From the NCBI RefSeq assembly GCF_018882415.1, contig NZ_JACVOL010000001.1, forward strand, positions 1,775,531 to 1,839,530: DNA of 64,000 nt, given 5' to 3'. The notes under the pieces are model-generated. The model did not search any database, was not told where the DNA came from, and saw only the letters and a list, made by a program, of their open reading frames with translations. Position 1 is the stretch's first letter. Every line of letters begins with the position of its first letter. The translations under genes were made by a program, and so were the position numbers. Source of the DNA: Polynucleobacter sp. 86C-FISCH. Its GTDB lineage: Bacteria > Pseudomonadota > Gammaproteobacteria > Burkholderiales > Burkholderiaceae. This document shows, piece after piece, positions 1-64,000 of this stretch.

Positions 1-542
1 GCGTATGGGTTTAATGGTCCCTGGCCAGTGCCAATGGGAGCAGCCCATGGCATTACTGCTTGGCAGCCGACATCCACAAGACGTTGACACAAAATGAGAT
101 CTTCGGTGCAATAAGGCAGGACTTTGAAACCATCTTTAATTAAAGCCTCAGCAGTTTGTACCAAACGCAAAACATCGGGCTGCAAGGTGTAGTCATCACC
201 AATAAGCTCTAATTTGATCCAATCGGTTTCAAAAACTTCACGTGCCATTTGTGCTGTTGTGATTACTTCTTGCGGACTATGACAGCCAGCAGTATTGGGT
301 AATACAGGTACCGCCATCTTTTTGAGTAAATCCCAAAAACCACTATGTGCTTCAGCAGTGGAGGTACCTTGGCGACGTAGGCTTACAGTAATCATGGCAG
401 GATTAGATGCCTGTACGGCGTTTTCTAAAACCTGTGGAGAAGGGTACCGTGAGGTGCCCAGCAGTAAGCGGCTAGCAAAACTCTCGCCATACAGTACAAG
501 AGTATCGACACTATTGAGATTGCTAGGTAATGGAGCGTTCAT
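1..542 (-). CDS. thiG: Thiazole synthase ThiG, partial (3' end outside window)
   Basis: ThiG builds the thiazole phosphate ring of thiamine from deoxyxylulose 5-phosphate, dehydroglycine and the sulfur carried on ThiS. The minus-strand frame opens with [10 protein letters not shown] at 542 and runs uninterrupted for about 180 codons to the window edge. It shows the family signatures [10 protein letters not shown], the SLRR stretch and [14 protein letters not shown], whose lysine is the expected imine-forming residue, followed by TLQPD. The carboxyl-terminal phosphate-binding part lies beyond base 1. It follows thiS by 23 bases in the thiC-thiO-thiS-thiG order common in Burkholderiales, so co-transcription is likely. 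Confidence 0.95.
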
Positions 543-565
543 ATCAATTTCAGTTCGTTATTACA

Positions 566-763
566 TCAACCACCAGTAACTGGGGCGATCACTTCGATTT
601 GGTCATTCTCATTCAAGACAAACTCTGCATGCTTTGTCTTGGGTACAAAATTCAGATTCACAGCAACAGCGTAGGGCGGCTTGGCATCAATCAATGCCAG
701 TGCATCGCTGACCAAGCTATGGCTTGGCAATTCATATTCGACTTGATTGACGATTATGCGCAT
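566..763 (-). CDS. thiS: Sulfur carrier protein ThiS
   Basis: This 65-residue ubiquitin-like protein carries thiocarboxylate sulfur for thiazole formation. It opens MRIIVNQVEYELPSHS and ends in the diagnostic PVTGG: the terminal Gly-Gly is adenylated and thiolated in this family. Length matches ThiS (about 65 residues). Its start overlaps the end of thiO (754) by 10 bases, which suggests translational coupling, and thiG follows. No adenylyltransferase (ThiF) gene is in the window, so that function must be encoded elsewhere. Confidence 0.95.
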   Translation of the reverse strand: MRIIVNQVEYELPSHSLVSDALALIDAKPPYAVAVNLNFVPKTKHAEFVLNENDQIEVIAPVTGG

Positions 764-1905
764 ACAGCCTCTGCTTGATTGCTGTTATGCGTAACACTCA
801 AACCCAATTCCAATGCAGTCTTACTAGTTCCTTGCTCAAGTACCTGCAAGGCGCAATCTAAAACAGCTGGCGCAATCATAAAACCATGGCGATATAGGCC
901 ATTGATCAAGATCAAATCTGCCAGCCCTTTATCTTTTGCCATCCGGATTTCTGGAAGATTATTTTTTAAAGTAGGACGGCATTGCGTTGCCATTTCCAAA
1001 ATACGTGCTTCAGCAAAACCACTGTGAACGGTATAGACCGCGCTAAGTAACTCCATCGCAGAGCGCACACTCATCTCAGACAGATCATCGGACTCAATTT
1101 CAGTGGCACCCACCACATAAACATCATTTTCTTTCGGGGCAATGTAGATTGGGTAGCGAGGGTGAATTAATCTCGTTGGACGGCGCAGCTTTACCTCTGG
1201 AGCATAGAGTCGAATCACTTCACCGCGAACACCACGCAAGGTATTGGGTTTGTCACCGGTAGACCAAGTCTCTTTAGCGCCAGTACCACGACAATCAATT
1301 ACTGCTTGATAGTCAGATTGCTGACGCAGATCTTGTGGTTCCACTTCTGTGTGCCACTGGCAATTTACCTTCAATAGCTTGAGCTCACTAGCAAGTGCAT
1401 CTAATAGCTGACGATTATCCAACTGTCCTTCATTTGGCAAGTAGAGCCCCTGATTGAAGCGATCAGCAACACCAGACTCCAACTCACGCAAAGTTTCACT
1501 ATTTAACTTTTGGGGTGAGCTGAGCTCAGAGTTCGCGCGACAGTTCTTCTCTAGGTGAGCTGTAAAGCGCTCAGCATCGCTGGCATCTTGTCGATGCCAA
1601 AGAATCAAAGTGCCGTCTTGCTGGAAGAAAACCGACTCAGACAGCTCAGAAATCAGCTCTTTCCAGCGAGGCAGGCTGTATAAGCCCATGCGCACAACAG
1701 AATCTTCGGTAATAGCTGATTCTGCAAGAGGGGCCAACATCGCAGCTGCAATGCGTGCTGCAGCATGAGCTGCGTCTGGGCCGCCTTTTTCAAATAGATC
1801 AACTTGAGCGCCATCCTTAGCAAGCGCAACTGCCAGCAAACGACCCATCAGGCCACCACCGACAATTGCATACTTACTTTGAGAGAAGTTCAAGCTATTT
1901 GCCAT
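754..1905 (-). CDS. thiO: FAD-dependent glycine oxidase ThiO
   Basis: ThiO oxidises glycine to dehydroglycine, the nitrogen donor for ThiG, with oxygen as acceptor; it replaces the anaerobic radical enzyme ThiH. The 383-residue protein starts with a Rossmann FAD motif (AIVGGGLMGRLLAVALA, then acidic FEKGG) and has the DAO-family segments GVRGEVIRLYAP and YIAPKENDVYVVGATE, with NGLYRHGFMIAPA near the end, where the conserved basic residue holds the substrate carboxylate. It lies 17 bases after thiC and overlaps thiS. Its presence indicates aerobic thiamine synthesis. Confidence 0.92.
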   Translation of the reverse strand: MANSLNFSQSKYAIVGGGLMGRLLAVALAKDGAQVDLFEKGGPDAAHAAARIAAAMLAPLAESAITEDSVVRMGLYSLPRWKELISELSESVFFQQDGTLILWHRQDASDAERFTAHLEKNCRANSELSSPQKLNSETLRELESGVADRFNQGLYLPNEGQLDNRQLLDALASELKLLKVNCQWHTEVEPQDLRQQSDYQAVIDCRGTGAKETWSTGDKPNTLRGVRGEVIRLYAPEVKLRRPTRLIHPRYPIYIAPKENDVYVVGATEIESDDLSEMSVRSAMELLSAVYTVHSGFAEARILEMATQCRPTLKNNLPEIRMAKDKGLADLILINGLYRHGFMIAPAVLDCALQVLEQGTSKTALELGLSVTHNSNQAEAVCA

Positions 1906-1922
1906 CGTATAAATCAGTATAG

Positions 1923-3891
<1,969 letters not shown>

Positions 3892-3909
3892 GAAACCGGG
3901 TGTCGGTCT

Positions 3910-4000
3910 GATGTAACTCCCCACGCCAGCATTACCTGGATCGGGTTAAAGGGTCTTTCTCAGCGCCTTCAGGCTAAAAACCTCTGAAGGGCACCCCTGT
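3910..4000 (-). promoter_or_regulatory. TPP riboswitch (THI element) upstream of thiC
   Basis: Read on the minus strand, the segment contains the conserved THI-box pieces in order: GGGGTGCCC at the 5' side, then CGCTGAGA, ACCCTTTAACCCGATC, CAGGTAATGCTGG and CGTGGGGA. These match the known thiamine pyrophosphate aptamer (P1/P2/P3 arm with CUGAGA, P4/P5 arm with the ACCUGAUC-like block). It lies about 45 bases before thiC and would switch off thiC-thiO-thiS-thiG when TPP is plentiful. A short perfect inverted repeat (ATCCTT-AAT-AAGGAT, 4004-4018) precedes it. Confidence 0.95.
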
Positions 4001-4093
4001 TTCATCCTTAATAAGGATTTAACCACGAATTGGGGGATCAATGCATGACTACCATCAAGCAGGTGTCACAAGAGGGAAATAAGGGCGAATCCC

Positions 4094-4927
4094 TCATTTA
4101 TTGCGACGCAATATGAAGTCTGCTGTTACAAATGCGGCGTCAGAGGTGAATTCGTCAGCCAATATCCTGGCAGCAGCCTCGGCTAGTGAGATTTCTATAA
4201 AACCGCTGACTTCGCCATCATGATTCATCGGGACAAAGTTGTCAGCTAATTCTAGGTCGTAAATATAGAGCTGCTCATCATGAAAACCTCGGTTAAGGGA
4301 TGGGCGACGCATATGAATGCGTCCAACAGGCTCAATCTGTTCTGCAATTTGCTCAGGTACGCCAGCCTCTTCCCAAAGTTCGCGACGTGCGCTTACCCAA
4401 GGTGTTTCATCGGCAGTAATGCCGCCAGCTGCTAAGTTATCTAACTTGCCTGGATCAGTAGGCTTAGTTTCACTACGTCTACCCAACCAAATCGTATTGC
4501 CTTGCGTGTAGCCGTTGATATGCGTTGCCATGCTGCGAAATCCAAAGGTGCGAAATGCAGCACGTTCCATGCGAAAGTACTTGTGACCATTTTGATCTAC
4601 CCACGCAAAGTCTTCGTTTCGCCAGCCGGGAATAAATCCACCTACGCGCATGCGATTGGCTAACTGGTAAAGACTGTTTGATAAGTCTTTTGGTTTGCCC
4701 AATTGAATTGTCAGCTTGTCATGACTAATTGCAATGAGTGGAATGGATTCCTTTTGTAATGCCTCTTGTAAATAGATAGTGAAGTCTGGATTGAGATGCC
4801 CAATGAGCTGCTCGCCTATTGCACCGCGGGATAAATAGATTGGCAAAAAATCTGCCGGAGCAGAGCGCGCCGTATTTTGGAGCATTTCCTCAAGGGCAGC
4901 TAGCGTACTGGTTGATAGGCTGGTCAT
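4094..4927 (-). CDS. Nudix hydrolase with DUF4743-type N-terminal domain
   Basis: The 277-residue protein has an N-terminal domain of the kind found before the Nudix domain in yeast Tnr3 and plant homologues (FIPGWRNEDFAWVD, MERAAFRTFGF), and a complete Nudix box, GX5EX7REUXEEXGU, at about residues 168-190 (GGITADE ... RRELWEEAGV). From recall, members hydrolyse oxidised or toxic thiamine diphosphate analogues. Its position directly upstream of the TPP riboswitch and thiC supports a thiamine-related job. An upstream ATG at 4963 would add 12 residues with no family resemblance; neither start has a strong ribosome-binding site. Confidence 0.85.
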   Translation of the reverse strand: MTSLSTSTLAALEEMLQNTARSAPADFLPIYLSRGAIGEQLIGHLNPDFTIYLQEALQKESIPLIAISHDKLTIQLGKPKDLSNSLYQLANRMRVGGFIPGWRNEDFAWVDQNGHKYFRMERAAFRTFGFRSMATHINGYTQGNTIWLGRRSETKPTDPGKLDNLAAGGITADETPWVSARRELWEEAGVPEQIAEQIEPVGRIHMRRPSLNRGFHDEQLYIYDLELADNFVPMNHDGEVSGFIEISLAEAAARILADEFTSDAAFVTADFILRRNK

Positions 4928-4990
4928 GGGCCTAAGTTTAAGGGAACTTGGCGCCCATAACACATAACTTCAGCTGCACTAGCTTAAATA

Positions 4991-5008
4991 TTTGTAAGTA
5001 ATTACAAA
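4991..5008. repeat. Inverted repeat upstream of the Nudix gene
   Basis: Seven-base arms TTTGTAA and TTACAAA surround a four-base centre, 64 bases before the Nudix start codon. The size fits a dimeric repressor site, but no regulator can be named and AT-rich repeats of this size can be chance. Confidence 0.3.
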
Positions 5009-5092
5009 AGAAGGGGGAATACTTTCTGCACACAATTTAGGCAGGCTAGGTCAGCCTATACAAATCTGTGACTTACGAAAACTTTTGAGGAT

Positions 5093-5115
5093 TTATCCAC
5101 AATGCCTGTGGATAA
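5093..5115. promoter_or_regulatory. Inverted pair of perfect DnaA boxes
   Basis: TTATCCACA (5093-5101) and its exact reverse complement TGTGGATAA (5107-5115) are separated by five bases. Both equal the strict 9-base consensus bound by DnaA. The pair lies 14 bases beyond the 3' end of tRNA-Arg in an intergenic gap. No dnaA, dnaN or parAB genes and no AT-rich unwinding element are near, so this is not an obvious origin. The same symmetry also makes a 9-bp hairpin. Confidence 0.6.
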
Positions 5116-5129
5116 GTATGAAGAATTTT

Positions 5130-5204
5130 TGGTCCCGCCGACAGGAATCGAACCTGTATCCCACGCTTAGGAGGCATGTGCACTATCCATTGTGCTACGG
5201 CGAG
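5130..5204 (-). tRNA. tRNA-Arg (anticodon CCU)
   Basis: A 75-base cloverleaf read on the minus strand. The acceptor arm CTCGCCG pairs with CGGCGGG (one G-U pair) and the 3' ACCA is encoded. The D stem is GCAC/GTGC, the anticodon loop CTCCTAA has CCT at positions 34-36, and the T loop is GTTCGATTC. It reads the rare AGG arginine codon. Confidence 0.95.
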
Positions 5205-5246
5205 GCGGTATAAAAATTAAAAGTGTGTTAGGCAGATTCTAATGAA

Positions 5247-5390
5247 TTACCAACCACACAGGGCCCATACTTGATTGGTAACAGCCACCATCATATCTGG
5301 TGCAAAGTACATTGAAAAAACAAATAACAATACAAACAAAACAAGCCCATAGGAAATGAATTTCCAAACGGCAGGTTTTTTCTTAAGCAT
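5247..5390 (-). CDS. Small single-pass membrane protein, candidate MFS transporter small subunit
   Basis: A 47-residue frame begins MLKKKPAVWKFISYGLVLFV and ends TNQVWALCGW. It has a basic N-terminus (KKK) and one strongly hydrophobic segment at about residues 11-30, consistent with an inner-membrane protein with its N-terminus inside. The ATG overlaps the stop of the MFS gene by eight bases (ATGCTTAA), so translation is probably coupled. Tiny proteins encoded directly after OFA-type (oxalate/formate antiporter-like) transporters are, from recall, annotated as transporter small subunits. The role here is inferred from that arrangement. Confidence 0.75.
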   Translation of the reverse strand: MLKKKPAVWKFISYGLVLFVLLFVFSMYFAPDMMVAVTNQVWALCGW

Positions 5391-6615
5391 TAGCAACTCG
5401 TTCAACAGCGCGTTCTTTTACAGGAAGGTTCACTAGGAACGCAAAGACACCTAATCCAATGGCGATTTCCCAAACGATTAAATACGAACCTGTTTGGTCG
5501 AATAAATAGCCGCCAAGGAATGCGCCGCAGAAACTGCCTAGTTGATGTGAGAAAAATACTAACCCAGATAACATTGTTAAATACTTAACACCAAATATTT
5601 GCGCGACGATACCGTTGGTAAGAGGAATCGTCGATAGCCATAAGAAGCCCATGATTGCAGAAAAGATATAAGTGCTCATTGGTGTTGGTGGCAACAATAA
5701 GAAAGCAGTAATGGCAATTGAGCGACCTATGTAAATGGCGGATAGTAAATAGCGTTTCGGAAAGCGTTGAGCCAGGATCCCTGAGCTATAGGTGCCAAAA
5801 ATATTGAAAAGACCAATGAGGGCTAGAGCGGTAGTGGCAACTACTGGAGCGCCAACGGCTGGATAGTTCGCAGAAACGTCTTTAAGGTAGGGCGCTAAGT
5901 GCACGGCAATAAAAACCACCTGAAAGCCACAAACAAAGTAGCCTAAAGTCAGGTAACGAAAGCTAGGGTTGCTAACTGCTTCTTTTAAAGCCTGTTTGAT
6001 CGTTTGATCGCCCAAAGCATGCGAGTGACTGAAGTTTTTCTCACGCAACATAAAAGCAGTTGGGATCATTAAGCTGGCCATTAGCGCCAACATGAGAAGC
6101 GCATCTTGGGTTCCAAATGCACTGAGTAATCCTTGCTCGGCTGGAATCATCAGGAACTGGCCAAATGAACCTGCTGCTGCAGTAATGCCCATTGCCCAAA
6201 CCCGTTTCTCGGCGGGTACGTTGCGACCTAAAATGCCGTACACCACGCTATAGGTTGTTGCGGTTTGTGCCAAGCCAATTAATAAACCACCAGCTAAGGT
6301 GAAGTTCATGACATCGCTTGATACTGCCATGCCCGCTAAACCTAGTGCATACAGAATGCCACCGGCAACCATGATTTTGAATGCACCGTACCGATCGGCT
6401 AAAGCGCCAGTAATAGGTTGCACTGCACCCCAGATCAGGTTTTGTAGCGCAATTGTTAAAGCAAAGGTTTCACGCCCCCAGCCATTGGCTGAGGTAATTG
6501 GTAAATTAAATAAGCCAAAGCCATGACGAATACCCATAGACAGGGTGACCATCAGTCCACCATAAATGAGGACTTCCTTCATCGAGAGCCCAGCGTTGCT
6601 GATTGGCTTGGTCAT
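5383..6615 (-). CDS. MFS transporter, OFA (oxalate/formate antiporter)-like
   Basis: The 410-residue protein has about twelve hydrophobic segments and the MFS loop motif GALADRYGAFKIM after the second segment. The N-terminal MGIRHGFGLFNLPITSANGW resembles OFA and monocarboxylate-type carriers. The gene starts five bases after the stop of an upstream class III CoA-transferase gene and overlaps a 47-residue membrane protein gene, giving a three-gene operon. Transport of the acid whose CoA ester the transferase handles is a reasonable inference; the substrate cannot be read from sequence. No oxalyl-CoA decarboxylase gene is in the window, so oxalate use is not shown. Confidence 0.85.
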   Translation of the reverse strand: MTKPISNAGLSMKEVLIYGGLMVTLSMGIRHGFGLFNLPITSANGWGRETFALTIALQNLIWGAVQPITGALADRYGAFKIMVAGGILYALGLAGMAVSSDVMNFTLAGGLLIGLAQTATTYSVVYGILGRNVPAEKRVWAMGITAAAGSFGQFLMIPAEQGLLSAFGTQDALLMLALMASLMIPTAFMLREKNFSHSHALGDQTIKQALKEAVSNPSFRYLTLGYFVCGFQVVFIAVHLAPYLKDVSANYPAVGAPVVATTALALIGLFNIFGTYSSGILAQRFPKRYLLSAIYIGRSIAITAFLLLPPTPMSTYIFSAIMGFLWLSTIPLTNGIVAQIFGVKYLTMLSGLVFFSHQLGSFCGAFLGGYLFDQTGSYLIVWEIAIGLGVFAFLVNLPVKERAVERVANA

Positions 6616-6620
6616 GGGAT

Positions 6621-7841
6621 TTAGATAATGCCTTTGCTGCGCAACACTTCAATAGTCTTATCGTCTAGCTTAAGACGCTCATGCAAGATTTCGTTTGTAT
6701 GTTGACCCAAGGTTGGTGGCGCCATGCGGACTTCAGTAGGTGTCTTTGATAAGCGCATTGGACTGGCTACTAATTTCATGGTGCCGACAGTGGGGTGTGG
6801 GGCTTCAATCTGTACGCCACGATGAATCACTTGCTCATTTTCAAAAACTTCTTTGAAGTTGTTGATGGGGCCGCAGGGAACATTGGCTTTTTCTAATAGT
6901 GCAATCCATTCGCCCTTAGTTTTTTTACGCGTCATTTGCTCCAAGAGCGGAATGAGTTGCTTGCGATGTTCTACGCGTAGGGGGTTTGACACATAAAGCG
7001 GGTTATCCGCTAAATGCGCTTCACCGCCTGCCGTCACAAAATGCCTAAATTGACCATCATTGCCTGCGGCAACAATCATCCAGCCATCAGATGTGGGGAA
7101 GGTTTGATAGGGAACAATGATTGGGGAAGCGTTACCCCAGCGTTTAGGTACTTCACCCGAGGTTAGATAGGCGCTGGATACATTCGCCATTACGGCTATT
7201 TGCGTATCAAGCAGTGACATATCGATATATTGACCTTCGCCGGTATGGTCACGATGAACGATGGCTGCGAGGATTGCCGTGCTGGCGTACATGCCTGTGA
7301 AGATATCGGCGATAGCAACACCGGACTTTTGTGGGCTAGCCCCCTCAAAGTCATGGGCCTCACCTGTCACACTCATGAAGCCACCCATACCCTGAATGAT
7401 GAAGTCGTATCCAGGACGGTGAGCATAGGGCCCAGTTTGGCCAAAGCCAGTGATAGAGCAATAGACTAGGTCAGGCTTCACCTTTTTGAGGCTTTCATAA
7501 TCAAGCCCGTATTTGGCGAGGTCTCCAACTTTGTAGTTCTCAATTACTACGTCCGATTCAGCGGTTAGCTGACGGATGAGTTCTTGGCCCTCAGGTTTAG
7601 CAATATCAACGGTAATGGAGCGTTTATTACGGTTTATGCAAATAAAATAGGCAGATTCTTCCGTTTCCTTGCCATTGGCGTCTTTGGCAAACGGAGGGCC
7701 CCAATGACGGGTATCGTCTCCAACCCCAGGCCTTTCGACTTTAATGACATCCGCACCCAAATCTGCGAGATTCTGAGCGCACCAAGGACCAGCCAAGACT
7801 CGGCTAAGGTCTAAAACGCGAATATGACTTAAGGCTCCCAT
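6621..7841 (-). CDS. Class III CoA-transferase (CaiB/BaiF family)
   Basis: Family III enzymes move CoA between carboxylic acids through an aspartyl-CoA thioester. The 406-residue protein shows the family start (LSHIRVLDLSRVLAGPW, DLGADVIKVERPG), the RNKRSI segment, TGFGQTGPYA and PGYDFIIQ. The expected catalytic aspartate is D179 in GVAIADIFTG. C-terminal LGQHTNEIL is also typical. It resembles dicarboxylate (succinyl/glutarate type) as well as formyl-CoA transferases, and the substrate is uncertain. It leads an operon with the MFS transporter five bases downstream, and is divergent from parE with a 79-base gap. Confidence 0.88.
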   Translation of the reverse strand: MGALSHIRVLDLSRVLAGPWCAQNLADLGADVIKVERPGVGDDTRHWGPPFAKDANGKETEESAYFICINRNKRSITVDIAKPEGQELIRQLTAESDVVIENYKVGDLAKYGLDYESLKKVKPDLVYCSITGFGQTGPYAHRPGYDFIIQGMGGFMSVTGEAHDFEGASPQKSGVAIADIFTGMYASTAILAAIVHRDHTGEGQYIDMSLLDTQIAVMANVSSAYLTSGEVPKRWGNASPIIVPYQTFPTSDGWMIVAAGNDGQFRHFVTAGGEAHLADNPLYVSNPLRVEHRKQLIPLLEQMTRKKTKGEWIALLEKANVPCGPINNFKEVFENEQVIHRGVQIEAPHPTVGTMKLVASPMRLSKTPTEVRMAPPTLGQHTNEILHERLKLDDKTIEVLRSKGII

Positions 7842-7920
7842 CCCCCAATTTTGGCATGGATGACGGGGTAATACCTGAAAAATTCGGTCTGGATCTCAGA
7901 CATGACTACAATTTGCGCGC

Positions 7921-9909
7921 ATGGCTACCCGTAAAACTTCCGAATACAGCGAATCGTCGATTCAGGTCCTAAAAGGACTAGAACCAGTCCGTCAGCGGCC
8001 TGGAATGTACACCCGCACAGACAATCCACTCCACATCATTCAAGAGGTGCTTGATAACGCTTCTGATGAGGCTTTAGGAGGGTTTGGTAAGCAAATCATC
8101 GTCACCATGCATACCGACGGTAGTGTGAGCGTAGAAGATGATGGCCGTGGCATTCCAGTGGGAATGCATCCAACGGAGAAGTTACCCGTAGTAGAAATCG
8201 TGTTTACCCAGTTACATGCTGGTGGTAAGTTTGAAAAAGGCACTGGTGGGGCTTACGCATTCTCAGGCGGTTTACATGGTGTTGGTGTTTCGGTAACTAA
8301 TGCCTTATCCAAAAGATTAGAAGTGACTGTTTGGCGTGATGGCCAAAAGTCAACATTGACCTTTGCTGACGGCAAGGTCATTGAAAAACTCAAATCAAGC
8401 CCATCTTCAAAAGAAGATAAGTCACACGGTACTCGCGTACGCGCTTGGCCTGATGGTAAGTACTTTGATAGTTCGGCTATTCCGATGCCTGAGCTCATCC
8501 GCTTGCTGCGCTCCAAAGCAGTCTTATTGCCAGGCGTGAAGGTCACACTGATTCAAGAAAAAACCGGCGATACCCAGACTTGGCAATATGCACAGGGCTT
8601 ACGCGGCTATTTAAATGAGGCCATTGCACAAGCTGGCCATGGCGCAGAAGTTATTCCGCCATTCGAGGGCGAGCAATATGCAACAGGTACGGGTGATGAT
8701 GATTCCTTTGCAGAAGGTGAGGGCGCAGCTTGGGTAGTTTGCTGGACTGAAGATGGTGCACCAGTGCGCGAGAGTTATGTGAACTTGATTCCAACTCCTG
8801 CAGGCGGTACACATGAGAGCGGTTTGCGTGAAGGCTTATTTAATGCCGTTAAAGGCTTTATTGAAATGCACGCATTGCAGCCTAAGGGCGTGAAGCTCAT
8901 GCCTGAAGACGTATTTGCTCGCGCATCCTTTATTTTGTCTGCCAAAGTATTGGATCCGCAATTTCAAGGTCAGATTAAAGAGCGTCTTAATTCACGTGAT
9001 GCGGTGCGCTTAGTTTCTGGTTATGTGAAATCCGCTCTTGAGCTCTGGTTAAACCAGCACGTTGACTACGGTCGTAAGTTAGCTGATTTAGTTATTAAGC
9101 AAGCCCAGGCCAGAACCCGCGCAGGACAAAAAGTTGAGAAGAAAAAATCTTCTGGCGTTGCTGTTCTGCCCGGTAAGCTTACCGATTGCGAGAGCCAAGA
9201 TATTGGCATGAACGAAATCTTCCTGGTGGAGGGTGACTCTGCCGGCGGTTCCGCCAAAATGGGCCGCAATAAGGAATATCAAGCCATTCTGCCATTACGC
9301 GGTAAGGTATTAAATACCTGGGAAGCAGAGCGCGACCGCTTATTTGCAAACAATGAGGTGCACGATATTGCTGTAGCGATTGGCGTTGACCCCCATGGTG
9401 CGAATGACAATCCAGACTTATCTAATCTGCGTTACGGCAAGGTTTGCATCCTCTCTGATGCGGACGTCGATGGCGCGCATATTCAAGTGTTGTTATTAAC
9501 CTTGTTCTACAAGCATTTCCCTAAATTGATTGAATTGGGCCATGTGCATATTTCTAGACCACCACTATTTAGAGTGGATGCTCCAGCACGCGGCAAAAAG
9601 CCTGCCCAAAAAATCTACGCATTAGATGCTAATGAGTTGCAAGCGATTGAAGATAAGCTGCGCAAGGATGGCGTTAAAGAAACTGCATGGCAGATTTCTC
9701 GCTTTAAAGGCTTGGGTGAGATGAGCGCAGAGCAGCTTTGGGATACAACTCTGAATCCGGATACTCGCCGTTTACTACCTGTAACACTAGGTACTTGGAC
9801 CGAAGACGAAACATTTAAAACAATGGATATGCTGATGGGTAAATCAGAGTCTGGCGCGCGTCGCGATTGGCTTGAAGAGCGCGGCAATGAAGTGGAGGCG
9901 GATATCTAA
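7921..9909 (+). CDS. parE: DNA topoisomerase IV subunit B (ParE)
   Basis: ParE is the ATPase half of topoisomerase IV, which unlinks daughter chromosomes. The 662-residue protein has the GHKL ATP-binding motifs ([24 protein letters not shown]) in its first 130 residues and the TOPRIM elements EGDSAGG, LRGKVLN and DADVDGAHI in the C-terminal half. Length and the partner gene separate it from GyrB. It overlaps parC by one base (TAATG). No Shine-Dalgarno is seen before the ATG; a TACAAT hexamer at 7907-7912 is eight bases upstream, so transcription may start at or very near the start codon. Confidence 0.95.
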
Positions 9910-12356
9910 TGACAACTAAAAAGACTCCTGGAAAAAATAATCCAGCTGATCAGGCGGATTTATTCTCCAACCCGATTGAGATGGATATCGTTGAAGTTGA
10001 TGAGGCTGCAGCAGTGGCAGCATCTTCTGGTGGTGGTTCAGGCAATCATGATCCGAAAACCATTGACCTAAATGAAGATGGCAAAGACAGCTTAACTTTA
10101 GCGGTCTACGCAGAGCGTGCCTATTTAGATTACGCCATTAGCGTTGTTAAAGGTCGCGCGCTTCCAGATGTATCAGACGGACAGAAGCCTGTACAGCGCC
10201 GAATCCTATTCTCGATGAGTGAAATGGGCTTGCGCGCTGATGCGAAGCCGGTAAAGAGTGCTCGTGTCGTTGGTGATGTGTTGGGTAAATTCCATCCTCA
10301 CGGTGATCAGTCTGCTTACGATGCATTGGTTCGTTTGGCACAAAGCTTCTCATTGCGTTATCCATTAATTGATGGACAAGGTAACTTCGGTTCCCGCGAT
10401 GGTGATGGCGCGGCAGCGATGCGTTACACCGAGGCACGTCTAACTAAGATTGCTAGTCTGCTGTTAAGTGAGATTGATGAAGGTACGGTTGATTTCGCAC
10501 CAAACTACGATGGTTCATTCCAAGAGCCGAAGTTGTTGCCAGCACGCTTGCCGTTTGTATTGCTCAACGGTGCTTCGGGTATTGCGGTTGGTATGGCTAC
10601 CGAGATTCCATCGCATAACTTGCGTGAAGTGGCTTCCGCAGCAGTTGCTTTGATGAAGTCTCCAAAGATGACTACTTCAGAGTTGTTGGAGATCATGCCC
10701 GGTCCTGACTATCCGGGTGGTGGCCAAATCATTTCCTCTGCTGCAGAAATTGCCCAGATTTATGAGGCAGGGCGCGGCAGTATTAAGGTGCGCGCACGTT
10801 GGTCAGTTGAAGAGTTGGCTCGTGGCCAGTGGCAGATTGTTGTAAATGAGTTGCCGCCAGCCACTTCCTCTCAGCGAGTATTGCAAGAGATTGAAGAGAT
10901 CACGAATCCAAAGGTAAAGGTTGGTAAAAAGACCTTAACTCCTGAGCAGAATAACCTCAAATCAACCATTCTGAATGTGCTCGATGGCGTTCGTGATGAA
11001 TCCAGCAAGGATGCTGCAGTTCGCTTGGTGTTTGAGCCTAAGAGCAAGAATATCGACGTCAATGAGTTTGTAAACCTATTACTTGCTCACACCTCATTAG
11101 AGTCCAATGCGCCAATGAACTTGGTGATGATTGGCAATGATGGTCGTCCGCGTCAAAAGGGCTTAAAAGAAATCATCTCTGAGTGGATTGCTTTCAGGGT
11201 TGCCACAGTTACCCGTAGAACTCAGCACCGCTTAGGCAAAGTCAAAGACCGCATGCATATTTTGGAAGGGCGTTTAATCGTTCTTCTCAATATTGATAAG
11301 GTTATCAAAATCATTCGCAATAGCGATGAGCCCAAAGCGGATTTGATTAAAGAATTTAAGTTATCGGACCGCCAGGCTGAAGATATTCTGGATATACGTT
11401 TGCGTCAGCTGGCTCGCTTGGAAGGCATCAAGATCGAGCAAGAACTTAAAGAACTCAAAGCGGAGCGCGATGATCTAGAGGGCTTATTGCAAAGCGATAC
11501 CGTCTTGCGTAAACGCATCATCAAAGAAATCGAATCCGATATGAAGGATTTTGGCGATGATCGTCGCACTTTAATTCAGGAAGATAAGCGTGCTGTTGCT
11601 GAGACTAAAGTGATTGATGAGCCTGTAACGGTGATTGTTTCCCAAAAAGGCTGGGTACGAGTTCGTCAAGGTCATGAGCATGATGCAACGCAATTTAGCT
11701 TTAAGGCAGGCGATGCTTTATATGCCACCTTCGAAGTGAGAACGGTAGACGTTATTCAAGGCTTTGGCAGTGATGGTCGTGTCTATACCGTTCCTGTTAG
11801 CGAATTGCCTGGTGCCCGCGGTGATGGTTCACCATTAACCAGTTTTGTTAATTTGGCCGCCGGGTCACAGATGGTTGCCTACTATTCTGGTCAACCTGAC
11901 GATCTGGTATTGCTATCTACTAAAGCGGGCTTTGGATTCTTGGCTAATGTATCGGATATGAGTACGCGTAATAAGGCGGGTAAATCATTCTTAAGTATGG
12001 ATGCCAAGGTACCGGGTGATGCACCTTTAGGTGCGGCAAAAGTCAAAGTCGGCATGAAACAAGTTGCCTGCTTGTCTGAGGCTTCCAAGTTATTGGTCTT
12101 CCCTCTAGATGAACTCAAGCGCTTGCCAACTGGCGGCAAAGGCGTGATCTTGATGGGCTTGGACGATAAGGAGCACCTGGCTTCAGCAATTGCTGTAGGT
12201 CCTGATGGAGCGACTTACTCAGGCGCAGGACGTGCTGGCAAGCCAACCGAACTCAGTTTGGATGCAAAAACCTTGAAGTCGTTTGCGGGTAACCGTGCAC
12301 GCAAAGGTCACTTTGTAGAACCGCGCTTAAAAGACGGCAAGCTCACAGCGAACTAA
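9909..12356 (+). CDS. parC: DNA topoisomerase IV subunit A (ParC)
   Basis: ParC cuts and rejoins DNA for topoisomerase IV. The 815-residue protein carries the catalytic tyrosine Y173 within [14 protein letters not shown], the quinolone-region motif [16 protein letters not shown] upstream of it, and a C-terminal beta-pinwheel domain shorter than that of GyrA. The first 55 or so residues form an acidic, low-complexity leader ahead of the conserved [20 protein letters not shown]. Translation is probably coupled to parE through the shared TAATG. It is convergent with the XdhC-like gene 9 bases away; no clear terminator hairpin is seen between them. Confidence 0.95.
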
Positions 12357-12365
12357 GTTCGGCGT

Positions 12366-13325
12366 TTAGACTTTCTTCGGAACGCTAATGCCGTATTTGA
12401 CGGCGATCACTTCTGCCAGGATCGAGATTGCGATCTCTGGTGGGGTGAGAGCCCCAATATAAAGCCCTACAGGGCCATGTAGTTTTTCTACTTGCTCTTG
12501 GCTTACATCGAATTCCAATAAACGCTCTTTGCGTTTTTGAGTGTTCTTACGACTGCCTAGTGCGCCTACATAAAAAGCTGGTGACTTGAGAGCCTCCATC
12601 AAAGCCATGTCATCCAATTTAGGATCATGTGTAAGGGCAACAACTGCAGTGTGAGAATCGACACCAATTTCCAGCAACACATCGTCTGGCATGCCCTTAG
12701 AAAATGTAATGTCCGTGCGATTGAGGCCTTCGGCATATTCTTCGCGAGGATCGATCACGATGACTTCAAAGTCAGAAGCTAAAGCAAAATCAGCGGTGTA
12801 TAGGGAGAGTTGGCCAGCACCAATGATCACCATGCGCCAACGCGGTCCGTAAGTCGTTTGCATTTCTTGTTCAGTACAAACAAATTCATCACTACGATCA
12901 CCCAAGGCGAGCGTCGATTTTCCAGTGCTTAAACTTACTGAGCGGCGAGTAATTTGATGCGAAGAAATATTCTCAAGTAGCTTTTCTAAAACAGCTAGCT
13001 CTGGTTTTGGCTCCACCAATAAACGCAGGGTGCCTCCACATGGCAATCCAAAGCGTGCAGCCTCTTGTTGGGTTACGCCATAAACCACCATTTCAGGGGT
13101 ATTGCGCGTCAAAATTTCAGTTTGAACACGACGAATCAGATCGTCTTCCACGCAACCACCTGAAACTGAGCCGGCTACCTGACCATCAGCACGTATTGCT
13201 AGCCAAGAGCCGACCGGACGTGGAGCGGAGCCCCAGGTTTGAACCACGGTTGCAATCGCCACAGATTGGCCAGATTGGATCCATTCCACGGCAGATTTAA
13301 GAACGCTGAGGTCGGTACTGTTCAT
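12366..13325 (-). CDS. XdhC/CoxI family protein
   Basis: XdhC-type proteins bind molybdenum cofactor and help insert the sulfurated cofactor into xanthine-dehydrogenase-family enzymes. The 319-residue protein has the N-terminal XdhC/CoxI motif (ATVVQTWGSAPRPVGS, then AGSVSGGCVEDDL with C58) and a C-terminal Rossmann domain (VIIGAGQLSLYTADFA, VIDPREEYA, GALGSRKNTQKRKERL). A MobA-like transferase gene starts divergently 53 bases away, a usual partner. No molybdenum hydroxylase structural gene lies in the window. Confidence 0.88.
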   Translation of the reverse strand: MNSTDLSVLKSAVEWIQSGQSVAIATVVQTWGSAPRPVGSWLAIRADGQVAGSVSGGCVEDDLIRRVQTEILTRNTPEMVVYGVTQQEAARFGLPCGGTLRLLVEPKPELAVLEKLLENISSHQITRRSVSLSTGKSTLALGDRSDEFVCTEQEMQTTYGPRWRMVIIGAGQLSLYTADFALASDFEVIVIDPREEYAEGLNRTDITFSKGMPDDVLLEIGVDSHTAVVALTHDPKLDDMALMEALKSPAFYVGALGSRKNTQKRKERLLEFDVSQEQVEKLHGPVGLYIGALTPPEIAISILAEVIAVKYGISVPKKV

Positions 13326-13378
13326 GCCATTTCTTCTTTTGATAATGCTTTGATGAATAACTAATTATTATCACTCTA

Positions 13379-14038
13379 ATGACTATTTCTGGTGAATCCT
13401 TCAAAAACCCAAAATTACGCCTTGCCGTACTTTTATTGGCAGCGGGCGAGGGAAGTCGTTTGGGAGGAATACCCAAGGCATTGCTGAAGAAAGAGGGTAA
13501 TACCTTATTAAGACGTTTTCTGCGCTCAATAGAATGCTTAAATCCCGTGGAAACTTTAGTGATTACGGGTTTTTATGCAGATGCAATTGAAACGGAAATC
13601 CATTCAATAAAGCAAAAGACTGGTAACTCGATTTCTATCATTAAAAACCCAAATCCAGAGTTGGGCCAATCATCTTCAGTTCGTCTAGGTTTAGAGTCGC
13701 TCAAATCTGACTATGACGTTTTGTTGGTTGCTTTATGCGATCAGCCTAATATTGGCGTCTCGGAGATTGAAGCTCTGTTAGAGCAATTCAATCAAGCGGG
13801 ATTCAGTCGGGAAATCGTCTTGCCAATGGTGAACGGAAGCCGTGGTAACCCAGTATTATTTTCGAAAAAGGTGATTGAAGAAATTCTGGCGACACCCAGG
13901 ATGGTCTGCAGACCCTTTATGGATCAGCATCCAGAGCTAGTGAAAGTATTTGAGACGAATAATCAGGCTTATTTATTGGATGTCGACACCCAGTCCGACA
14001 TCCAAAAACTAGGGCTTGATCCTATTAAATTAATGTAA
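13379..14038 (+). CDS. MobA-like NTP transferase (MocA-type cofactor cytidylyltransferase)
   Basis: The 219-residue protein belongs to the nucleotidyltransferase fold that attaches CMP or GMP to molybdopterin. It has the N-terminal signature LLAAGEGSRLGGIPKALLK, the metal-site region VALCDQPNI and the product-site region PMVNGSRGNPVLFSK. Pairing with a divergent XdhC-like gene favours a MocA role (cytosine dinucleotide form used by hydroxylases) over MobA. The start codon has no Shine-Dalgarno; TATTAT lies seven bases upstream. Close homology to sugar or IspD-type transferases is possible but the neighbours argue against it. Confidence 0.75.
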   Translation: MTISGESFKNPKLRLAVLLLAAGEGSRLGGIPKALLKKEGNTLLRRFLRSIECLNPVETLVITGFYADAIETEIHSIKQKTGNSISIIKNPNPELGQSSSVRLGLESLKSDYDVLLVALCDQPNIGVSEIEALLEQFNQAGFSREIVLPMVNGSRGNPVLFSKKVIEEILATPRMVCRPFMDQHPELVKVFETNNQAYLLDVDTQSDIQKLGLDPIKLM

Positions 14039-14043
14039 TTGAA

Positions 14044-14502
14044 TTAAATCTCAGCGATCAATTCAATTTCAACGCAAGCACCCAGCGGAATTTGCGCAAC
14101 ACCAAATGCGCTACGAGCATGTTTGCCAGCATCACCAAAAACTTCAAAAAGTAATTCCGAACAGCCATTAACAACTAGGTGCTGCTCCGTATAAGTGTCG
14201 GTAGAGTTCACCAAACCCATTACCTTAACAATGCGTTTTACTTTATCCAAAGAGCCTAAGTGATTCTGCAAGGTGGAGATCAGATCGATTGCAATAGAGC
14301 GTGCTGCCGCTTTGCCAGTATCGGTATCCATGTCTTTACCAAGCTTTCCTACCCAAGGTTTGCCATCGTGTTTAGCAATATGACCGGAGAGAAAAACAGT
14401 ATTACCGGTAGTGGCTGCCATGACATAGGCCGCAGCAGGAGGTCCTGGTGGTGGCAAATCAATTCCAAGGGTTTTGAGGCGATCGCTAATGTTTGTAGTC
14501 AT
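14044..14502 (-). CDS. RidA family (YjgF/YER057c/UK114) protein
   Basis: RidA proteins hydrolyse reactive enamine/imine intermediates released by PLP enzymes. The 152-residue product has the family layout: GNTVFLSGHIA near residue 40, the central VNSTDTYTEQHLVVNG, and HARSAFGVAQIPLGACVEIELIA at the end, which keeps the arginine and glutamate of the active-site pocket. It is longer than canonical RidA (about 128 residues), as in the 'like_1' subgroup. An upstream ATG at 14541 would add 13 hydrophobic residues coded by a very AT-rich run; start 14502 (MTTNIS) fits the family better. Confidence 0.85.
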   Translation of the reverse strand: MTTNISDRLKTLGIDLPPPGPPAAAYVMAATTGNTVFLSGHIAKHDGKPWVGKLGKDMDTDTGKAAARSIAIDLISTLQNHLGSLDKVKRIVKVMGLVNSTDTYTEQHLVVNGCSELLFEVFGDAGKHARSAFGVAQIPLGACVEIELIAEI

Positions 14503-14558
14503 GATGAATAGGATTAATTTAAAAAAAAGAAATAAGTTCAAAAGGGAATATCAGAATC

Positions 14559-15734
14559 TTACTTGGAAAGTTGACGCATGGCACTCTCAAGGCCATTTAA
14601 GGTCACTGGATACATGCGATCTTTCATGAAGTTTTGCATGATGTCAATTGACTGACGATATTGCCAAATAGATTCAGGTTCTGGATTGAGCCAAGCAAAA
14701 TGCGGGAAGTGGTCAATTAAACGATTGATCCAAACAGCGCCAGCTTCCTTATTGTTGTATTCAACTGAACCATTCGGACTCAAAATCTCATAAGGAGACA
14801 TCGTTGCATCACCAACGAATATCAGCTTGTAGTCTGGGCCATATTTATTGATGATGTCTTGGGTTGGCGTTGCTTGGTCGCGTCTGCGACGATTACTTTG
14901 CCAAAGGTTTTCATAAACACAGTTATGAAAATAGTAGTGCTCAAGATGTTTAAATTCTGCTTTAGCAGCAGAGAACAATTCAGCAATCCGCTGAATATGA
15001 TCATCCATTGAGCCACCAACATCCATGAGTAGCAGCACTTTGACCTGATTGTGGCGCTCAGGGCGCATTTTGATATCGAGCATTCCTGCATTGGCTGCAG
15101 TTGAGTGAATCGTTTTATCGAGATCGAGCTCTAGAGTTGATCCTTCTCTGGCAAATCGACGCAAACGACGCAAAGCAACCTTAATGTTGCGAGTGCCCAA
15201 AGCTAAATCACTGTCATAGTCTTTAAACTCTCGCGCTTCCCAAACCTTGATCGCGGTTCTATTGCCGGCGCTCTCACCGCCAATGCGAATGCCTTCAGGA
15301 TGGTAGCCGCTATGACCAAACGGGGAGGATCCGCCAGCGCCAATCCATTTATTTCCGCCACCATGCCACTCTTTTTGTTCTTTTAGAAGCTCCTCAAGAC
15401 GCTTTTTCAGTGCATCAGGGCCACCTAATTTTTTGAGTGCTGCTTTTTCTTCTTCAGTCAGTACGCGCTGAAGCTTTTTCTCTAGCCAGTCCAAAGGAAT
15501 GTCTGGGGAGAGTGCAATGATTTGTTCAATGCCGTTGAAGTAGCTGCCAAAGACTTGATCAAAACGATCAAAGTGTTGTTCGTCTTTAACCAGGGTCATG
15601 CGAGCTAGCTGATAAAACTCATCAATCGAAGGATTGATAACGCCGGATTTCAAAGCCTCTAGGAGAGTTAAAAACTCTCGCACTGAAACGGGCACTTTAG
15701 CCTCTTTCAGGTTAAGGAAGAATTGAATCAGCAT
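14559..15734 (-). CDS. VWA domain protein, CoxE-like
   Basis: The 391-residue protein has a helical N-terminal region, a glycine-rich middle (GGGNKWIGAGGSSPFGHSGYHPEG) and a C-terminal von Willebrand A domain with the metal site D238-V-G-G-S242 (VLLLMDVGGSMDDH). The first MIDAS serine is replaced by glycine. It lies directly downstream of a MoxR ATPase gene (27-base gap), the classic MoxR/VWA pairing; in carbon monoxide dehydrogenase clusters the equivalent pair CoxD/CoxE matures the molybdenum-copper centre. The nearby XdhC- and MocA-like genes fit a metalloenzyme-maturation role. Confidence 0.82.
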   Translation of the reverse strand: MLIQFFLNLKEAKVPVSVREFLTLLEALKSGVINPSIDEFYQLARMTLVKDEQHFDRFDQVFGSYFNGIEQIIALSPDIPLDWLEKKLQRVLTEEEKAALKKLGGPDALKKRLEELLKEQKEWHGGGNKWIGAGGSSPFGHSGYHPEGIRIGGESAGNRTAIKVWEAREFKDYDSDLALGTRNIKVALRRLRRFAREGSTLELDLDKTIHSTAANAGMLDIKMRPERHNQVKVLLLMDVGGSMDDHIQRIAELFSAAKAEFKHLEHYYFHNCVYENLWQSNRRRRDQATPTQDIINKYGPDYKLIFVGDATMSPYEILSPNGSVEYNNKEAGAVWINRLIDHFPHFAWLNPEPESIWQYRQSIDIMQNFMKDRMYPVTLNGLESAMRQLSK

Positions 15735-15761
15735 AAATACAGGGCGTTATTGGTCAATACA

Positions 15762-16631
15762 TTAACGATGATTGCGATTCATCATGACCAAGCGCTCAAA
15801 CAAGTGGATATCTTGTTCGTTCTTGAGTAAGGCACCATGCAATGGAGGCACAACAATTTTTTCATCGTGGCTATACAAAGCCTCTGGCGGAATATCTTCA
15901 GCCAATAGCAGCTTGAGCCAATCAATCAATTCAGAGGTAGAGGGCTTTTTCTTTAACCCTGGTAATGAGCGTATTTGATAAAAGGCCTTGAGGGCTGCAT
16001 CCAAGAGATCTTGTTTGATATTCGGGTGGTGAACATCCACGATGCTTTGCATGGTCGCCGCATCGGGAAAGGTAATGTAATGAAAAAAGCAGCGGCGCAA
16101 GAATGCATCGGGAAGCTCTTTCTCATTATTGGAGGTGATTATGACTAACGGGCGATGTTTGGCCTTAATGAGTTCGCGAGTTTCATAAACATAAAATTCC
16201 ATGCGATCAATTTCGCGCAGTAAGTCATTTGGAAACTCAATATCCGCTTTATCGATTTCATCAATGAGCAATACCGTAGGTTCATCTGCCTCAAAAGCTT
16301 GCCAAAGTACGCCCTTAACAATGTAGTTGCGAATGTCTTTTACCTTCTCATCACCCAACTGCGAATCGCGCAAGCGGCTAACAGCATCGTATTCATATAA
16401 GCCCTGTTGGGCCTTGGTGGTCGATTTAATATGCCACTGCAAAAGGGGCATATTGAGTGCGGCGGCAACTTCTTCGGCCAACATCGTTTTGCCAGTGCCT
16501 GGCTCGCCTTTAATCAAAAGAGGGCGTTGCAATGCGATTGCCGCATTTACGGCTAATTTGAGATCTTCGGTGGCAACATAGCTTTGGCTGCCTGAGAAGC
16601 GGTTTTGAGTAGAGGGGTTGGATTTGCTCAT
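15762..16631 (-). CDS. MoxR family AAA+ ATPase, CoxD-like
   Basis: MoxR ATPases act as chaperones for cofactor insertion with VWA partners. The 289-residue protein shows Walker A GEPGTGKTML, Walker B VLLIDEIDKAD, sensor ITSNNEKELPDAFLRRC and the MoxR-typical QWHIKSTTKAQQGLYEYDA. A longer open frame reaches 16811, but its first 60 residues do not resemble the family and would run over the divergent cytochrome promoter, so the ATG at 16631 (MSKSNPSTQN) is chosen. It is followed by the CoxE-like gene. Confidence 0.87.
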   Translation of the reverse strand: MSKSNPSTQNRFSGSQSYVATEDLKLAVNAAIALQRPLLIKGEPGTGKTMLAEEVAAALNMPLLQWHIKSTTKAQQGLYEYDAVSRLRDSQLGDEKVKDIRNYIVKGVLWQAFEADEPTVLLIDEIDKADIEFPNDLLREIDRMEFYVYETRELIKAKHRPLVIITSNNEKELPDAFLRRCFFHYITFPDAATMQSIVDVHHPNIKQDLLDAALKAFYQIRSLPGLKKKPSTSELIDWLKLLLAEDIPPEALYSHDEKIVVPPLHGALLKNEQDIHLFERLVMMNRNHR

Positions 16632-16745
16632 ATGCTGACCTAATTGGTGCTGGGTTAAGCGTTCCAGTATAGGTAAATGAGCCAAATTTTTCAGTATTTC
16701 TACTGATTTTGGCCTCCCAGAATGGCGGGAAGGGCGTCTGTCCGC

Positions 16746-16751
16746 TATACT
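16746..16751 (+). promoter_or_regulatory. Candidate -10 element of the cytochrome c promoter
   Basis: TATACT matches the sigma-70 -10 consensus in five of six positions and would start transcription near 16758. No good -35 is seen at 17 bases, so an activator or weak promoter is implied. The FNR box begins about three bases after the expected start point. Confidence 0.4.
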
Positions 16752-16760
16752 CTTCCCAAA

Positions 16761-16774
16761 TTGATCTAAATCAA
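16761..16774. promoter_or_regulatory. Perfect FNR/ANR-type binding site
   Basis: TTGATCTAAATCAA matches the TTGAT-N4-ATCAA consensus of FNR-family oxygen-responsive regulators at every fixed position. It lies 20 bases before the first cytochrome c start codon. If transcription begins after the TATACT at 16746-16751, the site overlaps the initial transcribed bases, which fits repression under low oxygen better than activation. Confidence 0.75.
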
Positions 16775-16794
16775 ACTCATTAATAATGATTTCT

Positions 16795-17160
16795 ATGAAA
16801 AAACTCTCCATTCTTCCTCAATTGGCCGTAACCGCAGCTTTGGTTTTTGCTGGCTCTGTTGCTCAGGCTGATGAAGTTAAAGGTAATGCTGCAGCAGGTA
16901 ACGGCAAGGTTTGGCTTTGTATTGGTTGCCATTCAATTCCTGACTATCGCGCAGACTACCCATTGGTATACAAGGTGCCTATGATTGGCGGGCAAAATGC
17001 CGCTTACATCGCTAGCGCACTAGCTGCTTACAAAAAAGGCGAAAGAAAGCATCCAACAATGCGTTCTATTGCTGCAAGCTTGTCTGACCAAGACATGGCT
17101 GATATCGGTGAATACTATGCTGCGCAAACTGCCAGCTCACCTAACAACCCATTGAAGTGA
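16795..17160 (+). CDS. Small periplasmic c-type cytochrome
   Basis: The 121-residue precursor starts MKKLSILPQLAVTAALVFAG and has a Sec signal peptide with cleavage expected after SVAQA. One haem site is present, C42-I-G-C45-H46, and a methionine in KHPTMRSI is a possible sixth ligand. It is a class I monohaem cytochrome that carries electrons in the periplasm. An ATG at 16786 would prepend MIS; the ATG at 16795 gives a normal lysine-rich signal n-region. A second cytochrome gene follows 31 bases later. Confidence 0.88.
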   Translation: MKKLSILPQLAVTAALVFAGSVAQADEVKGNAAAGNGKVWLCIGCHSIPDYRADYPLVYKVPMIGGQNAAYIASALAAYKKGERKHPTMRSIAASLSDQDMADIGEYYAAQTASSPNNPLK

Positions 17161-17191
17161 TTCATTAATAAAGATACATAGAGATACTTTT

Positions 17192-17545
17192 ATGAAATTC
17201 GCCCTAATTACTGCAGTTTTGCTATCCAGCATTGGTTTGGTAAACGTAGCAAACGCTGCCAATAAAGAAAAAGGTCAGGCTTTGGTTGAGAAGGCTAATT
17301 GCGCTTCTTGTCATGGTGCTGGTTTGAATGCTCCAATCCTGCCTGCTTATCCAAAATTAGCTGGCCAGTATGCTGATTACCTTTACTACGCCTTAAAGGC
17401 TTACAAGGTAGGCAATAGCAATGCTCAGTTTGGTCGCAACAATGCGGTAATGGGCTCACAAGTTCAAAACTTTAGCGATGCTGACTTGCAAGATATGGCT
17501 GCTTACATTTCTTCTTTACCTGGTAACTTCGTAGTTAAAAAGTAA
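17192..17545 (+). CDS. Small periplasmic c-type cytochrome
   Basis: The 117-residue precursor (MKFALITAVLLSSIGLV, cleavage expected after NVANA) has a single haem motif C37-A-S-C40-H41-GAG and a likely methionine ligand in NNAVMGSQV. YPKLAGQYADYLYYALKAYK resembles cytochromes of the c4/c553 type. It is related to the upstream cytochrome in the part around the haem and in the AAY-K-G segment, suggesting a tandem duplication that has diverged. A strong terminator follows at 17575. Confidence 0.9.
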   Translation: MKFALITAVLLSSIGLVNVANAANKEKGQALVEKANCASCHGAGLNAPILPAYPKLAGQYADYLYYALKAYKVGNSNAQFGRNNAVMGSQVQNFSDADLQDMAAYISSLPGNFVVKK

Positions 17546-17574
17546 ACCCTAGTAAGTAAGGCTTCATACCAAAT

Positions 17575-17606
17575 AGGCTTAGATTAACCATCTAAGCCTT
17601 TGTTTT
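17575..17606. terminator. Intrinsic terminator, probably bidirectional
   Basis: A perfect 10-bp stem (AGGCTTAGAT / ATCTAAGCCT) with a 5-base loop is followed by TTGTTTT. It ends the cytochrome pair and can also serve the convergent gntR gene, whose stop codon is 17 bases further. Confidence 0.85.
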
Positions 17607-17622
17607 ATATGCTTTATAAAGT

Positions 17623-18261
17623 TTAACGTAGCGCTTCAAGCCCTCTCTCTAGATGTTTTCGCATGGCTAGCTCAGCAGCATGCTCATCCCGTTTCAATAT
17701 GGCTCTGAGGATCTCTCGATGCTCTACCAATGAGTTTTGCAATCTGCCGGTACTAGTCAGAGAGTCTCTGCGGTGAAGTTTTAGCACTTTGCGTAGATCC
17801 GCGATAACACCATTCATCCATCTATTTCCAGCAATTTCTTGTATTAATTCATGAAATTTGCCATTTACCTCAAAGAATTGCTCAATATCTCGATCGGCAG
17901 CCGCTTTTTCAAGTCGGTGGTGCAGGTGATCCAAGAGGTTTAATTCGGCTTCAGTTGCCTTTGTAGCCGTTTCTTTGGCTGCTTGACCCTCCAGAAGGGA
18001 GAGAATCGTAAAAATCTGCTCTAAGTCTTTGCGGATAACCTCGGTAACGTAGGCTCCCCGGCGCATTTTGATCGTAACCAGACCTTCAGACGCAAGAACC
18101 TTGATCGCTTCACGCATTGGAGTGCGGCTTATTCCAAACTGATCAGCCAAAGATTGCTCATCCAGCCAGCTTCCAGGGGCTAGCTGCTTGCTAAAGATTT
18201 GCTCCCGAAGCCTATCGGCAACGTCTTCATATAGCGGTCTATTATTCAGTTTTGTATTCAT
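17623..18261 (-). CDS. GntR family transcriptional regulator (FCD domain)
   Basis: The 212-residue protein has an N-terminal winged helix (DRLREQIFSKQLAPGSWLDE, QSLADQFGISRTPMREAIKVL, MRRGAYV) and a C-terminal all-helical FCD effector domain whose conserved histidines (HELIQEIAGN, LVEHREILRAI) usually bind a metal and an organic acid. It is divergent from the methylmalonyl-CoA mutase operon with a 94-base gap containing two inverted repeats, one of which covers this gene's own start codon. It is therefore the likely regulator of the propionyl-CoA pathway and of itself; the effector is unknown. Confidence 0.9.
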   Translation of the reverse strand: MNTKLNNRPLYEDVADRLREQIFSKQLAPGSWLDEQSLADQFGISRTPMREAIKVLASEGLVTIKMRRGAYVTEVIRKDLEQIFTILSLLEGQAAKETATKATEAELNLLDHLHHRLEKAAADRDIEQFFEVNGKFHELIQEIAGNRWMNGVIADLRKVLKLHRRDSLTSTGRLQNSLVEHREILRAILKRDEHAAELAMRKHLERGLEALR

Positions 18262-18274
18262 AATTATGAATACA
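18253..18274. promoter_or_regulatory. Perfect 22-bp palindrome over the gntR start codon
   Basis: The left half is TGTATTCATAA and the right half its exact reverse complement. The gntR ATG (18261-18259) lies inside the left half. A bound dimer would block gntR transcription or translation initiation, suggesting autoregulation. Confidence 0.6.
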
Positions 18275-18281
18275 TTATGTA

Positions 18282-18299
18282 GACAATTCTAAAATTGTC
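18282..18299. promoter_or_regulatory. Inverted repeat in the gntR-mutase gap, candidate operator
   Basis: GACAATT and AATTGTC are separated by four bases. GACA/TGTC half-sites of this spacing are common for FCD-type GntR regulators. On the minus strand it contains TTGACA, a perfect -35 hexamer, so binding could occlude a gntR promoter. Confidence 0.5.
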
Positions 18300-18355
18300 A
18301 AGCAAAATGTAAGGACATTTCGATGCAATGCAACAAAAATTAACCGGGAGTTTTT

Positions 18356-20530
18356 GTGAGTTCTAAAGAAAACAATTCATGGCCATCTTTTCCAGATACC
18401 AACCTGGATGCTTGGAAAAAGTCTGCTCAGAAATCAGCGCCTAATGGTGATGTGGATTCCTTGGGTTGGAAAACACCAGATGGAATTCACCTAAAAGCTC
18501 TATACACATCATCGGATATTGAGGGTCTCAATTACACCGATACATTGCCAGGTTTTGAGCCATTCGTGCGTGGACCACAAGCGACGATGTATTCAGTTCG
18601 TCCATGGACCATCCGTCAATATGCTGGCTTTTCAACTGCTGAAGAATCTAATGCTTTCTATCGCAAAGCATTAGATGCTGGTGGTCAAGGTGTATCTGTT
18701 GCGTTTGACTTAGCAACGCATCGTGGTTACGACTCAGATCATCCGCGTGTTACTGGTGACGTTGGTAAGGCCGGCGTTGCGATTGATTCTGTAGAAGATA
18801 TGAAGATCTTGTTTGATGGTATTCCATTAGACAAAGTGTCTGTTTCGATGACGATGAACGGCGCTGTATTGCCTGTGTTGGCTGGCTACATCGTTGCTGG
18901 TGAAGAGCAAGGCGTTAAGCAAGAGCAATTATCAGGAACTATTCAGAACGATATTCTGAAAGAGTTCATGGTGCGTAATACCTATATTTATCCACCTGAG
19001 CCATCAATGCGCATCATCGGCGACATTATTGAGTACACCGCTAAGCATATGCCTAAGTTCAACTCGATTTCGATTTCGGGTTATCACATGCAAGAGGCAG
19101 GCGCCAATCAGGTGTTGGAGTTGGCTTTCACATTGGCTGACGGTAAAGAGTATGTAAAGACAGCGCTAGCTAAAGGATTGGATGTGGACGGCTTTGCCGG
19201 ACGCCTTTCATTCTTCTTTGCTATTGGCATGAACTTCTACTTAGAAGTTGCCAAGTTGCGCGCTGCACGCTTGCTGTGGTGGCGGATTATGAAATCCTTC
19301 GAGCCAAAGAATCCAAAGTCTTTGATGCTCCGTACGCATTGCCAAACTTCTGGCTGGTCTCTAACTGAACAAGATCCATACAACAACGTTGTGAGAACTA
19401 CAGTTGAGGCGATGGCTGCCGTATTTGGCGGCACACAGTCATTGCATACCAACTCATTGGATGAAGCGATTGCACTTCCTTCTGAGTTCTCCAGCCGTAT
19501 TGCCCGTAATACACAATTGATCCTGCAAGAAGAAACCCATATTCCGAGCGTGATCGATCCATGGGCAGGTTCTTACATGATGGAAAACCTCACTCAAGAG
19601 ATGGCTGATAAAGCCTGGGAAATCATTCAAGAAGTAGAAGCCATGGGCGGCATGACCAAGGCAGTTGAAAGTGGTTGGGCTAAGCTAAAAATTGAAGCAG
19701 CTGCCGCTGAAAAACAAGCCAAGATTGATTCTGGCTCTGATGTGATTGTTGGTGTTAATAAATACAAGCTTGGCAAAGAAGATCTTGTTGATGTATTGAT
19801 GATCGACAACGATAAAGTTCGCGAAGGTCAGGTAGCTCGTCTTAAAGATATCAAAGCAAAACGTGATTCTCAAAAAGTACAGGCTGCATTAGAGGCTTTA
19901 ACAAAGGCTGCAGAAGATAACTCAGGTAATCTCTTGGAGCTTGCAGTAAACGCGATTCGTTTGCGTGCAACTGTTGGTGAAGTTTCTGATGCGTTAGAGA
20001 AGGTTTACGGGCGCCATCGCGCCGATACTCAAAAGGTGACCGGTGTGTATGCAGCCGCTTATGACTCAGCTGAAGGCTGGGCAAAACTCCAAACTGAAAT
20101 TGCCGATTTTGCAAAAGACTTTGGTCGTCGTCCTCGTGTGATGATCGCCAAGCTAGGTCAAGATGGCCATGACCGCGGCGCTAAAGTCGTTGCCACTGCC
20201 TATGCTGACTTAGGATTTGACGTAGATATCGGGCCTTTATTCCAAACGCCTGAAGAATGTGCTCGCCAAGCGATTGAGAATGACGTACATGCCTTAGGAG
20301 TTTCTACTTTGGCAGCTGGTCATAAGACATTAGTTCCAGCCATCATTGCTGAATTGAAAAAACAAGGCTCAGACGACATCATTGTGTTCGTTGGCGGCGT
20401 GATTCCAAGACAAGACTACGAATTCCTCTATGAGGCTGGCGTAAAAGGAATCTACGGACCAGGTACACCTATTCCGGCATCGGCCAAGGATGTGCTTGAG
20501 CAAATTCGTAAGTCTGTTAAACCCGCTTAA
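18356..20530 (+). CDS. Methylmalonyl-CoA mutase
   Basis: This adenosylcobalamin enzyme interconverts methylmalonyl-CoA and succinyl-CoA. The 724-residue single chain has the substrate-binding TIM barrel ([36 protein letters not shown]) and a C-terminal cobalamin domain with D603-G-H605-x-x-G ([13 protein letters not shown]), whose histidine is the lower cobalt ligand. It starts with GTG at 18356, preceded by GGGAG at 18346-18350. meaB, carboxylase genes and an epimerase-like gene follow in one operon. No cobalamin riboswitch is seen upstream; a GntR regulator is divergent. Confidence 0.96.
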
Positions 20531-20544
20531 TACGGATCATAGGC

Positions 20545-21570
20545 ATGCTCGAAGCTGCTGATCAGGCTCTGGTGAATGATCTCACTGGTGCGCCATCGCT
20601 TAAACAGCGCCGCGCACTGGCGAAGATCATTACTTTGCTTGAGTCAACGCGCCTAGATCACCGTCACCGCGCTGATGACGTACTCAATTCTTTGTTGTCT
20701 AAAACAGGCCAATCATTCCGCCTCGGCATCTCAGGTGTACCAGGTGTTGGTAAGTCGACCTTAATTGAATCCTTGGGTTTATACCTGATTGAAAAAGGTC
20801 ACCGAATAGCTGTTTTGGCGATCGATCCTTCTTCAAGTATTTCTGGTGGTTCGATTTTGGGCGATAAGACGCGTATGGAGCGATTATCCGTTCTAGAGAA
20901 TGCCTTTATTCGCCCAAGTCCATCCTCTTGTACTTTGGGTGGTGTAGCCGAGAAGACTCGTGAAGCCATGTTGGTTGCTGAAGCCGCAGGTTTTGACGTC
21001 ATCATTGTTGAGACAGTTGGCGTAGGGCAGAGTGAAATCGCGGTTGCTGGCATGACCGATATGTTCTTGTTGTTGCAATTACCGAATGCAGGCGATGATC
21101 TTCAGGCAATTAAAAAAGGCGTGATGGAAATCGCCGATCTGATTGTGATTAATAAGGTGGATATTGATCCCGATGCTGCAATGCGAGCTCAACTATTTAT
21201 CACGAGTTCATTGCGCCTGTTGGGATTCCAGGGTAATCCTGACCACGCATCACACGATAAAGAGTTTTGGCATCCGCAAGTGATGACCTTGAGCGCCCTC
21301 GAGGGCAAAGGCGTGCCAGAGCTTTGGGACAAAGTTTCCCATTTTGAAAAACTGCAAAAGGCGAACGGTAAATTTGAATCTCGTCGCAAGCAACAAGCAG
21401 GTGCATGGATGTGGGATCGCATCGATGCTGGACTTAAAAACGCATTTCGTAGCAATGAAGCAGTGCAAAAACTTCTACCAAGTTTGGTTGCACAAGTAAA
21501 TCAAGGAACTATGGCAGCTTCTGTAGCGGCAAGACGGCTACTGGAGTCCATGGGGCATGAATTTTTCTAA
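20545..21570 (+). CDS. meaB: Methylmalonyl-CoA mutase-associated GTPase MeaB
   Basis: MeaB (ArgK family) is a G3E GTPase that gates cobalamin delivery to, and protects, methylmalonyl-CoA mutase. The 341-residue protein has Walker [10 protein letters not shown] at residues 64-72, the switch region [19 protein letters not shown], the ETVGVGQSE motif and the base-recognition NKVD. It starts 14 bases after the mutase stop. The carboxylase beta gene starts 10 bases after its stop. Confidence 0.96.
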
Positions 21571-21580
21571 GGAGCAGGAA

Positions 21581-23113
21581 ATGAAGGAAATCATTCAACA
21601 ACTGGAAGCCAAGCGTGAGCTTGCCCGATTGGGTGGCGGGCAAAAGCGTATTCAGGCTCAACATGCAAAAGGCAAGTTAACTGCGCGTGAGCGTATTGAA
21701 CTCTTGCTAGATGCTGGGACATTCGAAGAGTGGGATATGTTTGTTGAGCACCGTTGCCATGACTTTGGCATGGGTGATCAAACCGTTCCTGGCGATGGTG
21801 TTGTGACCGGTTATGGAATGATTAATGGTCGTTTGGTATTTGTGTTCTCACAAGACTTCACCGTGCTTGGCGGCTCCTTGTCTGAAGCTCATGCTGAAAA
21901 AATCTGCAAGATCATGGATCAAGCCCTTAAAGTCGGAGCGCCTGTTATTGGTTTGAATGACTCTGGTGGTGCACGTATTCAAGAGGGTGTTGCATCTCTT
22001 GGCGGCTATGCTGAAATTTTCCAGCGCAACGTTACTGCGTCTGGTGTGATTCCACAGATTTCTCTGATCATGGGCCCGTCAGCTGGTGGCGCGGTTTACT
22101 CTCCAGCCTTGACCGACTTCATTTTCATGGTCAAAGATAGCTCATACATGTTCGTGACTGGTCCTGAAGTGGTTAAGACCGTTACTCATGAAGACGTCAC
22201 TGCCGAAGAATTGGGTGGCGCTGTAACTCACTCAACAGTTTCAGGCGTATGCGACCTAGCATTTGACAACGATGTCGATGCAATCATGATGTTGCGTCGC
22301 TTCTTTAACTACTTGCCGCTCTCTAACCGTGAGAAGCCGCCTTTGATTAAGGGTGCTAATCGCACCGAAGAGCCAGATTTCTCCCTGGATACATTAGTTC
22401 CATCGAATCCAAATCAACCGTACGACATGAAAGAGTTGATTGAGAAGATCGTTGATGATGGCGAGTTCTTTGAATTACAGCCTGACTACGCAAAAAATAT
22501 TGTGATTGGTTTTGCCCGCATTGAAGGGCGCTCAATTGGTATTGTTGCCAATCAGCCTTTGGTATTGGCTGGCTGTTTAGACATCAAGGCCTCTATTAAG
22601 GCAGCGCGTTTTGTGCGCTTCTGTGATGCCTTCAATATTCCAGTAGTTACTTTGGTTGACGTTCCAGGCTTTATGCCAGGAACCGCCCAAGAATACGGCG
22701 GCATCATTAAGCATGGCGCCAAATTGCTCTATGCGTATGCAGATTGCACGGTACCTAAAGTAACCTTAATTACACGTAAGGCCTACGGTGGTGCTTATGA
22801 CGTGATGGCTTCTAAGCATTTACGTGGTGACGTGAACTTCGCTTGGCCTTCAGCTGAGATCGCTGTGATGGGTCCTAAAGGCGCTGTTGAGATTATTTTC
22901 CGTGAAGAGAAGTCCGATCCAGAAAAAATTACAGCTCGTGAAGCCGAGTACAAAGCTAAGTTTGCCAACCCATTTGTGGCTGGACGTCGTGGTTATATTG
23001 ATGACGTCATCCTTCCACATGAAACCCGCAAACGTATTGCTCGTTCATTAGCAATGCTTAAAGATAAAGACTTAAAGAATCCTGCGCGTAAACACGGCAA
23101 TATTCCTCTGTAA
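21581..23113 (+). CDS. pccB: Propionyl-CoA carboxylase beta chain (carboxyltransferase)
   Basis: The protein transfers carboxyl from biotin to propionyl-CoA, giving methylmalonyl-CoA. It has the N- and C-terminal carboxyltransferase halves ([61 protein letters not shown]) and the usual 510-residue length. The open frame extends to an ATG at 21557 inside meaB, but TAAGGAG at 21568-21574 sits correctly before the ATG at 21581 ([11 protein letters not shown]). Operon position between meaB and the biotin-carrying alpha chain points to propionyl-CoA, not acetyl-CoA, as substrate. Confidence 0.94.
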
Positions 23114-23128
23114 AGGCGCTGACAAATT

Positions 23129-25165
23129 ATGACTACGAAAATGTTTAAGAAAATTTTGATTGCTAACCGCGGTGAGATTGCTTGCCGTGTAATGGCCACT
23201 GCCAAAAAGATGGGCATTAAGACCGTTGCTGTTTATTCTGAAGCGGATAAAGAGGCGCGTCACGTGCAGTTGGCCGATGAGGCTGTATGTATTGGGCCAG
23301 CACCTTCACGTGAATCCTATTTAGTGATGGACCGCATTATTCAGGCCTGCAAAGATACTGGCGCTGAAGCGGTACATCCTGGCTATGGTTTCTTGTCTGA
23401 AAACGAGCAGTTTGCTAAGCGTTGTGAAGAAGAGGGCATTGTGTTTATCGGCCCTAAATATCAATCTATCGCCGCAATGGGTGACAAGATCGCTTCTAAG
23501 AAGCTCGCTCTAGAGGCGAAGGTCAATACCATTCCTGGTTACAACGAAGCGATTGATACTACTGAAGAGGCTGTGAAGATCGCCCAAGGTATCGGGTATC
23601 CGGTCATGATTAAAGCGTCCGCAGGTGGTGGTGGTAAAGGTCTGCGCGTTGCTTTTAATGACAAAGAAGCTGCCGAAGGTTTCGCTGCCTGTAAAACAGA
23701 GGCGATGAATAGCTTTGGTGATGACCGTATCTTCATTGAGAAGTTTGTTGAAGGCCCACGCCATATTGAGATTCAGGTTTTGGGTGACTCTCATGGCAAT
23801 GTGGTTTACCTCAATGAGCGTGATTGCTCAATCCAACGTCGTCATCAAAAGGTAATCGAAGAGGCGCCATCACCTTTCATCGACCCAGCTACTCGTAAAG
23901 CGATGGGTGAGCAAGCGGTTGCATTAGCTAAAGCCGTTAATTACCAATCTGCAGGTACTGTGGAGTTCGTGGTCGGTAAGGACAAGTCTTTCTACTTCCT
24001 TGAAATGAATACCCGCTTGCAAGTTGAGCATCCAGTTACTGAAAGCATTACTGGCCTGGATTTAGTTGAGCAAATGATTCGTGTTGCTGCTGGCGAGAAG
24101 CTTGCCTTTAAACAAGAAGACGTGAAGCTGGATGGTTGGTCGATGGAGTGCCGTATTAACGCCGATGACCCATTCCGTAACTTCCTGCCTTCAACAGGCC
24201 GCCTCGTTAAATACCGTCCACCAGAGTCAGTGAATGGTGTCCGTGTAGATACTGGCGTGTATGAGGGTGGTGAGATTCCGATGTACTACGACTCCATGAT
24301 CGCTAAGTTAATCGTTCATGGCAAGGATCGTACAGAGGCAATTGAAAAAATGCGTGCAGCACTGAATGATTTCGTTATTCGCGGAATTCATTCAAATATT
24401 CCTTTTCAGGCTGCATTGCTGCAGCATCCACGCTTTGTAAATGGTGACTTCACAACCGGCTTTATTGCAGAAGAGTATCCAGAAGGCTTTAAGAAGGATT
24501 CAGTGCAGCCAGCAGATCCTAAGCGCTTAGCCGCATTGGCTGCATTTATGCGCTATCGCTATCTTCAGCATATTCAAATGATCGATGGTCAGTTGGCTGG
24601 CCACGAAATGATCATTGGTAAGAAGTTTGTTGTTGTTACTGGTAAAAAATCGGGCTCCATGAATGACCCGTATGAGGTACCTATTCGCGTAGAGCTCAAG
24701 GATGGCGTTTATTCCGTCTACATCGAAGATGCTGATGGTGTAAGTCGTTATGACATCGTGAGTGACTGGCGTCCAGGCCAAATTTGCCTGCACGCTACCA
24801 TTAACGGCACTCACAAGATCACTGCGCAAGTAGAACGTCGTGGTGTGCGATATGTGCTGATTCTTGATGGTGTTCATTACGAGTGTATGGTGCTGAGCCC
24901 ATTAGGTGCAGAGCTCCAGCGTCGCATGCCGGTCAAGTTACCACCAGATACATCCAAGTTGGTGATGTCTCCAATGCCAGGCCTATTAACAAAGATTGCC
25001 GTTAAGGTCGGTGAGGCAGTTACTGCTGGACAGAAATTGGCCTCCATTGAAGCGATGAAAATGGAAAACACACTATCGGCTGTTCAAGATGGTGTGGTTG
25101 CCGAAATTTGCGCTAAAGAGGGTGATAGCTTAGCGGTTGATCAGTTGATCATTCGCTTCGAATAA
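23129..25165 (+). CDS. pccA: Propionyl-CoA carboxylase alpha chain (biotin carboxylase and carrier)
   Basis: The 678-residue chain combines a biotin carboxylase ([53 protein letters not shown]), a linker BT domain and a C-terminal biotinyl domain with K644 in EAMKMEN. It carboxylates biotin with ATP and bicarbonate and partners the beta chain encoded 15 bases upstream. An alternative ATG at 23141 would remove four residues. The epimerase-like gene follows. Confidence 0.95.
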
Positions 25166-25179
25166 AAAGGTTGACGACT

Positions 25180-25647
25180 ATGAGCGCTAAGCCATTCAAA
25201 ATTTTAGGCATTCAGCAAATTGCTATTGGTGGTGAGAACAAAGATCGACTCAAGAAATTATGGGTTGATATGCTGGGCTTTGAATACAAGAGTACTTTTG
25301 TCTCTGAGCGTGAAAACGTGGATGAAGATATCTGTGCAATCGGTAAAGGTGCGCATGAGATTGAAGTTGACCTCATGCAGCCATTCGATATTGAAAAGAA
25401 ACCAGCAGTTCATCAAACACCCCTAAATCACATTGGTTTGTGGGTAGATGACCTGCCTAAAGCGGTTGAGTGGCTTACTGCGAATGGGTTACGTTTTGCG
25501 CCTGGTGGCATTCGTAAGGGTGCAGCGGGCTATGACATCACCTTTGTGCACCCTAAAGGAAATGACGAATTCCCCATTAGTGGTGAAGGTGTGCTGATTG
25601 AGCTAGTTCAGGCCCCTCCAGAAGTGATTGCAGGATTAAGTCCATAA
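25180..25647 (+). CDS. VOC family protein, candidate methylmalonyl-CoA epimerase
   Basis: The 155-residue protein has two glyoxalase/VOC modules ([13 protein letters not shown]..., [18 protein letters not shown]). In the operon it follows the carboxylase and mutase, which make and use opposite epimers of methylmalonyl-CoA, so an epimerase is expected here. The second-module NHIGL histidine and the LIELVQAP glutamate fit metal ligands, but the first-module position that is His in known epimerases (HIAI) is Gln here (QQIAI). A TTG at 25171 is in frame, but AAGG at 25167-25170 is spaced for the ATG at 25180. Confidence 0.7.
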
Positions 25648-25680
25648 TTTGGACTGGTATGCAAATTAACGGGATTTAAA

Positions 25681-26385
25681 TTGGCAAATATATTAGCCAT
25701 CGACACCTCCTCAGCATGGTGTTCGGTGGCTTTATCGTTAGAGGGTCAGGCAGTTCAATTCAGGCATGAAGCTGTCACAGTCGGTGCCAGTCAATTGTTA
25801 TTGCCGTGGATAGAGTCGCTCCTAAGCGATGCGAAATCTTCCCTGACAGACCTAGATGCGATTGCCGTAGGTATCGGTCCTGGTGCGTTTACAGGTGTAC
25901 GTTTAGGTGTGGCCGCTGTTCAGGGCTTGGCTGTATCGCAAAACATTCCGGTAGTGCCGGTATGTAGCCTTGATGCCATCGCTGCCCAACTTTTAGAGTC
26001 AGCAGTATTCAAATCCTCTCATCCTCAGCGATTGATGATTGCGATTGATGCCCGGATGGAAGAGGTCTATTGGGCTTCTTACGATATTCAAGAGAAGCGC
26101 CTGCCAAGTCGCATTGGCGATATTCATTTGACCAAGCCAGAAGATCTGAATTTGGAGGGAGTGCAATTGCTTGCTGGTAGTGCTTTAAATGCCTATAACC
26201 AGAGCCTACCGCAATTCATAGGTCCAATCGATCCAGATGTCTCTATTTCCGCATTGGGTATTTTGAAATGTGCGCAGCAGTCCCTGCAAGACGGGGCGCA
26301 TTGTGAAGTTCGACAACTAGAGCCTCTGTATGTGCGAGATAAGGTGGCATTTACTACCGCTGAACGAGAAGAGGGCAAGAAGTAA
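25681..26385 (+). CDS. tsaB: tRNA threonylcarbamoyladenosine biosynthesis protein TsaB
   Basis: TsaB (YeaZ) is the non-catalytic actin-fold partner of TsaD in making t6A37 on ANN-decoding tRNAs. The 234-residue protein begins MANILAIDTSSAWCSVALSL and has GIGPGAFTGVRLG, the hallmark loop. The start is TTG, with GGGA 8-11 bases upstream; no nearer ATG keeps the ILAIDTS strand. It overlaps rimI by one base (TAATG), forming the common tsaB-rimI pair. Confidence 0.93.
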   Translation: MANILAIDTSSAWCSVALSLEGQAVQFRHEAVTVGASQLLLPWIESLLSDAKSSLTDLDAIAVGIGPGAFTGVRLGVAAVQGLAVSQNIPVVPVCSLDAIAAQLLESAVFKSSHPQRLMIAIDARMEEVYWASYDIQEKRLPSRIGDIHLTKPEDLNLEGVQLLAGSALNAYNQSLPQFIGPIDPDVSISALGILKCAQQSLQDGAHCEVRQLEPLYVRDKVAFTTAEREEGKK

Positions 26386-26915
26386 TGTCGGATCACACAA
26401 CAGCCGAATGTGCTGCAGAACTTTCCTTCTTGCCGATGCAGCAAGCTGACTTAGACGATGTCCTGAAGATCGAATCTGTCTCTCATGTTCATCCTTGGAC
26501 AAAAGGCAACTTTTCCGATTCTCTCGCAGCAGGTCATTGGGCATATTGCATTCGTCCGCAAGCAGATCAAGTGGTGAAGGGTTCCTATTTGGATCCAGCA
26601 GTTCTATGGGCATATTGCATCTTGTTTCCTGCTGTTGATGAATTACATCTCCTTAACATCACTGTTTCCCCACATTTACGTAAGTTAGGCCTGGGCCAAA
26701 GAATGATGGCTGCTATTGAGGGCGTAGCTTTTCAGCAGAAGATGCCGCGAATCATCTTGGAAGTAAGGCCAACCAACGAAGCAGCTTTAGCCCTTTATCA
26801 AAAATTGGGTTACGAGCAAATTGGTATTCGTAAAAATTATTATCCTGCAAGCCCAGAAACTGGTGGACGAGAAGACGCTCTTGTATTGGCTAAATCGATT
26901 AAGCTAGAGGCATGA
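26385..26915 (+). CDS. rimI: Ribosomal protein alanine N-acetyltransferase RimI
   Basis: RimI acetylates the N-terminal alanine of ribosomal protein S18. The 176-residue GNAT protein has HPWTKGNFSDSL near residue 37, the acetyl-CoA loop LRKLGLGQRMM and the C-terminal EVRPTNEAALALYQKLGYEQIGIRKNYY. It is translationally coupled to tsaB upstream and overlaps the following HolD-like gene by four bases (ATGA). A short insertion (QADQVVKGSYLDPAV) separates two near-identical WAYCI segments, a small internal duplication. Confidence 0.92.
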   Translation: MSDHTTAECAAELSFLPMQQADLDDVLKIESVSHVHPWTKGNFSDSLAAGHWAYCIRPQADQVVKGSYLDPAVLWAYCILFPAVDELHLLNITVSPHLRKLGLGQRMMAAIEGVAFQQKMPRIILEVRPTNEAALALYQKLGYEQIGIRKNYYPASPETGGREDALVLAKSIKLEA

Positions 26916-27433
26916 GCAATAATTCAAGCTTCTTAAAAGAAATGGGCATCACCGAGTGGACATCTCGTGATGCGATCCAAGCTCAGCCCGAAGATTCTGT
27001 TGCAGCAAGTTCTCAGGCCGCACCGCAAGAAACGCAAGCCTCGCCAAGGGCGAGCAATGGAATGTGGTGGTTTTTTGGAAATGAACCCCAAGGCGATGCC
27101 AAAATTTTGTTTCAAAACCTCATTCGAGTTCTTGGCTTAGCTAAGAACGAGTGGTCCTGGAAGAGTCCATCAGAGAACTTGGGTCAATTGGTTAACCCCG
27201 GATCACCCTTGGTTGCGATTGCATTTGGTGGACCGGTTACTCAAAAGATAACTGGTGAAAGAGATTCACTGCCGCAGTTGCGCGAAACCGTGCTTGCGCT
27301 AAATACGGGTAATGAGGAAGAAATTCCGGTGATTGCTTCTTTTGAATTAAATCAGGTGCTCACAAAGCCAAAAGAGAAGGCCATGCTTTGGCAGGATTTG
27401 ATGATGGCTCGATCGGTGTTGCAAAACATCTAA
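26912..27433 (+). CDS. Candidate DNA polymerase III psi subunit (HolD-like)
   Basis: The 173-residue protein overlaps rimI by four bases. Its N-terminus (FLKEMGITEWTSRD) resembles the conserved psi peptide LGITQW of Escherichia coli HolD, the part that contacts the clamp loader; its end (PKEKAMLWQDL) resembles the HolD end (ARAALWQQI). Between them are a Pro/Gln/Ala-rich linker (about residues 26-48) and a small alpha/beta-like region (WWFFGNE, PLVAIAFGG, VIASFELNQVL). HolD genes sit beside rimI in gammaproteobacteria. A degenerate uracil-DNA glycosylase is the alternative: it lacks the GEAPG motif and cluster cysteines. The match is from memory. Confidence 0.55.
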   Translation: MSNNSSFLKEMGITEWTSRDAIQAQPEDSVAASSQAAPQETQASPRASNGMWWFFGNEPQGDAKILFQNLIRVLGLAKNEWSWKSPSENLGQLVNPGSPLVAIAFGGPVTQKITGERDSLPQLRETVLALNTGNEEEIPVIASFELNQVLTKPKEKAMLWQDLMMARSVLQNI

Positions 27434-27452
27434 AGACTTCCGAGGGATAAGC

Positions 27453-28772
27453 TTAGTGCTTATGCTCCCCAATCAGATGCATGGAGTCATATTCCGCCTG
27501 GTTTCTAGCGTGACGCTTGATAACCAACCACATAATTAAACTCACAACTACGCCAAATCCAATGATCACTATTTGAATGGGTACATCCAACCAAATAAGT
27601 AGTGAGTAGATCAATAGCATCATTAACACTGAAATATTTTCATTGAAGTTCTGCACAGCAATGGAGTGACCTGCTGACATGAGTACATGTCCGCGATGTT
27701 GCAGTAGTGCGTTCATTGGCACGACAAAGTAACCAGCTAACCAGCCCACCAGAATTAATAATAAATATGCCGGCAATAAATTGAGGGTAACGTCAAACTT
27801 ACCGAAGCTAAAAATGCTCGTATTAGGTAATAAATCAGAGTTGTAGACTGCCATCACGCAGACCACTAAGCCCATCGCAATTCCGTAAGGCAATACGTTC
27901 AAGGATTTGCGTAAAGGAATGCGCCATGCGGCATAGACGGCGCCACCAGCTACGCCCACGGCTGAGATCGCTTGCAAAATGGCGCCCTGAGACAAATTCA
28001 TATGAAGCGCTACTTGCGCCCACTTAATCACAATAAATTGCAGGGTAGCTCCGGCACCCCAGAATAAAGTGGTGACCGCTAAGGAGATTTGACCAAGGCG
28101 ATCATTCCAAAGTGTTTTAAAGCAAATGGCGAAATCTTTAACCAATTCAATTGGATTTGTCTTTTGAGAAACGTAACGTGCGCCAGTATCTGGAATCTTT
28201 AAGTTGATGAGTGCTGCCACAACATAAATCATCATGATGATCATGATTGCTGATTCAGCAGGAGTATCAATTCCAGTTTCAAAAGTCGGCATATCTAAGG
28301 CAAGCAGACTTTGTGAGACTGTAGTGCTAATCAGAACGCCACCCAAAACCGTGCCCAAAATAATGGATCCAACTGTTAATCCTTCGATCCAGCCGTTGGC
28401 GGCAACCAATTTTTCAGGTGGAAGCAGTTCGGTCAAAATTCCGTACTTTGCAGGGGAGTAAGCGGCAGCGCCCAGACCAACAATGGCATATGACATTAAA
28501 GGGTGACTTCCAAAGAGCATGGCCACGCAGCCGACGAACTTAATCGTGTTCGTAATGAACATGACGTTGCCCTTAGGGCGGGAATCAGCAAAAGCGCCAA
28601 CAAATGCCGCCAAGAGCACGTAGGACAGCACAAAGAACAATTTGAGCAAAGGGGTCATCCAGGCCGGAGCATGGAGCTGGGCCAAGAGGGCGATAGCCGC
28701 TATCAGGAGAGCATTATCAGCAAGCGACGAAAAAAATTGCGCCGCCATAATGATGTAAAAGCTACGGTTCAT
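27453..28772 (-). CDS. lplT: Lysophospholipid transporter LplT
   Basis: LplT is an MFS flippase that moves lysophospholipids across the inner membrane for re-acylation. The 439-residue protein has about twelve hydrophobic segments and the family start MNRSFYIIMAAQFFSSLADNALLIAA, with GAFADSRPKGNVMF after segment two and YSPAKYGILTELLPPEKLVAANGWIE, both characteristic. The usual partner acyltransferase Aas is not adjacent. It is divergent from alr; TAGATT lies six bases before the ATG with no Shine-Dalgarno. Confidence 0.92.
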   Translation of the reverse strand: MNRSFYIIMAAQFFSSLADNALLIAAIALLAQLHAPAWMTPLLKLFFVLSYVLLAAFVGAFADSRPKGNVMFITNTIKFVGCVAMLFGSHPLMSYAIVGLGAAAYSPAKYGILTELLPPEKLVAANGWIEGLTVGSIILGTVLGGVLISTTVSQSLLALDMPTFETGIDTPAESAIMIIMMIYVVAALINLKIPDTGARYVSQKTNPIELVKDFAICFKTLWNDRLGQISLAVTTLFWGAGATLQFIVIKWAQVALHMNLSQGAILQAISAVGVAGGAVYAAWRIPLRKSLNVLPYGIAMGLVVCVMAVYNSDLLPNTSIFSFGKFDVTLNLLPAYLLLILVGWLAGYFVVPMNALLQHRGHVLMSAGHSIAVQNFNENISVLMMLLIYSLLIWLDVPIQIVIIGFGVVVSLIMWLVIKRHARNQAEYDSMHLIGEHKH

Positions 28773-28822
28773 TCGTACAATCTAGTCATTACTACAATTA
28801 AAACATGAAAGGAGGGGTGATT

Positions 28823-29938
28823 ATGGGTGATTCAGCTAACGGCCTGATTAATAGACCAATTTTGGCCTCTATTCATACTGCCGCCTTTCAGCATAATTTA
28901 AACCGAGTTCGAGAATTGGCGCCAGAGTCCAAGATCTGGTCGGTTATTAAGGCGCGTGCCTATGGCCATTGCTTTGATGCTGCCCTAAAGGGCCTTGCTT
29001 CTACAGATGGCTTTGCTCTATTGGATATTCAGGATGCAGCATGGTTGCGTCAACACGGCTGGAAGGGCCGAATACTGCTTTTAGAAGGCTTTTTTCATGA
29101 AAATGAGCTCAGCCTTGCAGAAGAGTTGGCTTGCGATTTGGTGGTTCATTGCGAAGCCCAGGTTGAATGGCTTGAGCGCTTCAAAGCCAAAAACCATAAG
29201 CCATTTAATGTCTTTCTCAAAATGAATACCGGCATGAACCGCTTAGGCTTCAAAGCAGATAGCTACAGAACGGCATTTCACCGTTTGCATGCTGCTGGCT
29301 ATCACATGCACCACATGACTCATTTTGCTAATGCGGATCAGGTTGATCAATCTCCGACAGTTGGTGCTCAGCAAGAGTTGTTTAGCCAAACTATTGAGGG
29401 GTTAGAAGGCTCCACTTCACTGGCCAATTCTGCGGCTATTTTGTGGCATCGAAATGCATTGGGTGATTGGGTCCGTCCCGGCATCATGCTTTATGGTGCA
29501 TCACCAACAGGACTTCATGCCGATATTGAGCATTCCAATCTACAAGCGGTTATGCAGTTACATAGTGAAATTATTGATATTCAGGATCTGCAGAAGGGCG
29601 ATCGTATTGGTTATGGTGGTCGCTATGAAGCAAAGGAAGCTATGCGTGTAGGTATCGTAGCTTGTGGTTATGCAGATGGATATCCGCGGCACGCTAAAGA
29701 CGGTACCCCAGTTTGGGTTGCTCAAGGTAAAGAAGGAGTTATTTGTCCTTTGGTGGGAAGAGTTTCCATGGACATGTTGGCGATTGATTTGCGAAATGCG
29801 CCTAATGCAAATATTGGCACCTCTGTTCAGCTTTGGGGAGACAAAGTTCCAGTGGATGATGTTGCGCAAATGAGCGACACGATTGGGTACGAATTACTTT
29901 GTGCCGTTGCACCAAGAGTGCCTGTAGCTATCAAATAA
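28823..29938 (+). CDS. alr: Alanine racemase
   Basis: This PLP enzyme supplies D-alanine for peptidoglycan. The 371-residue protein has the PLP lysine K43 in VIKARAYGHC (most relatives have KANAYGHG), the barrel blocks FLKMNTGMNRLGF and THFANAD, and the catalytic tyrosine region DRIGYGGRYEA. A longer frame begins at 28805, but AAAGGAGGGG at 28808-28817 is placed for the ATG at 28823, which decides the start. TACAAT at 28793-28798 is a possible -10. A terminator follows immediately after the stop. Confidence 0.95.
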   Translation: MGDSANGLINRPILASIHTAAFQHNLNRVRELAPESKIWSVIKARAYGHCFDAALKGLASTDGFALLDIQDAAWLRQHGWKGRILLLEGFFHENELSLAEELACDLVVHCEAQVEWLERFKAKNHKPFNVFLKMNTGMNRLGFKADSYRTAFHRLHAAGYHMHHMTHFANADQVDQSPTVGAQQELFSQTIEGLEGSTSLANSAAILWHRNALGDWVRPGIMLYGASPTGLHADIEHSNLQAVMQLHSEIIDIQDLQKGDRIGYGGRYEAKEAMRVGIVACGYADGYPRHAKDGTPVWVAQGKEGVICPLVGRVSMDMLAIDLRNAPNANIGTSVQLWGDKVPVDDVAQMSDTIGYELLCAVAPRVPVAIK

Positions 29939-29964
29939 AAAATCCTCCAGTACGGAGGATTTTT
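29937..29964. terminator. Intrinsic terminator between alr and bamD
   Basis: AAAAATCCTCC and GGAGGATTTTT form a perfect hairpin with an AGTAC loop; A-tract and T-tract flanks make it work on both strands for the convergent alr and bamD genes. Confidence 0.88.
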
Positions 29965-29987
29965 ACTATGCACTTAATTCGTATTTA

Positions 29988-30875
29988 TTACTTATTCCAG
30001 AACTGCCACCAGCTGCGTTCTTTTTTAACGCGTTGACCAGTTAACATCATCTGGCTATCTGGGAAGTTCAGCTTAAATACACGCGCAGAGTCGTTGCTTA
30101 ATTGCGTCATGCCAAGTTTTTCGTATGACTTAGTCAGAATATAAAGCGCCTCTTCGACAGCGGGTGCGCGGTCATAATCTCGAATGACCAATTGAGCGCG
30201 ATTAGCGGCAGCCAAATAGGCACCACGTTGGTAGTAATAACGCGCAACGATGACATCCGCTTCGGCTAGAGAGTTAACGATATAGCGCATACGATCTAAG
30301 GCATCTGGCGCATATTTGCTATTAGGGAAACGCTCAACAACTACCTTGAACGATTCAAATGCTTCTTTAGCAGCTTTAGGATCGCGTTCACTCAGATCTT
30401 GTCCGGTAAATTTACCCAGCCATCCTAAGTCATCATTAAAGGTAATGAGACCTTTTAAGTAGTAAGCGTAATCGAGGTTCGGACTACCTTGGTGCAATTT
30501 AATAAAGCGATCAATAGCCACGAGCGCTTGAGTTTGTTCCTGAGCTTTCCAATAGCAATAAGCAGCGTTAATTTGCGCTTGTTGAGAATATGGTCCAAAT
30601 GGAAAACGAGCTTCAAGCTTCTCAAAGTATTTCCCGCACTTAGCAAAGTCAGCGTCGTTTAACTTGTCCGTAGCCTCTGAATAAAGTTTTGCCTCTGACC
30701 AGATGTCGGTATCGTCTTTATTGCCATCACTGCCTGCGCAACCACTCAAGAGAGTCAAGGCAAAAAGAAGTGCTAAAAGTAGGGCAATCGGCATGCCGCT
30801 GAAATTGCGACTCTTCTTTTGTGTGGAAGAATTCCCAGCAAGCCTTAAACTGGCGTCTGATATTACGTCGGACAT
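29988..30875 (-). CDS. bamD: Outer membrane protein assembly factor BamD
   Basis: BamD is the essential lipoprotein partner of BamA in beta-barrel insertion. The protein has a lipoprotein signal ending in the lipobox LLSGC (C46 from the chosen start), then five TPR-like repeats (FPFGPYSQQAQINAAYCYWKA, LITFNDDLGW, RFPNSKYAPDALDRM, YYYQRGAYLAAANRAQ). The signal is preceded by an unusually long N-region with KKSR; starts at 30902, 30875 or 30794 are possible, and 30875 avoids overlap with the divergent rluD start at 30896. The start is the only doubtful point. Confidence 0.92.
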   Translation of the reverse strand: MSDVISDASLRLAGNSSTQKKSRNFSGMPIALLLALLFALTLLSGCAGSDGNKDDTDIWSEAKLYSEATDKLNDADFAKCGKYFEKLEARFPFGPYSQQAQINAAYCYWKAQEQTQALVAIDRFIKLHQGSPNLDYAYYLKGLITFNDDLGWLGKFTGQDLSERDPKAAKEAFESFKVVVERFPNSKYAPDALDRMRYIVNSLAEADVIVARYYYQRGAYLAAANRAQLVIRDYDRAPAVEEALYILTKSYEKLGMTQLSNDSARVFKLNFPDSQMMLTGQRVKKERSWWQFWNK

Positions 30876-30895
30876 AACTGAAAGGCTCTCTAAGC

Positions 30896-31936
30896 GTGGC
30901 ATTGCCGCAAACTCCTGAATCGAATCCCATTGATTATATCGATGATGAGGATTTCATCTCCCTAGAAATACCTTTGGAGATGGCTGGCGAGCGCTTGGAC
31001 AAGGTGCTGGCGGGCTCTTTGCCTGATTATTCGCGAAATCGTCTCAAGGCTTGGGTTGAGGCTGGGGCGGTTATGGTCGATGGAAAGGTCACTAAAGCCC
31101 GCTATCTCCTCAGGGGTGGCGAGAGTATTAAGGTGTTTCCACAGGAGATGCCCGAGCAATTTGCATTTAGCCCAGAAAATATCGCTTTAGAGGTGGTTTA
31201 TGAGGATGATGACATCATTGTGGTCAATAAACCGCCTGGCTTAGTGGTACACCCAGCTGCTGGCAACTGGTCAGGCACTTTGCTAAATGGACTCCTTTTT
31301 CACTATCCTGAGTTAAAGATGCTTCCCAGGGCAGGCATTGTTCATCGTTTAGATAAAGACACCTCGGGCCTGATGGTGGTCGCAAGAACATCTCTAGCGC
31401 AAACCTCATTGGTGCGCCAATTGCAAGATAGAACAGTAGGGCGTCGCTATTTGGCGTGGGTTTGGGGGGATGCGCCAAGCCAAGGGAAGGTTCTGGCTTC
31501 CGTTGGCCGTGATCAGCGGGATCGCCTCAAAATGGCTGCAGGTAGCCCCCAAGGTAAGCCTGCGGCTACTTTGTTTCGTCGTTTAGCTAAAGGGCTTGTA
31601 AAAGAGTCCCCGGTCACCCTGTTGGAGTGCCGACTGGAAACTGGACGTACTCATCAAATTCGAGTCCATCTAGAGTCACTAGGATTTCCATTGGTTGGTG
31701 ATCCCGTCTATCGCAAAAAAACACCAGGGGTAGCAAAAGATATTCAATTTAGTCGCCAGGCCTTGCATGCTTTTGCACTAAGTCTTCAGCATCCAGTGAA
31801 AAACAAATTAATGACTTGGTTCCGTCTTCCTCCCCAGGACATATTAGATTTGTTGCCTCAACTGGAGATGAGCGATGAAGTACTGCCCAAAGATTCTGTG
31901 GTCCTAGCCTCTATACAAAATGAATCACAAGCATGA
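30896..31936 (+). CDS. rluD: 23S rRNA pseudouridine synthase RluD
   Basis: RluD makes pseudouridines 1911, 1915 and 1917 in helix 69 of 23S rRNA. The 346-residue protein has an N-terminal S4 domain (GERLDKVLAGSLPDYSRNRLKAWVEAG), then VVNKPPGLVVHP and the catalytic HRLDKDTSGLMV, and TGRTHQIRVHLESLGFPLVGD. Translation starts with GTG at 30896. It overlaps the pgeF start by four bases. Order bamD (divergent)-rluD-pgeF is standard in proteobacteria. Confidence 0.95.
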   Translation: MALPQTPESNPIDYIDDEDFISLEIPLEMAGERLDKVLAGSLPDYSRNRLKAWVEAGAVMVDGKVTKARYLLRGGESIKVFPQEMPEQFAFSPENIALEVVYEDDDIIVVNKPPGLVVHPAAGNWSGTLLNGLLFHYPELKMLPRAGIVHRLDKDTSGLMVVARTSLAQTSLVRQLQDRTVGRRYLAWVWGDAPSQGKVLASVGRDQRDRLKMAAGSPQGKPAATLFRRLAKGLVKESPVTLLECRLETGRTHQIRVHLESLGFPLVGDPVYRKKTPGVAKDIQFSRQALHAFALSLQHPVKNKLMTWFRLPPQDILDLLPQLEMSDEVLPKDSVVLASIQNESQA

Positions 31937-32694
31937 GTTTGATAAACCCTCAGTGGCAAGCCCCAGCTTTTGTAAAAGCGCAAGTTAGTACGCGAACTGG
32001 CGGGGTCAGTGCATCTCCCTTCGATTCTTTCAACCTGGGCGATCATGTTGGCGACCACATTGAAAACGTATTGGTAAATAGAGCAATCTTCACCAAGACC
32101 TTGCCTAACAAACCTTTATGGCTAAAGCAAACACATAGCACGGTAGTAAGCACCCCTGAAACACGCAGAGCAAAACCCGTTGATGTAATCGATGCTGATG
32201 CATCAGTCACCAATATCGCGAATGAAGTCCTAGTGATCATGACTGCGGATTGTTTGCCAGCGCTCTTTACTAATTCAACAGGGACTGTTGTTGGTGCAGC
32301 ACATGCCGGATGGAGGGGGCTTTGCGCTGGAGTTTTGGAAAACACCGTCGCTGAAATGCTGCATCTATCCAATGAAATCTCAGCATCTGATTTGCTAGTC
32401 TGGCTGGGGCCTGCAATAGGACCAGAGTCATTTGAAGTGGGCGAGGATGTTGTAAAGGCGTTTAGAGATTCTGGATTACCTTTTTCAGAAGAGGCATTTA
32501 AGCCTATTGCTGGTAAATCTGGAAAATTTTTAGCTGATATTTATCGTTTGGCTAGTGATCGTCTGCAAGCCTGTGGAGTGACATCAATATTTGGTGGTGA
32601 ATACTGCACTGTGAGAGATGGTGAACAGTTTTTCTCATACCGACGTGATGGTGAAACAGGTAGATTTGCATCGGCCATTTGGATTGCAAAATAA
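31933..32694 (+). CDS. pgeF: Multicopper-oxidase-like purine nucleoside phosphorylase PgeF (YfiH)
   Basis: Proteins of this DUF152 family are found next to rluD and are reported to act as purine nucleoside phosphorylases and, in E. coli, to edit peptidoglycan precursors carrying L-Ser. The 253-residue protein shows LKQTHSTVV, the metal-site MTADCLPALF and AAHAGWRGL, WLGPAIG, and the closing FFSYRRDGETGRFASAIWI. It overlaps rluD by ATGA. Catalytic details are family knowledge only. Confidence 0.9.
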   Translation: MSLINPQWQAPAFVKAQVSTRTGGVSASPFDSFNLGDHVGDHIENVLVNRAIFTKTLPNKPLWLKQTHSTVVSTPETRRAKPVDVIDADASVTNIANEVLVIMTADCLPALFTNSTGTVVGAAHAGWRGLCAGVLENTVAEMLHLSNEISASDLLVWLGPAIGPESFEVGEDVVKAFRDSGLPFSEEAFKPIAGKSGKFLADIYRLASDRLQACGVTSIFGGEYCTVRDGEQFFSYRRDGETGRFASAIWIAK

Positions 32695-32784
32695 ATAACA
32701 TGTCATTCTATGAGGGTAACTACTAGATTCTCTCTAGGGCTAGGGTTATTGCGTATAACTCTATAGTGCTTAAGGGCGGAGAAT

Positions 32785-32806
32785 GTCTCTAACTAATCGA
32801 AGAGAC
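32785..32806 (+). promoter_or_regulatory. Hairpin in the phaC leader covering the ribosome-binding region
   Basis: GTCTCT (32785-32790) and AGAGAC (32801-32806) can form a perfect 6-bp stem with a 10-base loop. The second arm contains the purine-rich AGAGA stretch 5-10 bases before the phaC ATG, the only Shine-Dalgarno candidate. It could damp phaC translation. Short stems of this size may also be chance. Confidence 0.35.
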
Positions 32807-32810
32807 TACT

Positions 32811-34448
32811 ATGTTTGCAGGCATGAATACCGGTGCAACGCCATCTTTGGCGCCGCATCACATGGCACTAATTCCGCCAGAGCGTTTATCTGAAATCCAA
32901 AAAGAATATTTCACAGAACTAGCGCACATCGCAACCAATCCTGAAGCGATTGAAGTTAAAGATCGTCGTTTTGCAGGAAAGGCATGGCACTCCTCATGGA
33001 GCAAAGTCATTGCCGCAACTTACTTGCTGAACTCTAAGCATTTAATGGCTTTAGCTAAAGCCGTGGAAACAGATGAAAAGTCTAAACAGAAAATTCTGTT
33101 CACAACTGAGCAGATGATTGATGCGCTTTCACCATCCAACTTTATTGCTACCAACCCAGAGGTTCTAGAGAGCATCATCAGCACCCAAGGGCAATCCATT
33201 CAAAAAGGGATTGTGAATTTATTGGGGGATATGAAAAAAGGTAAGGTCTCTCAAACGGATGAGTCTGCCTTCGAGGTTGGAAAAAATATTGCCACAACCG
33301 AAGGTCATGTGGTGTTCCGCAATGATCTCTTTGAATTAATTCAGTACACACCATTAACTGAGCAAGTATTTGAGCGCCCTTATTTAATGGTGCCGCCGTG
33401 TATCAATAAATACTACATTCTGGATTTGCAACCAGACAACTCTGTAGTTCGACATATGGTGAGCCAAGGTCACACCGTATTTTTGGTTTCCTGGAAGAAT
33501 CCAGATGCCTCCATGGCTGAAGTCAGCTGGGATGACTACGTTGGTAAGGGCGTCATTAAAGCGATTGAAGTGGTTAAAGATATTGGTGACACCAAGCAAA
33601 TCAATATCTTGGGATTCTGCGTTGGTGGCACCTTAACCACCTCCGCATTGGCAGTGTTGGCTGCGCGCGATGAGCATCCGGCTGCTAGCTTGACCTTGTT
33701 TACGACCTTATTGGATTTCACTAATACCGGCATTCTGGATGTCTTTATTGATGAAGGCATGGTCGAGATGCGTGAGAACACCATCGGCGGCAAGGGTGGC
33801 AAATACGGCATGATGTCTGGCTTAGATTTGGGTAATACCTTTTCTTTCTTGCGCCCCAATGATTTGGTTTGGAATTATGTTGTGGAGAACTATCTCAAAG
33901 GTAATTCGCCTCCGCCATTCGACTTGCTATATTGGAATGGTGATTCAACGAACTTGCCTGGTGCAATGTATTGCTGGTATTTGCGCCACACTTATTTGCA
34001 AAATGATTTGGTTAAACCAGGTAAAGTCAAAATTTGTGGCGAGAAGATTGATCTCGGTAAGATTAAATGCCCGGCGTATTTATATGCCTCACAAGAGGAT
34101 CATATTGTTCCGTGGCAATCTGCTTATGAATCCACTCATATTCTCCAGGGTAAGAATCGTTTTGTTTTAGGTGCTTCGGGTCATATTGCCGGTGTAATTA
34201 ATCCACCGGCAAAAAAGAAGCGCTACTACTTTGAAAACAACAAACTTGCCCCAACAGCAGCTGAATGGCTAGAGGGCGCTAAACAAATTCCTGGAAGCTG
34301 GTGGCCGGATTACACCAAATGGCTTGAGCAATTTGGTGGCGAGAAAAAGCCAGCAAGTACTACCTTTGGTAATGCTAAGTACAAAAAAATGGAATCAGCA
34401 CCTGGTGTGTATGTCAAAGAAAAAGCAACACCAGAAATCACAAACTAA
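32811..34448 (+). CDS. phaC: Class I poly(3-hydroxyalkanoate) synthase PhaC
   Basis: PhaC polymerises 3-hydroxyacyl-CoA into storage polyester at the granule surface. The 545-residue protein has the synthase lipase-like box with catalytic cysteine C270 (ILGFCVGGT), the aspartate in YASQEDHIVPW and the histidine in GASGHIAGVINPP, plus WWPDYTKWLEQ near the end. No phaE partner is present, in keeping with class I. phaB follows after 29 bases and phaR lies downstream. Confidence 0.96.
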   Translation: MFAGMNTGATPSLAPHHMALIPPERLSEIQKEYFTELAHIATNPEAIEVKDRRFAGKAWHSSWSKVIAATYLLNSKHLMALAKAVETDEKSKQKILFTTEQMIDALSPSNFIATNPEVLESIISTQGQSIQKGIVNLLGDMKKGKVSQTDESAFEVGKNIATTEGHVVFRNDLFELIQYTPLTEQVFERPYLMVPPCINKYYILDLQPDNSVVRHMVSQGHTVFLVSWKNPDASMAEVSWDDYVGKGVIKAIEVVKDIGDTKQINILGFCVGGTLTTSALAVLAARDEHPAASLTLFTTLLDFTNTGILDVFIDEGMVEMRENTIGGKGGKYGMMSGLDLGNTFSFLRPNDLVWNYVVENYLKGNSPPPFDLLYWNGDSTNLPGAMYCWYLRHTYLQNDLVKPGKVKICGEKIDLGKIKCPAYLYASQEDHIVPWQSAYESTHILQGKNRFVLGASGHIAGVINPPAKKKRYYFENNKLAPTAAEWLEGAKQIPGSWWPDYTKWLEQFGGEKKPASTTFGNAKYKKMESAPGVYVKEKATPEITN

Positions 34449-34477
34449 TTAACGAAGGTTTTTAAAAGGGGAAAGTA

Positions 34478-35218
34478 ATGTCTCAAAAAGTCGCATATGT
34501 AACTGGTGGTATGGGTGGTATTGGTACCGCTATTTGTCAACGTCTTGCTAAAGACGGCTTTAAGGTGATCGCTGGTTGTGGTCCAAATTCACCACGTAAA
34601 GACCGCTGGTTGGGTGAGCAAAAGGCACTAGGTTATGACTTTATTGCTTCCGAGGGTAACGTTTCTGACTGGGATAGCACGGTTGCCGCTTTTGAAAAGG
34701 TTAAGGCTGAAGTTGGTCGCGTGGACGTACTGGTAAACAATGCCGGCATTACACGTGACAGCGTATTCCGTAAGATGACTCCAGATGCATGGAAAGCGGT
34801 TATTGATACCAACTTGAACTCATTGTTTAACGTAACCAAGCAAGTGATTGATGGCATGGTTGAAAACAATTGGGGTCGCATTATCAATATTTCCTCTGTA
34901 AATGGTCAAAAGGGCCAATTTGGTCAGGCAAACTACTCAACAGCTAAGGCGGGCCTGCATGGTTTCACTATGGCTTTGGCTCAAGAGGTGGCTACCAAAG
35001 GCGTTACCGTGAATACGGTTTCTCCTGGTTACATTGGTACAGATATGGTCAAAGCAATCCGTGAGGACGTTTTAGAAAAGATTGTCTCTGGTATCCCTGT
35101 GAAACGTTTAGGCACTCCCGAGGAAATCGCTTCTATTTGCTGTTGGATTGCATCTGATGATGGTGGCTATGCTACTGGCGCTGATTTCTCATTAAACGGC
35201 GGTATTCATACCGGCTAA
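34478..35218 (+). CDS. phaB: Acetoacetyl-CoA reductase PhaB
   Basis: PhaB reduces acetoacetyl-CoA to (R)-3-hydroxybutyryl-CoA, usually with NADPH, to feed PhaC. The 246-residue SDR protein has the cofactor loop VTGGMGGIGTAI, NNAGITRD, and the catalytic serine (INISSVNGQKGQFGQ) and YSTAKAG tyrosine/lysine pair, ending SLNGGIHTG. AAGGGGAA precedes the ATG. It is downstream of phaC in the same operon. Confidence 0.95.
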   Translation: MSQKVAYVTGGMGGIGTAICQRLAKDGFKVIAGCGPNSPRKDRWLGEQKALGYDFIASEGNVSDWDSTVAAFEKVKAEVGRVDVLVNNAGITRDSVFRKMTPDAWKAVIDTNLNSLFNVTKQVIDGMVENNWGRIINISSVNGQKGQFGQANYSTAKAGLHGFTMALAQEVATKGVTVNTVSPGYIGTDMVKAIREDVLEKIVSGIPVKRLGTPEEIASICCWIASDDGGYATGADFSLNGGIHTG

Positions 35219-35220
35219 TA

Positions 35221-35259
35221 TTGCACTGCAGCAATTATTAGAGTATTTGCAGTGCGCAA
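35221..35259. promoter_or_regulatory. TGCA-rich inverted repeat between phaB and phaR
   Basis: TTGCACTGCA (35221-35230) is mirrored by TGCAGTGCGCAA (35248-35259), with one extra pair of bases in the second arm and a 17-base AT-rich centre. PhaR regulators are known to bind TGC-rich repeats near pha genes, so this is a candidate PhaR operator for phaR itself. A transcript hairpin ending the phaCB message is the other possibility; no U-run follows. Confidence 0.45.
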
Positions 35260-35336
35260 CACAGCGTATTTACCTTTTGGTCAAACTAGGGATAAACTAC
35301 GCTGATGTTGCGATGCAGTAATGAGTAAGGAAAAAA

Positions 35337-35897
35337 ATGGTAACCCGCGCAAAACGAGCTGGCGAAGATCGGCTCATCAAGAAGTACCCAAATCGTCGTC
35401 TCTACGATACCCAGACCAGCACTTATGTCACGCTGTCTGACATCAAGAATTTAGTCATGGGCAGCGAAGTATTTAAAGTTGTTGATGCCAAAACTGAAGA
35501 AGATTTAACACGCAACATCTTGTTGCAAATTATTCTCGAGGAAGAGGCTGGTGGTGCACCTGTGTTTTCTTCCCAAATGCTTTCCCAAATTATTCGCTTT
35601 TATGGAAACTCCATGCAGGGCTTGATGGGTAATTATCTTGAGAAGACCATGCAGTCCTTTGTGGATATCCACAATAAGCTTGGTGATCAAACAAAGGGCT
35701 TGGGCGCTGGCAGTACACCAGAAGCTTGGTCTCAGATGATGAATATTCAGAACCCCCTCATGCAAGGCTTGATGGGTAACTACATGGAGCAGAGCAAAGA
35801 CCTCTTCATCAAAATGCAAGAGCAAATGCAGGGATCTCAGAATATTTTTGGCAACTTCCCATTTACGCCTCAGCCCAATAAAACTGAAAAAGAATAG
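35337..35897 (+). CDS. phaR: PHA synthesis repressor PhaR
   Basis: PhaR binds both DNA and PHA granules and represses phasin and its own gene until polymer appears. The 186-residue protein has the N-terminal DNA-binding/accumulation domain ([45 protein letters not shown]) and a C-terminal part with two similar [10 protein letters not shown] / [10 protein letters not shown] repeats and a Met/Gln-rich end. No phasin gene is in the window. rimO begins two bases after the stop. Confidence 0.94.
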
Positions 35898-35899
35898 TT

Positions 35900-37258
35900 G
35901 TGGCAGGAAAAATAGGATTTGTATCCTTAGGCTGTCCTAAGGCGTTAGTAGATTCAGAGCTCATCCTTACGCAACTGAGTGCCGAAGGATATGAAACTGC
36001 CAAGGATTATTCCGGCGCAGATCTAGTGGTGGTTAATACCTGCGGCTTTATTGATTCCGCCGTTGAGGAAAGTCTTTCTGCAATTGGTGAGGCGCTTGCT
36101 GAAAATGGCAAGGTGATTGTTACTGGTTGCTTGGGCGCCAGAAAAAATGCAGACGGCTCTGATCTTATTCAGAGCATTCATCCTAAAGTCCTTGCCGTTA
36201 CAGGGCCGCACGCTACTGATGAAGTAATGCAAGCTATTCATTTGCATCTTCCCAAGCCACATGATCCATTTACAGACTTAGTTCCGCCAGCCGGCGTAAA
36301 GCTGACTCCTAAGCATTACGCCTATCTCAAGATTAGCGAAGGCTGCAATCATCGCTGTACTTTTTGCATCATTCCAAACATGCGGGGCGATTTGGTATCG
36401 CGTCCAATTGGTGAAGTATTGCTTGAGGCAAAGCGTTTATTTGAGTCGGGCGTAAAAGAATTATTGGTTGTCTCTCAAGATACCAGTGCTTATGGCGTTG
36501 ATATCCAATACCGTACTGGTTTCTGGGATGGTAAGCCTGTAAAAACCAAAATGTTTGATTTGGCAAACGCCTTAAATCAAATCGCGCGTGAACATCAAGC
36601 ATGGGTGCGTTTGCATTATGTCTATCCTTATCCGCATGTGGATGATGTTCTGCCATTGATGGCGGAGTTCTCAGAGCATGGTTACGGAGTTCTCCCATAC
36701 TTAGATATACCGTTGCAGCATGCGCATCCGGATGTGCTTAAGCGCATGAAGCGTCCTGCTAGCGGCGAGAAAAATATAGAACGCATCATGTCTTGGCGTG
36801 AAGCTTGTCCTGACCTGGTCATCAGAAGCACTTTCATTGCAGGCTTTCCTGGTGAGACTGAGGAAGAGTTCGAGTATTTACTCAACTTCTTGGATGAGGC
36901 ACAAATTGATAGGGCAGGTTGCTTTGCTTACTCGCCAGTAGAGGGTGCCACAGCAAACCAGTTAGATAATCCCGTGCCGGATGAAATTCGCGAAGAACGA
37001 CGTGCTCGCTTTATGGCAAAAGCAGAAGAAATCTCTATAAAGCGACTTGCTAAAAAAATAGGCAAACGTATTCAGGTCATTATTGATCGCGTCGATGAAT
37101 CGGGTGGAATTGGCAGAACTATTGGCGATGCCCCTGAAATTGATGGTTTGGTGAGGGTTTTGCCTGCCAGCAAGCCCTCTAAACGCTATCGTGCTGGCGA
37201 AATCATCCGCGCAACAGTCATTAGCTCCCAAGGGCATGACCTAATAGCCGAAACTTGA
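35900..37258 (+). CDS. rimO: Ribosomal protein S12 methylthiotransferase RimO
   Basis: RimO is a radical-SAM enzyme that adds a methylthio group to Asp89 of ribosomal protein S12. The 452-residue protein has an N-terminal UPF0004 domain with its cluster cysteines ([25 protein letters not shown]), the radical-SAM motif CNHRCTFC, and a C-terminal TRAM domain. It starts with GTG two bases after phaR, so it is co-transcribed with, and perhaps coupled to, a gene of unrelated function. Confidence 0.95.
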
Positions 37259-37350
37259 CGAATCGAATAAAACTGTCAGTTGGATTGCTTATTTAGTAAT
37301 TATTTAGTGCAGTGTCAGCCTAGTTATTGGGCTTAGCAAAGGGGATTGAT

Positions 37351-38535
37351 ATGAGTCGTGATGTCGTTGTCTTAAGTGCAGTTCGTTCCGCAATTGGCAC
37401 CTTTAATGGCGCCCTCAGTAGCTTAGAGCCATCAGAGCTCGGTGGCATTGTGATGAAAGAGGCGGTTGCACGCTCTGGTGTAGATCCAGCGTTAATTAAT
37501 TACGTGACCGTAGGAAATACGATTCCTACGGATAGTCGCTACGCTTATGTTGCTCGTGTTGCATCTATTCAAGCAGGTCTTCCAATGGAATCTGTTGCGA
37601 TGGCATTGAATCGTTTGTGCAGCTCCGGCTTGCAAGCAATTGTGACCACTGCTCAGCAAATTATGTTGGGTGATTGCGACTACGGCGTTGGCGGTGGCGT
37701 TGAAGTAATGTCACGCGGCATGTATGGTTCACCAGCAATGCGCAGCGGCGCACGTATGGGTGATACCAAGATGCTTGACTTGATGGTTGCTGTTTTAACA
37801 GACCCATTTGGTGTTGGCCATATGGGCGTTACAGCAGAAAACCTGGTTGAAAAATGGAAGCTGACACGCGATGAGCAAGATGCTCTTGCGGTTGAATCCC
37901 ATCGTCGTGCTGCGAATGCAATTAAAGAAGGTCGCTTCAAATCTCAGATTGTTCCAATCACCATCAAAACTCGTAAGGGTGATGTAGTGTTTGATACTGA
38001 TGAGCACGTCAAGCCAGACACCACTATGGAAACATTGGCTAAGATGAAGGCCGTGTTTAAGAAAGAAGGCGGTTCTGTTACTGCTGGTAACGCATCAGGC
38101 ATTAACGACGGTGCTGCATTCTTCGTCTTGGCAGATGCTGAGACAGCTAAGAAAGCCGGACACAAGCCAATCGCACGATTAGTATCCTATGCTGTTGCTG
38201 GTGTGCCAAACCACATCATGGGTGAAGGCCCAATTCCTGCGACTAAATTAGCTCTCGAGCGCGCTGGTCTCAAATTGGATCAAATCGATGTGATTGAGTC
38301 TAACGAAGCTTTTGCTGCGCAAGCATTAGCTGTGACTAAAGGTTTAGGTTTAGACCCAGCTAAGACCAACGTGAATGGTGGGGCGATTGCATTGGGTCAC
38401 CCAATTGGTTGCTCTGGAGCAGCTATTGCAACTAAGGCAATTCATGAGCTACACCGTGTTCAAGGCAAATACGCTTTGGTAACAATGTGTATTGGTGGCG
38501 GCCAAGGTATTGCTACTATTTTTGAGCGCCTCTAA
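37351..38535 (+). CDS. Acetyl-CoA C-acetyltransferase (thiolase, PhaA/BktB-like)
   Basis: The thiolase condenses two acetyl-CoA to acetoacetyl-CoA, the first PHA step. The 394-residue protein has the nucleophilic cysteine in NRLCSSGLQAI, GGAIALGHPIGCSGA with the catalytic histidine, and the C-terminal cysteine in CIGGGQGIA. A TTG at 37327 is in frame, but AAAGGGG at 37339-37345 points to the ATG at 37351. Biosynthetic use is inferred from phaC, phaB and phaR upstream; a BktB-like enzyme accepting propionyl-CoA is also possible. Confidence 0.93.
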   Translation: MSRDVVVLSAVRSAIGTFNGALSSLEPSELGGIVMKEAVARSGVDPALINYVTVGNTIPTDSRYAYVARVASIQAGLPMESVAMALNRLCSSGLQAIVTTAQQIMLGDCDYGVGGGVEVMSRGMYGSPAMRSGARMGDTKMLDLMVAVLTDPFGVGHMGVTAENLVEKWKLTRDEQDALAVESHRRAANAIKEGRFKSQIVPITIKTRKGDVVFDTDEHVKPDTTMETLAKMKAVFKKEGGSVTAGNASGINDGAAFFVLADAETAKKAGHKPIARLVSYAVAGVPNHIMGEGPIPATKLALERAGLKLDQIDVIESNEAFAAQALAVTKGLGLDPAKTNVNGGAIALGHPIGCSGAAIATKAIHELHRVQGKYALVTMCIGGGQGIATIFERL

Positions 38536-38545
38536 AAGAATTACC

Positions 38546-38577
38546 CTGATCTCTTAGGTAAAAGCTTAAGAGATCAG
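38546..38577. terminator. 11-bp inverted repeat between thiolase and serB, candidate terminator
   Basis: CTGATCTCTTA and TAAGAGATCAG are exact complements with a 10-base loop, between two convergent genes; the second arm covers the last codons of serB. No T-tract follows on either strand, so it may act as a transcript-end stabiliser rather than an intrinsic terminator. Confidence 0.5.
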
Positions 38578-39453
38578 TAGTAAAGCAGCATCTAAGCCGA
38601 CTCGGTCAAAAGCCGCGTCGGCTTTTTCTTTGACAACAGGTTTCGCTTGGTAGGCAACGCTAATGCCAGATCCATTCATCATGATCAAATCATTCGCGCC
38701 ATCGCCCATGGTGATGGCATTTGCTTTAGTGCAACCAAGTTGTGCGCATGCAGCATCTAAATGAGCTGCCTTTGCTGCACCATCGACGATGTCACCGAGT
38801 ACTTTGCCGGTCAATTTGCCGTCAATAATTTCTAGGGTATTAGCTTGGGTTTGCTTGAAGCCCAATTGCTGGCGTAACTTCTCTGTAAAGAAGGTAAATC
38901 CGCCAGAAACCAACAATGTATACATTCCCCGCGCATGAGCGCCAGCCAAGAGTTCTGTTGCGCCAGGGTTAGGTCGTAAGCGTTCTCGATAAACGGATTC
39001 AAGTGCATCTGCATGAACGCCTTCAAGTAGTGCCACGCGCCTCCTAAGACTTTCTTGGAAGTCTTTAATTTCCCCGCGCATGGTGGCTTCGGTAATTTCA
39101 GCTACAGCCGATTTCTTGCCAGTGAAATCTGCAATCTCATCAATACATTCAATATTGATCAGTGTTGAGTCCATATCCATTGCGAGCACGCGAATATTTT
39201 GCGGAACGAGATCTGGCTTCAAAAAGCAGAGGTCAGCATTAAAGTTTGCACTTATGGCGCGCAGTTCCTCACGTTGAGCTGTTTCAATATGCCCGTTTGA
39301 TTCAAAACGTTCGGAATAATAAGCGCCATTGCTTACTTGACCGCCAATGGAGTGCAGTGAGACGCCATGCTGCAAGGCTTGATCTTTTAGCGAAAAGATC
39401 AGCTTTTCAGATAAGGGGTCTCTGGATATCGCTACAAGTACTTGATTGCTCAT
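38566..39453 (-). CDS. serB: Phosphoserine phosphatase SerB
   Basis: SerB hydrolyses phosphoserine in the last step of serine synthesis. The 295-residue HAD protein has the nucleophile motif DMDSTLINIECIDEIADFTG, the serine motif LVSGGFTFF and GDGANDLIMM for magnesium binding. Its first 85 residues form the variable ACT-like N-terminal region. It is convergent with the thiolase, and 18 bases downstream of the mfd stop lies its start region's other side, so mfd and serB probably share a transcript. Confidence 0.95.
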   Translation of the reverse strand: MSNQVLVAISRDPLSEKLIFSLKDQALQHGVSLHSIGGQVSNGAYYSERFESNGHIETAQREELRAISANFNADLCFLKPDLVPQNIRVLAMDMDSTLINIECIDEIADFTGKKSAVAEITEATMRGEIKDFQESLRRRVALLEGVHADALESVYRERLRPNPGATELLAGAHARGMYTLLVSGGFTFFTEKLRQQLGFKQTQANTLEIIDGKLTGKVLGDIVDGAAKAAHLDAACAQLGCTKANAITMGDGANDLIMMNGSGISVAYQAKPVVKEKADAAFDRVGLDAALLLIS

Positions 39454-39471
39454 GGCTTAATAATAATCGGA

Positions 39472-42400
39472 TTATTGACCCGTCTTCATTGGGCTTAAAA
39501 CAGCGGATTCATTCAGGCGCCTGAGGATTTGCCTAATGGCATCAAGGCGTTGCTCTAGTTTCTCAAACTCACGGTCTTTTTGAGGCAGCACTTTTAACTT
39601 GTCTTGACCATTGAGTTGAATATATTTCGATGACTGGATCAGCTGGATGATCTTCATTGGATCAATCGGTGGATTCGGAATAAATTGAATCTGAATAGAT
39701 ATTGGTGTTGCATCGATCTTTTTAATGCCAAACCCTGTCATTTCTAAACGCAAGCGGTGTGTTTCATAAAAAGATTTTGCTTGATCTGGTAAATCCCCAA
39801 ACCGATCCACCAGCTCCTCACGCAAGCCCATTAATTCAGAGAAGTCATGAGTACTAGCAAAACGTTTGTATAGCGAGAGTCGCTCATGGACATCGGGACA
39901 GTAATCGTCTGGCAGTAGGGCAGGTACGCCAAGATTTACATCTGTTGTCGCTTGGAGCGGTGAAAGGAGATCCGGCTCTTTACCGCTTCGCAAGGATTTC
40001 ACGGCGCGATTGAGCATCTCGGTATAGAGCTGAAATCCTATTTCATGAATTTCACCCGATTGTTTATCACCTAATACTTCACCAGCACCACGAATTTCTA
40101 AATCATGCATGGCCAAATAGAACCCAGAGCCCAATTCTTCCATTGCCTGAATCGCATTCAAGCGGAGTTGCGCTTGCTTGCTGAGCGCTTCCGGATCTGG
40201 GACGAGCAAATAGGCATAAGCCTGGTGATGTGAGCGGCCCACACGTCCACGCAATTGGTGAAGCTGGGCTAGACCAAACTTATCTGCACGATGCATGATG
40301 ATGGTGTTTGCTGTAGGAACATCAATGCCAGTTTCAATAATGGTGGTACACAACAAGATATTGGTACGTTGTGTCACAAATTCACGCATGACCGATTCAA
40401 GCTCACGTTCATGCATTTGTCCATGAGCTACGCTAATGCGCGCCTCTGGAATCAATTCTTGTAAAGCATGTTTGCGATTTTGAATGGTCTCTACTTCGTT
40501 GTGCAAGAAATAGACTTGACCACCTCGTTTAATTTCACGCAGCACGGCTTCACGTATAACGCCATCACCTTCACGGCGCACAAAAGTCTTAATTGCTAAG
40601 CGCTTCTGAGGGGCGGTAGCAATGATGGAAAACTCTCTCAAGCCTTCCATTGCCATACCCAAAGTTCTGGGAATTGGGGTGGCAGTAAGCGTCAAGATGT
40701 CTACTTCAGCGCGAAGTGCCTTAAGAGCATCTTTTTGGCGGACACCAAAGCGATGTTCTTCATCAACAATCACTAATCCTAAATTGGCAAACTGCGTCTC
40801 TTTGGAAAGCAGCTTGTGAGTTCCAATAATGATGTCAGCCTCACCTTTAGTAATGGCTTCTAAGGCTGCATTAATTTCTTTTGTCGTTTTAAAACGGGAT
40901 AACTCAACAATACGGACCGGCCAATCAGCGAAGCGATCTTTCCATGTGGCAACGTGTTGCTCAGCAAGAAGGGTGGTTGGAGCCAAAATTGCTACTTGCT
41001 TGCCGCCCATTACAGCAACAAAACTAGCGCGCAAAGCTACTTCCGTCTTGCCAAAGCCAACATCGCCACAAACTAGGCGATCCATTGGTGTTCCGCTAGT
41101 CATATCACCAATCACAGCGGCAATGGCATTAGCTTGATCGGGAGTTTCTTCAAAGCCAAAGCTTTCCGCAAAAGCGGCATAGTCATGGGCCGAGAATTCA
41201 AAGGCATGACCCTTGCGAATAGCTCTTGCAGCATACAAACCTAGCAACTCTGCAGCTGTGTCACGAATCTGCTGTGCTGCCTTACGTTTTGCTTTGTCCC
41301 ACTGGCCTGAGCCTAATTGATGAAGTGGTGCTGAATCCGGATCTGAGCCAGCATAACGAGTCACCATTTCTAATTGCTGTACTGGGACATATAAGGTTGC
41401 TTGACCTGCATATTGCAAATGCAAGAACTCTTCGAATATAGGCGCTTCTTTAGGCGGCGCAAGATTTAGAAGTACCAAACCTTGATAGCGCCCAATGCCA
41501 TGTTCTGCATGCACTACCGGATCGCCGATCTTTAGTTCCGACAGATCCTTAAATAGCATATCAGGATCGGCATTCTCGTTAGCCTTGCCTTTGCGTCGCT
41601 GTCTTGCGGTAGTGGTAAATAACTCCGCCTCGGTAACGACCATAAGATTTTCTCTTGGCCAAGAGAAGCCGTTAAAGAGTGGTGCAGTTACCAAGCCAAA
41701 TAGCGAGCCACTCTTAATGAAATCGGCAATGCTATCGAAGCCCTCTGGCTTCAATGGGTAGAGGGGTTTGCCATCTAGTCCAGCAACTGAATTACTCTCT
41801 TCGAAAAGTTGTCGAATAGATTCTTTACGTCCCGCGCTGTCACTACAAATTAGGACGCGTACTTTTTCCGCTGCAACTATTTTGCGTAAACGGTTGATGG
41901 GATCTGCATCTCGACGATGCACAGCAATATCTGGTACCGATGAAAACTCGTTTTGTTCAGAGCCTTCCTTTTCAAAAGCTAAACGTGCATACGGTTTAGA
42001 TGTTGCAAAAAATTCATCAACATCTAAAAATAATTCCTTAGGCGGAAGAATGGGGCGATCTAAATCATGCTTTAGAAACTCATAACGAGAAAGCGTATCT
42101 TTCCAAAAGCCCTTGATAGTGTCCTCAACATCACCAATGCTGACTAACCAAACGGGGTCACCAGACCTGGGGAAGTAGTCAAATAGATTGGATTGCTCTT
42201 CAAAAAAGAGCGGCAAGTAGGATTCGATGCCGGCGCTAGGTATACCTAGGTTGGCATCCTTATATATAGGGCAGCGGCTTGGATCACCTTCAAAAACTTC
42301 CCGCCAGCGTCCTCTGAATGCGGTACGAGAAGCGTCATCAAAAGGAAACTCATGTCCTGGCAGCAAACGTATTTCTTTTACGGGATAAAGGCTGCGTTGC

Positions 42401-43017
42401 GTATCGGGATCAAATGCACGTATTTGCTCAATCTCATCGCCAAATAAATCCAATCGATAAGGGAGGTTGGATCCCATAGGAAATAAATCAAACAAGCCAC
42501 CGCGAATACTATATTCACCAGGGCGCATCACTGCACTTACTGGATCGTAACCAGCTTGTTGCAACTGCAGCTTTAATGCTGCCTCATTGAGTTTGTCACC
42601 TTGCCTAAAGAAAAAGGTATGGCCTGATAGAAAACCAGGAGGGCCTAGCCTCTGAAGAGCTGTTGTAACGGGGACCAAAACAATGTCACAGCTGCCATTG
42701 AGCAATTCATAAAGAGTGGCAAGTCTTTCTGATACCAAGTCTTGATGCGGTGAAAAATGGTCATAGGGAAGAATTTCCCAATCAGGCAGAAGTCTGGTTT
42801 TCAGTTGCGGGGCAAAAGCGGGGATTTCCTCTAATAGACGTTGAGCCTCCTGCGCTTGAGCGCAAAAAATAACCATCACTGAGAATTTGTCGCGATAGCG
42901 AAGGGCGTTTTGCGCTATTAAAGCGGCATCAGCCGAGCCAATCAGCCCTGAAAAGGTAAAGCGCTGCCCAGCCCGGGGAGCGGGTATAGGGGGTGCTAGA
43001 TTTAATGCATCAGACAT
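39472..43017 (-). CDS. mfd: Transcription-repair coupling factor Mfd
   Basis: Mfd displaces RNA polymerase stalled at DNA lesions and recruits UvrA. The 1181-residue protein has the UvrB-like N-terminal module, the polymerase-interaction domain (LKIGDPVVHAEHGIGRYQGL), and a translocase with Walker A GDVGFGKTEVALRA, DEEHRFGV, TATPIPRTL and the TRG motif region LRGRVGRSHHQAYAYLL. It is divergent from ispD, whose ATG is only 23 bases away, so promoters of each lie within or at the edge of the other. Confidence 0.97.
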   Translation of the reverse strand: MSDALNLAPPIPAPRAGQRFTFSGLIGSADAALIAQNALRYRDKFSVMVIFCAQAQEAQRLLEEIPAFAPQLKTRLLPDWEILPYDHFSPHQDLVSERLATLYELLNGSCDIVLVPVTTALQRLGPPGFLSGHTFFFRQGDKLNEAALKLQLQQAGYDPVSAVMRPGEYSIRGGLFDLFPMGSNLPYRLDLFGDEIEQIRAFDPDTQRSLYPVKEIRLLPGHEFPFDDASRTAFRGRWREVFEGDPSRCPIYKDANLGIPSAGIESYLPLFFEEQSNLFDYFPRSGDPVWLVSIGDVEDTIKGFWKDTLSRYEFLKHDLDRPILPPKELFLDVDEFFATSKPYARLAFEKEGSEQNEFSSVPDIAVHRRDADPINRLRKIVAAEKVRVLICSDSAGRKESIRQLFEESNSVAGLDGKPLYPLKPEGFDSIADFIKSGSLFGLVTAPLFNGFSWPRENLMVVTEAELFTTTARQRRKGKANENADPDMLFKDLSELKIGDPVVHAEHGIGRYQGLVLLNLAPPKEAPIFEEFLHLQYAGQATLYVPVQQLEMVTRYAGSDPDSAPLHQLGSGQWDKAKRKAAQQIRDTAAELLGLYAARAIRKGHAFEFSAHDYAAFAESFGFEETPDQANAIAAVIGDMTSGTPMDRLVCGDVGFGKTEVALRASFVAVMGGKQVAILAPTTLLAEQHVATWKDRFADWPVRIVELSRFKTTKEINAALEAITKGEADIIIGTHKLLSKETQFANLGLVIVDEEHRFGVRQKDALKALRAEVDILTLTATPIPRTLGMAMEGLREFSIIATAPQKRLAIKTFVRREGDGVIREAVLREIKRGGQVYFLHNEVETIQNRKHALQELIPEARISVAHGQMHERELESVMREFVTQRTNILLCTTIIETGIDVPTANTIIMHRADKFGLAQLHQLRGRVGRSHHQAYAYLLVPDPEALSKQAQLRLNAIQAMEELGSGFYLAMHDLEIRGAGEVLGDKQSGEIHEIGFQLYTEMLNRAVKSLRSGKEPDLLSPLQATTDVNLGVPALLPDDYCPDVHERLSLYKRFASTHDFSELMGLREELVDRFGDLPDQAKSFYETHRLRLEMTGFGIKKIDATPISIQIQFIPNPPIDPMKIIQLIQSSKYIQLNGQDKLKVLPQKDREFEKLEQRLDAIRQILRRLNESAVLSPMKTGQ

Positions 43018-43040
43018 CTAGGCTCATTATAGAATCAGGT

Positions 43041-43790
43041 ATGCCTTCCGGAAATCCTTCAAAAAAGAAATGTCACGCGCTTTTGCCGACAGCGGGCACT
43101 GGTTCACGTCTTGGCGGTGAGCTGCCCAAGCAATTTCAGCAATTGGCTGGAAAGCCGATGCTTTGTTATGCAATAGAGTCGTTTTTGAATACTCCTCAAG
43201 TTGAGTCAATCTGGATTGGCGTTAGCCCCGGTTTTATTGATAACCCCATTTTGCAAAAGATTGCCAATGGCGCCAAGGGAATTCAATTTTTACCAACTGG
43301 CGGCCCAACTCGGCAAGAAACAGTCAGAAATACTTTAGCGGCAATGCTCAAAGCTGGCATTGCCGAGGATGACTGGGTATTGGTTCACGATGCAGCTAGA
43401 CCGGGAATCACACCAGCGCTGATTGAGAAATTAATCAACGCTGTTCAGATGTCCAATGCCGGCGGTATCTTGGCTGTGCCTTTGGCGGATACATTGAAGC
43501 AAGCAGATCTGGATTCAGTCATAGCAGGCAATATCCCGCGCTCTGAAAGAACTATTCCACGCGAACATCTGTGGCAGGCGCAAACCCCTCAGATGTTTGG
43601 CTTAAAGCAGTTGCATGATGCTCTTGAAAGCGCTATTCGTCTTGAAGCTGACGTTACTGATGAGGCTAGCGCAATTGAGTTGGCCGGTGCTAAGCCTCTA
43701 CTAATAGAGGGCGCTGCTCGCAACTTTAAAGTTACTCATCCCGCTGATTGGGATTTAATGCAACTGCTTTTAAGCTCAGTCACTCGATAA
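43041..43790 (+). CDS. ispD: 2-C-methyl-D-erythritol 4-phosphate cytidylyltransferase IspD
   Basis: IspD attaches CMP to methylerythritol phosphate in isoprenoid synthesis. The 249-residue protein has LLPTAGTGSRLGGELPKQF, GGPTRQETVRNTL, VLVHDAARPGITP and TDEASAIELAG. An in-frame ATG at 42993 lies inside mfd; the ATG at 43041 (MPSGNPSKKK) leaves a normal N-terminus. TAGAAT at 43030-43035 is five bases before this ATG, hinting at a very short or absent leader. ispF follows after nine bases. Confidence 0.95.
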   Translation: MPSGNPSKKKCHALLPTAGTGSRLGGELPKQFQQLAGKPMLCYAIESFLNTPQVESIWIGVSPGFIDNPILQKIANGAKGIQFLPTGGPTRQETVRNTLAAMLKAGIAEDDWVLVHDAARPGITPALIEKLINAVQMSNAGGILAVPLADTLKQADLDSVIAGNIPRSERTIPREHLWQAQTPQMFGLKQLHDALESAIRLEADVTDEASAIELAGAKPLLIEGAARNFKVTHPADWDLMQLLLSSVTR

Positions 43791-43799
43791 AGAATCAAC

Positions 43800-44303
43800 A
43801 TGACCCAAAACGCTCCCCACATTCCTCAATTTCGTATTGGTCAGGGGTATGACGTTCATGCCCTGGTTGCTGACCGCAAACTCATTCTAGGCGGTGTTCA
43901 TGTTCCGCATGAGAAGGGTTTATTGGGTCATTCCGATGCTGATGCGCTATTGCATGCCCTCACGGATGCATTGCTAGGGGCTGCTGGTTTAAACGACATC
44001 GGACAGCTATTTCCGGATACGGATCCCCAGTTTAAGGATATGGATAGCCGGATTTTGCTTCGGGCCGCACTTCAAAAGGTTCAGGCGGCGGGATTCCAGA
44101 TAGGTAATGTTGATGCCACCATTATTTGCCAAAAGCCTAAATTAGCCGATTTTTTACCTGAAATGGTCCGTAATATTGCATCTGATTTGGCTGTTACCCC
44201 CAGCCATGTCAACCTCAAGGCCAAGACCAACGAATCTCTCGGGCACCTAGGCAGGGGAGAGGGCATCGCTGTCCATGCGGTAGCTTTGCTCTACAAGGCC
44301 TAA
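43800..44303 (+). CDS. ispF: 2-C-methyl-D-erythritol 2,4-cyclodiphosphate synthase IspF
   Basis: IspF cyclises CDP-methylerythritol phosphate with loss of CMP. The 167-residue protein has the zinc ligands in GQGYDVHAL and the later [20 protein letters not shown], then [10 protein letters not shown] and the closing [25 protein letters not shown]. It is directly downstream of ispD, the standard pairing; the next step genes are not in the window. Confidence 0.97.
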
Positions 44304-44381
44304 AACAATCTCTAAAACCCTAGGCATTGTAGAATTACGGTCTTTAGAGTGAAGTCTAGGCTTGGCAGTTTGCGGATATTC

Positions 44382-44468
44382 GCGAGGATGGCGAAATTGG
44401 TAGACGCACCAGGTTTAGGTCCTGACGCCAGAAATGGTGTGGGGGTTCGAGTCCCCCTCCTCGCACCA
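44382..44468 (+). tRNA. tRNA-Leu (anticodon UAG)
   Basis: An 87-base class II tRNA with acceptor GCGAGGA/TCCTCGC, encoded CCA, a variable arm between the anticodon and T arms, T stem GGGGG/CCCCC, and loop TTTAGGT giving anticodon UAG. The outermost pair of the anticodon stem is a C-A mismatch. It stands alone between ispF and tig. Confidence 0.95.
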
Positions 44469-44531
44469 CAAGATTGCTACTTGGCTTGGACTTCACATTT
44501 CCAGATCTTCAATTAAGAGACGAGAATAGCT

Positions 44532-45863
44532 GTGCAGATAGAAAATTTAGGTTCACTAGACCGCAAAATGACTTTGGAATTCGCTCGTGCCGATTTGGCA
44601 AAAGCGCGTGAAGCCCGTTTGGCTAAAGTTGGTAAGACCATGAAAATGGCAGGCTTTCGCCCTGGCAAAGTTCCAAAGAACCTCGTTGAAAAACAGCACG
44701 GTATGCAAGTTGATTTCGAACTGCAATTCGATAAAGCCGCTGAAATGTTTTATGAGTTAGCCCAAAAAGAGGGCGTTGCTTTAGCTGGTCAACCACGTCT
44801 TGAGCCAAAGAGTGAGATTGATGCTGACAAGATTGTTTTTGATGCTTTCTTCGAAGTCTTGCCTGAAGTGAAAATTGGTGACTTTACCAAGGCTGAGGTT
44901 ACTAAATATGTAACTGAAATTGGTGAAGCTGAAATTGATCGCGCATTAGATGTATTGCGCAAGCAGCAAGTACATTACCACCCACGCGGTGAGGCTGGCG
45001 CTCATGGCGACGGCGGCTCCAATACTGCAGCGCAAAATGGCGACCAAGTGGTTATCGATTTTGTTGGCAAGATTGATGGCGTTGAATTCGCTGGTGGTAA
45101 AGCTGAAAACTTTGAATATGTATTAGGTGAAGGTCGCATGCTTCCTGAGTTTGAGGCTGCAACTTTGGGTCTTAAAACGGGCGAAAGCAAATCATTCCCA
45201 TTGAGCTTCCCAGCTGATTACCACGGTAAAGATGTTGCAGGCAAAACAGCTGAGTTCACGATTACAGTGAAATCAGTTAACTGGCCACATTTACCGGCTT
45301 TGGATGATGCATTTGCATTGTCATTGGGCGTTACTGAAGGCGGCGTTGCAAAGATGCGCGCTGAAGTAAAAGAAAATTTAGATCGCGAAGTAAAGCGTCG
45401 TATCACTTCACTAATGAAAAACGAAGTGATGGACAAGCTCAACAGCTTGTGTGAATTAGATGTTCCTAAATCATTGGTTGCTTCAGAGCAAGAGCGTTTG
45501 GTTGAAGGTGCGCGTCAAGACCTGATGCAGCGTGGCGTTCCAAACGCTAAAGATGCGCCAATTCCAGCAGAGATTTTTGCTGAGCAAGCTACTAAGCGCG
45601 TTCGTCTTGGTTTGATCTTGAGTGAATTAGTTAAAAAGCAAAACTTGGCAGCTACCGCTGATCAAATTAAGGCTGAAATTGATGAGCAGGCAGCTACTTA
45701 TGAAGATCCAAAGGAAGTAGTTCGTTGGTTCTACAGTAATCCAAGCCGTTTAAAGGATATCGAGAACCTAGTCCTTGAAGATAACGTTATCAAATACTTC
45801 ACATCACAAGCTAAATTAAGCGATAAGGCTGTGACATTTGAAGAACTCAGCAAGCTAAACTAA
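44532..45863 (+). CDS. tig: Trigger factor
   Basis: Trigger factor is the ribosome-bound chaperone and prolyl isomerase. The 443-residue protein has the ribosome-docking signature GFRPGKVPKNLVEKQHG, an FKBP-type domain (GDQVVIDFVGKIDGVEFAGG, FEAATLGLKTGES) and a helical C-terminal domain. It starts with GTG. A short insertion (GEAGAHGDGGSNTAAQNG) extends the loop before the isomerase domain. It heads the tig-clpP-clpX-lon order. Confidence 0.95.
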   Translation: MQIENLGSLDRKMTLEFARADLAKAREARLAKVGKTMKMAGFRPGKVPKNLVEKQHGMQVDFELQFDKAAEMFYELAQKEGVALAGQPRLEPKSEIDADKIVFDAFFEVLPEVKIGDFTKAEVTKYVTEIGEAEIDRALDVLRKQQVHYHPRGEAGAHGDGGSNTAAQNGDQVVIDFVGKIDGVEFAGGKAENFEYVLGEGRMLPEFEAATLGLKTGESKSFPLSFPADYHGKDVAGKTAEFTITVKSVNWPHLPALDDAFALSLGVTEGGVAKMRAEVKENLDREVKRRITSLMKNEVMDKLNSLCELDVPKSLVASEQERLVEGARQDLMQRGVPNAKDAPIPAEIFAEQATKRVRLGLILSELVKKQNLAATADQIKAEIDEQAATYEDPKEVVRWFYSNPSRLKDIENLVLEDNVIKYFTSQAKLSDKAVTFEELSKLN

Positions 45864-45893
45864 GTAATCCACTTACCTATAAGAGGTTTCAAA

Positions 45894-46523
45894 ATGATCC
45901 ACAATCATTCTCAGTCTGAAAATCTAGAACCAAAAGGCTTGGGCTTGGTTCCTATGGTGATTGAAACCTCTGGTAGAGGTGAGCGTGCTTACGACATCTA
46001 CTCCAGATTATTGCGTGAACGCGTTGTTTTTTTGGTTGGCGAAGTAAACGACCAAACTGCTAACTTGGTGATTGCTCAGTTATTGTTCCTCGAGAGCGAG
46101 AACCCAGATAAAGAAATTTCTCTGTACATCAACTCTCCCGGTGGATCTGTTTCCGCAGGTTTGGCTATTTACGACACTATGCAATTTATCAAGCCGCATG
46201 TAAGTACTTTGTGCATGGGTATGGCTGCCAGTATGGGCGCATTCTTATTATGTGCTGGTGAAAAAGGAAAGCGTTATGCGCTCCCGAATTCACGTGTGAT
46301 GATTCATCAGCCTTTGGGTGGTGCGCGTGGTCAAGCATCTGACATTGAAATTCAAGCCCGTGAAATTTTGTACTTGCGCGAACGACTCAACAAGATTTTG
46401 GCTGACCGCACCGGTCAATCGATTGAAACAATTGCAAAAGATACTGACCGCGATAACTTTATGTCAGCTGATCAAGCCCGTGATTATGGTTTGATCGACA
46501 AGGTTATTGAGAAGCGTCCTTAA
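45894..46523 (+). CDS. clpP: ATP-dependent Clp protease proteolytic subunit ClpP
   Basis: ClpP forms the two-ring serine peptidase chamber. The 209-residue protein has the catalytic serine in [11 protein letters not shown], the histidine in [10 protein letters not shown] and the aspartate in [12 protein letters not shown], with the N-terminal propeptide-length leader before [22 protein letters not shown]. It lies 30 bases after tig and 30 bases before clpX. Confidence 0.97.
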
Positions 46524-46553
46524 TTTTCTTATTCATCATTTACAGAGCCCATT

Positions 46554-47915
46554 TTGAGCGATACAAATACAACTAATTCACCAGATAAAGTTCTGTATTG
46601 TTCTTTTTGTGGCAAGAGTCAGCATGAAGTAAAAAAACTCATTGCTGGTCCATCTGTTTTTATCTGTGATGAGTGCATAGATCTTTGCACCGATATTATT
46701 CAAGAAGAGATTGCCAAGCTTCCAAAGGAAGAGGGCGATGACTCCTTGCCAACACCGCATCAGATTCGAGTGAATTTAGATCAGTATGTCATCGGTCAAG
46801 ATCACGCTAAAAAGACTTTAGCTGTAGCGGTCTACAACCACTACAAACGCTTGCAGTATTTACCTAAGCCCAAAAAAGAGAAGCTAGATAAAGACGGTAA
46901 GCCGGTAGAGGGCGCAGATAAGAAGGAGTCTAAGGTTCCGGCTAAGGCAATGGTGGATGGCGTAGAGCTTGCAAAGAGCAACATCCTCCTAATCGGGCCT
47001 ACTGGTTCAGGCAAGACTCTTTTAGCTCAGACTCTAGCCCGCATGTTGGACGTACCATTTGTAATGGCTGACGCAACCACCTTAACCGAAGCGGGTTATG
47101 TTGGTGAAGACGTTGAAAATATTATTCAAAAGCTTTTGCAGGCATGTGACTACAATGTAGAAAAAGCGCAACGCGGCATTGTTTATATTGATGAGATCGA
47201 TAAGATTTCTCGTAAATCGGATAACCCATCCATCACTCGCGATGTATCCGGTGAAGGTGTTCAACAGGCATTGTTAAAGCTTGTTGAAGGCACCATGGCT
47301 TCTGTTCCGCCACAAGGTGGTCGTAAGCATCCCAATCAAGATTTCTTGCAAGTGGATACAACCAATATTTTGTTTATTTGCGGCGGCGCTTTTGATGGGC
47401 TCGAAAAGGTTATTCAACAGCGTACTGCTAAAACCGGTATTGGTTTTAATGCTACCGTTCCAGGCAAGGATGATCGCGGCGTAAGCGACCTCTTGATCGA
47501 AGTGGAGCCAGAAGACTTAATTAAGTTTGGCTTGATTCCTGAGTTAATTGGTCGTCTGCCGGTTGTGGCTACTTTGGCGCAATTGGATGAAGAGGCTTTA
47601 ATTCAAATTCTGACTGAGCCTAAAAACGCTTTGGTGAAGCAATATCAAGCACTCCTGACCATGGAAGGTTCTGAGCTTGAGGTACGTCGCGAGGCCTTAT
47701 CAGCCATTGCTAAGAAGGCAATTGCGCGTAAAACAGGTGCTCGCGGACTGAGATCCATCCTTGAAGGCTCTTTAATGGATGTGATGTATGACCTGCCATC
47801 TCTTAAGAATGTCCAAAAAGTCGTTATCGACGAAAGCAGCATTGCTGAGGGTGGAAAACCTCTTTTGGTCTACAAGCAAGACGCTGAACAGGCAGATTTG
47901 AGCAAAAAAGCCTAA
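46554..47915 (+). CDS. clpX: ATP-dependent Clp protease ATP-binding subunit ClpX
   Basis: ClpX unfolds substrates and feeds them to ClpP. The 453-residue protein has the N-terminal zinc-binding domain ([13 protein letters not shown] ... [10 protein letters not shown]), Walker [16 protein letters not shown], Walker [11 protein letters not shown], the pore loop [11 protein letters not shown] and the ClpP-binding tripeptide loop IGF. The start appears to be TTG. A 30-residue lysine-rich insertion ([20 protein letters not shown] and on) precedes the AAA+ module. A terminator follows. Confidence 0.96.
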
Positions 47916-47939
47916 ATTCTTAGGGTTTTCGCTATTTTT

Positions 47940-47961
47940 GGGGCATTTTTGCCCCTTTTTT
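47940..47961 (+). terminator. Intrinsic terminator after clpX
   Basis: GGGGCA and TGCCCC form a 6-bp GC-rich stem with a TTTT loop, followed by six T residues. It separates the clpPX message from lon. Confidence 0.88.
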
Positions 47962-47973
47962 GTCTTTTTACCC

Positions 47974-48002
47974 CTTGTTTTTCTCTAAAGCCTACCCATA
48001 TA
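47974..48002 (+). promoter_or_regulatory. Sigma-32 (heat-shock) like promoter upstream of lon
   Basis: CTTGTTT (47974-47980) and CCCATATA (47995-48002) with a 14-base spacer resemble the sigma-32 pattern CTTGAAA-N(11-16)-CCCATNT. lon is a classic heat-shock gene. The long leader that follows contains an imperfect stem (TAGTGGTT ... AACCATCACTA, about 48036-48061). Confidence 0.5.
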
Positions 48003-48103
48003 GGTAGTATGCTACTCATAAATAATGTCTCTATTTAGTGGTTGTTTAGTAACCATCACTATTAAAGGCTTTTGAGGATTGATTACTTTGGAGGATTTGC
48101 CCC

Positions 48104-50536
48104 ATGCCTGGCCACTTATTATTACCCTCTGAACCCATTCAACTGCCTTTACTCCCATTAAGGGACGTAGTTGTATTTCCTCATATGGTGATCCCTTTGT
48201 TTGTGGGTCGCCCTAAATCCATCAAAGCCTTAGAGGCAGCTATGGAAACTGGCAAAAATGTCCTTTTAGTGGCTCAAAAAGCGGCCGCTAAGGATGAGCC
48301 TGTTATTGAAGATCTGTATGAGGTTGGCTGTATTGCCAACATTTTGCAAATGTTGAAGTTGCCTGATGGCACTGTCAAAGTATTGGTTGAAGGTGTTCAG
48401 CGTGCTGAAGTTAGTCAAATTGAAGATAGCCTTGGCTACTTCAATTGCGAAGCAACGCCAACAGCTATTAACGCTATCGATGCGCATGAAACAGAAGCAT
48501 TACGTCGCGCAATCATGGCGCAGTTCGATCAATACGTAAAACTAAACAAAAAGGTACCTCAGGAGATACTGTCTTCATTAGGTGGGATTGATGATCCAAG
48601 CCGCTTAGCCGACACCATTTGCGCTCACTTGCCAGTAAAGCTTGAGCAGAAACAGCGCTTGCTTGAAATGACTGATGTTGTGCAGCGCTTAGAAAGCTTG
48701 TTGGCTGATCTTGAAAGTGAGATTGATATTCTGCAAGTGGAGAAGCGTATTCGTGGACGCGTAAAGCGTCAGATGGAAAAGAGCCAGCGCGAGTACTACT
48801 TGAATGAGCAAGTTAAAGCAATTCAGAAAGAATTAGGTGAGGGCGAAGAGGGTGCTGATCTAGAAGAGCTAGAGAAGCGCATTAAAGCTGCACGTATGCC
48901 TAAGGAAGCTTTGAAAAAAGCAGAATCCGAACTCAAGAAGCTGAAATTAATGTCACCGATGTCCGCTGAGGCAACGGTTATCCGTAACTTTATCGACACG
49001 CTGGTGAATTTGCCTTGGAAGAAAAAAACCAAGATTAATAATGACCTCACCAATGCTGAAAAAGTATTGGATGAAGATCACTACGGTTTGGACAAGGTTA
49101 AAGAACGTATCTTGGAGTACCTCGCAGTTCAACAACGAGTTGATCGTGTGAAGGCACCCATTCTTTGCTTAGTAGGCCCTCCTGGTGTTGGTAAAACATC
49201 GCTTGGTCAATCCATTGCACGCGCTACGAACAGAAAGTTTGTACGCATGGCTTTAGGTGGAGTGCGTGATGAATCCGAGATTCGTGGTCATCGCAGAACT
49301 TATATTGGCTCAATGCCCGGCAAGATTCTGACAAGCCTTACTAAGGTTGGTGTGCGCAATCCTTTATTCCTCTTGGACGAAGTTGACAAGATGGGCATGG
49401 ATTTCCGCGGAGATCCGGCCAGTGCCTTGTTGGAGGTTTTGGATCCAGAGCAAAACCATACATTCCAAGATCACTATGTTGAGGTAGATTTTGACCTCTC
49501 CGACGTTATGTTTGTGGCAACCTCGAATTCTTTGAATATTCCAGGTCCGCTATTGGATCGTCTAGAGATTATTCGCTTGGCTGGTTATACAGAGGATGAA
49601 AAAACCAGTATCGCTGTTAATTATTTGATTCCTAAACAAATCAAAAATAATGGCTTGAAAAAAGACGAGCTCAAGATTGAAGATAGCGCCGTTCGTAACA
49701 TGATCCGTTACTACACACGCGAGGCTGGCGTACGTTCTTTAGAGCGTGAAATTAGCAAGATCTGCCGTAAGGTAGTCAAGCTATTGCTCTTGAAGAAAGA
49801 AGCGGCTCCAGTTGTTGTGAATGCGGATAACTTAGAGAAGTTCCTTTCAGTTCGCATGTATGACTTTGGTTTAGCTGGCAAAGAAAATCAAGTGGGTCAA
49901 GTCACTGGTTTGGCTTGGACTGAGGTTGGCGGTGATTTGCTCACCATTGAAGCTGCTGTGATGCCGGGTAAGGGTGTAATCACACGTACTGGTTCCATCG
50001 GTGATGTAATGAAAGAATCCGTCGAGGCAGCCCGTACTGTTGTTCGGTCAAGATCTAAGCGTCTAGGTATTGCAGATGAGTCGTTTGAGAAGAAAGATAT
50101 TCATATTCACTTCCCTGATGGCGCAACACCTAAGGATGGTCCATCTGCCGGTATCGCAATCACAACAGCTTTGGTTTCGGTATTTACTGGTATTCCGATT
50201 CGATCGGATGTTGCCATGACTGGTGAAATTACTTTACGCGGTGAAGTGCTCCCAATTGGTGGTTTGAAAGAAAAGCTCTTGGCTGCACATCGCGGGGGCA
50301 TTAAGCTTGCCTTGATTCCGGAAGAGAACGTAAAAGATCTCATCGACATTCCAGATAATGTTAAGAATGCCATTGAGATAGTTCCCGTTCGCTGGATCGA
50401 TAAGGTGCTGGAGTTGGCACTAGAGCGTATGCCAGAAGCATTGCCAGATCCTACGCCGGAAGAGCTTGCTAAAAAGGCAGCAGAGGCCAGCAAGGCAAAC
50501 GACAAGGGCGCAGCTGCAGACGTTCTTAAGCACTGA
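48104..50536 (+). CDS. lon: ATP-dependent protease Lon
   Basis: Lon degrades misfolded and regulatory proteins. The 810-residue protein has the LON N-terminal domain (LPLLPLRDVVVFPHMVIPLFVGR), a coiled-coil linker, Walker A GPPGVGKTSLG, and the C-terminal protease with catalytic serine in KDGPSAGIAI and the downstream lysine in GLKEKLLAAHRGG. GGAGG at 48090-48094 supports the ATG at 48104. It is followed by a stem-loop and tRNA-Val. Confidence 0.97.
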   Translation: MPGHLLLPSEPIQLPLLPLRDVVVFPHMVIPLFVGRPKSIKALEAAMETGKNVLLVAQKAAAKDEPVIEDLYEVGCIANILQMLKLPDGTVKVLVEGVQRAEVSQIEDSLGYFNCEATPTAINAIDAHETEALRRAIMAQFDQYVKLNKKVPQEILSSLGGIDDPSRLADTICAHLPVKLEQKQRLLEMTDVVQRLESLLADLESEIDILQVEKRIRGRVKRQMEKSQREYYLNEQVKAIQKELGEGEEGADLEELEKRIKAARMPKEALKKAESELKKLKLMSPMSAEATVIRNFIDTLVNLPWKKKTKINNDLTNAEKVLDEDHYGLDKVKERILEYLAVQQRVDRVKAPILCLVGPPGVGKTSLGQSIARATNRKFVRMALGGVRDESEIRGHRRTYIGSMPGKILTSLTKVGVRNPLFLLDEVDKMGMDFRGDPASALLEVLDPEQNHTFQDHYVEVDFDLSDVMFVATSNSLNIPGPLLDRLEIIRLAGYTEDEKTSIAVNYLIPKQIKNNGLKKDELKIEDSAVRNMIRYYTREAGVRSLEREISKICRKVVKLLLLKKEAAPVVVNADNLEKFLSVRMYDFGLAGKENQVGQVTGLAWTEVGGDLLTIEAAVMPGKGVITRTGSIGDVMKESVEAARTVVRSRSKRLGIADESFEKKDIHIHFPDGATPKDGPSAGIAITTALVSVFTGIPIRSDVAMTGEITLRGEVLPIGGLKEKLLAAHRGGIKLALIPEENVKDLIDIPDNVKNAIEIVPVRWIDKVLELALERMPEALPDPTPEELAKKAAEASKANDKGAAADVLKH

Positions 50537-50548
50537 AAATAGGGCGGT

Positions 50549-50593
50549 TTTCCGTTAAATTGATCCCATCGTTTGAGGTTGATTTAGCGGAAA
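50549..50593 (+). terminator. Stem-loop after lon, candidate terminator
   Basis: TTTCCGTTAAAT and ATTTAGCGGAAA form a 12-bp stem with one G-U pair and a 21-base loop, followed by TTTCCCCC. The stem is long but the T-run is short, so termination is only moderately supported. Confidence 0.45.
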
Positions 50594-50643
50594 TTTCCCC
50601 CGAAATCCACGCTTAGGTTACAATCTCACCTTGTAATATTTTG

Positions 50644-50719
50644 GGGCGCTTAGCTCAGTTGGTAGAGCGTCTGCCTTACACGCAGAATGTCGGGAGTTCG
50701 AGCCTCTCAGCGCCCACCA
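50644..50719 (+). tRNA. tRNA-Val (anticodon UAC)
   Basis: A 76-base cloverleaf with acceptor GGGCGCT/AGCGCCC and encoded ACCA, D arm AGCTCAGTTGGTAGAGC, anticodon loop CTTACAC giving UAC, and T loop GTTCGAG. A possible -10 (TACAAT, 50619-50624) lies upstream. Confidence 0.96.
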
Positions 50720-50826
50720 AATTATTACCAGCATTACCCCCTCTAAGCCTGCTCAGGCGTTTCAATACCAAGCTCATTACCCTAGTACACTCCTGGTATT
50801 CATATTTTTTACTAGCGAACTTTTTC

Positions 50827-52290
50827 ATGTTTGATACCGTCCGTAAACACCAGCGAATTCTGCAATTTGTATTAATGCTTTTGATTGTTCCGTCATTTGC
50901 ATTTTTTGGCATCTCAAGCTATTCCAGCTTTCTTGATAAAGAAACAGACCTGGTCAAAATTAATGGCAAACCGATTACTGCACAAGAAGTAGATTCGGCA
51001 GCAAAACGCCAAGCTGAGCGAGTAGGTGGTAATGCCCAAATTGCACAAAGTCTGCAATTTAAACAAGCCATATTGAATGAGTTGCTGCAACAACGAATTT
51101 TAGGTTTTGCTGTTGGCGATCTTCGATTGCAAGTTGGTAAAGAGGCTTTGGTTAAAAGCTTGCAAAACATTCCACAGATCCGCGCACTCTACAAACAAGA
51201 TGGTAGTTTTGATGATGCTCGTTTCAAGCAATTGCTAGCAAGCAATGGAATGAATGAAGAGCAGTTTTATGCTAGCCAAGCTTTTGATTTAAAGATTGGT
51301 CAACTGGTGAACTCAGTGGCGCGTACTGAAATCGGTAGCCCTAAATTATCTGAGATTATTTCAACTCTGTATGAGACAGAGCGACAAGTGCAAGCGATAT
51401 CTTTTGATGCCAAGGACTACTTATCTAAGGTAAATCCTTCACAAGAGGAGTTGCAGGCCTTCTACACAGCAAATGCCAAGCTATTTGAGAGTCCTGAGTA
51501 TGTTGATGTTGAGTATATTGTTCTTAAAGCTGATCCAAAAGAGGATGCCAAGGTATTTAGTGAAAAGGCTGATCAGTTTGCCAACATGACTTATGACCAG
51601 TCAGATAGTCTTAAGCCGGCCGCAGATAAATTGAAGCTGAATGTTCAGACTCAAAAGGGCGTAACTCGCTCTGGCGCATCTGGTGTCGCAAAAGATCATC
51701 CGCTAGCCAATCCAAAGGTTGTTCAATCTCTCTTTGGTGATGAGGCCGTTAAGAACAAGCGCAATACTGAAGCAGTGCAAACATCCCCAGGCGTATTTGT
51801 TTCTGCTCGCGTAGTCACTTTTCATCCTGCGCAAACGCTTCCATACAAAGATGTTTCTGCGGAAGTGAAGCGTCAAGTGAGTCAGCGTTTGGCTGAGAAG
51901 CTAGCGATTAATGCTGCAGCTGATCGTTATGCTGCATTAGAAAAAGATCCTAAAAGCGCATCAGGTTTTGCTAGCCCAGTTTGGGTTTCCAGAAATAAAC
52001 CAGCCAATTTAGTTGGTGGTGCGCTTGATCAGATAATGTCCATTAGCCCAGATAAATTCCCGGCCCTCGTATCGGTCAGCAACCCTGGCGTTGGAACCAC
52101 TCTGTACCGTGTTGATCAAGTTCGTCAACCAACAGCTGTCGATGCCAAAGTTCATAAAGCACAGGCCCAACAAATCCAGGCTTTGGCAGCCCAGTCTGAG
52201 TTTGCAGGATTCATGGCTTACTGGCGTGATGTTGCTGGAGTGAAAGTTATTAATCCACTGAAGCCAATGTCATCTGGTTCCGGAAGCTAG
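50827..52290 (+). CDS. Periplasmic folding chaperone, SurA N-terminal/PpiD-like
   Basis: The 487-residue protein begins MFDTVRKHQRILQF, followed by one membrane anchor (VLMLLIVPSFAFFGI) and a SurA_N-type chaperone domain (LVKINGKPITAQEVDSAAKRQ, ILNELLQQRILGFAV), the PpiD layout. A parvulin-like PPIase segment is weak: the middle (YVDVEYIVLKADPKEDAKVF) fits but the usual GGDLG core motif is absent, so isomerase activity is doubtful. An open frame extends to 50641 through tRNA-Val; the ATG at 50827 is the real start. It probably assists outer-membrane protein folding. Confidence 0.85.
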   Translation: MFDTVRKHQRILQFVLMLLIVPSFAFFGISSYSSFLDKETDLVKINGKPITAQEVDSAAKRQAERVGGNAQIAQSLQFKQAILNELLQQRILGFAVGDLRLQVGKEALVKSLQNIPQIRALYKQDGSFDDARFKQLLASNGMNEEQFYASQAFDLKIGQLVNSVARTEIGSPKLSEIISTLYETERQVQAISFDAKDYLSKVNPSQEELQAFYTANAKLFESPEYVDVEYIVLKADPKEDAKVFSEKADQFANMTYDQSDSLKPAADKLKLNVQTQKGVTRSGASGVAKDHPLANPKVVQSLFGDEAVKNKRNTEAVQTSPGVFVSARVVTFHPAQTLPYKDVSAEVKRQVSQRLAEKLAINAAADRYAALEKDPKSASGFASPVWVSRNKPANLVGGALDQIMSISPDKFPALVSVSNPGVGTTLYRVDQVRQPTAVDAKVHKAQAQQIQALAAQSEFAGFMAYWRDVAGVKVINPLKPMSSGSGS

Positions 52291-52291
52291 G

Positions 52292-52924
52292 CTAGTTACC
52301 TTTAAGTATTGTTTGATATGGGGCCATAGCGCCCCATACGTTTTTAAAGAGAACGATTTGTGCTTTTTCATTGGGATGAATGCGGTCAGCTTGGAATAGG
52401 CTGATATCGGATGCAACTCCACTTAAGAAAAAAGGGAGTAATTGCACATTCTCTTGAGTTGCTAGTTTTGCATAAAGATCCTTAAATTCCCGGGTGTACT
52501 CTTGACCATAGTTTGGTGGAATCTGCATTCCGAATAGAAGTACTTTTGCCCCAGCTTGCTTACTCATTTGAATCATCTTGCGCAAATTCTTATTGGATTC
52601 TTGGATGGACAAACCGCGCAAGGCGTCGTTTGCGCCAAGCTCAAGAAATACAATGCCAGGCTTTTTTTGCTCTAGCAGCCTGGGAAGTCGGGAAAGACCT
52701 CCGGAGCTCGTTTCCCCACTGATGCTGGCATTAAATACATTCCATGGGCTACCTTGTTTTTGAAGCTGCTCTTCCAATAGCTTGACCCAGCCAGATCCGC
52801 GTATGAGACCGTATTCGGCGGATAGGCTGTCACCCATCACCAAAATGGTCTGGTTTGTCTGAGCTAAGGTGCCAAATGAAATAAACAGGCAAAATAGAGC
52901 AATAGCCGACGTTAGGGCTTTCAT
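52292..52924 (-). CDS. GDSL-type arylesterase / lysophospholipase (TesA-like)
   Basis: The 210-residue precursor has a signal peptide (MKALTSAIALFCLFISFGTLAQ) and SGNH hydrolase blocks: GDSLS with nucleophile S33, the glycine block SGETSSGG, the asparagine block LGANDAL and the DRIHPN aspartate/histidine. It resembles periplasmic TesA. The frame extends to 52963, but the first 13 residues are basic and unlike a family start. It is divergent from a YbbA-like ATPase gene 41 bases away, the arrangement known for tesA/ybbA. Confidence 0.9.
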   Translation of the reverse strand: MKALTSAIALFCLFISFGTLAQTNQTILVMGDSLSAEYGLIRGSGWVKLLEEQLQKQGSPWNVFNASISGETSSGGLSRLPRLLEQKKPGIVFLELGANDALRGLSIQESNKNLRKMIQMSKQAGAKVLLFGMQIPPNYGQEYTREFKDLYAKLATQENVQLLPFFLSGVASDISLFQADRIHPNEKAQIVLFKNVWGAMAPYQTILKGN

Positions 52925-52965
52925 TTTTTTACTCAAGAAGCTCAACCTAATATATCGATTCATTT

Positions 52966-53640
52966 ATGAGTAATCCAGTAAAGGTCCTTAGTGCGATACA
53001 TCTAGGTAAACAAGTTTTATCTAGCGACGGATCGTTAACTATTTTGCACGACATTAGCTTCGATGTCTTTCAAGGCGAGAGTGTTGCCATTACGGGAGCA
53101 TCGGGTTCTGGTAAGAGCACATTACTTAGTCTTTTGGCTGGATTAGATATTCCTTCTAGTGGTTGTGTTGAGCTAGTCTCGCAAAACCTCGGTGAATTGG
53201 ATGAGGATGGTAGGGCGCTTTTGAGGGGGCAAAAAGTAGGGTTTGTATTTCAATCATTTCAATTGCTTCCGCATCTAACGGCACTTGAAAATGTAATGCT
53301 GCCTGCCGAGCTTAATGGCTTGGATATGCCCAAGGAAAATGCTCTGCATTGGCTAGGGCAAGTAGGCTTAAGGGAGCGCGCCAACCATTTCCCTAAGACC
53401 CTTTCGGGCGGTGAGCAGCAGCGTGTTGCACTGGCCAGGGCTTTCATCATGAGGCCCGCCATACTATTTGCGGATGAGCCGACTGGCAGTCTGGACGAGG
53501 CCAGCGGAAATAGGGTGATTGAGCTCCTTTTTGAGCTAAATCAGGCCAATAATTCGACCCTTATTTTGGTTACCCACGACCAAGCCTTGGCTGACCGGTG
53601 CCAGCGGCAACTGCACCTTCAGGGCGGTCGCTTGCTGTAG
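52966..53640 (+). CDS. ABC transporter ATP-binding protein (YbbA/LolD-like)
   Basis: The 224-residue ATPase has Walker A GASGSGKSTLL, Q-loop VFQSFQLLPHL, signature LSGGEQQRVALARA and Walker B ILFADEPTGSLDE, followed by the H-loop LVTHD. The MacB/LolD-like DEPTGSLDE and the divergent tesA-like gene point to YbbA. The large permease YbbP that normally follows ybbA is missing: purL begins 21 bases after the stop. Confidence 0.9.
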   Translation: MSNPVKVLSAIHLGKQVLSSDGSLTILHDISFDVFQGESVAITGASGSGKSTLLSLLAGLDIPSSGCVELVSQNLGELDEDGRALLRGQKVGFVFQSFQLLPHLTALENVMLPAELNGLDMPKENALHWLGQVGLRERANHFPKTLSGGEQQRVALARAFIMRPAILFADEPTGSLDEASGNRVIELLFELNQANNSTLILVTHDQALADRCQRQLHLQGGRLL

Positions 53641-53661
53641 GCAAAACCTTATAATCTAGGG

Positions 53662-56600
53662 ATGTCTTTTTTCCACTTTTTGCCCGGCGCTGATGCGCTT
53701 TCCCCCTTCCGCCAACGGCGACTATTAGCGTCTTTGGCTGCCCAAGGGGTTGATCTTGAGTCTATAGAGGCCCAATACCTTCATTTTATTTGGTCTGAGG
53801 CAGAGTTAGCCTCTAAGAACCAGGAAGTCATGGCAAGTCTATTGACCTACGGTCAGCCATTTCAATCCAAAATAAATCCAGGTAAATCCTGGTTTGGAAA
53901 AGGTAAAGCAGAGGATCAATCTGCAATTGTTATCCCTAGGTTTGGAACTGTTTCACCTTGGGCTAGTAAGGCAACTGATATTGCTCGTCAATGTGGATTG
54001 GATGTTCTGCGACTTGAGCGCGGTGTTCAGTTTTCATGGAAGAGCAAAAAGGCGCTAACTCCAGAACAAAAACAATTGGTGTTAGCTGCGGTCCACGACA
54101 GAATGACTGAAGCGGTTATCGATTCAACCGATGCGGCTAATGCTTTATATCAATCTTTAGAAGACAAGCCTTTAGCACGCATTCCAGTAATGACCGAGGG
54201 CAGGGCAGCTCTTGATAAGGCTAATCAAGAATTAGGTCTTGCCTTATCGGATGATGAAGTTGTTTACCTTGCAGAAAGTTTTACTCGTCTTCAACGCAAC
54301 CCATCAGATGTTGAGTTGATTATGTTTGCTCAGGCAAATAGCGAGCATTGTCGTCATAAGATTTTTAATTCAAGCTGGACAATCGATGGCGATGATCAAG
54401 AGCGCTCATTGTTCGCCATGATTCGCAATACTCATCAGTTGCACCCTGAGGGTACGATTGTTGCCTACTCTGATAACTCTGCAGTGATGGCTGGATGTGA
54501 GGCGGAGACTTGGGCCCCCCAAGGTTCAGATCATCGCTATCAAAAAGATACGCGCTTAGTTCATACCTTAATGAAGGTTGAAACACATAACCACCCCACA
54601 GCGATTGCGCCATTTCCTGGTGCTTCTACTGGTGCTGGCGGAGAGATTCGCGATGAGGGTGCAACCGGTGTTGGTGGTCGTCCTAAAGCAGGTCTTACTG
54701 GGTTCTCTGTTTCCAATTTAAATATTCCAGGCACAGATCTTCCGTGGGAAGCTGAGAAATACGGCAAGCCAGAGCGTATTGCCACACCATTGCAAATTAT
54801 GATTGATGGCCCCTTAGGCGGTGCTGCATTTAATAATGAGTTTGGTAGACCGATTTTGGGTGGATATTTCCGCGTATTTGAGCAGACCTTAGATGGAACC
54901 CGCCGCGGTTATCACAAGCCCATCATGATTGCTGGTGGTATTGGCAGCATTGATTCAATTCACACTGATAAAAAAGCAATTCAAGCAGGGCATTTACTCA
55001 TTCAACTTGGCGGCCCAGGCATGCGTATTGGCATGGGCGGCGCTACTGGTAGCTCTGTTTCAACAGGCACAAATACTGCAGATCTGGATTTTGATTCAGT
55101 GCAGCGCGGTAATCCAGAAATGGAACGTAGAGCGCAAGAAGTGATCAATGCTTGTCGTGCGCTCGGTGACCGCAATCCGATTGTTTCCATTCATGATGTC
55201 GGCGCAGGCGGATTATCAAACGCCTTCCCAGAATTAGCCGATGGCGCTGGCTTAGGTGCTGCTTTTAAACTTCGTAACGTGCCCCTTGAAGAAAGTGGCA
55301 TGAGTCCTGCGGAGATTTGGTGTAACGAGTCTCAAGAACGTTATGTTTTGGCAATAGAAGCAAAAGATTTAGATTTATTTAAATCTTTTTGTGAACGTGA
55401 GCGCTGCCCTTTTGCGGTTGTTGGAGAAGCTACCACTGAGCGTCAGTTAACGCTAAGTGATTCTAAGCAGGCTGCCGGCGCAGACGCTGCTTCACCAATT
55501 GATATGCCGATGGAGGTATTGCTAGGTAAGCCTCCGAAGATGCATCGAGACGTCAAACGCGTTGCGCAAGAATTTAAAGAGCTAGACGTAACCGATGCTG
55601 ATTTAGCTCAATCTATTGCTTGGGTCTTGCAGCAACCAACGGTTGCTAGTAAATCTTTCTTAATTACGATTGGCGATCGAACTGTTGGCGGTCTTAATGC
55701 TCGTGATCAGTTTGTCGGTCCATGGCAAGTTCCTGTTGCTGACTGTGCCGTCACCATGATGGATTACAAGGGTTATCGTGGCGAAGCGATGTCCATGGGT
55801 GAGAGAACTCCATTGGCAGTTATCGATGCCCCTGCAGCAGCCCGTATGGCTGTTGGTGAGGCCGTTACTAATCTTTTGGCTGCAGACATTGCAAATCTTC
55901 AGGGCGTAAAACTCTCGGCAAACTGGATGGCAGCATGTGGAGCCCCGGGTGAAGATGCCAAGCTTTATGACTCAGTTAAAGCCATTGGCATGGAGTTGTG
56001 TCCCGCTCTTGGAATCTCCATTCCAGTAGGAAAAGATTCTTTATCGATGTCCACTGCATGGCAGGATGGTAACGAGACTAAAAAAGTAGTTGCTCCAGTC
56101 TCCTTAATTATTTCCGCATTTTCATCAGTGCAGGATGTACGCAAGACATCAACTCCACTTCTGCAATTAAAAGATCAAGCCGGGTCTCCTTTGGAGACAG
56201 AGCTTATTTTGATTGACTTAGGTCGCGGCAAAAATCGCATGGCCGGCAGTATCTTGGCTCAAGTCCTGGATCAGTCAGGAAAAACGGCTCCGGATGTTGA
56301 TCACCCAGAAGACCTTAAATCTTTAGCTTCAGCAATCATTGAGCTCCGCAAAGAAGGCAAGTTGTTGGCATATCACGACCGCTCTGATGGCGGATTGCTT
56401 GCTTGCGTTGCAGAGATGGCTTTTGCTTCACATTGCGGCATCTCCATTAACGTGGACATGATTGCCATGGATGCAGGGCAGGAGCCAGATTACGGTGATG
56501 CTAAGAACTGGGCTCAACAGGTTTCAGGTCGCCGTCATGAGCAAACTATGTGTGCTTTATTCAATGAGGAACTTGGTGCTGTTATTCAAGTTCGAAAGGA

Positions 56601-57699
56601 AAATCGTGACGCTGTATTTGCCACCCTCAGAAAATTAGGTCTTAGCGCTTACAGTCATGTCATTGGTAAGCCAAATACCAATGGACGCATTGAAGTCTGG
56701 CGTGATGCCAAAAATATTTTTGCCGAGCCACGTGAAGTACTGCAAAAGATGTGGACTAACACCAGCTACCAGATTGCACGCTTACGCGACAATCCAGCAT
56801 GTGCTGATAGCGAATTTGCGCTCTTAGACAATATCGCAGATCCAGGCATGAGCCCTAAACTCACGTTCGATACATCTGAAGATATCGCAGCACCTTTTAT
56901 TGCTAAAAATGCGCGTCCTAAGGTCGCCATTTTGCGAGAGCAGGGTGTGAATTCTCATGTAGAAATGGCTTACTCGGTTAACTGGGCTGGATTTGATAGC
57001 TATGACGTCCATATGTCCGACTTGCTTAACGGCAAAGCAAAGCTTGAGGACTTTAGGGGTTTGATTGCTTGCGGTGGCTTTAGTTATGGTGATGTGCTGG
57101 GCGCTGGCGAAGGTTGGGCGAAAACCATTCTCTTTAATCAACGGCTACGCGATCAGTTCTCTACATTTTTTAATCGCCAGGATAGTTTTGCGTTAGGCGT
57201 CTGTAATGGTTGCCAGATGATGAGTAATCTCTCCGGAATTATTCCAGGTGCTGAAGCATGGCCCAAATTTACTCGCAACCAATCCGAACAGTATGAAGCT
57301 CGCTTGGTGATGGCGGAAGTCATGTCTTCTCCATCGATCTTTACTCAAGGCATGGAAGGCAGTCAAATTCCAATTGCGATTGCTCATGGTGAAGGTTATG
57401 CAAACTTTAACCAACAAGGTAATCTTGAGCAAATTCAAAAGCAAGGATTAGCTTCTTTCCGGTTTGTAGATCATCAAGGTATTCCTACGGAAACTTATCC
57501 GATGAATCCCAATGGATCTCCTGGAGGTTTAACGGGCGTTACGACAGCAGATGGACGCTTCATGGTCATGATGCCTCATCCAGAGCGTGTCTTTAGGGCT
57601 GCGCAGATGAGTTGGTGTCCACCAGAGTGGTTAGATACCCCCGATGGCGCTAGCCCATGGTTACGCCTTTTCCGCAACGCACGTCGTTGGGCTAAATAA
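53662..57699 (+). CDS. purL: Phosphoribosylformylglycinamidine synthase PurL (large type)
   Basis: PurL converts FGAR to FGAM in purine synthesis using glutamine and ATP. The 1345-residue single chain has an N-terminal PurS-like domain, two AIRS-like halves ([49 protein letters not shown] type blocks) and a C-terminal class I glutaminase with the nucleophile in [12 protein letters not shown] and [14 protein letters not shown] at 53650-53655 ends six bases before the ATG and no spaced Shine-Dalgarno exists, suggesting a leaderless transcript. Confidence 0.96.
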
Positions 57700-57710
57700 T
57701 CTTTCTATAG

Positions 57711-58466
57711 ATGGAACCGGTTACATTTTCTGAAAGCGGTGGCATACGCTATCTTCACTTTGGCACCGAATTGATTCAAGGGGCAATGCGCTTGCGCGAC
57801 CCCGATGAGATTTACCTTGAGTACAACCAGCAAATGATGGCCTGGTTATTGTTTTTGGAAACTAAACCTGGGATGCGGATTGCTCAATTAGGTTTGGGTA
57901 CTGGTGCATTGACCAAATTTCAACATCGTTATTGCCCAGCAGTGAAGACCACGGTTGTAGAGCTAAATCCTGCTGTAATCGTATCTGCTAGATCGATGTT
58001 TTTTACGCCGGATGACGATCGTAAATTAGAAACCCTTCAAACTGATGCGAAGCAGTTCGTTAAGGATAAAAAATATCAAGGCTTGTTTGATGCTGTTCAA
58101 GTCGATTTATATGATGCAATATGTGATGGCCCAGCGGCGAGTTCCTTAGAATTTTATAAAGGTTGCTTCAATATCCTTAAGGGGCCAGGCGTAATGACTG
58201 TGAATTTATTTTCACGTCATAAAAGTTTTGAAGTGAATCTAAAGAACATCTGCGAAGCATTTGATAATCGGGTGCTGTTATTTCCTGAGTCTCATGATTG
58301 CAATGTTGTTGCCATCGCTTTCAAGGGTCCTAAGCTTGAGGCTGAATGGAAAGATGTCTCCAAGCGAGCTAAATTGATTCTTGAGAAGACTGGATTGCCT
58401 ACTAATAAGTGGGTTTCCGGCATCAGCCGCGAGAATGCACGTCAAGAATCAAAGCTTTCTATTTAA
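57711..58466 (+). CDS. Spermidine-synthase-like protein
   Basis: The 251-residue protein has the aminopropyltransferase/methyltransferase Rossmann fold: IAQLGLGTGALTKFQ, the acidic VVELNPAVI and DAVQVDLYDA, with FYKGCFNILKGPGVM. The paired aspartates of the DxxD active-site loop are kept, but the GGGDG loop that binds decarboxylated SAM is GLGTG here, and the N-terminal beta domain is shortened. True spermidine synthase activity is therefore uncertain; a methyltransferase is possible. It lies 11 bases after purL and ends at a strong terminator. Confidence 0.75.
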   Translation: MEPVTFSESGGIRYLHFGTELIQGAMRLRDPDEIYLEYNQQMMAWLLFLETKPGMRIAQLGLGTGALTKFQHRYCPAVKTTVVELNPAVIVSARSMFFTPDDDRKLETLQTDAKQFVKDKKYQGLFDAVQVDLYDAICDGPAASSLEFYKGCFNILKGPGVMTVNLFSRHKSFEVNLKNICEAFDNRVLLFPESHDCNVVAIAFKGPKLEAEWKDVSKRAKLILEKTGLPTNKWVSGISRENARQESKLSI

Positions 58467-58490
58467 ACGTTCGTAAATCTAAGGCAACAA

Positions 58491-58518
58491 AAAAGGCGAT
58501 CATCAGATCGCCTTTTTA
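58491..58518. terminator. Intrinsic terminator, bidirectional
   Basis: AAAAAGGCGATC and GATCGCCTTTTT form a perfect 12-bp hairpin around ATCA. It lies between the convergent spermidine-synthase-like and acnB genes and has T-tracts on both strands. Confidence 0.92.
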
Positions 58519-58554
58519 TATTCAGCGCTCCCAAAGAAGCGCTGAAATACCAAC

Positions 58555-61140
58555 TTATACAGTTACTGTATCTGCAACATCACTAAATGATTTGATCTTG
58601 TCAAAGTTCATGTAGCGATAAACTTCCCCAGATTTAGCATTCAAGGATTCAACTTGCTCGAAATATTCTTGTGGCGTTGGTAAACGACCCAAGAGTGCTG
58701 CAACAGCAGAAAGCTCAGCAGAAGCCAGATACACGCGAGTATCGATACCCAAACGATTCGGGAAGTTACGTGTTGAAGTGGAGACTGCAGTAGAGCCTTT
58801 ACGGATCTGAGCCTGGTTACCCATACAGAGCGAGCAGCCTGGAGTTTCCATGCGAGCACCTGTAGCACCCAGAATGCCGTAATAGCCTTCTTCGGTCAGA
58901 ATCATTTGGTCCATCTTGGTCGGAGGGGCTACCCATAAACGAGTAGGCATATCCTTTTTGCCTTGAAGAACTTGACCTGCTGCGCGGAAGTGTCCAATGT
59001 TAGTCATACAAGAGCCGATAAACACCTCATCGATTTTCTCGCCAGAAACTTCAGACAGGAATTTAACATCGTCTGGATCGTTAGGGCAGGCCAGGATTGG
59101 CTCTTTGATTTCGCTCATGTCGATTTCAATTACTTCAGCATAGTCTGCATTTGCATCGGCCTTGAGTAAGTCCGGCTTAGCGATCCAAGCTTCCATTGCT
59201 TTAATGCGACGACCTAAAGTGCGCTTATCTTCGTAGCCATTTGCGATCATCCACTTCATCAATGTGATGTTAGAACGCATGTACTCGATGATTGGCTCTT
59301 TGCTTAATTGAATCGCACAACCAGCTGCAGAACGCTCAGCAGAAGCGTCAGATAATTCAAACGCTTGCTCAACTTTTAGGTCAGGTAGACCTTCAATTTC
59401 CAGGATGCGGCCAGAGAAAACGTTCTTCTTGTTCTGTTTTTCAACAGTTAACAAACCTTTTTTGATGGCATACAAAGGAATCGCATTAACCAAGTCACGT
59501 AATGTTATGCCGGGCTGCATTTTTCCTTTGAAGCGAACCAATACAGACTCAGGCATATCCAAAGGCATAACGCCAGTAGCGGCAGCAAATGCAACCAGTC
59601 CTGAGCCGGCAGGGAAGGAGATACCAATTGGGAAGCGAGTATGACTATCACCACCAGTACCGCAGGTATCAGGCAAGAGTAAACGGTTTAACCAGCTGTG
59701 AATTACGCCATCGCCCGGACGCAATGCAACACCACCGCGGTTAGTCATGAATGCTGGTAACTCATGGTGCGTGCGAATGTCTACTGGTTTTGGATAAGCG
59801 GATGTATGACAGAAGGATTGCATTACCAAGTCAGCAGAGAATCCTAAGCAAGCCAAGTCTTTCAATTCATCACGGGTCATTGGACCAGTAGTATCTTGTG
59901 AGCCTACTGTAGTCATATGTGGTTCGCAGTATGTATCTGGGCGAACGCCTTGACCTTCTGGCAATCCACAAGCACGGCCAACCATCTTCTGAGCCAAGCT
60001 GAAACCTTTTTTGTTGTCAGGGGGGCTAACAGGAATGCGGAATTCAGTAGAAGCTGGCAAACCAAGTGCTGCACGTGCTTTGGCTGTTAGACCGCGACCT
60101 ACGATTAAAGGAATGCGTCCACCTGCACGAACCTCATCCAAAATCACTGGTGACTTGAGTGAGAAAGCAGCGATTTCTTTACCATTTTTAAAGGCTTTAC
60201 CTTCATAAGGGCGAAGCTCAATCTCGTCGCCCATATTCATATCTGAAACATCAAGCTCAATCGGCAATGCGCCAGCATCTTCCATGGTGTTGAAGAAGAT
60301 TGGAGCAATTTTTGTTCCCAAGCAAACACCACCAAAGCGTTTATTTGGAACAAAAGGAATATCTACACCAGTCCACCACAACACAGAGTTAGTAGCAGAT
60401 TTACGTGATGAGCCAGTACCAACAACGTCACCAACGTAAGCAATTTGATTGCCTTTTTTCTGCAACTCAGCAATTTGCTTCATCGGACCGCGCACCCCAG
60501 TTTCATCAGGCTCAATACCTGGACGTGGGTTCTTCAACATCACTGTTGCATGCAAAGGAATATCGGGACGACTCCACGCATCAGGAGCAGGGGATAGATC
60601 ATCAGTATTTGTTTCGCCAGTCACTTTAAATACTGTGAGCTTCATGCTTTCTGGAACGGCTGGACGGCTAGTAAACCACTCGGCATCAGCCCAGCTTTGC
60701 AATACTGACTTAGCGTTGGCATTGCCTTTTTCAGCCATCTCTTGAACGTCATGGAAGTAGTCAAACATCAACAATGTTTTCTTGAGTGCAGCAGCTGCAG
60801 CAGCACCACATTCAGCATCGCTCAATAACTCAACTAGCGGTTTAATGTTGTAACCGCCGAGCATGGTGCCCAACAATTCAGTAGCTTTTACTCGTGAAAT
60901 TAAAGGGGATTTATCTGTTCCTTTAGCGATCGTATCTAAAAACTCAGCTTTTACTTTTGCAGCTTCGTCAACGCCAGCAGGAACGCGGTTTGTAATTAAC
61001 TCTACAAGCTCAGCCTCTTTGCCAGCTGGTGGATTTTTTAGCAATTTAACTAATTCAGCAGTCTGATCTTTAGTTAAAGGTAGGGCGGGGATGCCAAGGG
61101 CGGCACGTTCAGCAACTTGGGCGTTATAGGCTTCTAACAT
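58555..61140 (-). CDS. acnB: Aconitate hydratase B (AcnB)
   Basis: AcnB isomerises citrate and isocitrate in the TCA cycle. The 861-residue protein has the B-type domain order (HEAT-like N-terminal domain starting [22 protein letters not shown], then the swivel domain) and the cluster cysteines in [15 protein letters not shown] and [22 protein letters not shown] precedes the ATG. The 209-base upstream gap contains an 18-bp perfect palindrome. AcnB also handles 2-methylaconitate in some bacteria, which would link to propionate use, but no methylcitrate genes are here. Confidence 0.97.
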
Positions 61141-61224
61141 TGTGTTTCCTATGAGGTAAAAGTGGTCAATAGAAAGGCCAAAAGGGAATTTTCTCCCGAT
61201 TAAGGTAATTATAGTTACTTATTT

Positions 61225-61242
61225 AAGTCTTATATAAGACTT
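61225..61242. promoter_or_regulatory. Perfect 18-bp palindrome upstream of acnB
   Basis: AAGTCTTATATAAGACTT is its own reverse complement and lies 85 bases before the acnB ATG, in the promoter zone. The size and symmetry fit a dimeric repressor such as a GntR-family protein. A second small repeat (CCTAT-N5-ATAGG, 61308-61322) lies nearer the next gene. The regulator is unknown. Confidence 0.5.
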
Positions 61243-61349
61243 TAAATGGCTTAATTGCCGCGAAAACGCTAAATTATTGAAAATATTAGGGTTTTTACGC
61301 AAGAATTCCTATATTACATAGGAGTGAATTAGGGATATTCAGACCTGCC

Positions 61350-61538
61350 TTACAGGACCTTCTCTTCCTTCATAGCCCAAACTAAGGCAACTACCCAGCC
61401 AATAAGCGACCAGCCTAGGAATAGATTCAAGGCAAAGATGGCGCCAGAATTCGCTCTTTTCTTGTTAAATGCGATCGCAAAAGGCAAAAAATAGAAAAGG
61501 GAGAGTAGGGTAAGCAGTACGGCGAATGGAAGGCGCAT
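61350..61538 (-). CDS. Small membrane protein, superinfection-immunity family
   Basis: The 62-residue product MRLPFAVLLTLLSLFYFLPF... has two hydrophobic segments joined by FNKKRANSG, then IFALNLFLGWSLIGWVVALVWAMKE, the pattern of the Imm_superinfect family (phage T4 Imm-like). Chromosomal members are common and mostly of unknown function. The frame extends to an ATG at 61577, but the extra 13 residues are unlike the family. It is in the same direction as acnB, 209 bases upstream of it, and divergent from pyrG. Confidence 0.75.
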   Translation of the reverse strand: MRLPFAVLLTLLSLFYFLPFAIAFNKKRANSGAIFALNLFLGWSLIGWVVALVWAMKEEKVL

Positions 61539-61594
61539 GGGATCTAAAAATGGGCTAATTTTTACAAGAAACCCCATATTACAGATGTTCGTTT

Positions 61595-61624
61595 TTGTCT
61601 TGGGCGACCCTCTGTCGTTATAAT
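61595..61624 (+). promoter_or_regulatory. Sigma-70 promoter of pyrG
   Basis: TTGTCT (61595-61600) and a perfect TATAAT (61619-61624) are 18 bases apart. Transcription would begin about 61631, leaving a leader of about 20 bases before pyrG. Confidence 0.55.
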
Positions 61625-61646
61625 TACTTTTTCCAACAGAGCTTAA

Positions 61647-63311
<1,665 letters not shown>

Positions 63312-63320
63312 AGGAAAAAT

Positions 63321-64000
63321 ATGAGCACATTTAAGCTATGCGGCTATGACGTGGGTTTAGATAGTCGCTTCTTTTTAATTGCTGGACCTTGTGTAATTGA
63401 GTCAGAACAATCTGCCATTGATATTGCTGGCCAATTGAAAGAAATCACTGCTGCTTTAAAGATTCCATTTATCTATAAATCTTCATTTGATAAAGCTAAC
63501 CGTTCATCCGGCACCTCGTTCCGCGGTTTGGGTATGGAAAAGGGACTTGAGATTCTGGCTAAGGTAAAGAAACAGGTTGGTGTATCAGTTCTGACAGATG
63601 TTCATGACATCAGCGAAATCGAAGTTGTTGCTAGTGTTGTAGATGTATTGCAGACACCGGCGTTTCTTTGCAGACAAACTGATTTCATTCGCGCCTGTGC
63701 TCAGAGTGGCAAGCCAGTGAATTTCAAAAAAGGACAATTCCTTTCTCCGCACGAGATGCTGAACGTGATTGAAAAGGCTCGTGCTGCAGCATTAGAAAAA
63801 AACCTGCCAGACCAATTTATGGTTTGTGAGCGTGGCGCCTCTTTTGGATATAACAACCTCGTTTCTGATATGCGCAGCTTAGCAATTTTGCGCGAATCTA
63901 AGGCGCCAGTAGTTTTTGATGCAACACATTCAGTTCAGTTGCCTGGAGGCCAAGGTAGTTCTAGCGGCGGTCAACGAGAATTCGTACCAGTTTTAGCTCG
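63321..64000 (+). CDS. kdsA: 3-deoxy-8-phosphooctulonate synthase KdsA, partial (3' end outside window)
   Basis: KdsA condenses phosphoenolpyruvate and arabinose 5-phosphate to Kdo 8-phosphate for lipopolysaccharide. The frame from the ATG at 63321 (AAGGAAA upstream) is open to the window edge, 226 codons. It shows [30 protein letters not shown] and [24 protein letters not shown]24 in [10 protein letters not shown] replaces the asparagine of metal-independent enzymes, and the histidine in DATHSV is kept, so this is the metal-dependent class. The C-terminus is cut. Confidence 0.96.

Follow-up and report, generated by a model that had tools for sequence, protein, structure and literature searches.

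Background

The two described systems closest to the gene considered here are psi (HolD), a subunit of the clamp loader of DNA polymerase III (Pol III), and the family-4 uracil-DNA glycosylases (UDG4). As far as the accessible parts of the respective papers go, psi contacts domain III of DnaX through its N-terminus and also binds chi (HolC), which in turn binds SSB (PMC3290774, PMC3197488, PMC13213242), the N-terminal peptide of psi being required for binding to the clamp loader (PMC3197488). In a 2012 review, available in part, chi is placed in alpha-, beta- and gamma-proteobacteria and psi only in gammas, with the reservation that psi may exist elsewhere in forms too diverged to be detected (PMC3290774), and the occurrence of chi where psi was not found is likewise on record in the available portions of two sources (PMC3290774, PMC3197488). 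The psi protein of Pseudomonas also has a long, disordered N-terminal region and was missed by plain homology search, at least according to excerpts of PMC3197488 and PMC8879598. An attachment of UDG4 to the replication machinery is likewise described in archaea, where a family-4 UDG is found on the sliding clamp PCNA; it differs from the arrangement proposed here in that the enzyme sits on the clamp itself, without psi and without a DnaX peptide (cited in PMC4894655, a source available in part only).

No publication joining psi, HolD, HolC or the clamp loader with a UDG was found in the open-access literature, which was covered by titles and the beginnings of abstracts, and a prior mention is therefore not excluded. 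By term search, uracil is absent from the psi and clamp-loader papers PMC3197488, PMC8879598, PMC13213242 and PMC3331839, and rimI from PMC3197488 and PMC8879598.

The gene described in the following most probably codes for a clamp-loader subunit of Pol III of the psi (HolD) type, descended from the UDG4 that other Burkholderiales have next to rimI, which has lost catalysis while keeping the N-terminal peptide and the fold. Its homology to both families, the chromosomal slot shared with UDG4, the loss of catalytic residues and the presence of the peptide are matters of observation, while its binding partners are inferred. It is a candidate for the missing beta psi.

The gene, its neighbours and its parts

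The window, i.e., the entire stretch of 64,000 nucleotides that was analysed, comes from a genome whose nearest named relatives are Polynucleobacter. At 26912..27433 on the forward strand it carries an ORF with an ATG start that codes for a protein of 173 amino acids, recognised as psi-like by its PF03603 match and as a decayed family-4 UDG by the UDG4 profile match of its core, and with 63 related loci. Its ATG overlaps by 4 nt the stop codon of rimI (26385..26915, +; TIGR01575, E 1.2e-26), upstream of which lies tsaB (25681..26385, +; PF00814, E 2.2e-28), while the convergent neighbour at 27453..28772 (−) codes for what is presumably an LplT-like transporter. An earlier note on this DNA had correctly placed a HolD-like gene here with the 4-nt overlap; its description of the gene as fused into the tsaB-rimI operon is wrong, as the ORF is separate and merely overlaps rimI. 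At the 30 best-scoring UDG4 loci of the window's order a tsaB homologue is present in 27 cases and a homologue of the LplT-like transporter in seven, the latter within flanks of 1.5 kb only. The earlier note also places the psi gene of Pseudomonas beside rimI.

Three parts can be distinguished in the protein: a psi-type N-terminal peptide, LKEMGITEW (residues 8-16; 26933..26959, +), which aligns with the N-terminal peptide of UDG4 and is presumed, without binding data, to be the docking site for DnaX domain III; a variable linker rich in Pro, Gln, Ala and Ser (residues 17-48; 26960..27055, +); and a core domain with the UDG4/psi fold but without catalytic and Fe-S residues (residues 49-173; 27056..27430, +). 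Near the end of the core, MLWQDL (residues 158-163; 27383..27400, +) is, according to the profile alignments, the counterpart both of KAWEDL following the HP motif in UDG4 and of LWQQI in psi. All three sequence features pointed out in the earlier note were thus recovered, namely MGITEW within the first 20 residues (at 11-16), MLWQDL near the end, and a long Pro/Gln/Ala linker between peptide and core. The linker is predicted by AlphaFold2 to be disordered (pLDDT below 50 at residues 20-43). In an alignment of 64 proteins with 43-92% identity to the window protein the core is conserved and the linker variable, R19 being the only (nearly) invariant column between W16 and W52; L8, which lies outside the search pattern used to find these relatives, is invariant, and the same holds for W160 and D162 in MLWQDL.

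In Pfam, PF03603 (DNA_III_psi) is the single family matched at E <= 1, over residues 2-161 (E 1.6e-4) and profile positions 2-123 of 127, with the peptide aligned to that of psi. However, the score of 22.4 bits exceeds the cut-off of 22.2 by only 0.2 bits, and in a PF03603 search of the whole genome the gene scored 15.7 bits and fell below it, so that membership is marginal. NCBIfam yielded a weak psi match in the N-terminus (0.023). A second PF03603 match in the same genome was set aside because it contains five stop codons.

The AlphaFold2 model computed from the 64-row alignment has a mean pLDDT of 81, with values of 82-97 per ten-residue block from residue 51 onwards. Among the best 50 of 638 Foldseek matches in the PDB, all 33 chains at E <= 1e-3 are family-4 UDG or UdgX (probability 1.00), followed by E. 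coli psi (1em8_B at 1.3e-3 and 3sxu_B at 1.4e-3, probability 1.00), and the next family appears only at E 0.065 with a probability of 0.25. The comparison of a predicted structure with HolD proposed in the earlier note thus returned E. coli psi as one of only two families clearly matched among these 50. With VIA-align, Sulfolobus UDG4 (4zbx) gave Z 11.8 (rmsd 2.7, 123 aligned residues; range across family-4 UDG and UdgX, 9.5-11.8) and psi (3sxu_B) Z 8.3 (rmsd 3.4, 96 aligned), the same residues of the model being matched in both. Thymine-DNA glycosylase scored at most Z 7.2 and the remaining proteins at most about 6.9, which puts psi only 1-2 Z units above other UDG-superfamily and unrelated rows (Z 6.2-7.2); psi is therefore the weaker structural match. 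The family profile alone, searched against the PDB, found UDG4 only at E 2.1-2.3, behind chance matches.

Compared with E. coli psi (HolD; PF03603; 1EM8, 3SXU, peptide in 3GLI), the protein has in common a peptide of the type L..MGIT.W, a single core domain of the same fold, the end motif LWQ, the neighbour rimI, and a HolC in the genome (PF04364, E 3.6e-29). In contrast, its linker is longer, its core is nearer to UDG4, and its gene lies downstream and not upstream of rimI. With UDG4 (TIGR00758; 4ZBX, 1UI0, 1L9G) and UdgX it shares fold and profile, and the UDG4s of its relatives occupy the same locus and carry a similar peptide; unlike these, it lacks the catalytic Glu and His and the cysteines presumed to be Fe-S ligands. 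The HolD-like identity put forward in the earlier note is thus supported by the PF03603 match, the peptide, the fold, the rimI adjacency and the presence of HolC.

Kinship of the core with family-4 uracil-DNA glycosylases

In its C-terminal part the protein gives a weak match to TIGR00758 (UDG_fam4; 9.2e-4, 19 bits), which does not meet the cut-off of 125.3. Profile comparisons with hhalign, for which all E-values are per single comparison, are clearer. The Polynucleobacter core matches 59 UDG4 cores (60 loci minus one at a contig edge) at 98.7% (E 2.6e-16) and 30 psi cores at 69.8% (E 4.1e-5), with unrelated or reversed controls at no more than 0.6%, and the full-length proteins match 43 UDG4s at 99.3% (E 8.7e-21) over 175 columns with the N-terminal peptides mutually aligned. 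The outcome named in the earlier note as a refutation, a UDG family without any HolD signal, was therefore only half met, the UDG signal being strong but the HolD signal being present too; both occur in one protein because the two families are homologous. Likewise, the suggestion of a psi subunit hidden by sequence drift stands as far as psi is concerned but is incomplete, since what occupies the slot is a family-4 UDG in decayed form, whereas the relatives have an intact one with a similar peptide there.

Gene order was read at 140 UDG4 loci, which come from one search in the window's order and one in its class, each contributing its 30 best-scoring loci and a further 40 sampled along the ranking; the labels Burkholderiales, beta and gamma for the genomes of these relatives rest on kinship to the window and are otherwise presumed. 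In the order, rimI lies directly upstream of UDG4 in 67/70 loci, as in the window, and is out of reach in three. In the class, it lies downstream in 56/70 (adjacent in 55) and was not found in 14. It is also the next gene downstream in 38 of 42 loci that code for psi, for psi-type proteins or for UDG4s with a psi peptide. As the rimI profile was built from beta matches, a missing rimI may simply be a miss. None of the 27 UDG4s from other classes adjoins rimI, and among 41 weak UDG-like matches only two do, the psi-type L184 and L186.

These data bear on the possibility that the gene is an inherited gamma-type psi which shares a common psi ancestor and has merely drifted, instead of going back to a separate demotion of a beta UDG4. 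Although its PF03603 match would fit such a history, the core is far nearer to UDG4 than to psi, the gene follows rimI as nearly all UDG4s read in its order do, in contrast to psi and to most UDG4s of the class, which precede it, and genera of the same family (G119, G158, G194; the first two among the order loci read) have a UDG4 over the cut-off. In a tree with four Polynucleobacter rows these group with beta UDG4 with a support of 79/93 (not starred), and in a tree of 77 rows with many long branches Polynucleobacter again falls with the beta UDG4s, while psi joins those of the gammas. However, the AU test does not reject a single clade of Polynucleobacter, psi and intermediates (p 0.595), the tree constrained to that clade being 4.1 log units better. 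Nor does it reject a placement of Polynucleobacter with gamma UDG4 (p 0.357), and for five psi intermediates both a gamma (p 0.617) and a beta placement (p 0.756) remain admissible. Since the AU tests reject no placement, the number of demotions is unresolved by the trees; gene order and the UDG4s of same-family genera favour a separate demotion in Polynucleobacter, and inheritance of a drifted psi is considered unlikely.

Two psi-peptide UDG4s, L104 and L106, are nearest to psi in the 77-row tree, on long branches, and have lower UDG4-model scores; they could possibly represent early stages of demotion.

The N-terminal peptide

The 63 related loci were found with six search patterns, one of which was KEMGITEW. 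That MGITEW occurs in 63/63 is largely by construction, because 55 of these proteins contain no other search pattern and were found only through it. For the same reason, synonymous codon variation in MGITEW was dropped as a proof of selection. The peptide is, however, also present in all nine relatives free of this bias, i.e., eight with another pattern and that of the congener G076, which was found through the UDG4 model, and to this extent its conservation in orthologues, on which the earlier note had made its reading depend, is confirmed.

For UDG4 proteins, which were found by their core and not by their peptide, the motif [LIM]-x(2,3)-[MLIFA]-[GEDNM]-[ILVMF]-x(2,3)-W was sought in front of the core. 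With gamma spacing and a limit of 110 residues most beta proteins are missed; in the form used here, two or three residues are allowed before the Trp and the search extends over the entire upstream frame. As the motif was fitted after the sequences had been seen, shuffles and the 27 proteins of other classes serve as controls. It occurs in 125 of the 140 UDG4s (shuffles about 1%): in the order, in 60 of the 67 linked to rimI (shuffles 1.4%) and in one of the remaining three; in the class, in 64/70 (shuffles about 0.9%). It is absent from 27/27 UDG4s of other classes and present in 2/41 weak UDG-like matches, L184 and L186. The number of residues before the Trp is mostly three in the order and two in the class. 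As the reading frames were delimited by stop codons only, a small number of matches precede the true start, e.g., in L073, where the real peptide lies elsewhere. At E <= 1, PF03603 matches 12 out of 43 UDG4s taken from order and class, the best at 6.1e-5, and none of the 27 from other classes. The 43 were chosen by hand from the 60 loci, 17 being omitted, including L067, L069 (which has an insert) and L110 (without the Trp), and are thus not a random sample.

The peptide can evidently outlive the enzyme, since nine out of 11 further proteins of the order that are linked to rimI and decayed retain it. Those 11 (L193-L197, L207, L213-L217) belong to five other family groups (f4, f19, f42, f44, f49), score weakly and lack some of the Fe-S or catalytic residues of UDG; they are possible further cases of psi-like demotion.

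In the absence of binding data, it could be argued that the protein is a decayed UDG4 whose peptide contacts something other than DnaX and which has no role at the clamp loader. The peptide's similarity to psi peptides in the PDB is indeed not significant: the 25-residue N-terminus gave no phmmer match there, and with a profile built from 18 UDG4 peptides the psi peptides 3gli_O and 9oyg_J ranked near the top but only at E 0.24-0.27, after a deoxyribosyltransferase (E 0.19) that is unrelated; its invariance in Polynucleobacter is, as stated, partly built into the search. Against this stand the nine relatives found without need of the peptide, all of which keep it despite the loss of catalysis, its retention in the other decayed proteins of the order, and the restriction of PF03603 matches to UDG4s of order and class as opposed to the 27 controls, which together make a binding partner other than DnaX improbable.

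If the protein is a psi-type subunit, residues 8-16 would attach it to domain III of DnaX, with the flexible linker bridging the distance to the core, and the core would hold HolC and HolC in turn SSB, whereby the protein would tie the clamp loader to the SSB-coated lagging strand. In the relatives, a UDG4 that still looks active might do the same job and would bring uracil repair onto the clamp loader.

The 27 UDG4s of other proteobacterial classes (L224-L251 without L243), which lie away from rimI, have the N-terminal consensus YLREIGV.TP, with the Gly in 27/27 and no Trp; HolC is present in 144/150 genomes of the phylum sample concerned. Judged by sequence alone, the docking peptide could predate the form with Trp and be more widespread than it. 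Two loci, L069 and L296, have a long in-frame insert in the linker between peptide and UDG core, presumably resembling a REP-associated transposase.

Probable common origin of psi and family-4 uracil-DNA glycosylases

A relation confined to the peptide, which UDG4 and psi would then have acquired by fusion to unrelated alpha/beta cores, could be inferred from psi cores of a single order, that of genome G337, which match UDG4 at only 20.9% over 19 columns (reversed controls at most 2.8%). However, with nine divergent intermediates added, all 39 psi-type cores match UDG4 at 97.1% (E 5.7e-11, 104 columns), and the cores of the nine intermediates alone, taken without the peptide, match UDG4 at 98.7% and psi at 97.9%, with reversed and unrelated controls at no more than 9.5%; a fusion of the peptide alone is thus very hard to uphold. 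Some of the intermediates retain pieces of the UDG signature, such as the His-Pro in L101, L184 and L186. The latter two, from two genomes of one family (f218) in an order where psi replaces UDG4, are psi-type proteins with His-Pro and without a PF03603 match at E <= 0.001.

That psi in general is a demoted UDG4 is an inference from these comparisons. On balance, though with less assurance than for the Polynucleobacter gene itself, it seems probable that many beta- and gamma-proteobacteria have, in the place of psi, a catalytically intact UDG4 that docks on DnaX through a peptide of psi type, and hence uracil excision in the replisome, and that the psi proteins of E. coli and Polynucleobacter are inactive relics of such an enzyme, perhaps demoted separately, the binding again being inferred. 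This would offer an origin for psi, a subunit of unclear ancestry, and, if true, would mean that the clamp loader of many proteobacteria carries a base-excision enzyme.

Loss of catalytic and Fe-S residues

All of the 140 UDG4s read keep the first Cys pair, the Gly-Glu-x-Pro of motif A, an Asn, the last Cys and the His-Pro, while the third Cys column holds Cys in 128 and Ser in 12; the roles of these residues in Fe-S binding and catalysis are presumed. Of the 64 Polynucleobacter-type proteins, 54 have no Cys and none has four. That the protein might still be a DNA glycosylase with altered chemistry, for which its UDG4 fold and the conservation of the motif A Gly in 64/64 and Pro in 62/64 could be adduced, deserves hardly any credence given that the catalytic His column holds Glu or Asp and the adjoining Pro column Leu or Phe in 64/64, that the motif A Glu is replaced by Asn, Ser, Ala, Thr or Asp in at least 59/64, that the window protein contains no Cys and no His at all, and that the genome retains another UDG-superfamily gene.

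Distribution of UDG4, psi and HolC

In a sample of 200 genomes of the order, 193 are matched by the UDG4 model at E <= 0.001, weak paralogues included, and 167 exceed its cut-off; no match at E <= 0.001 occurs in the window's genome (G000) or in its congeners G031 and G076. In the class, PF03603 matched 10/185 genomes, and in three of them it fell on the N-terminus of a UDG4 that exceeds its own cut-off; in the order of G337 it identified psi in 43 of 79 genomes. None of the 49 psi genomes (seven from the class and 43 from the order of G337, with G337 in both) has a UDG4 over the cut-off.

HolC was found in 156/185 genomes of the class and in 144/150 of a phylum sample. Of the 136 class genomes with a UDG4 over the cut-off, 126 have HolC and 10 have no HolC match; in 26 of the 156 HolC genomes, the window's included, PF03603 finds no psi and no UDG4 passes the cut-off, and three of the seven psi genomes of the class lack a HolC match. 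These HolC-only, UDG4-only and psi-only genomes weaken a simple pairing with HolC, and the underlying table of HolC and UDG4 (126, 10, 30, 19) is uncorrected for kinship. Of 27 pairs of UDG4 and HolC located on one contig, 20 are no more than 30 kb apart, a figure that depends on the contiguity of the assemblies and was not used as evidence.
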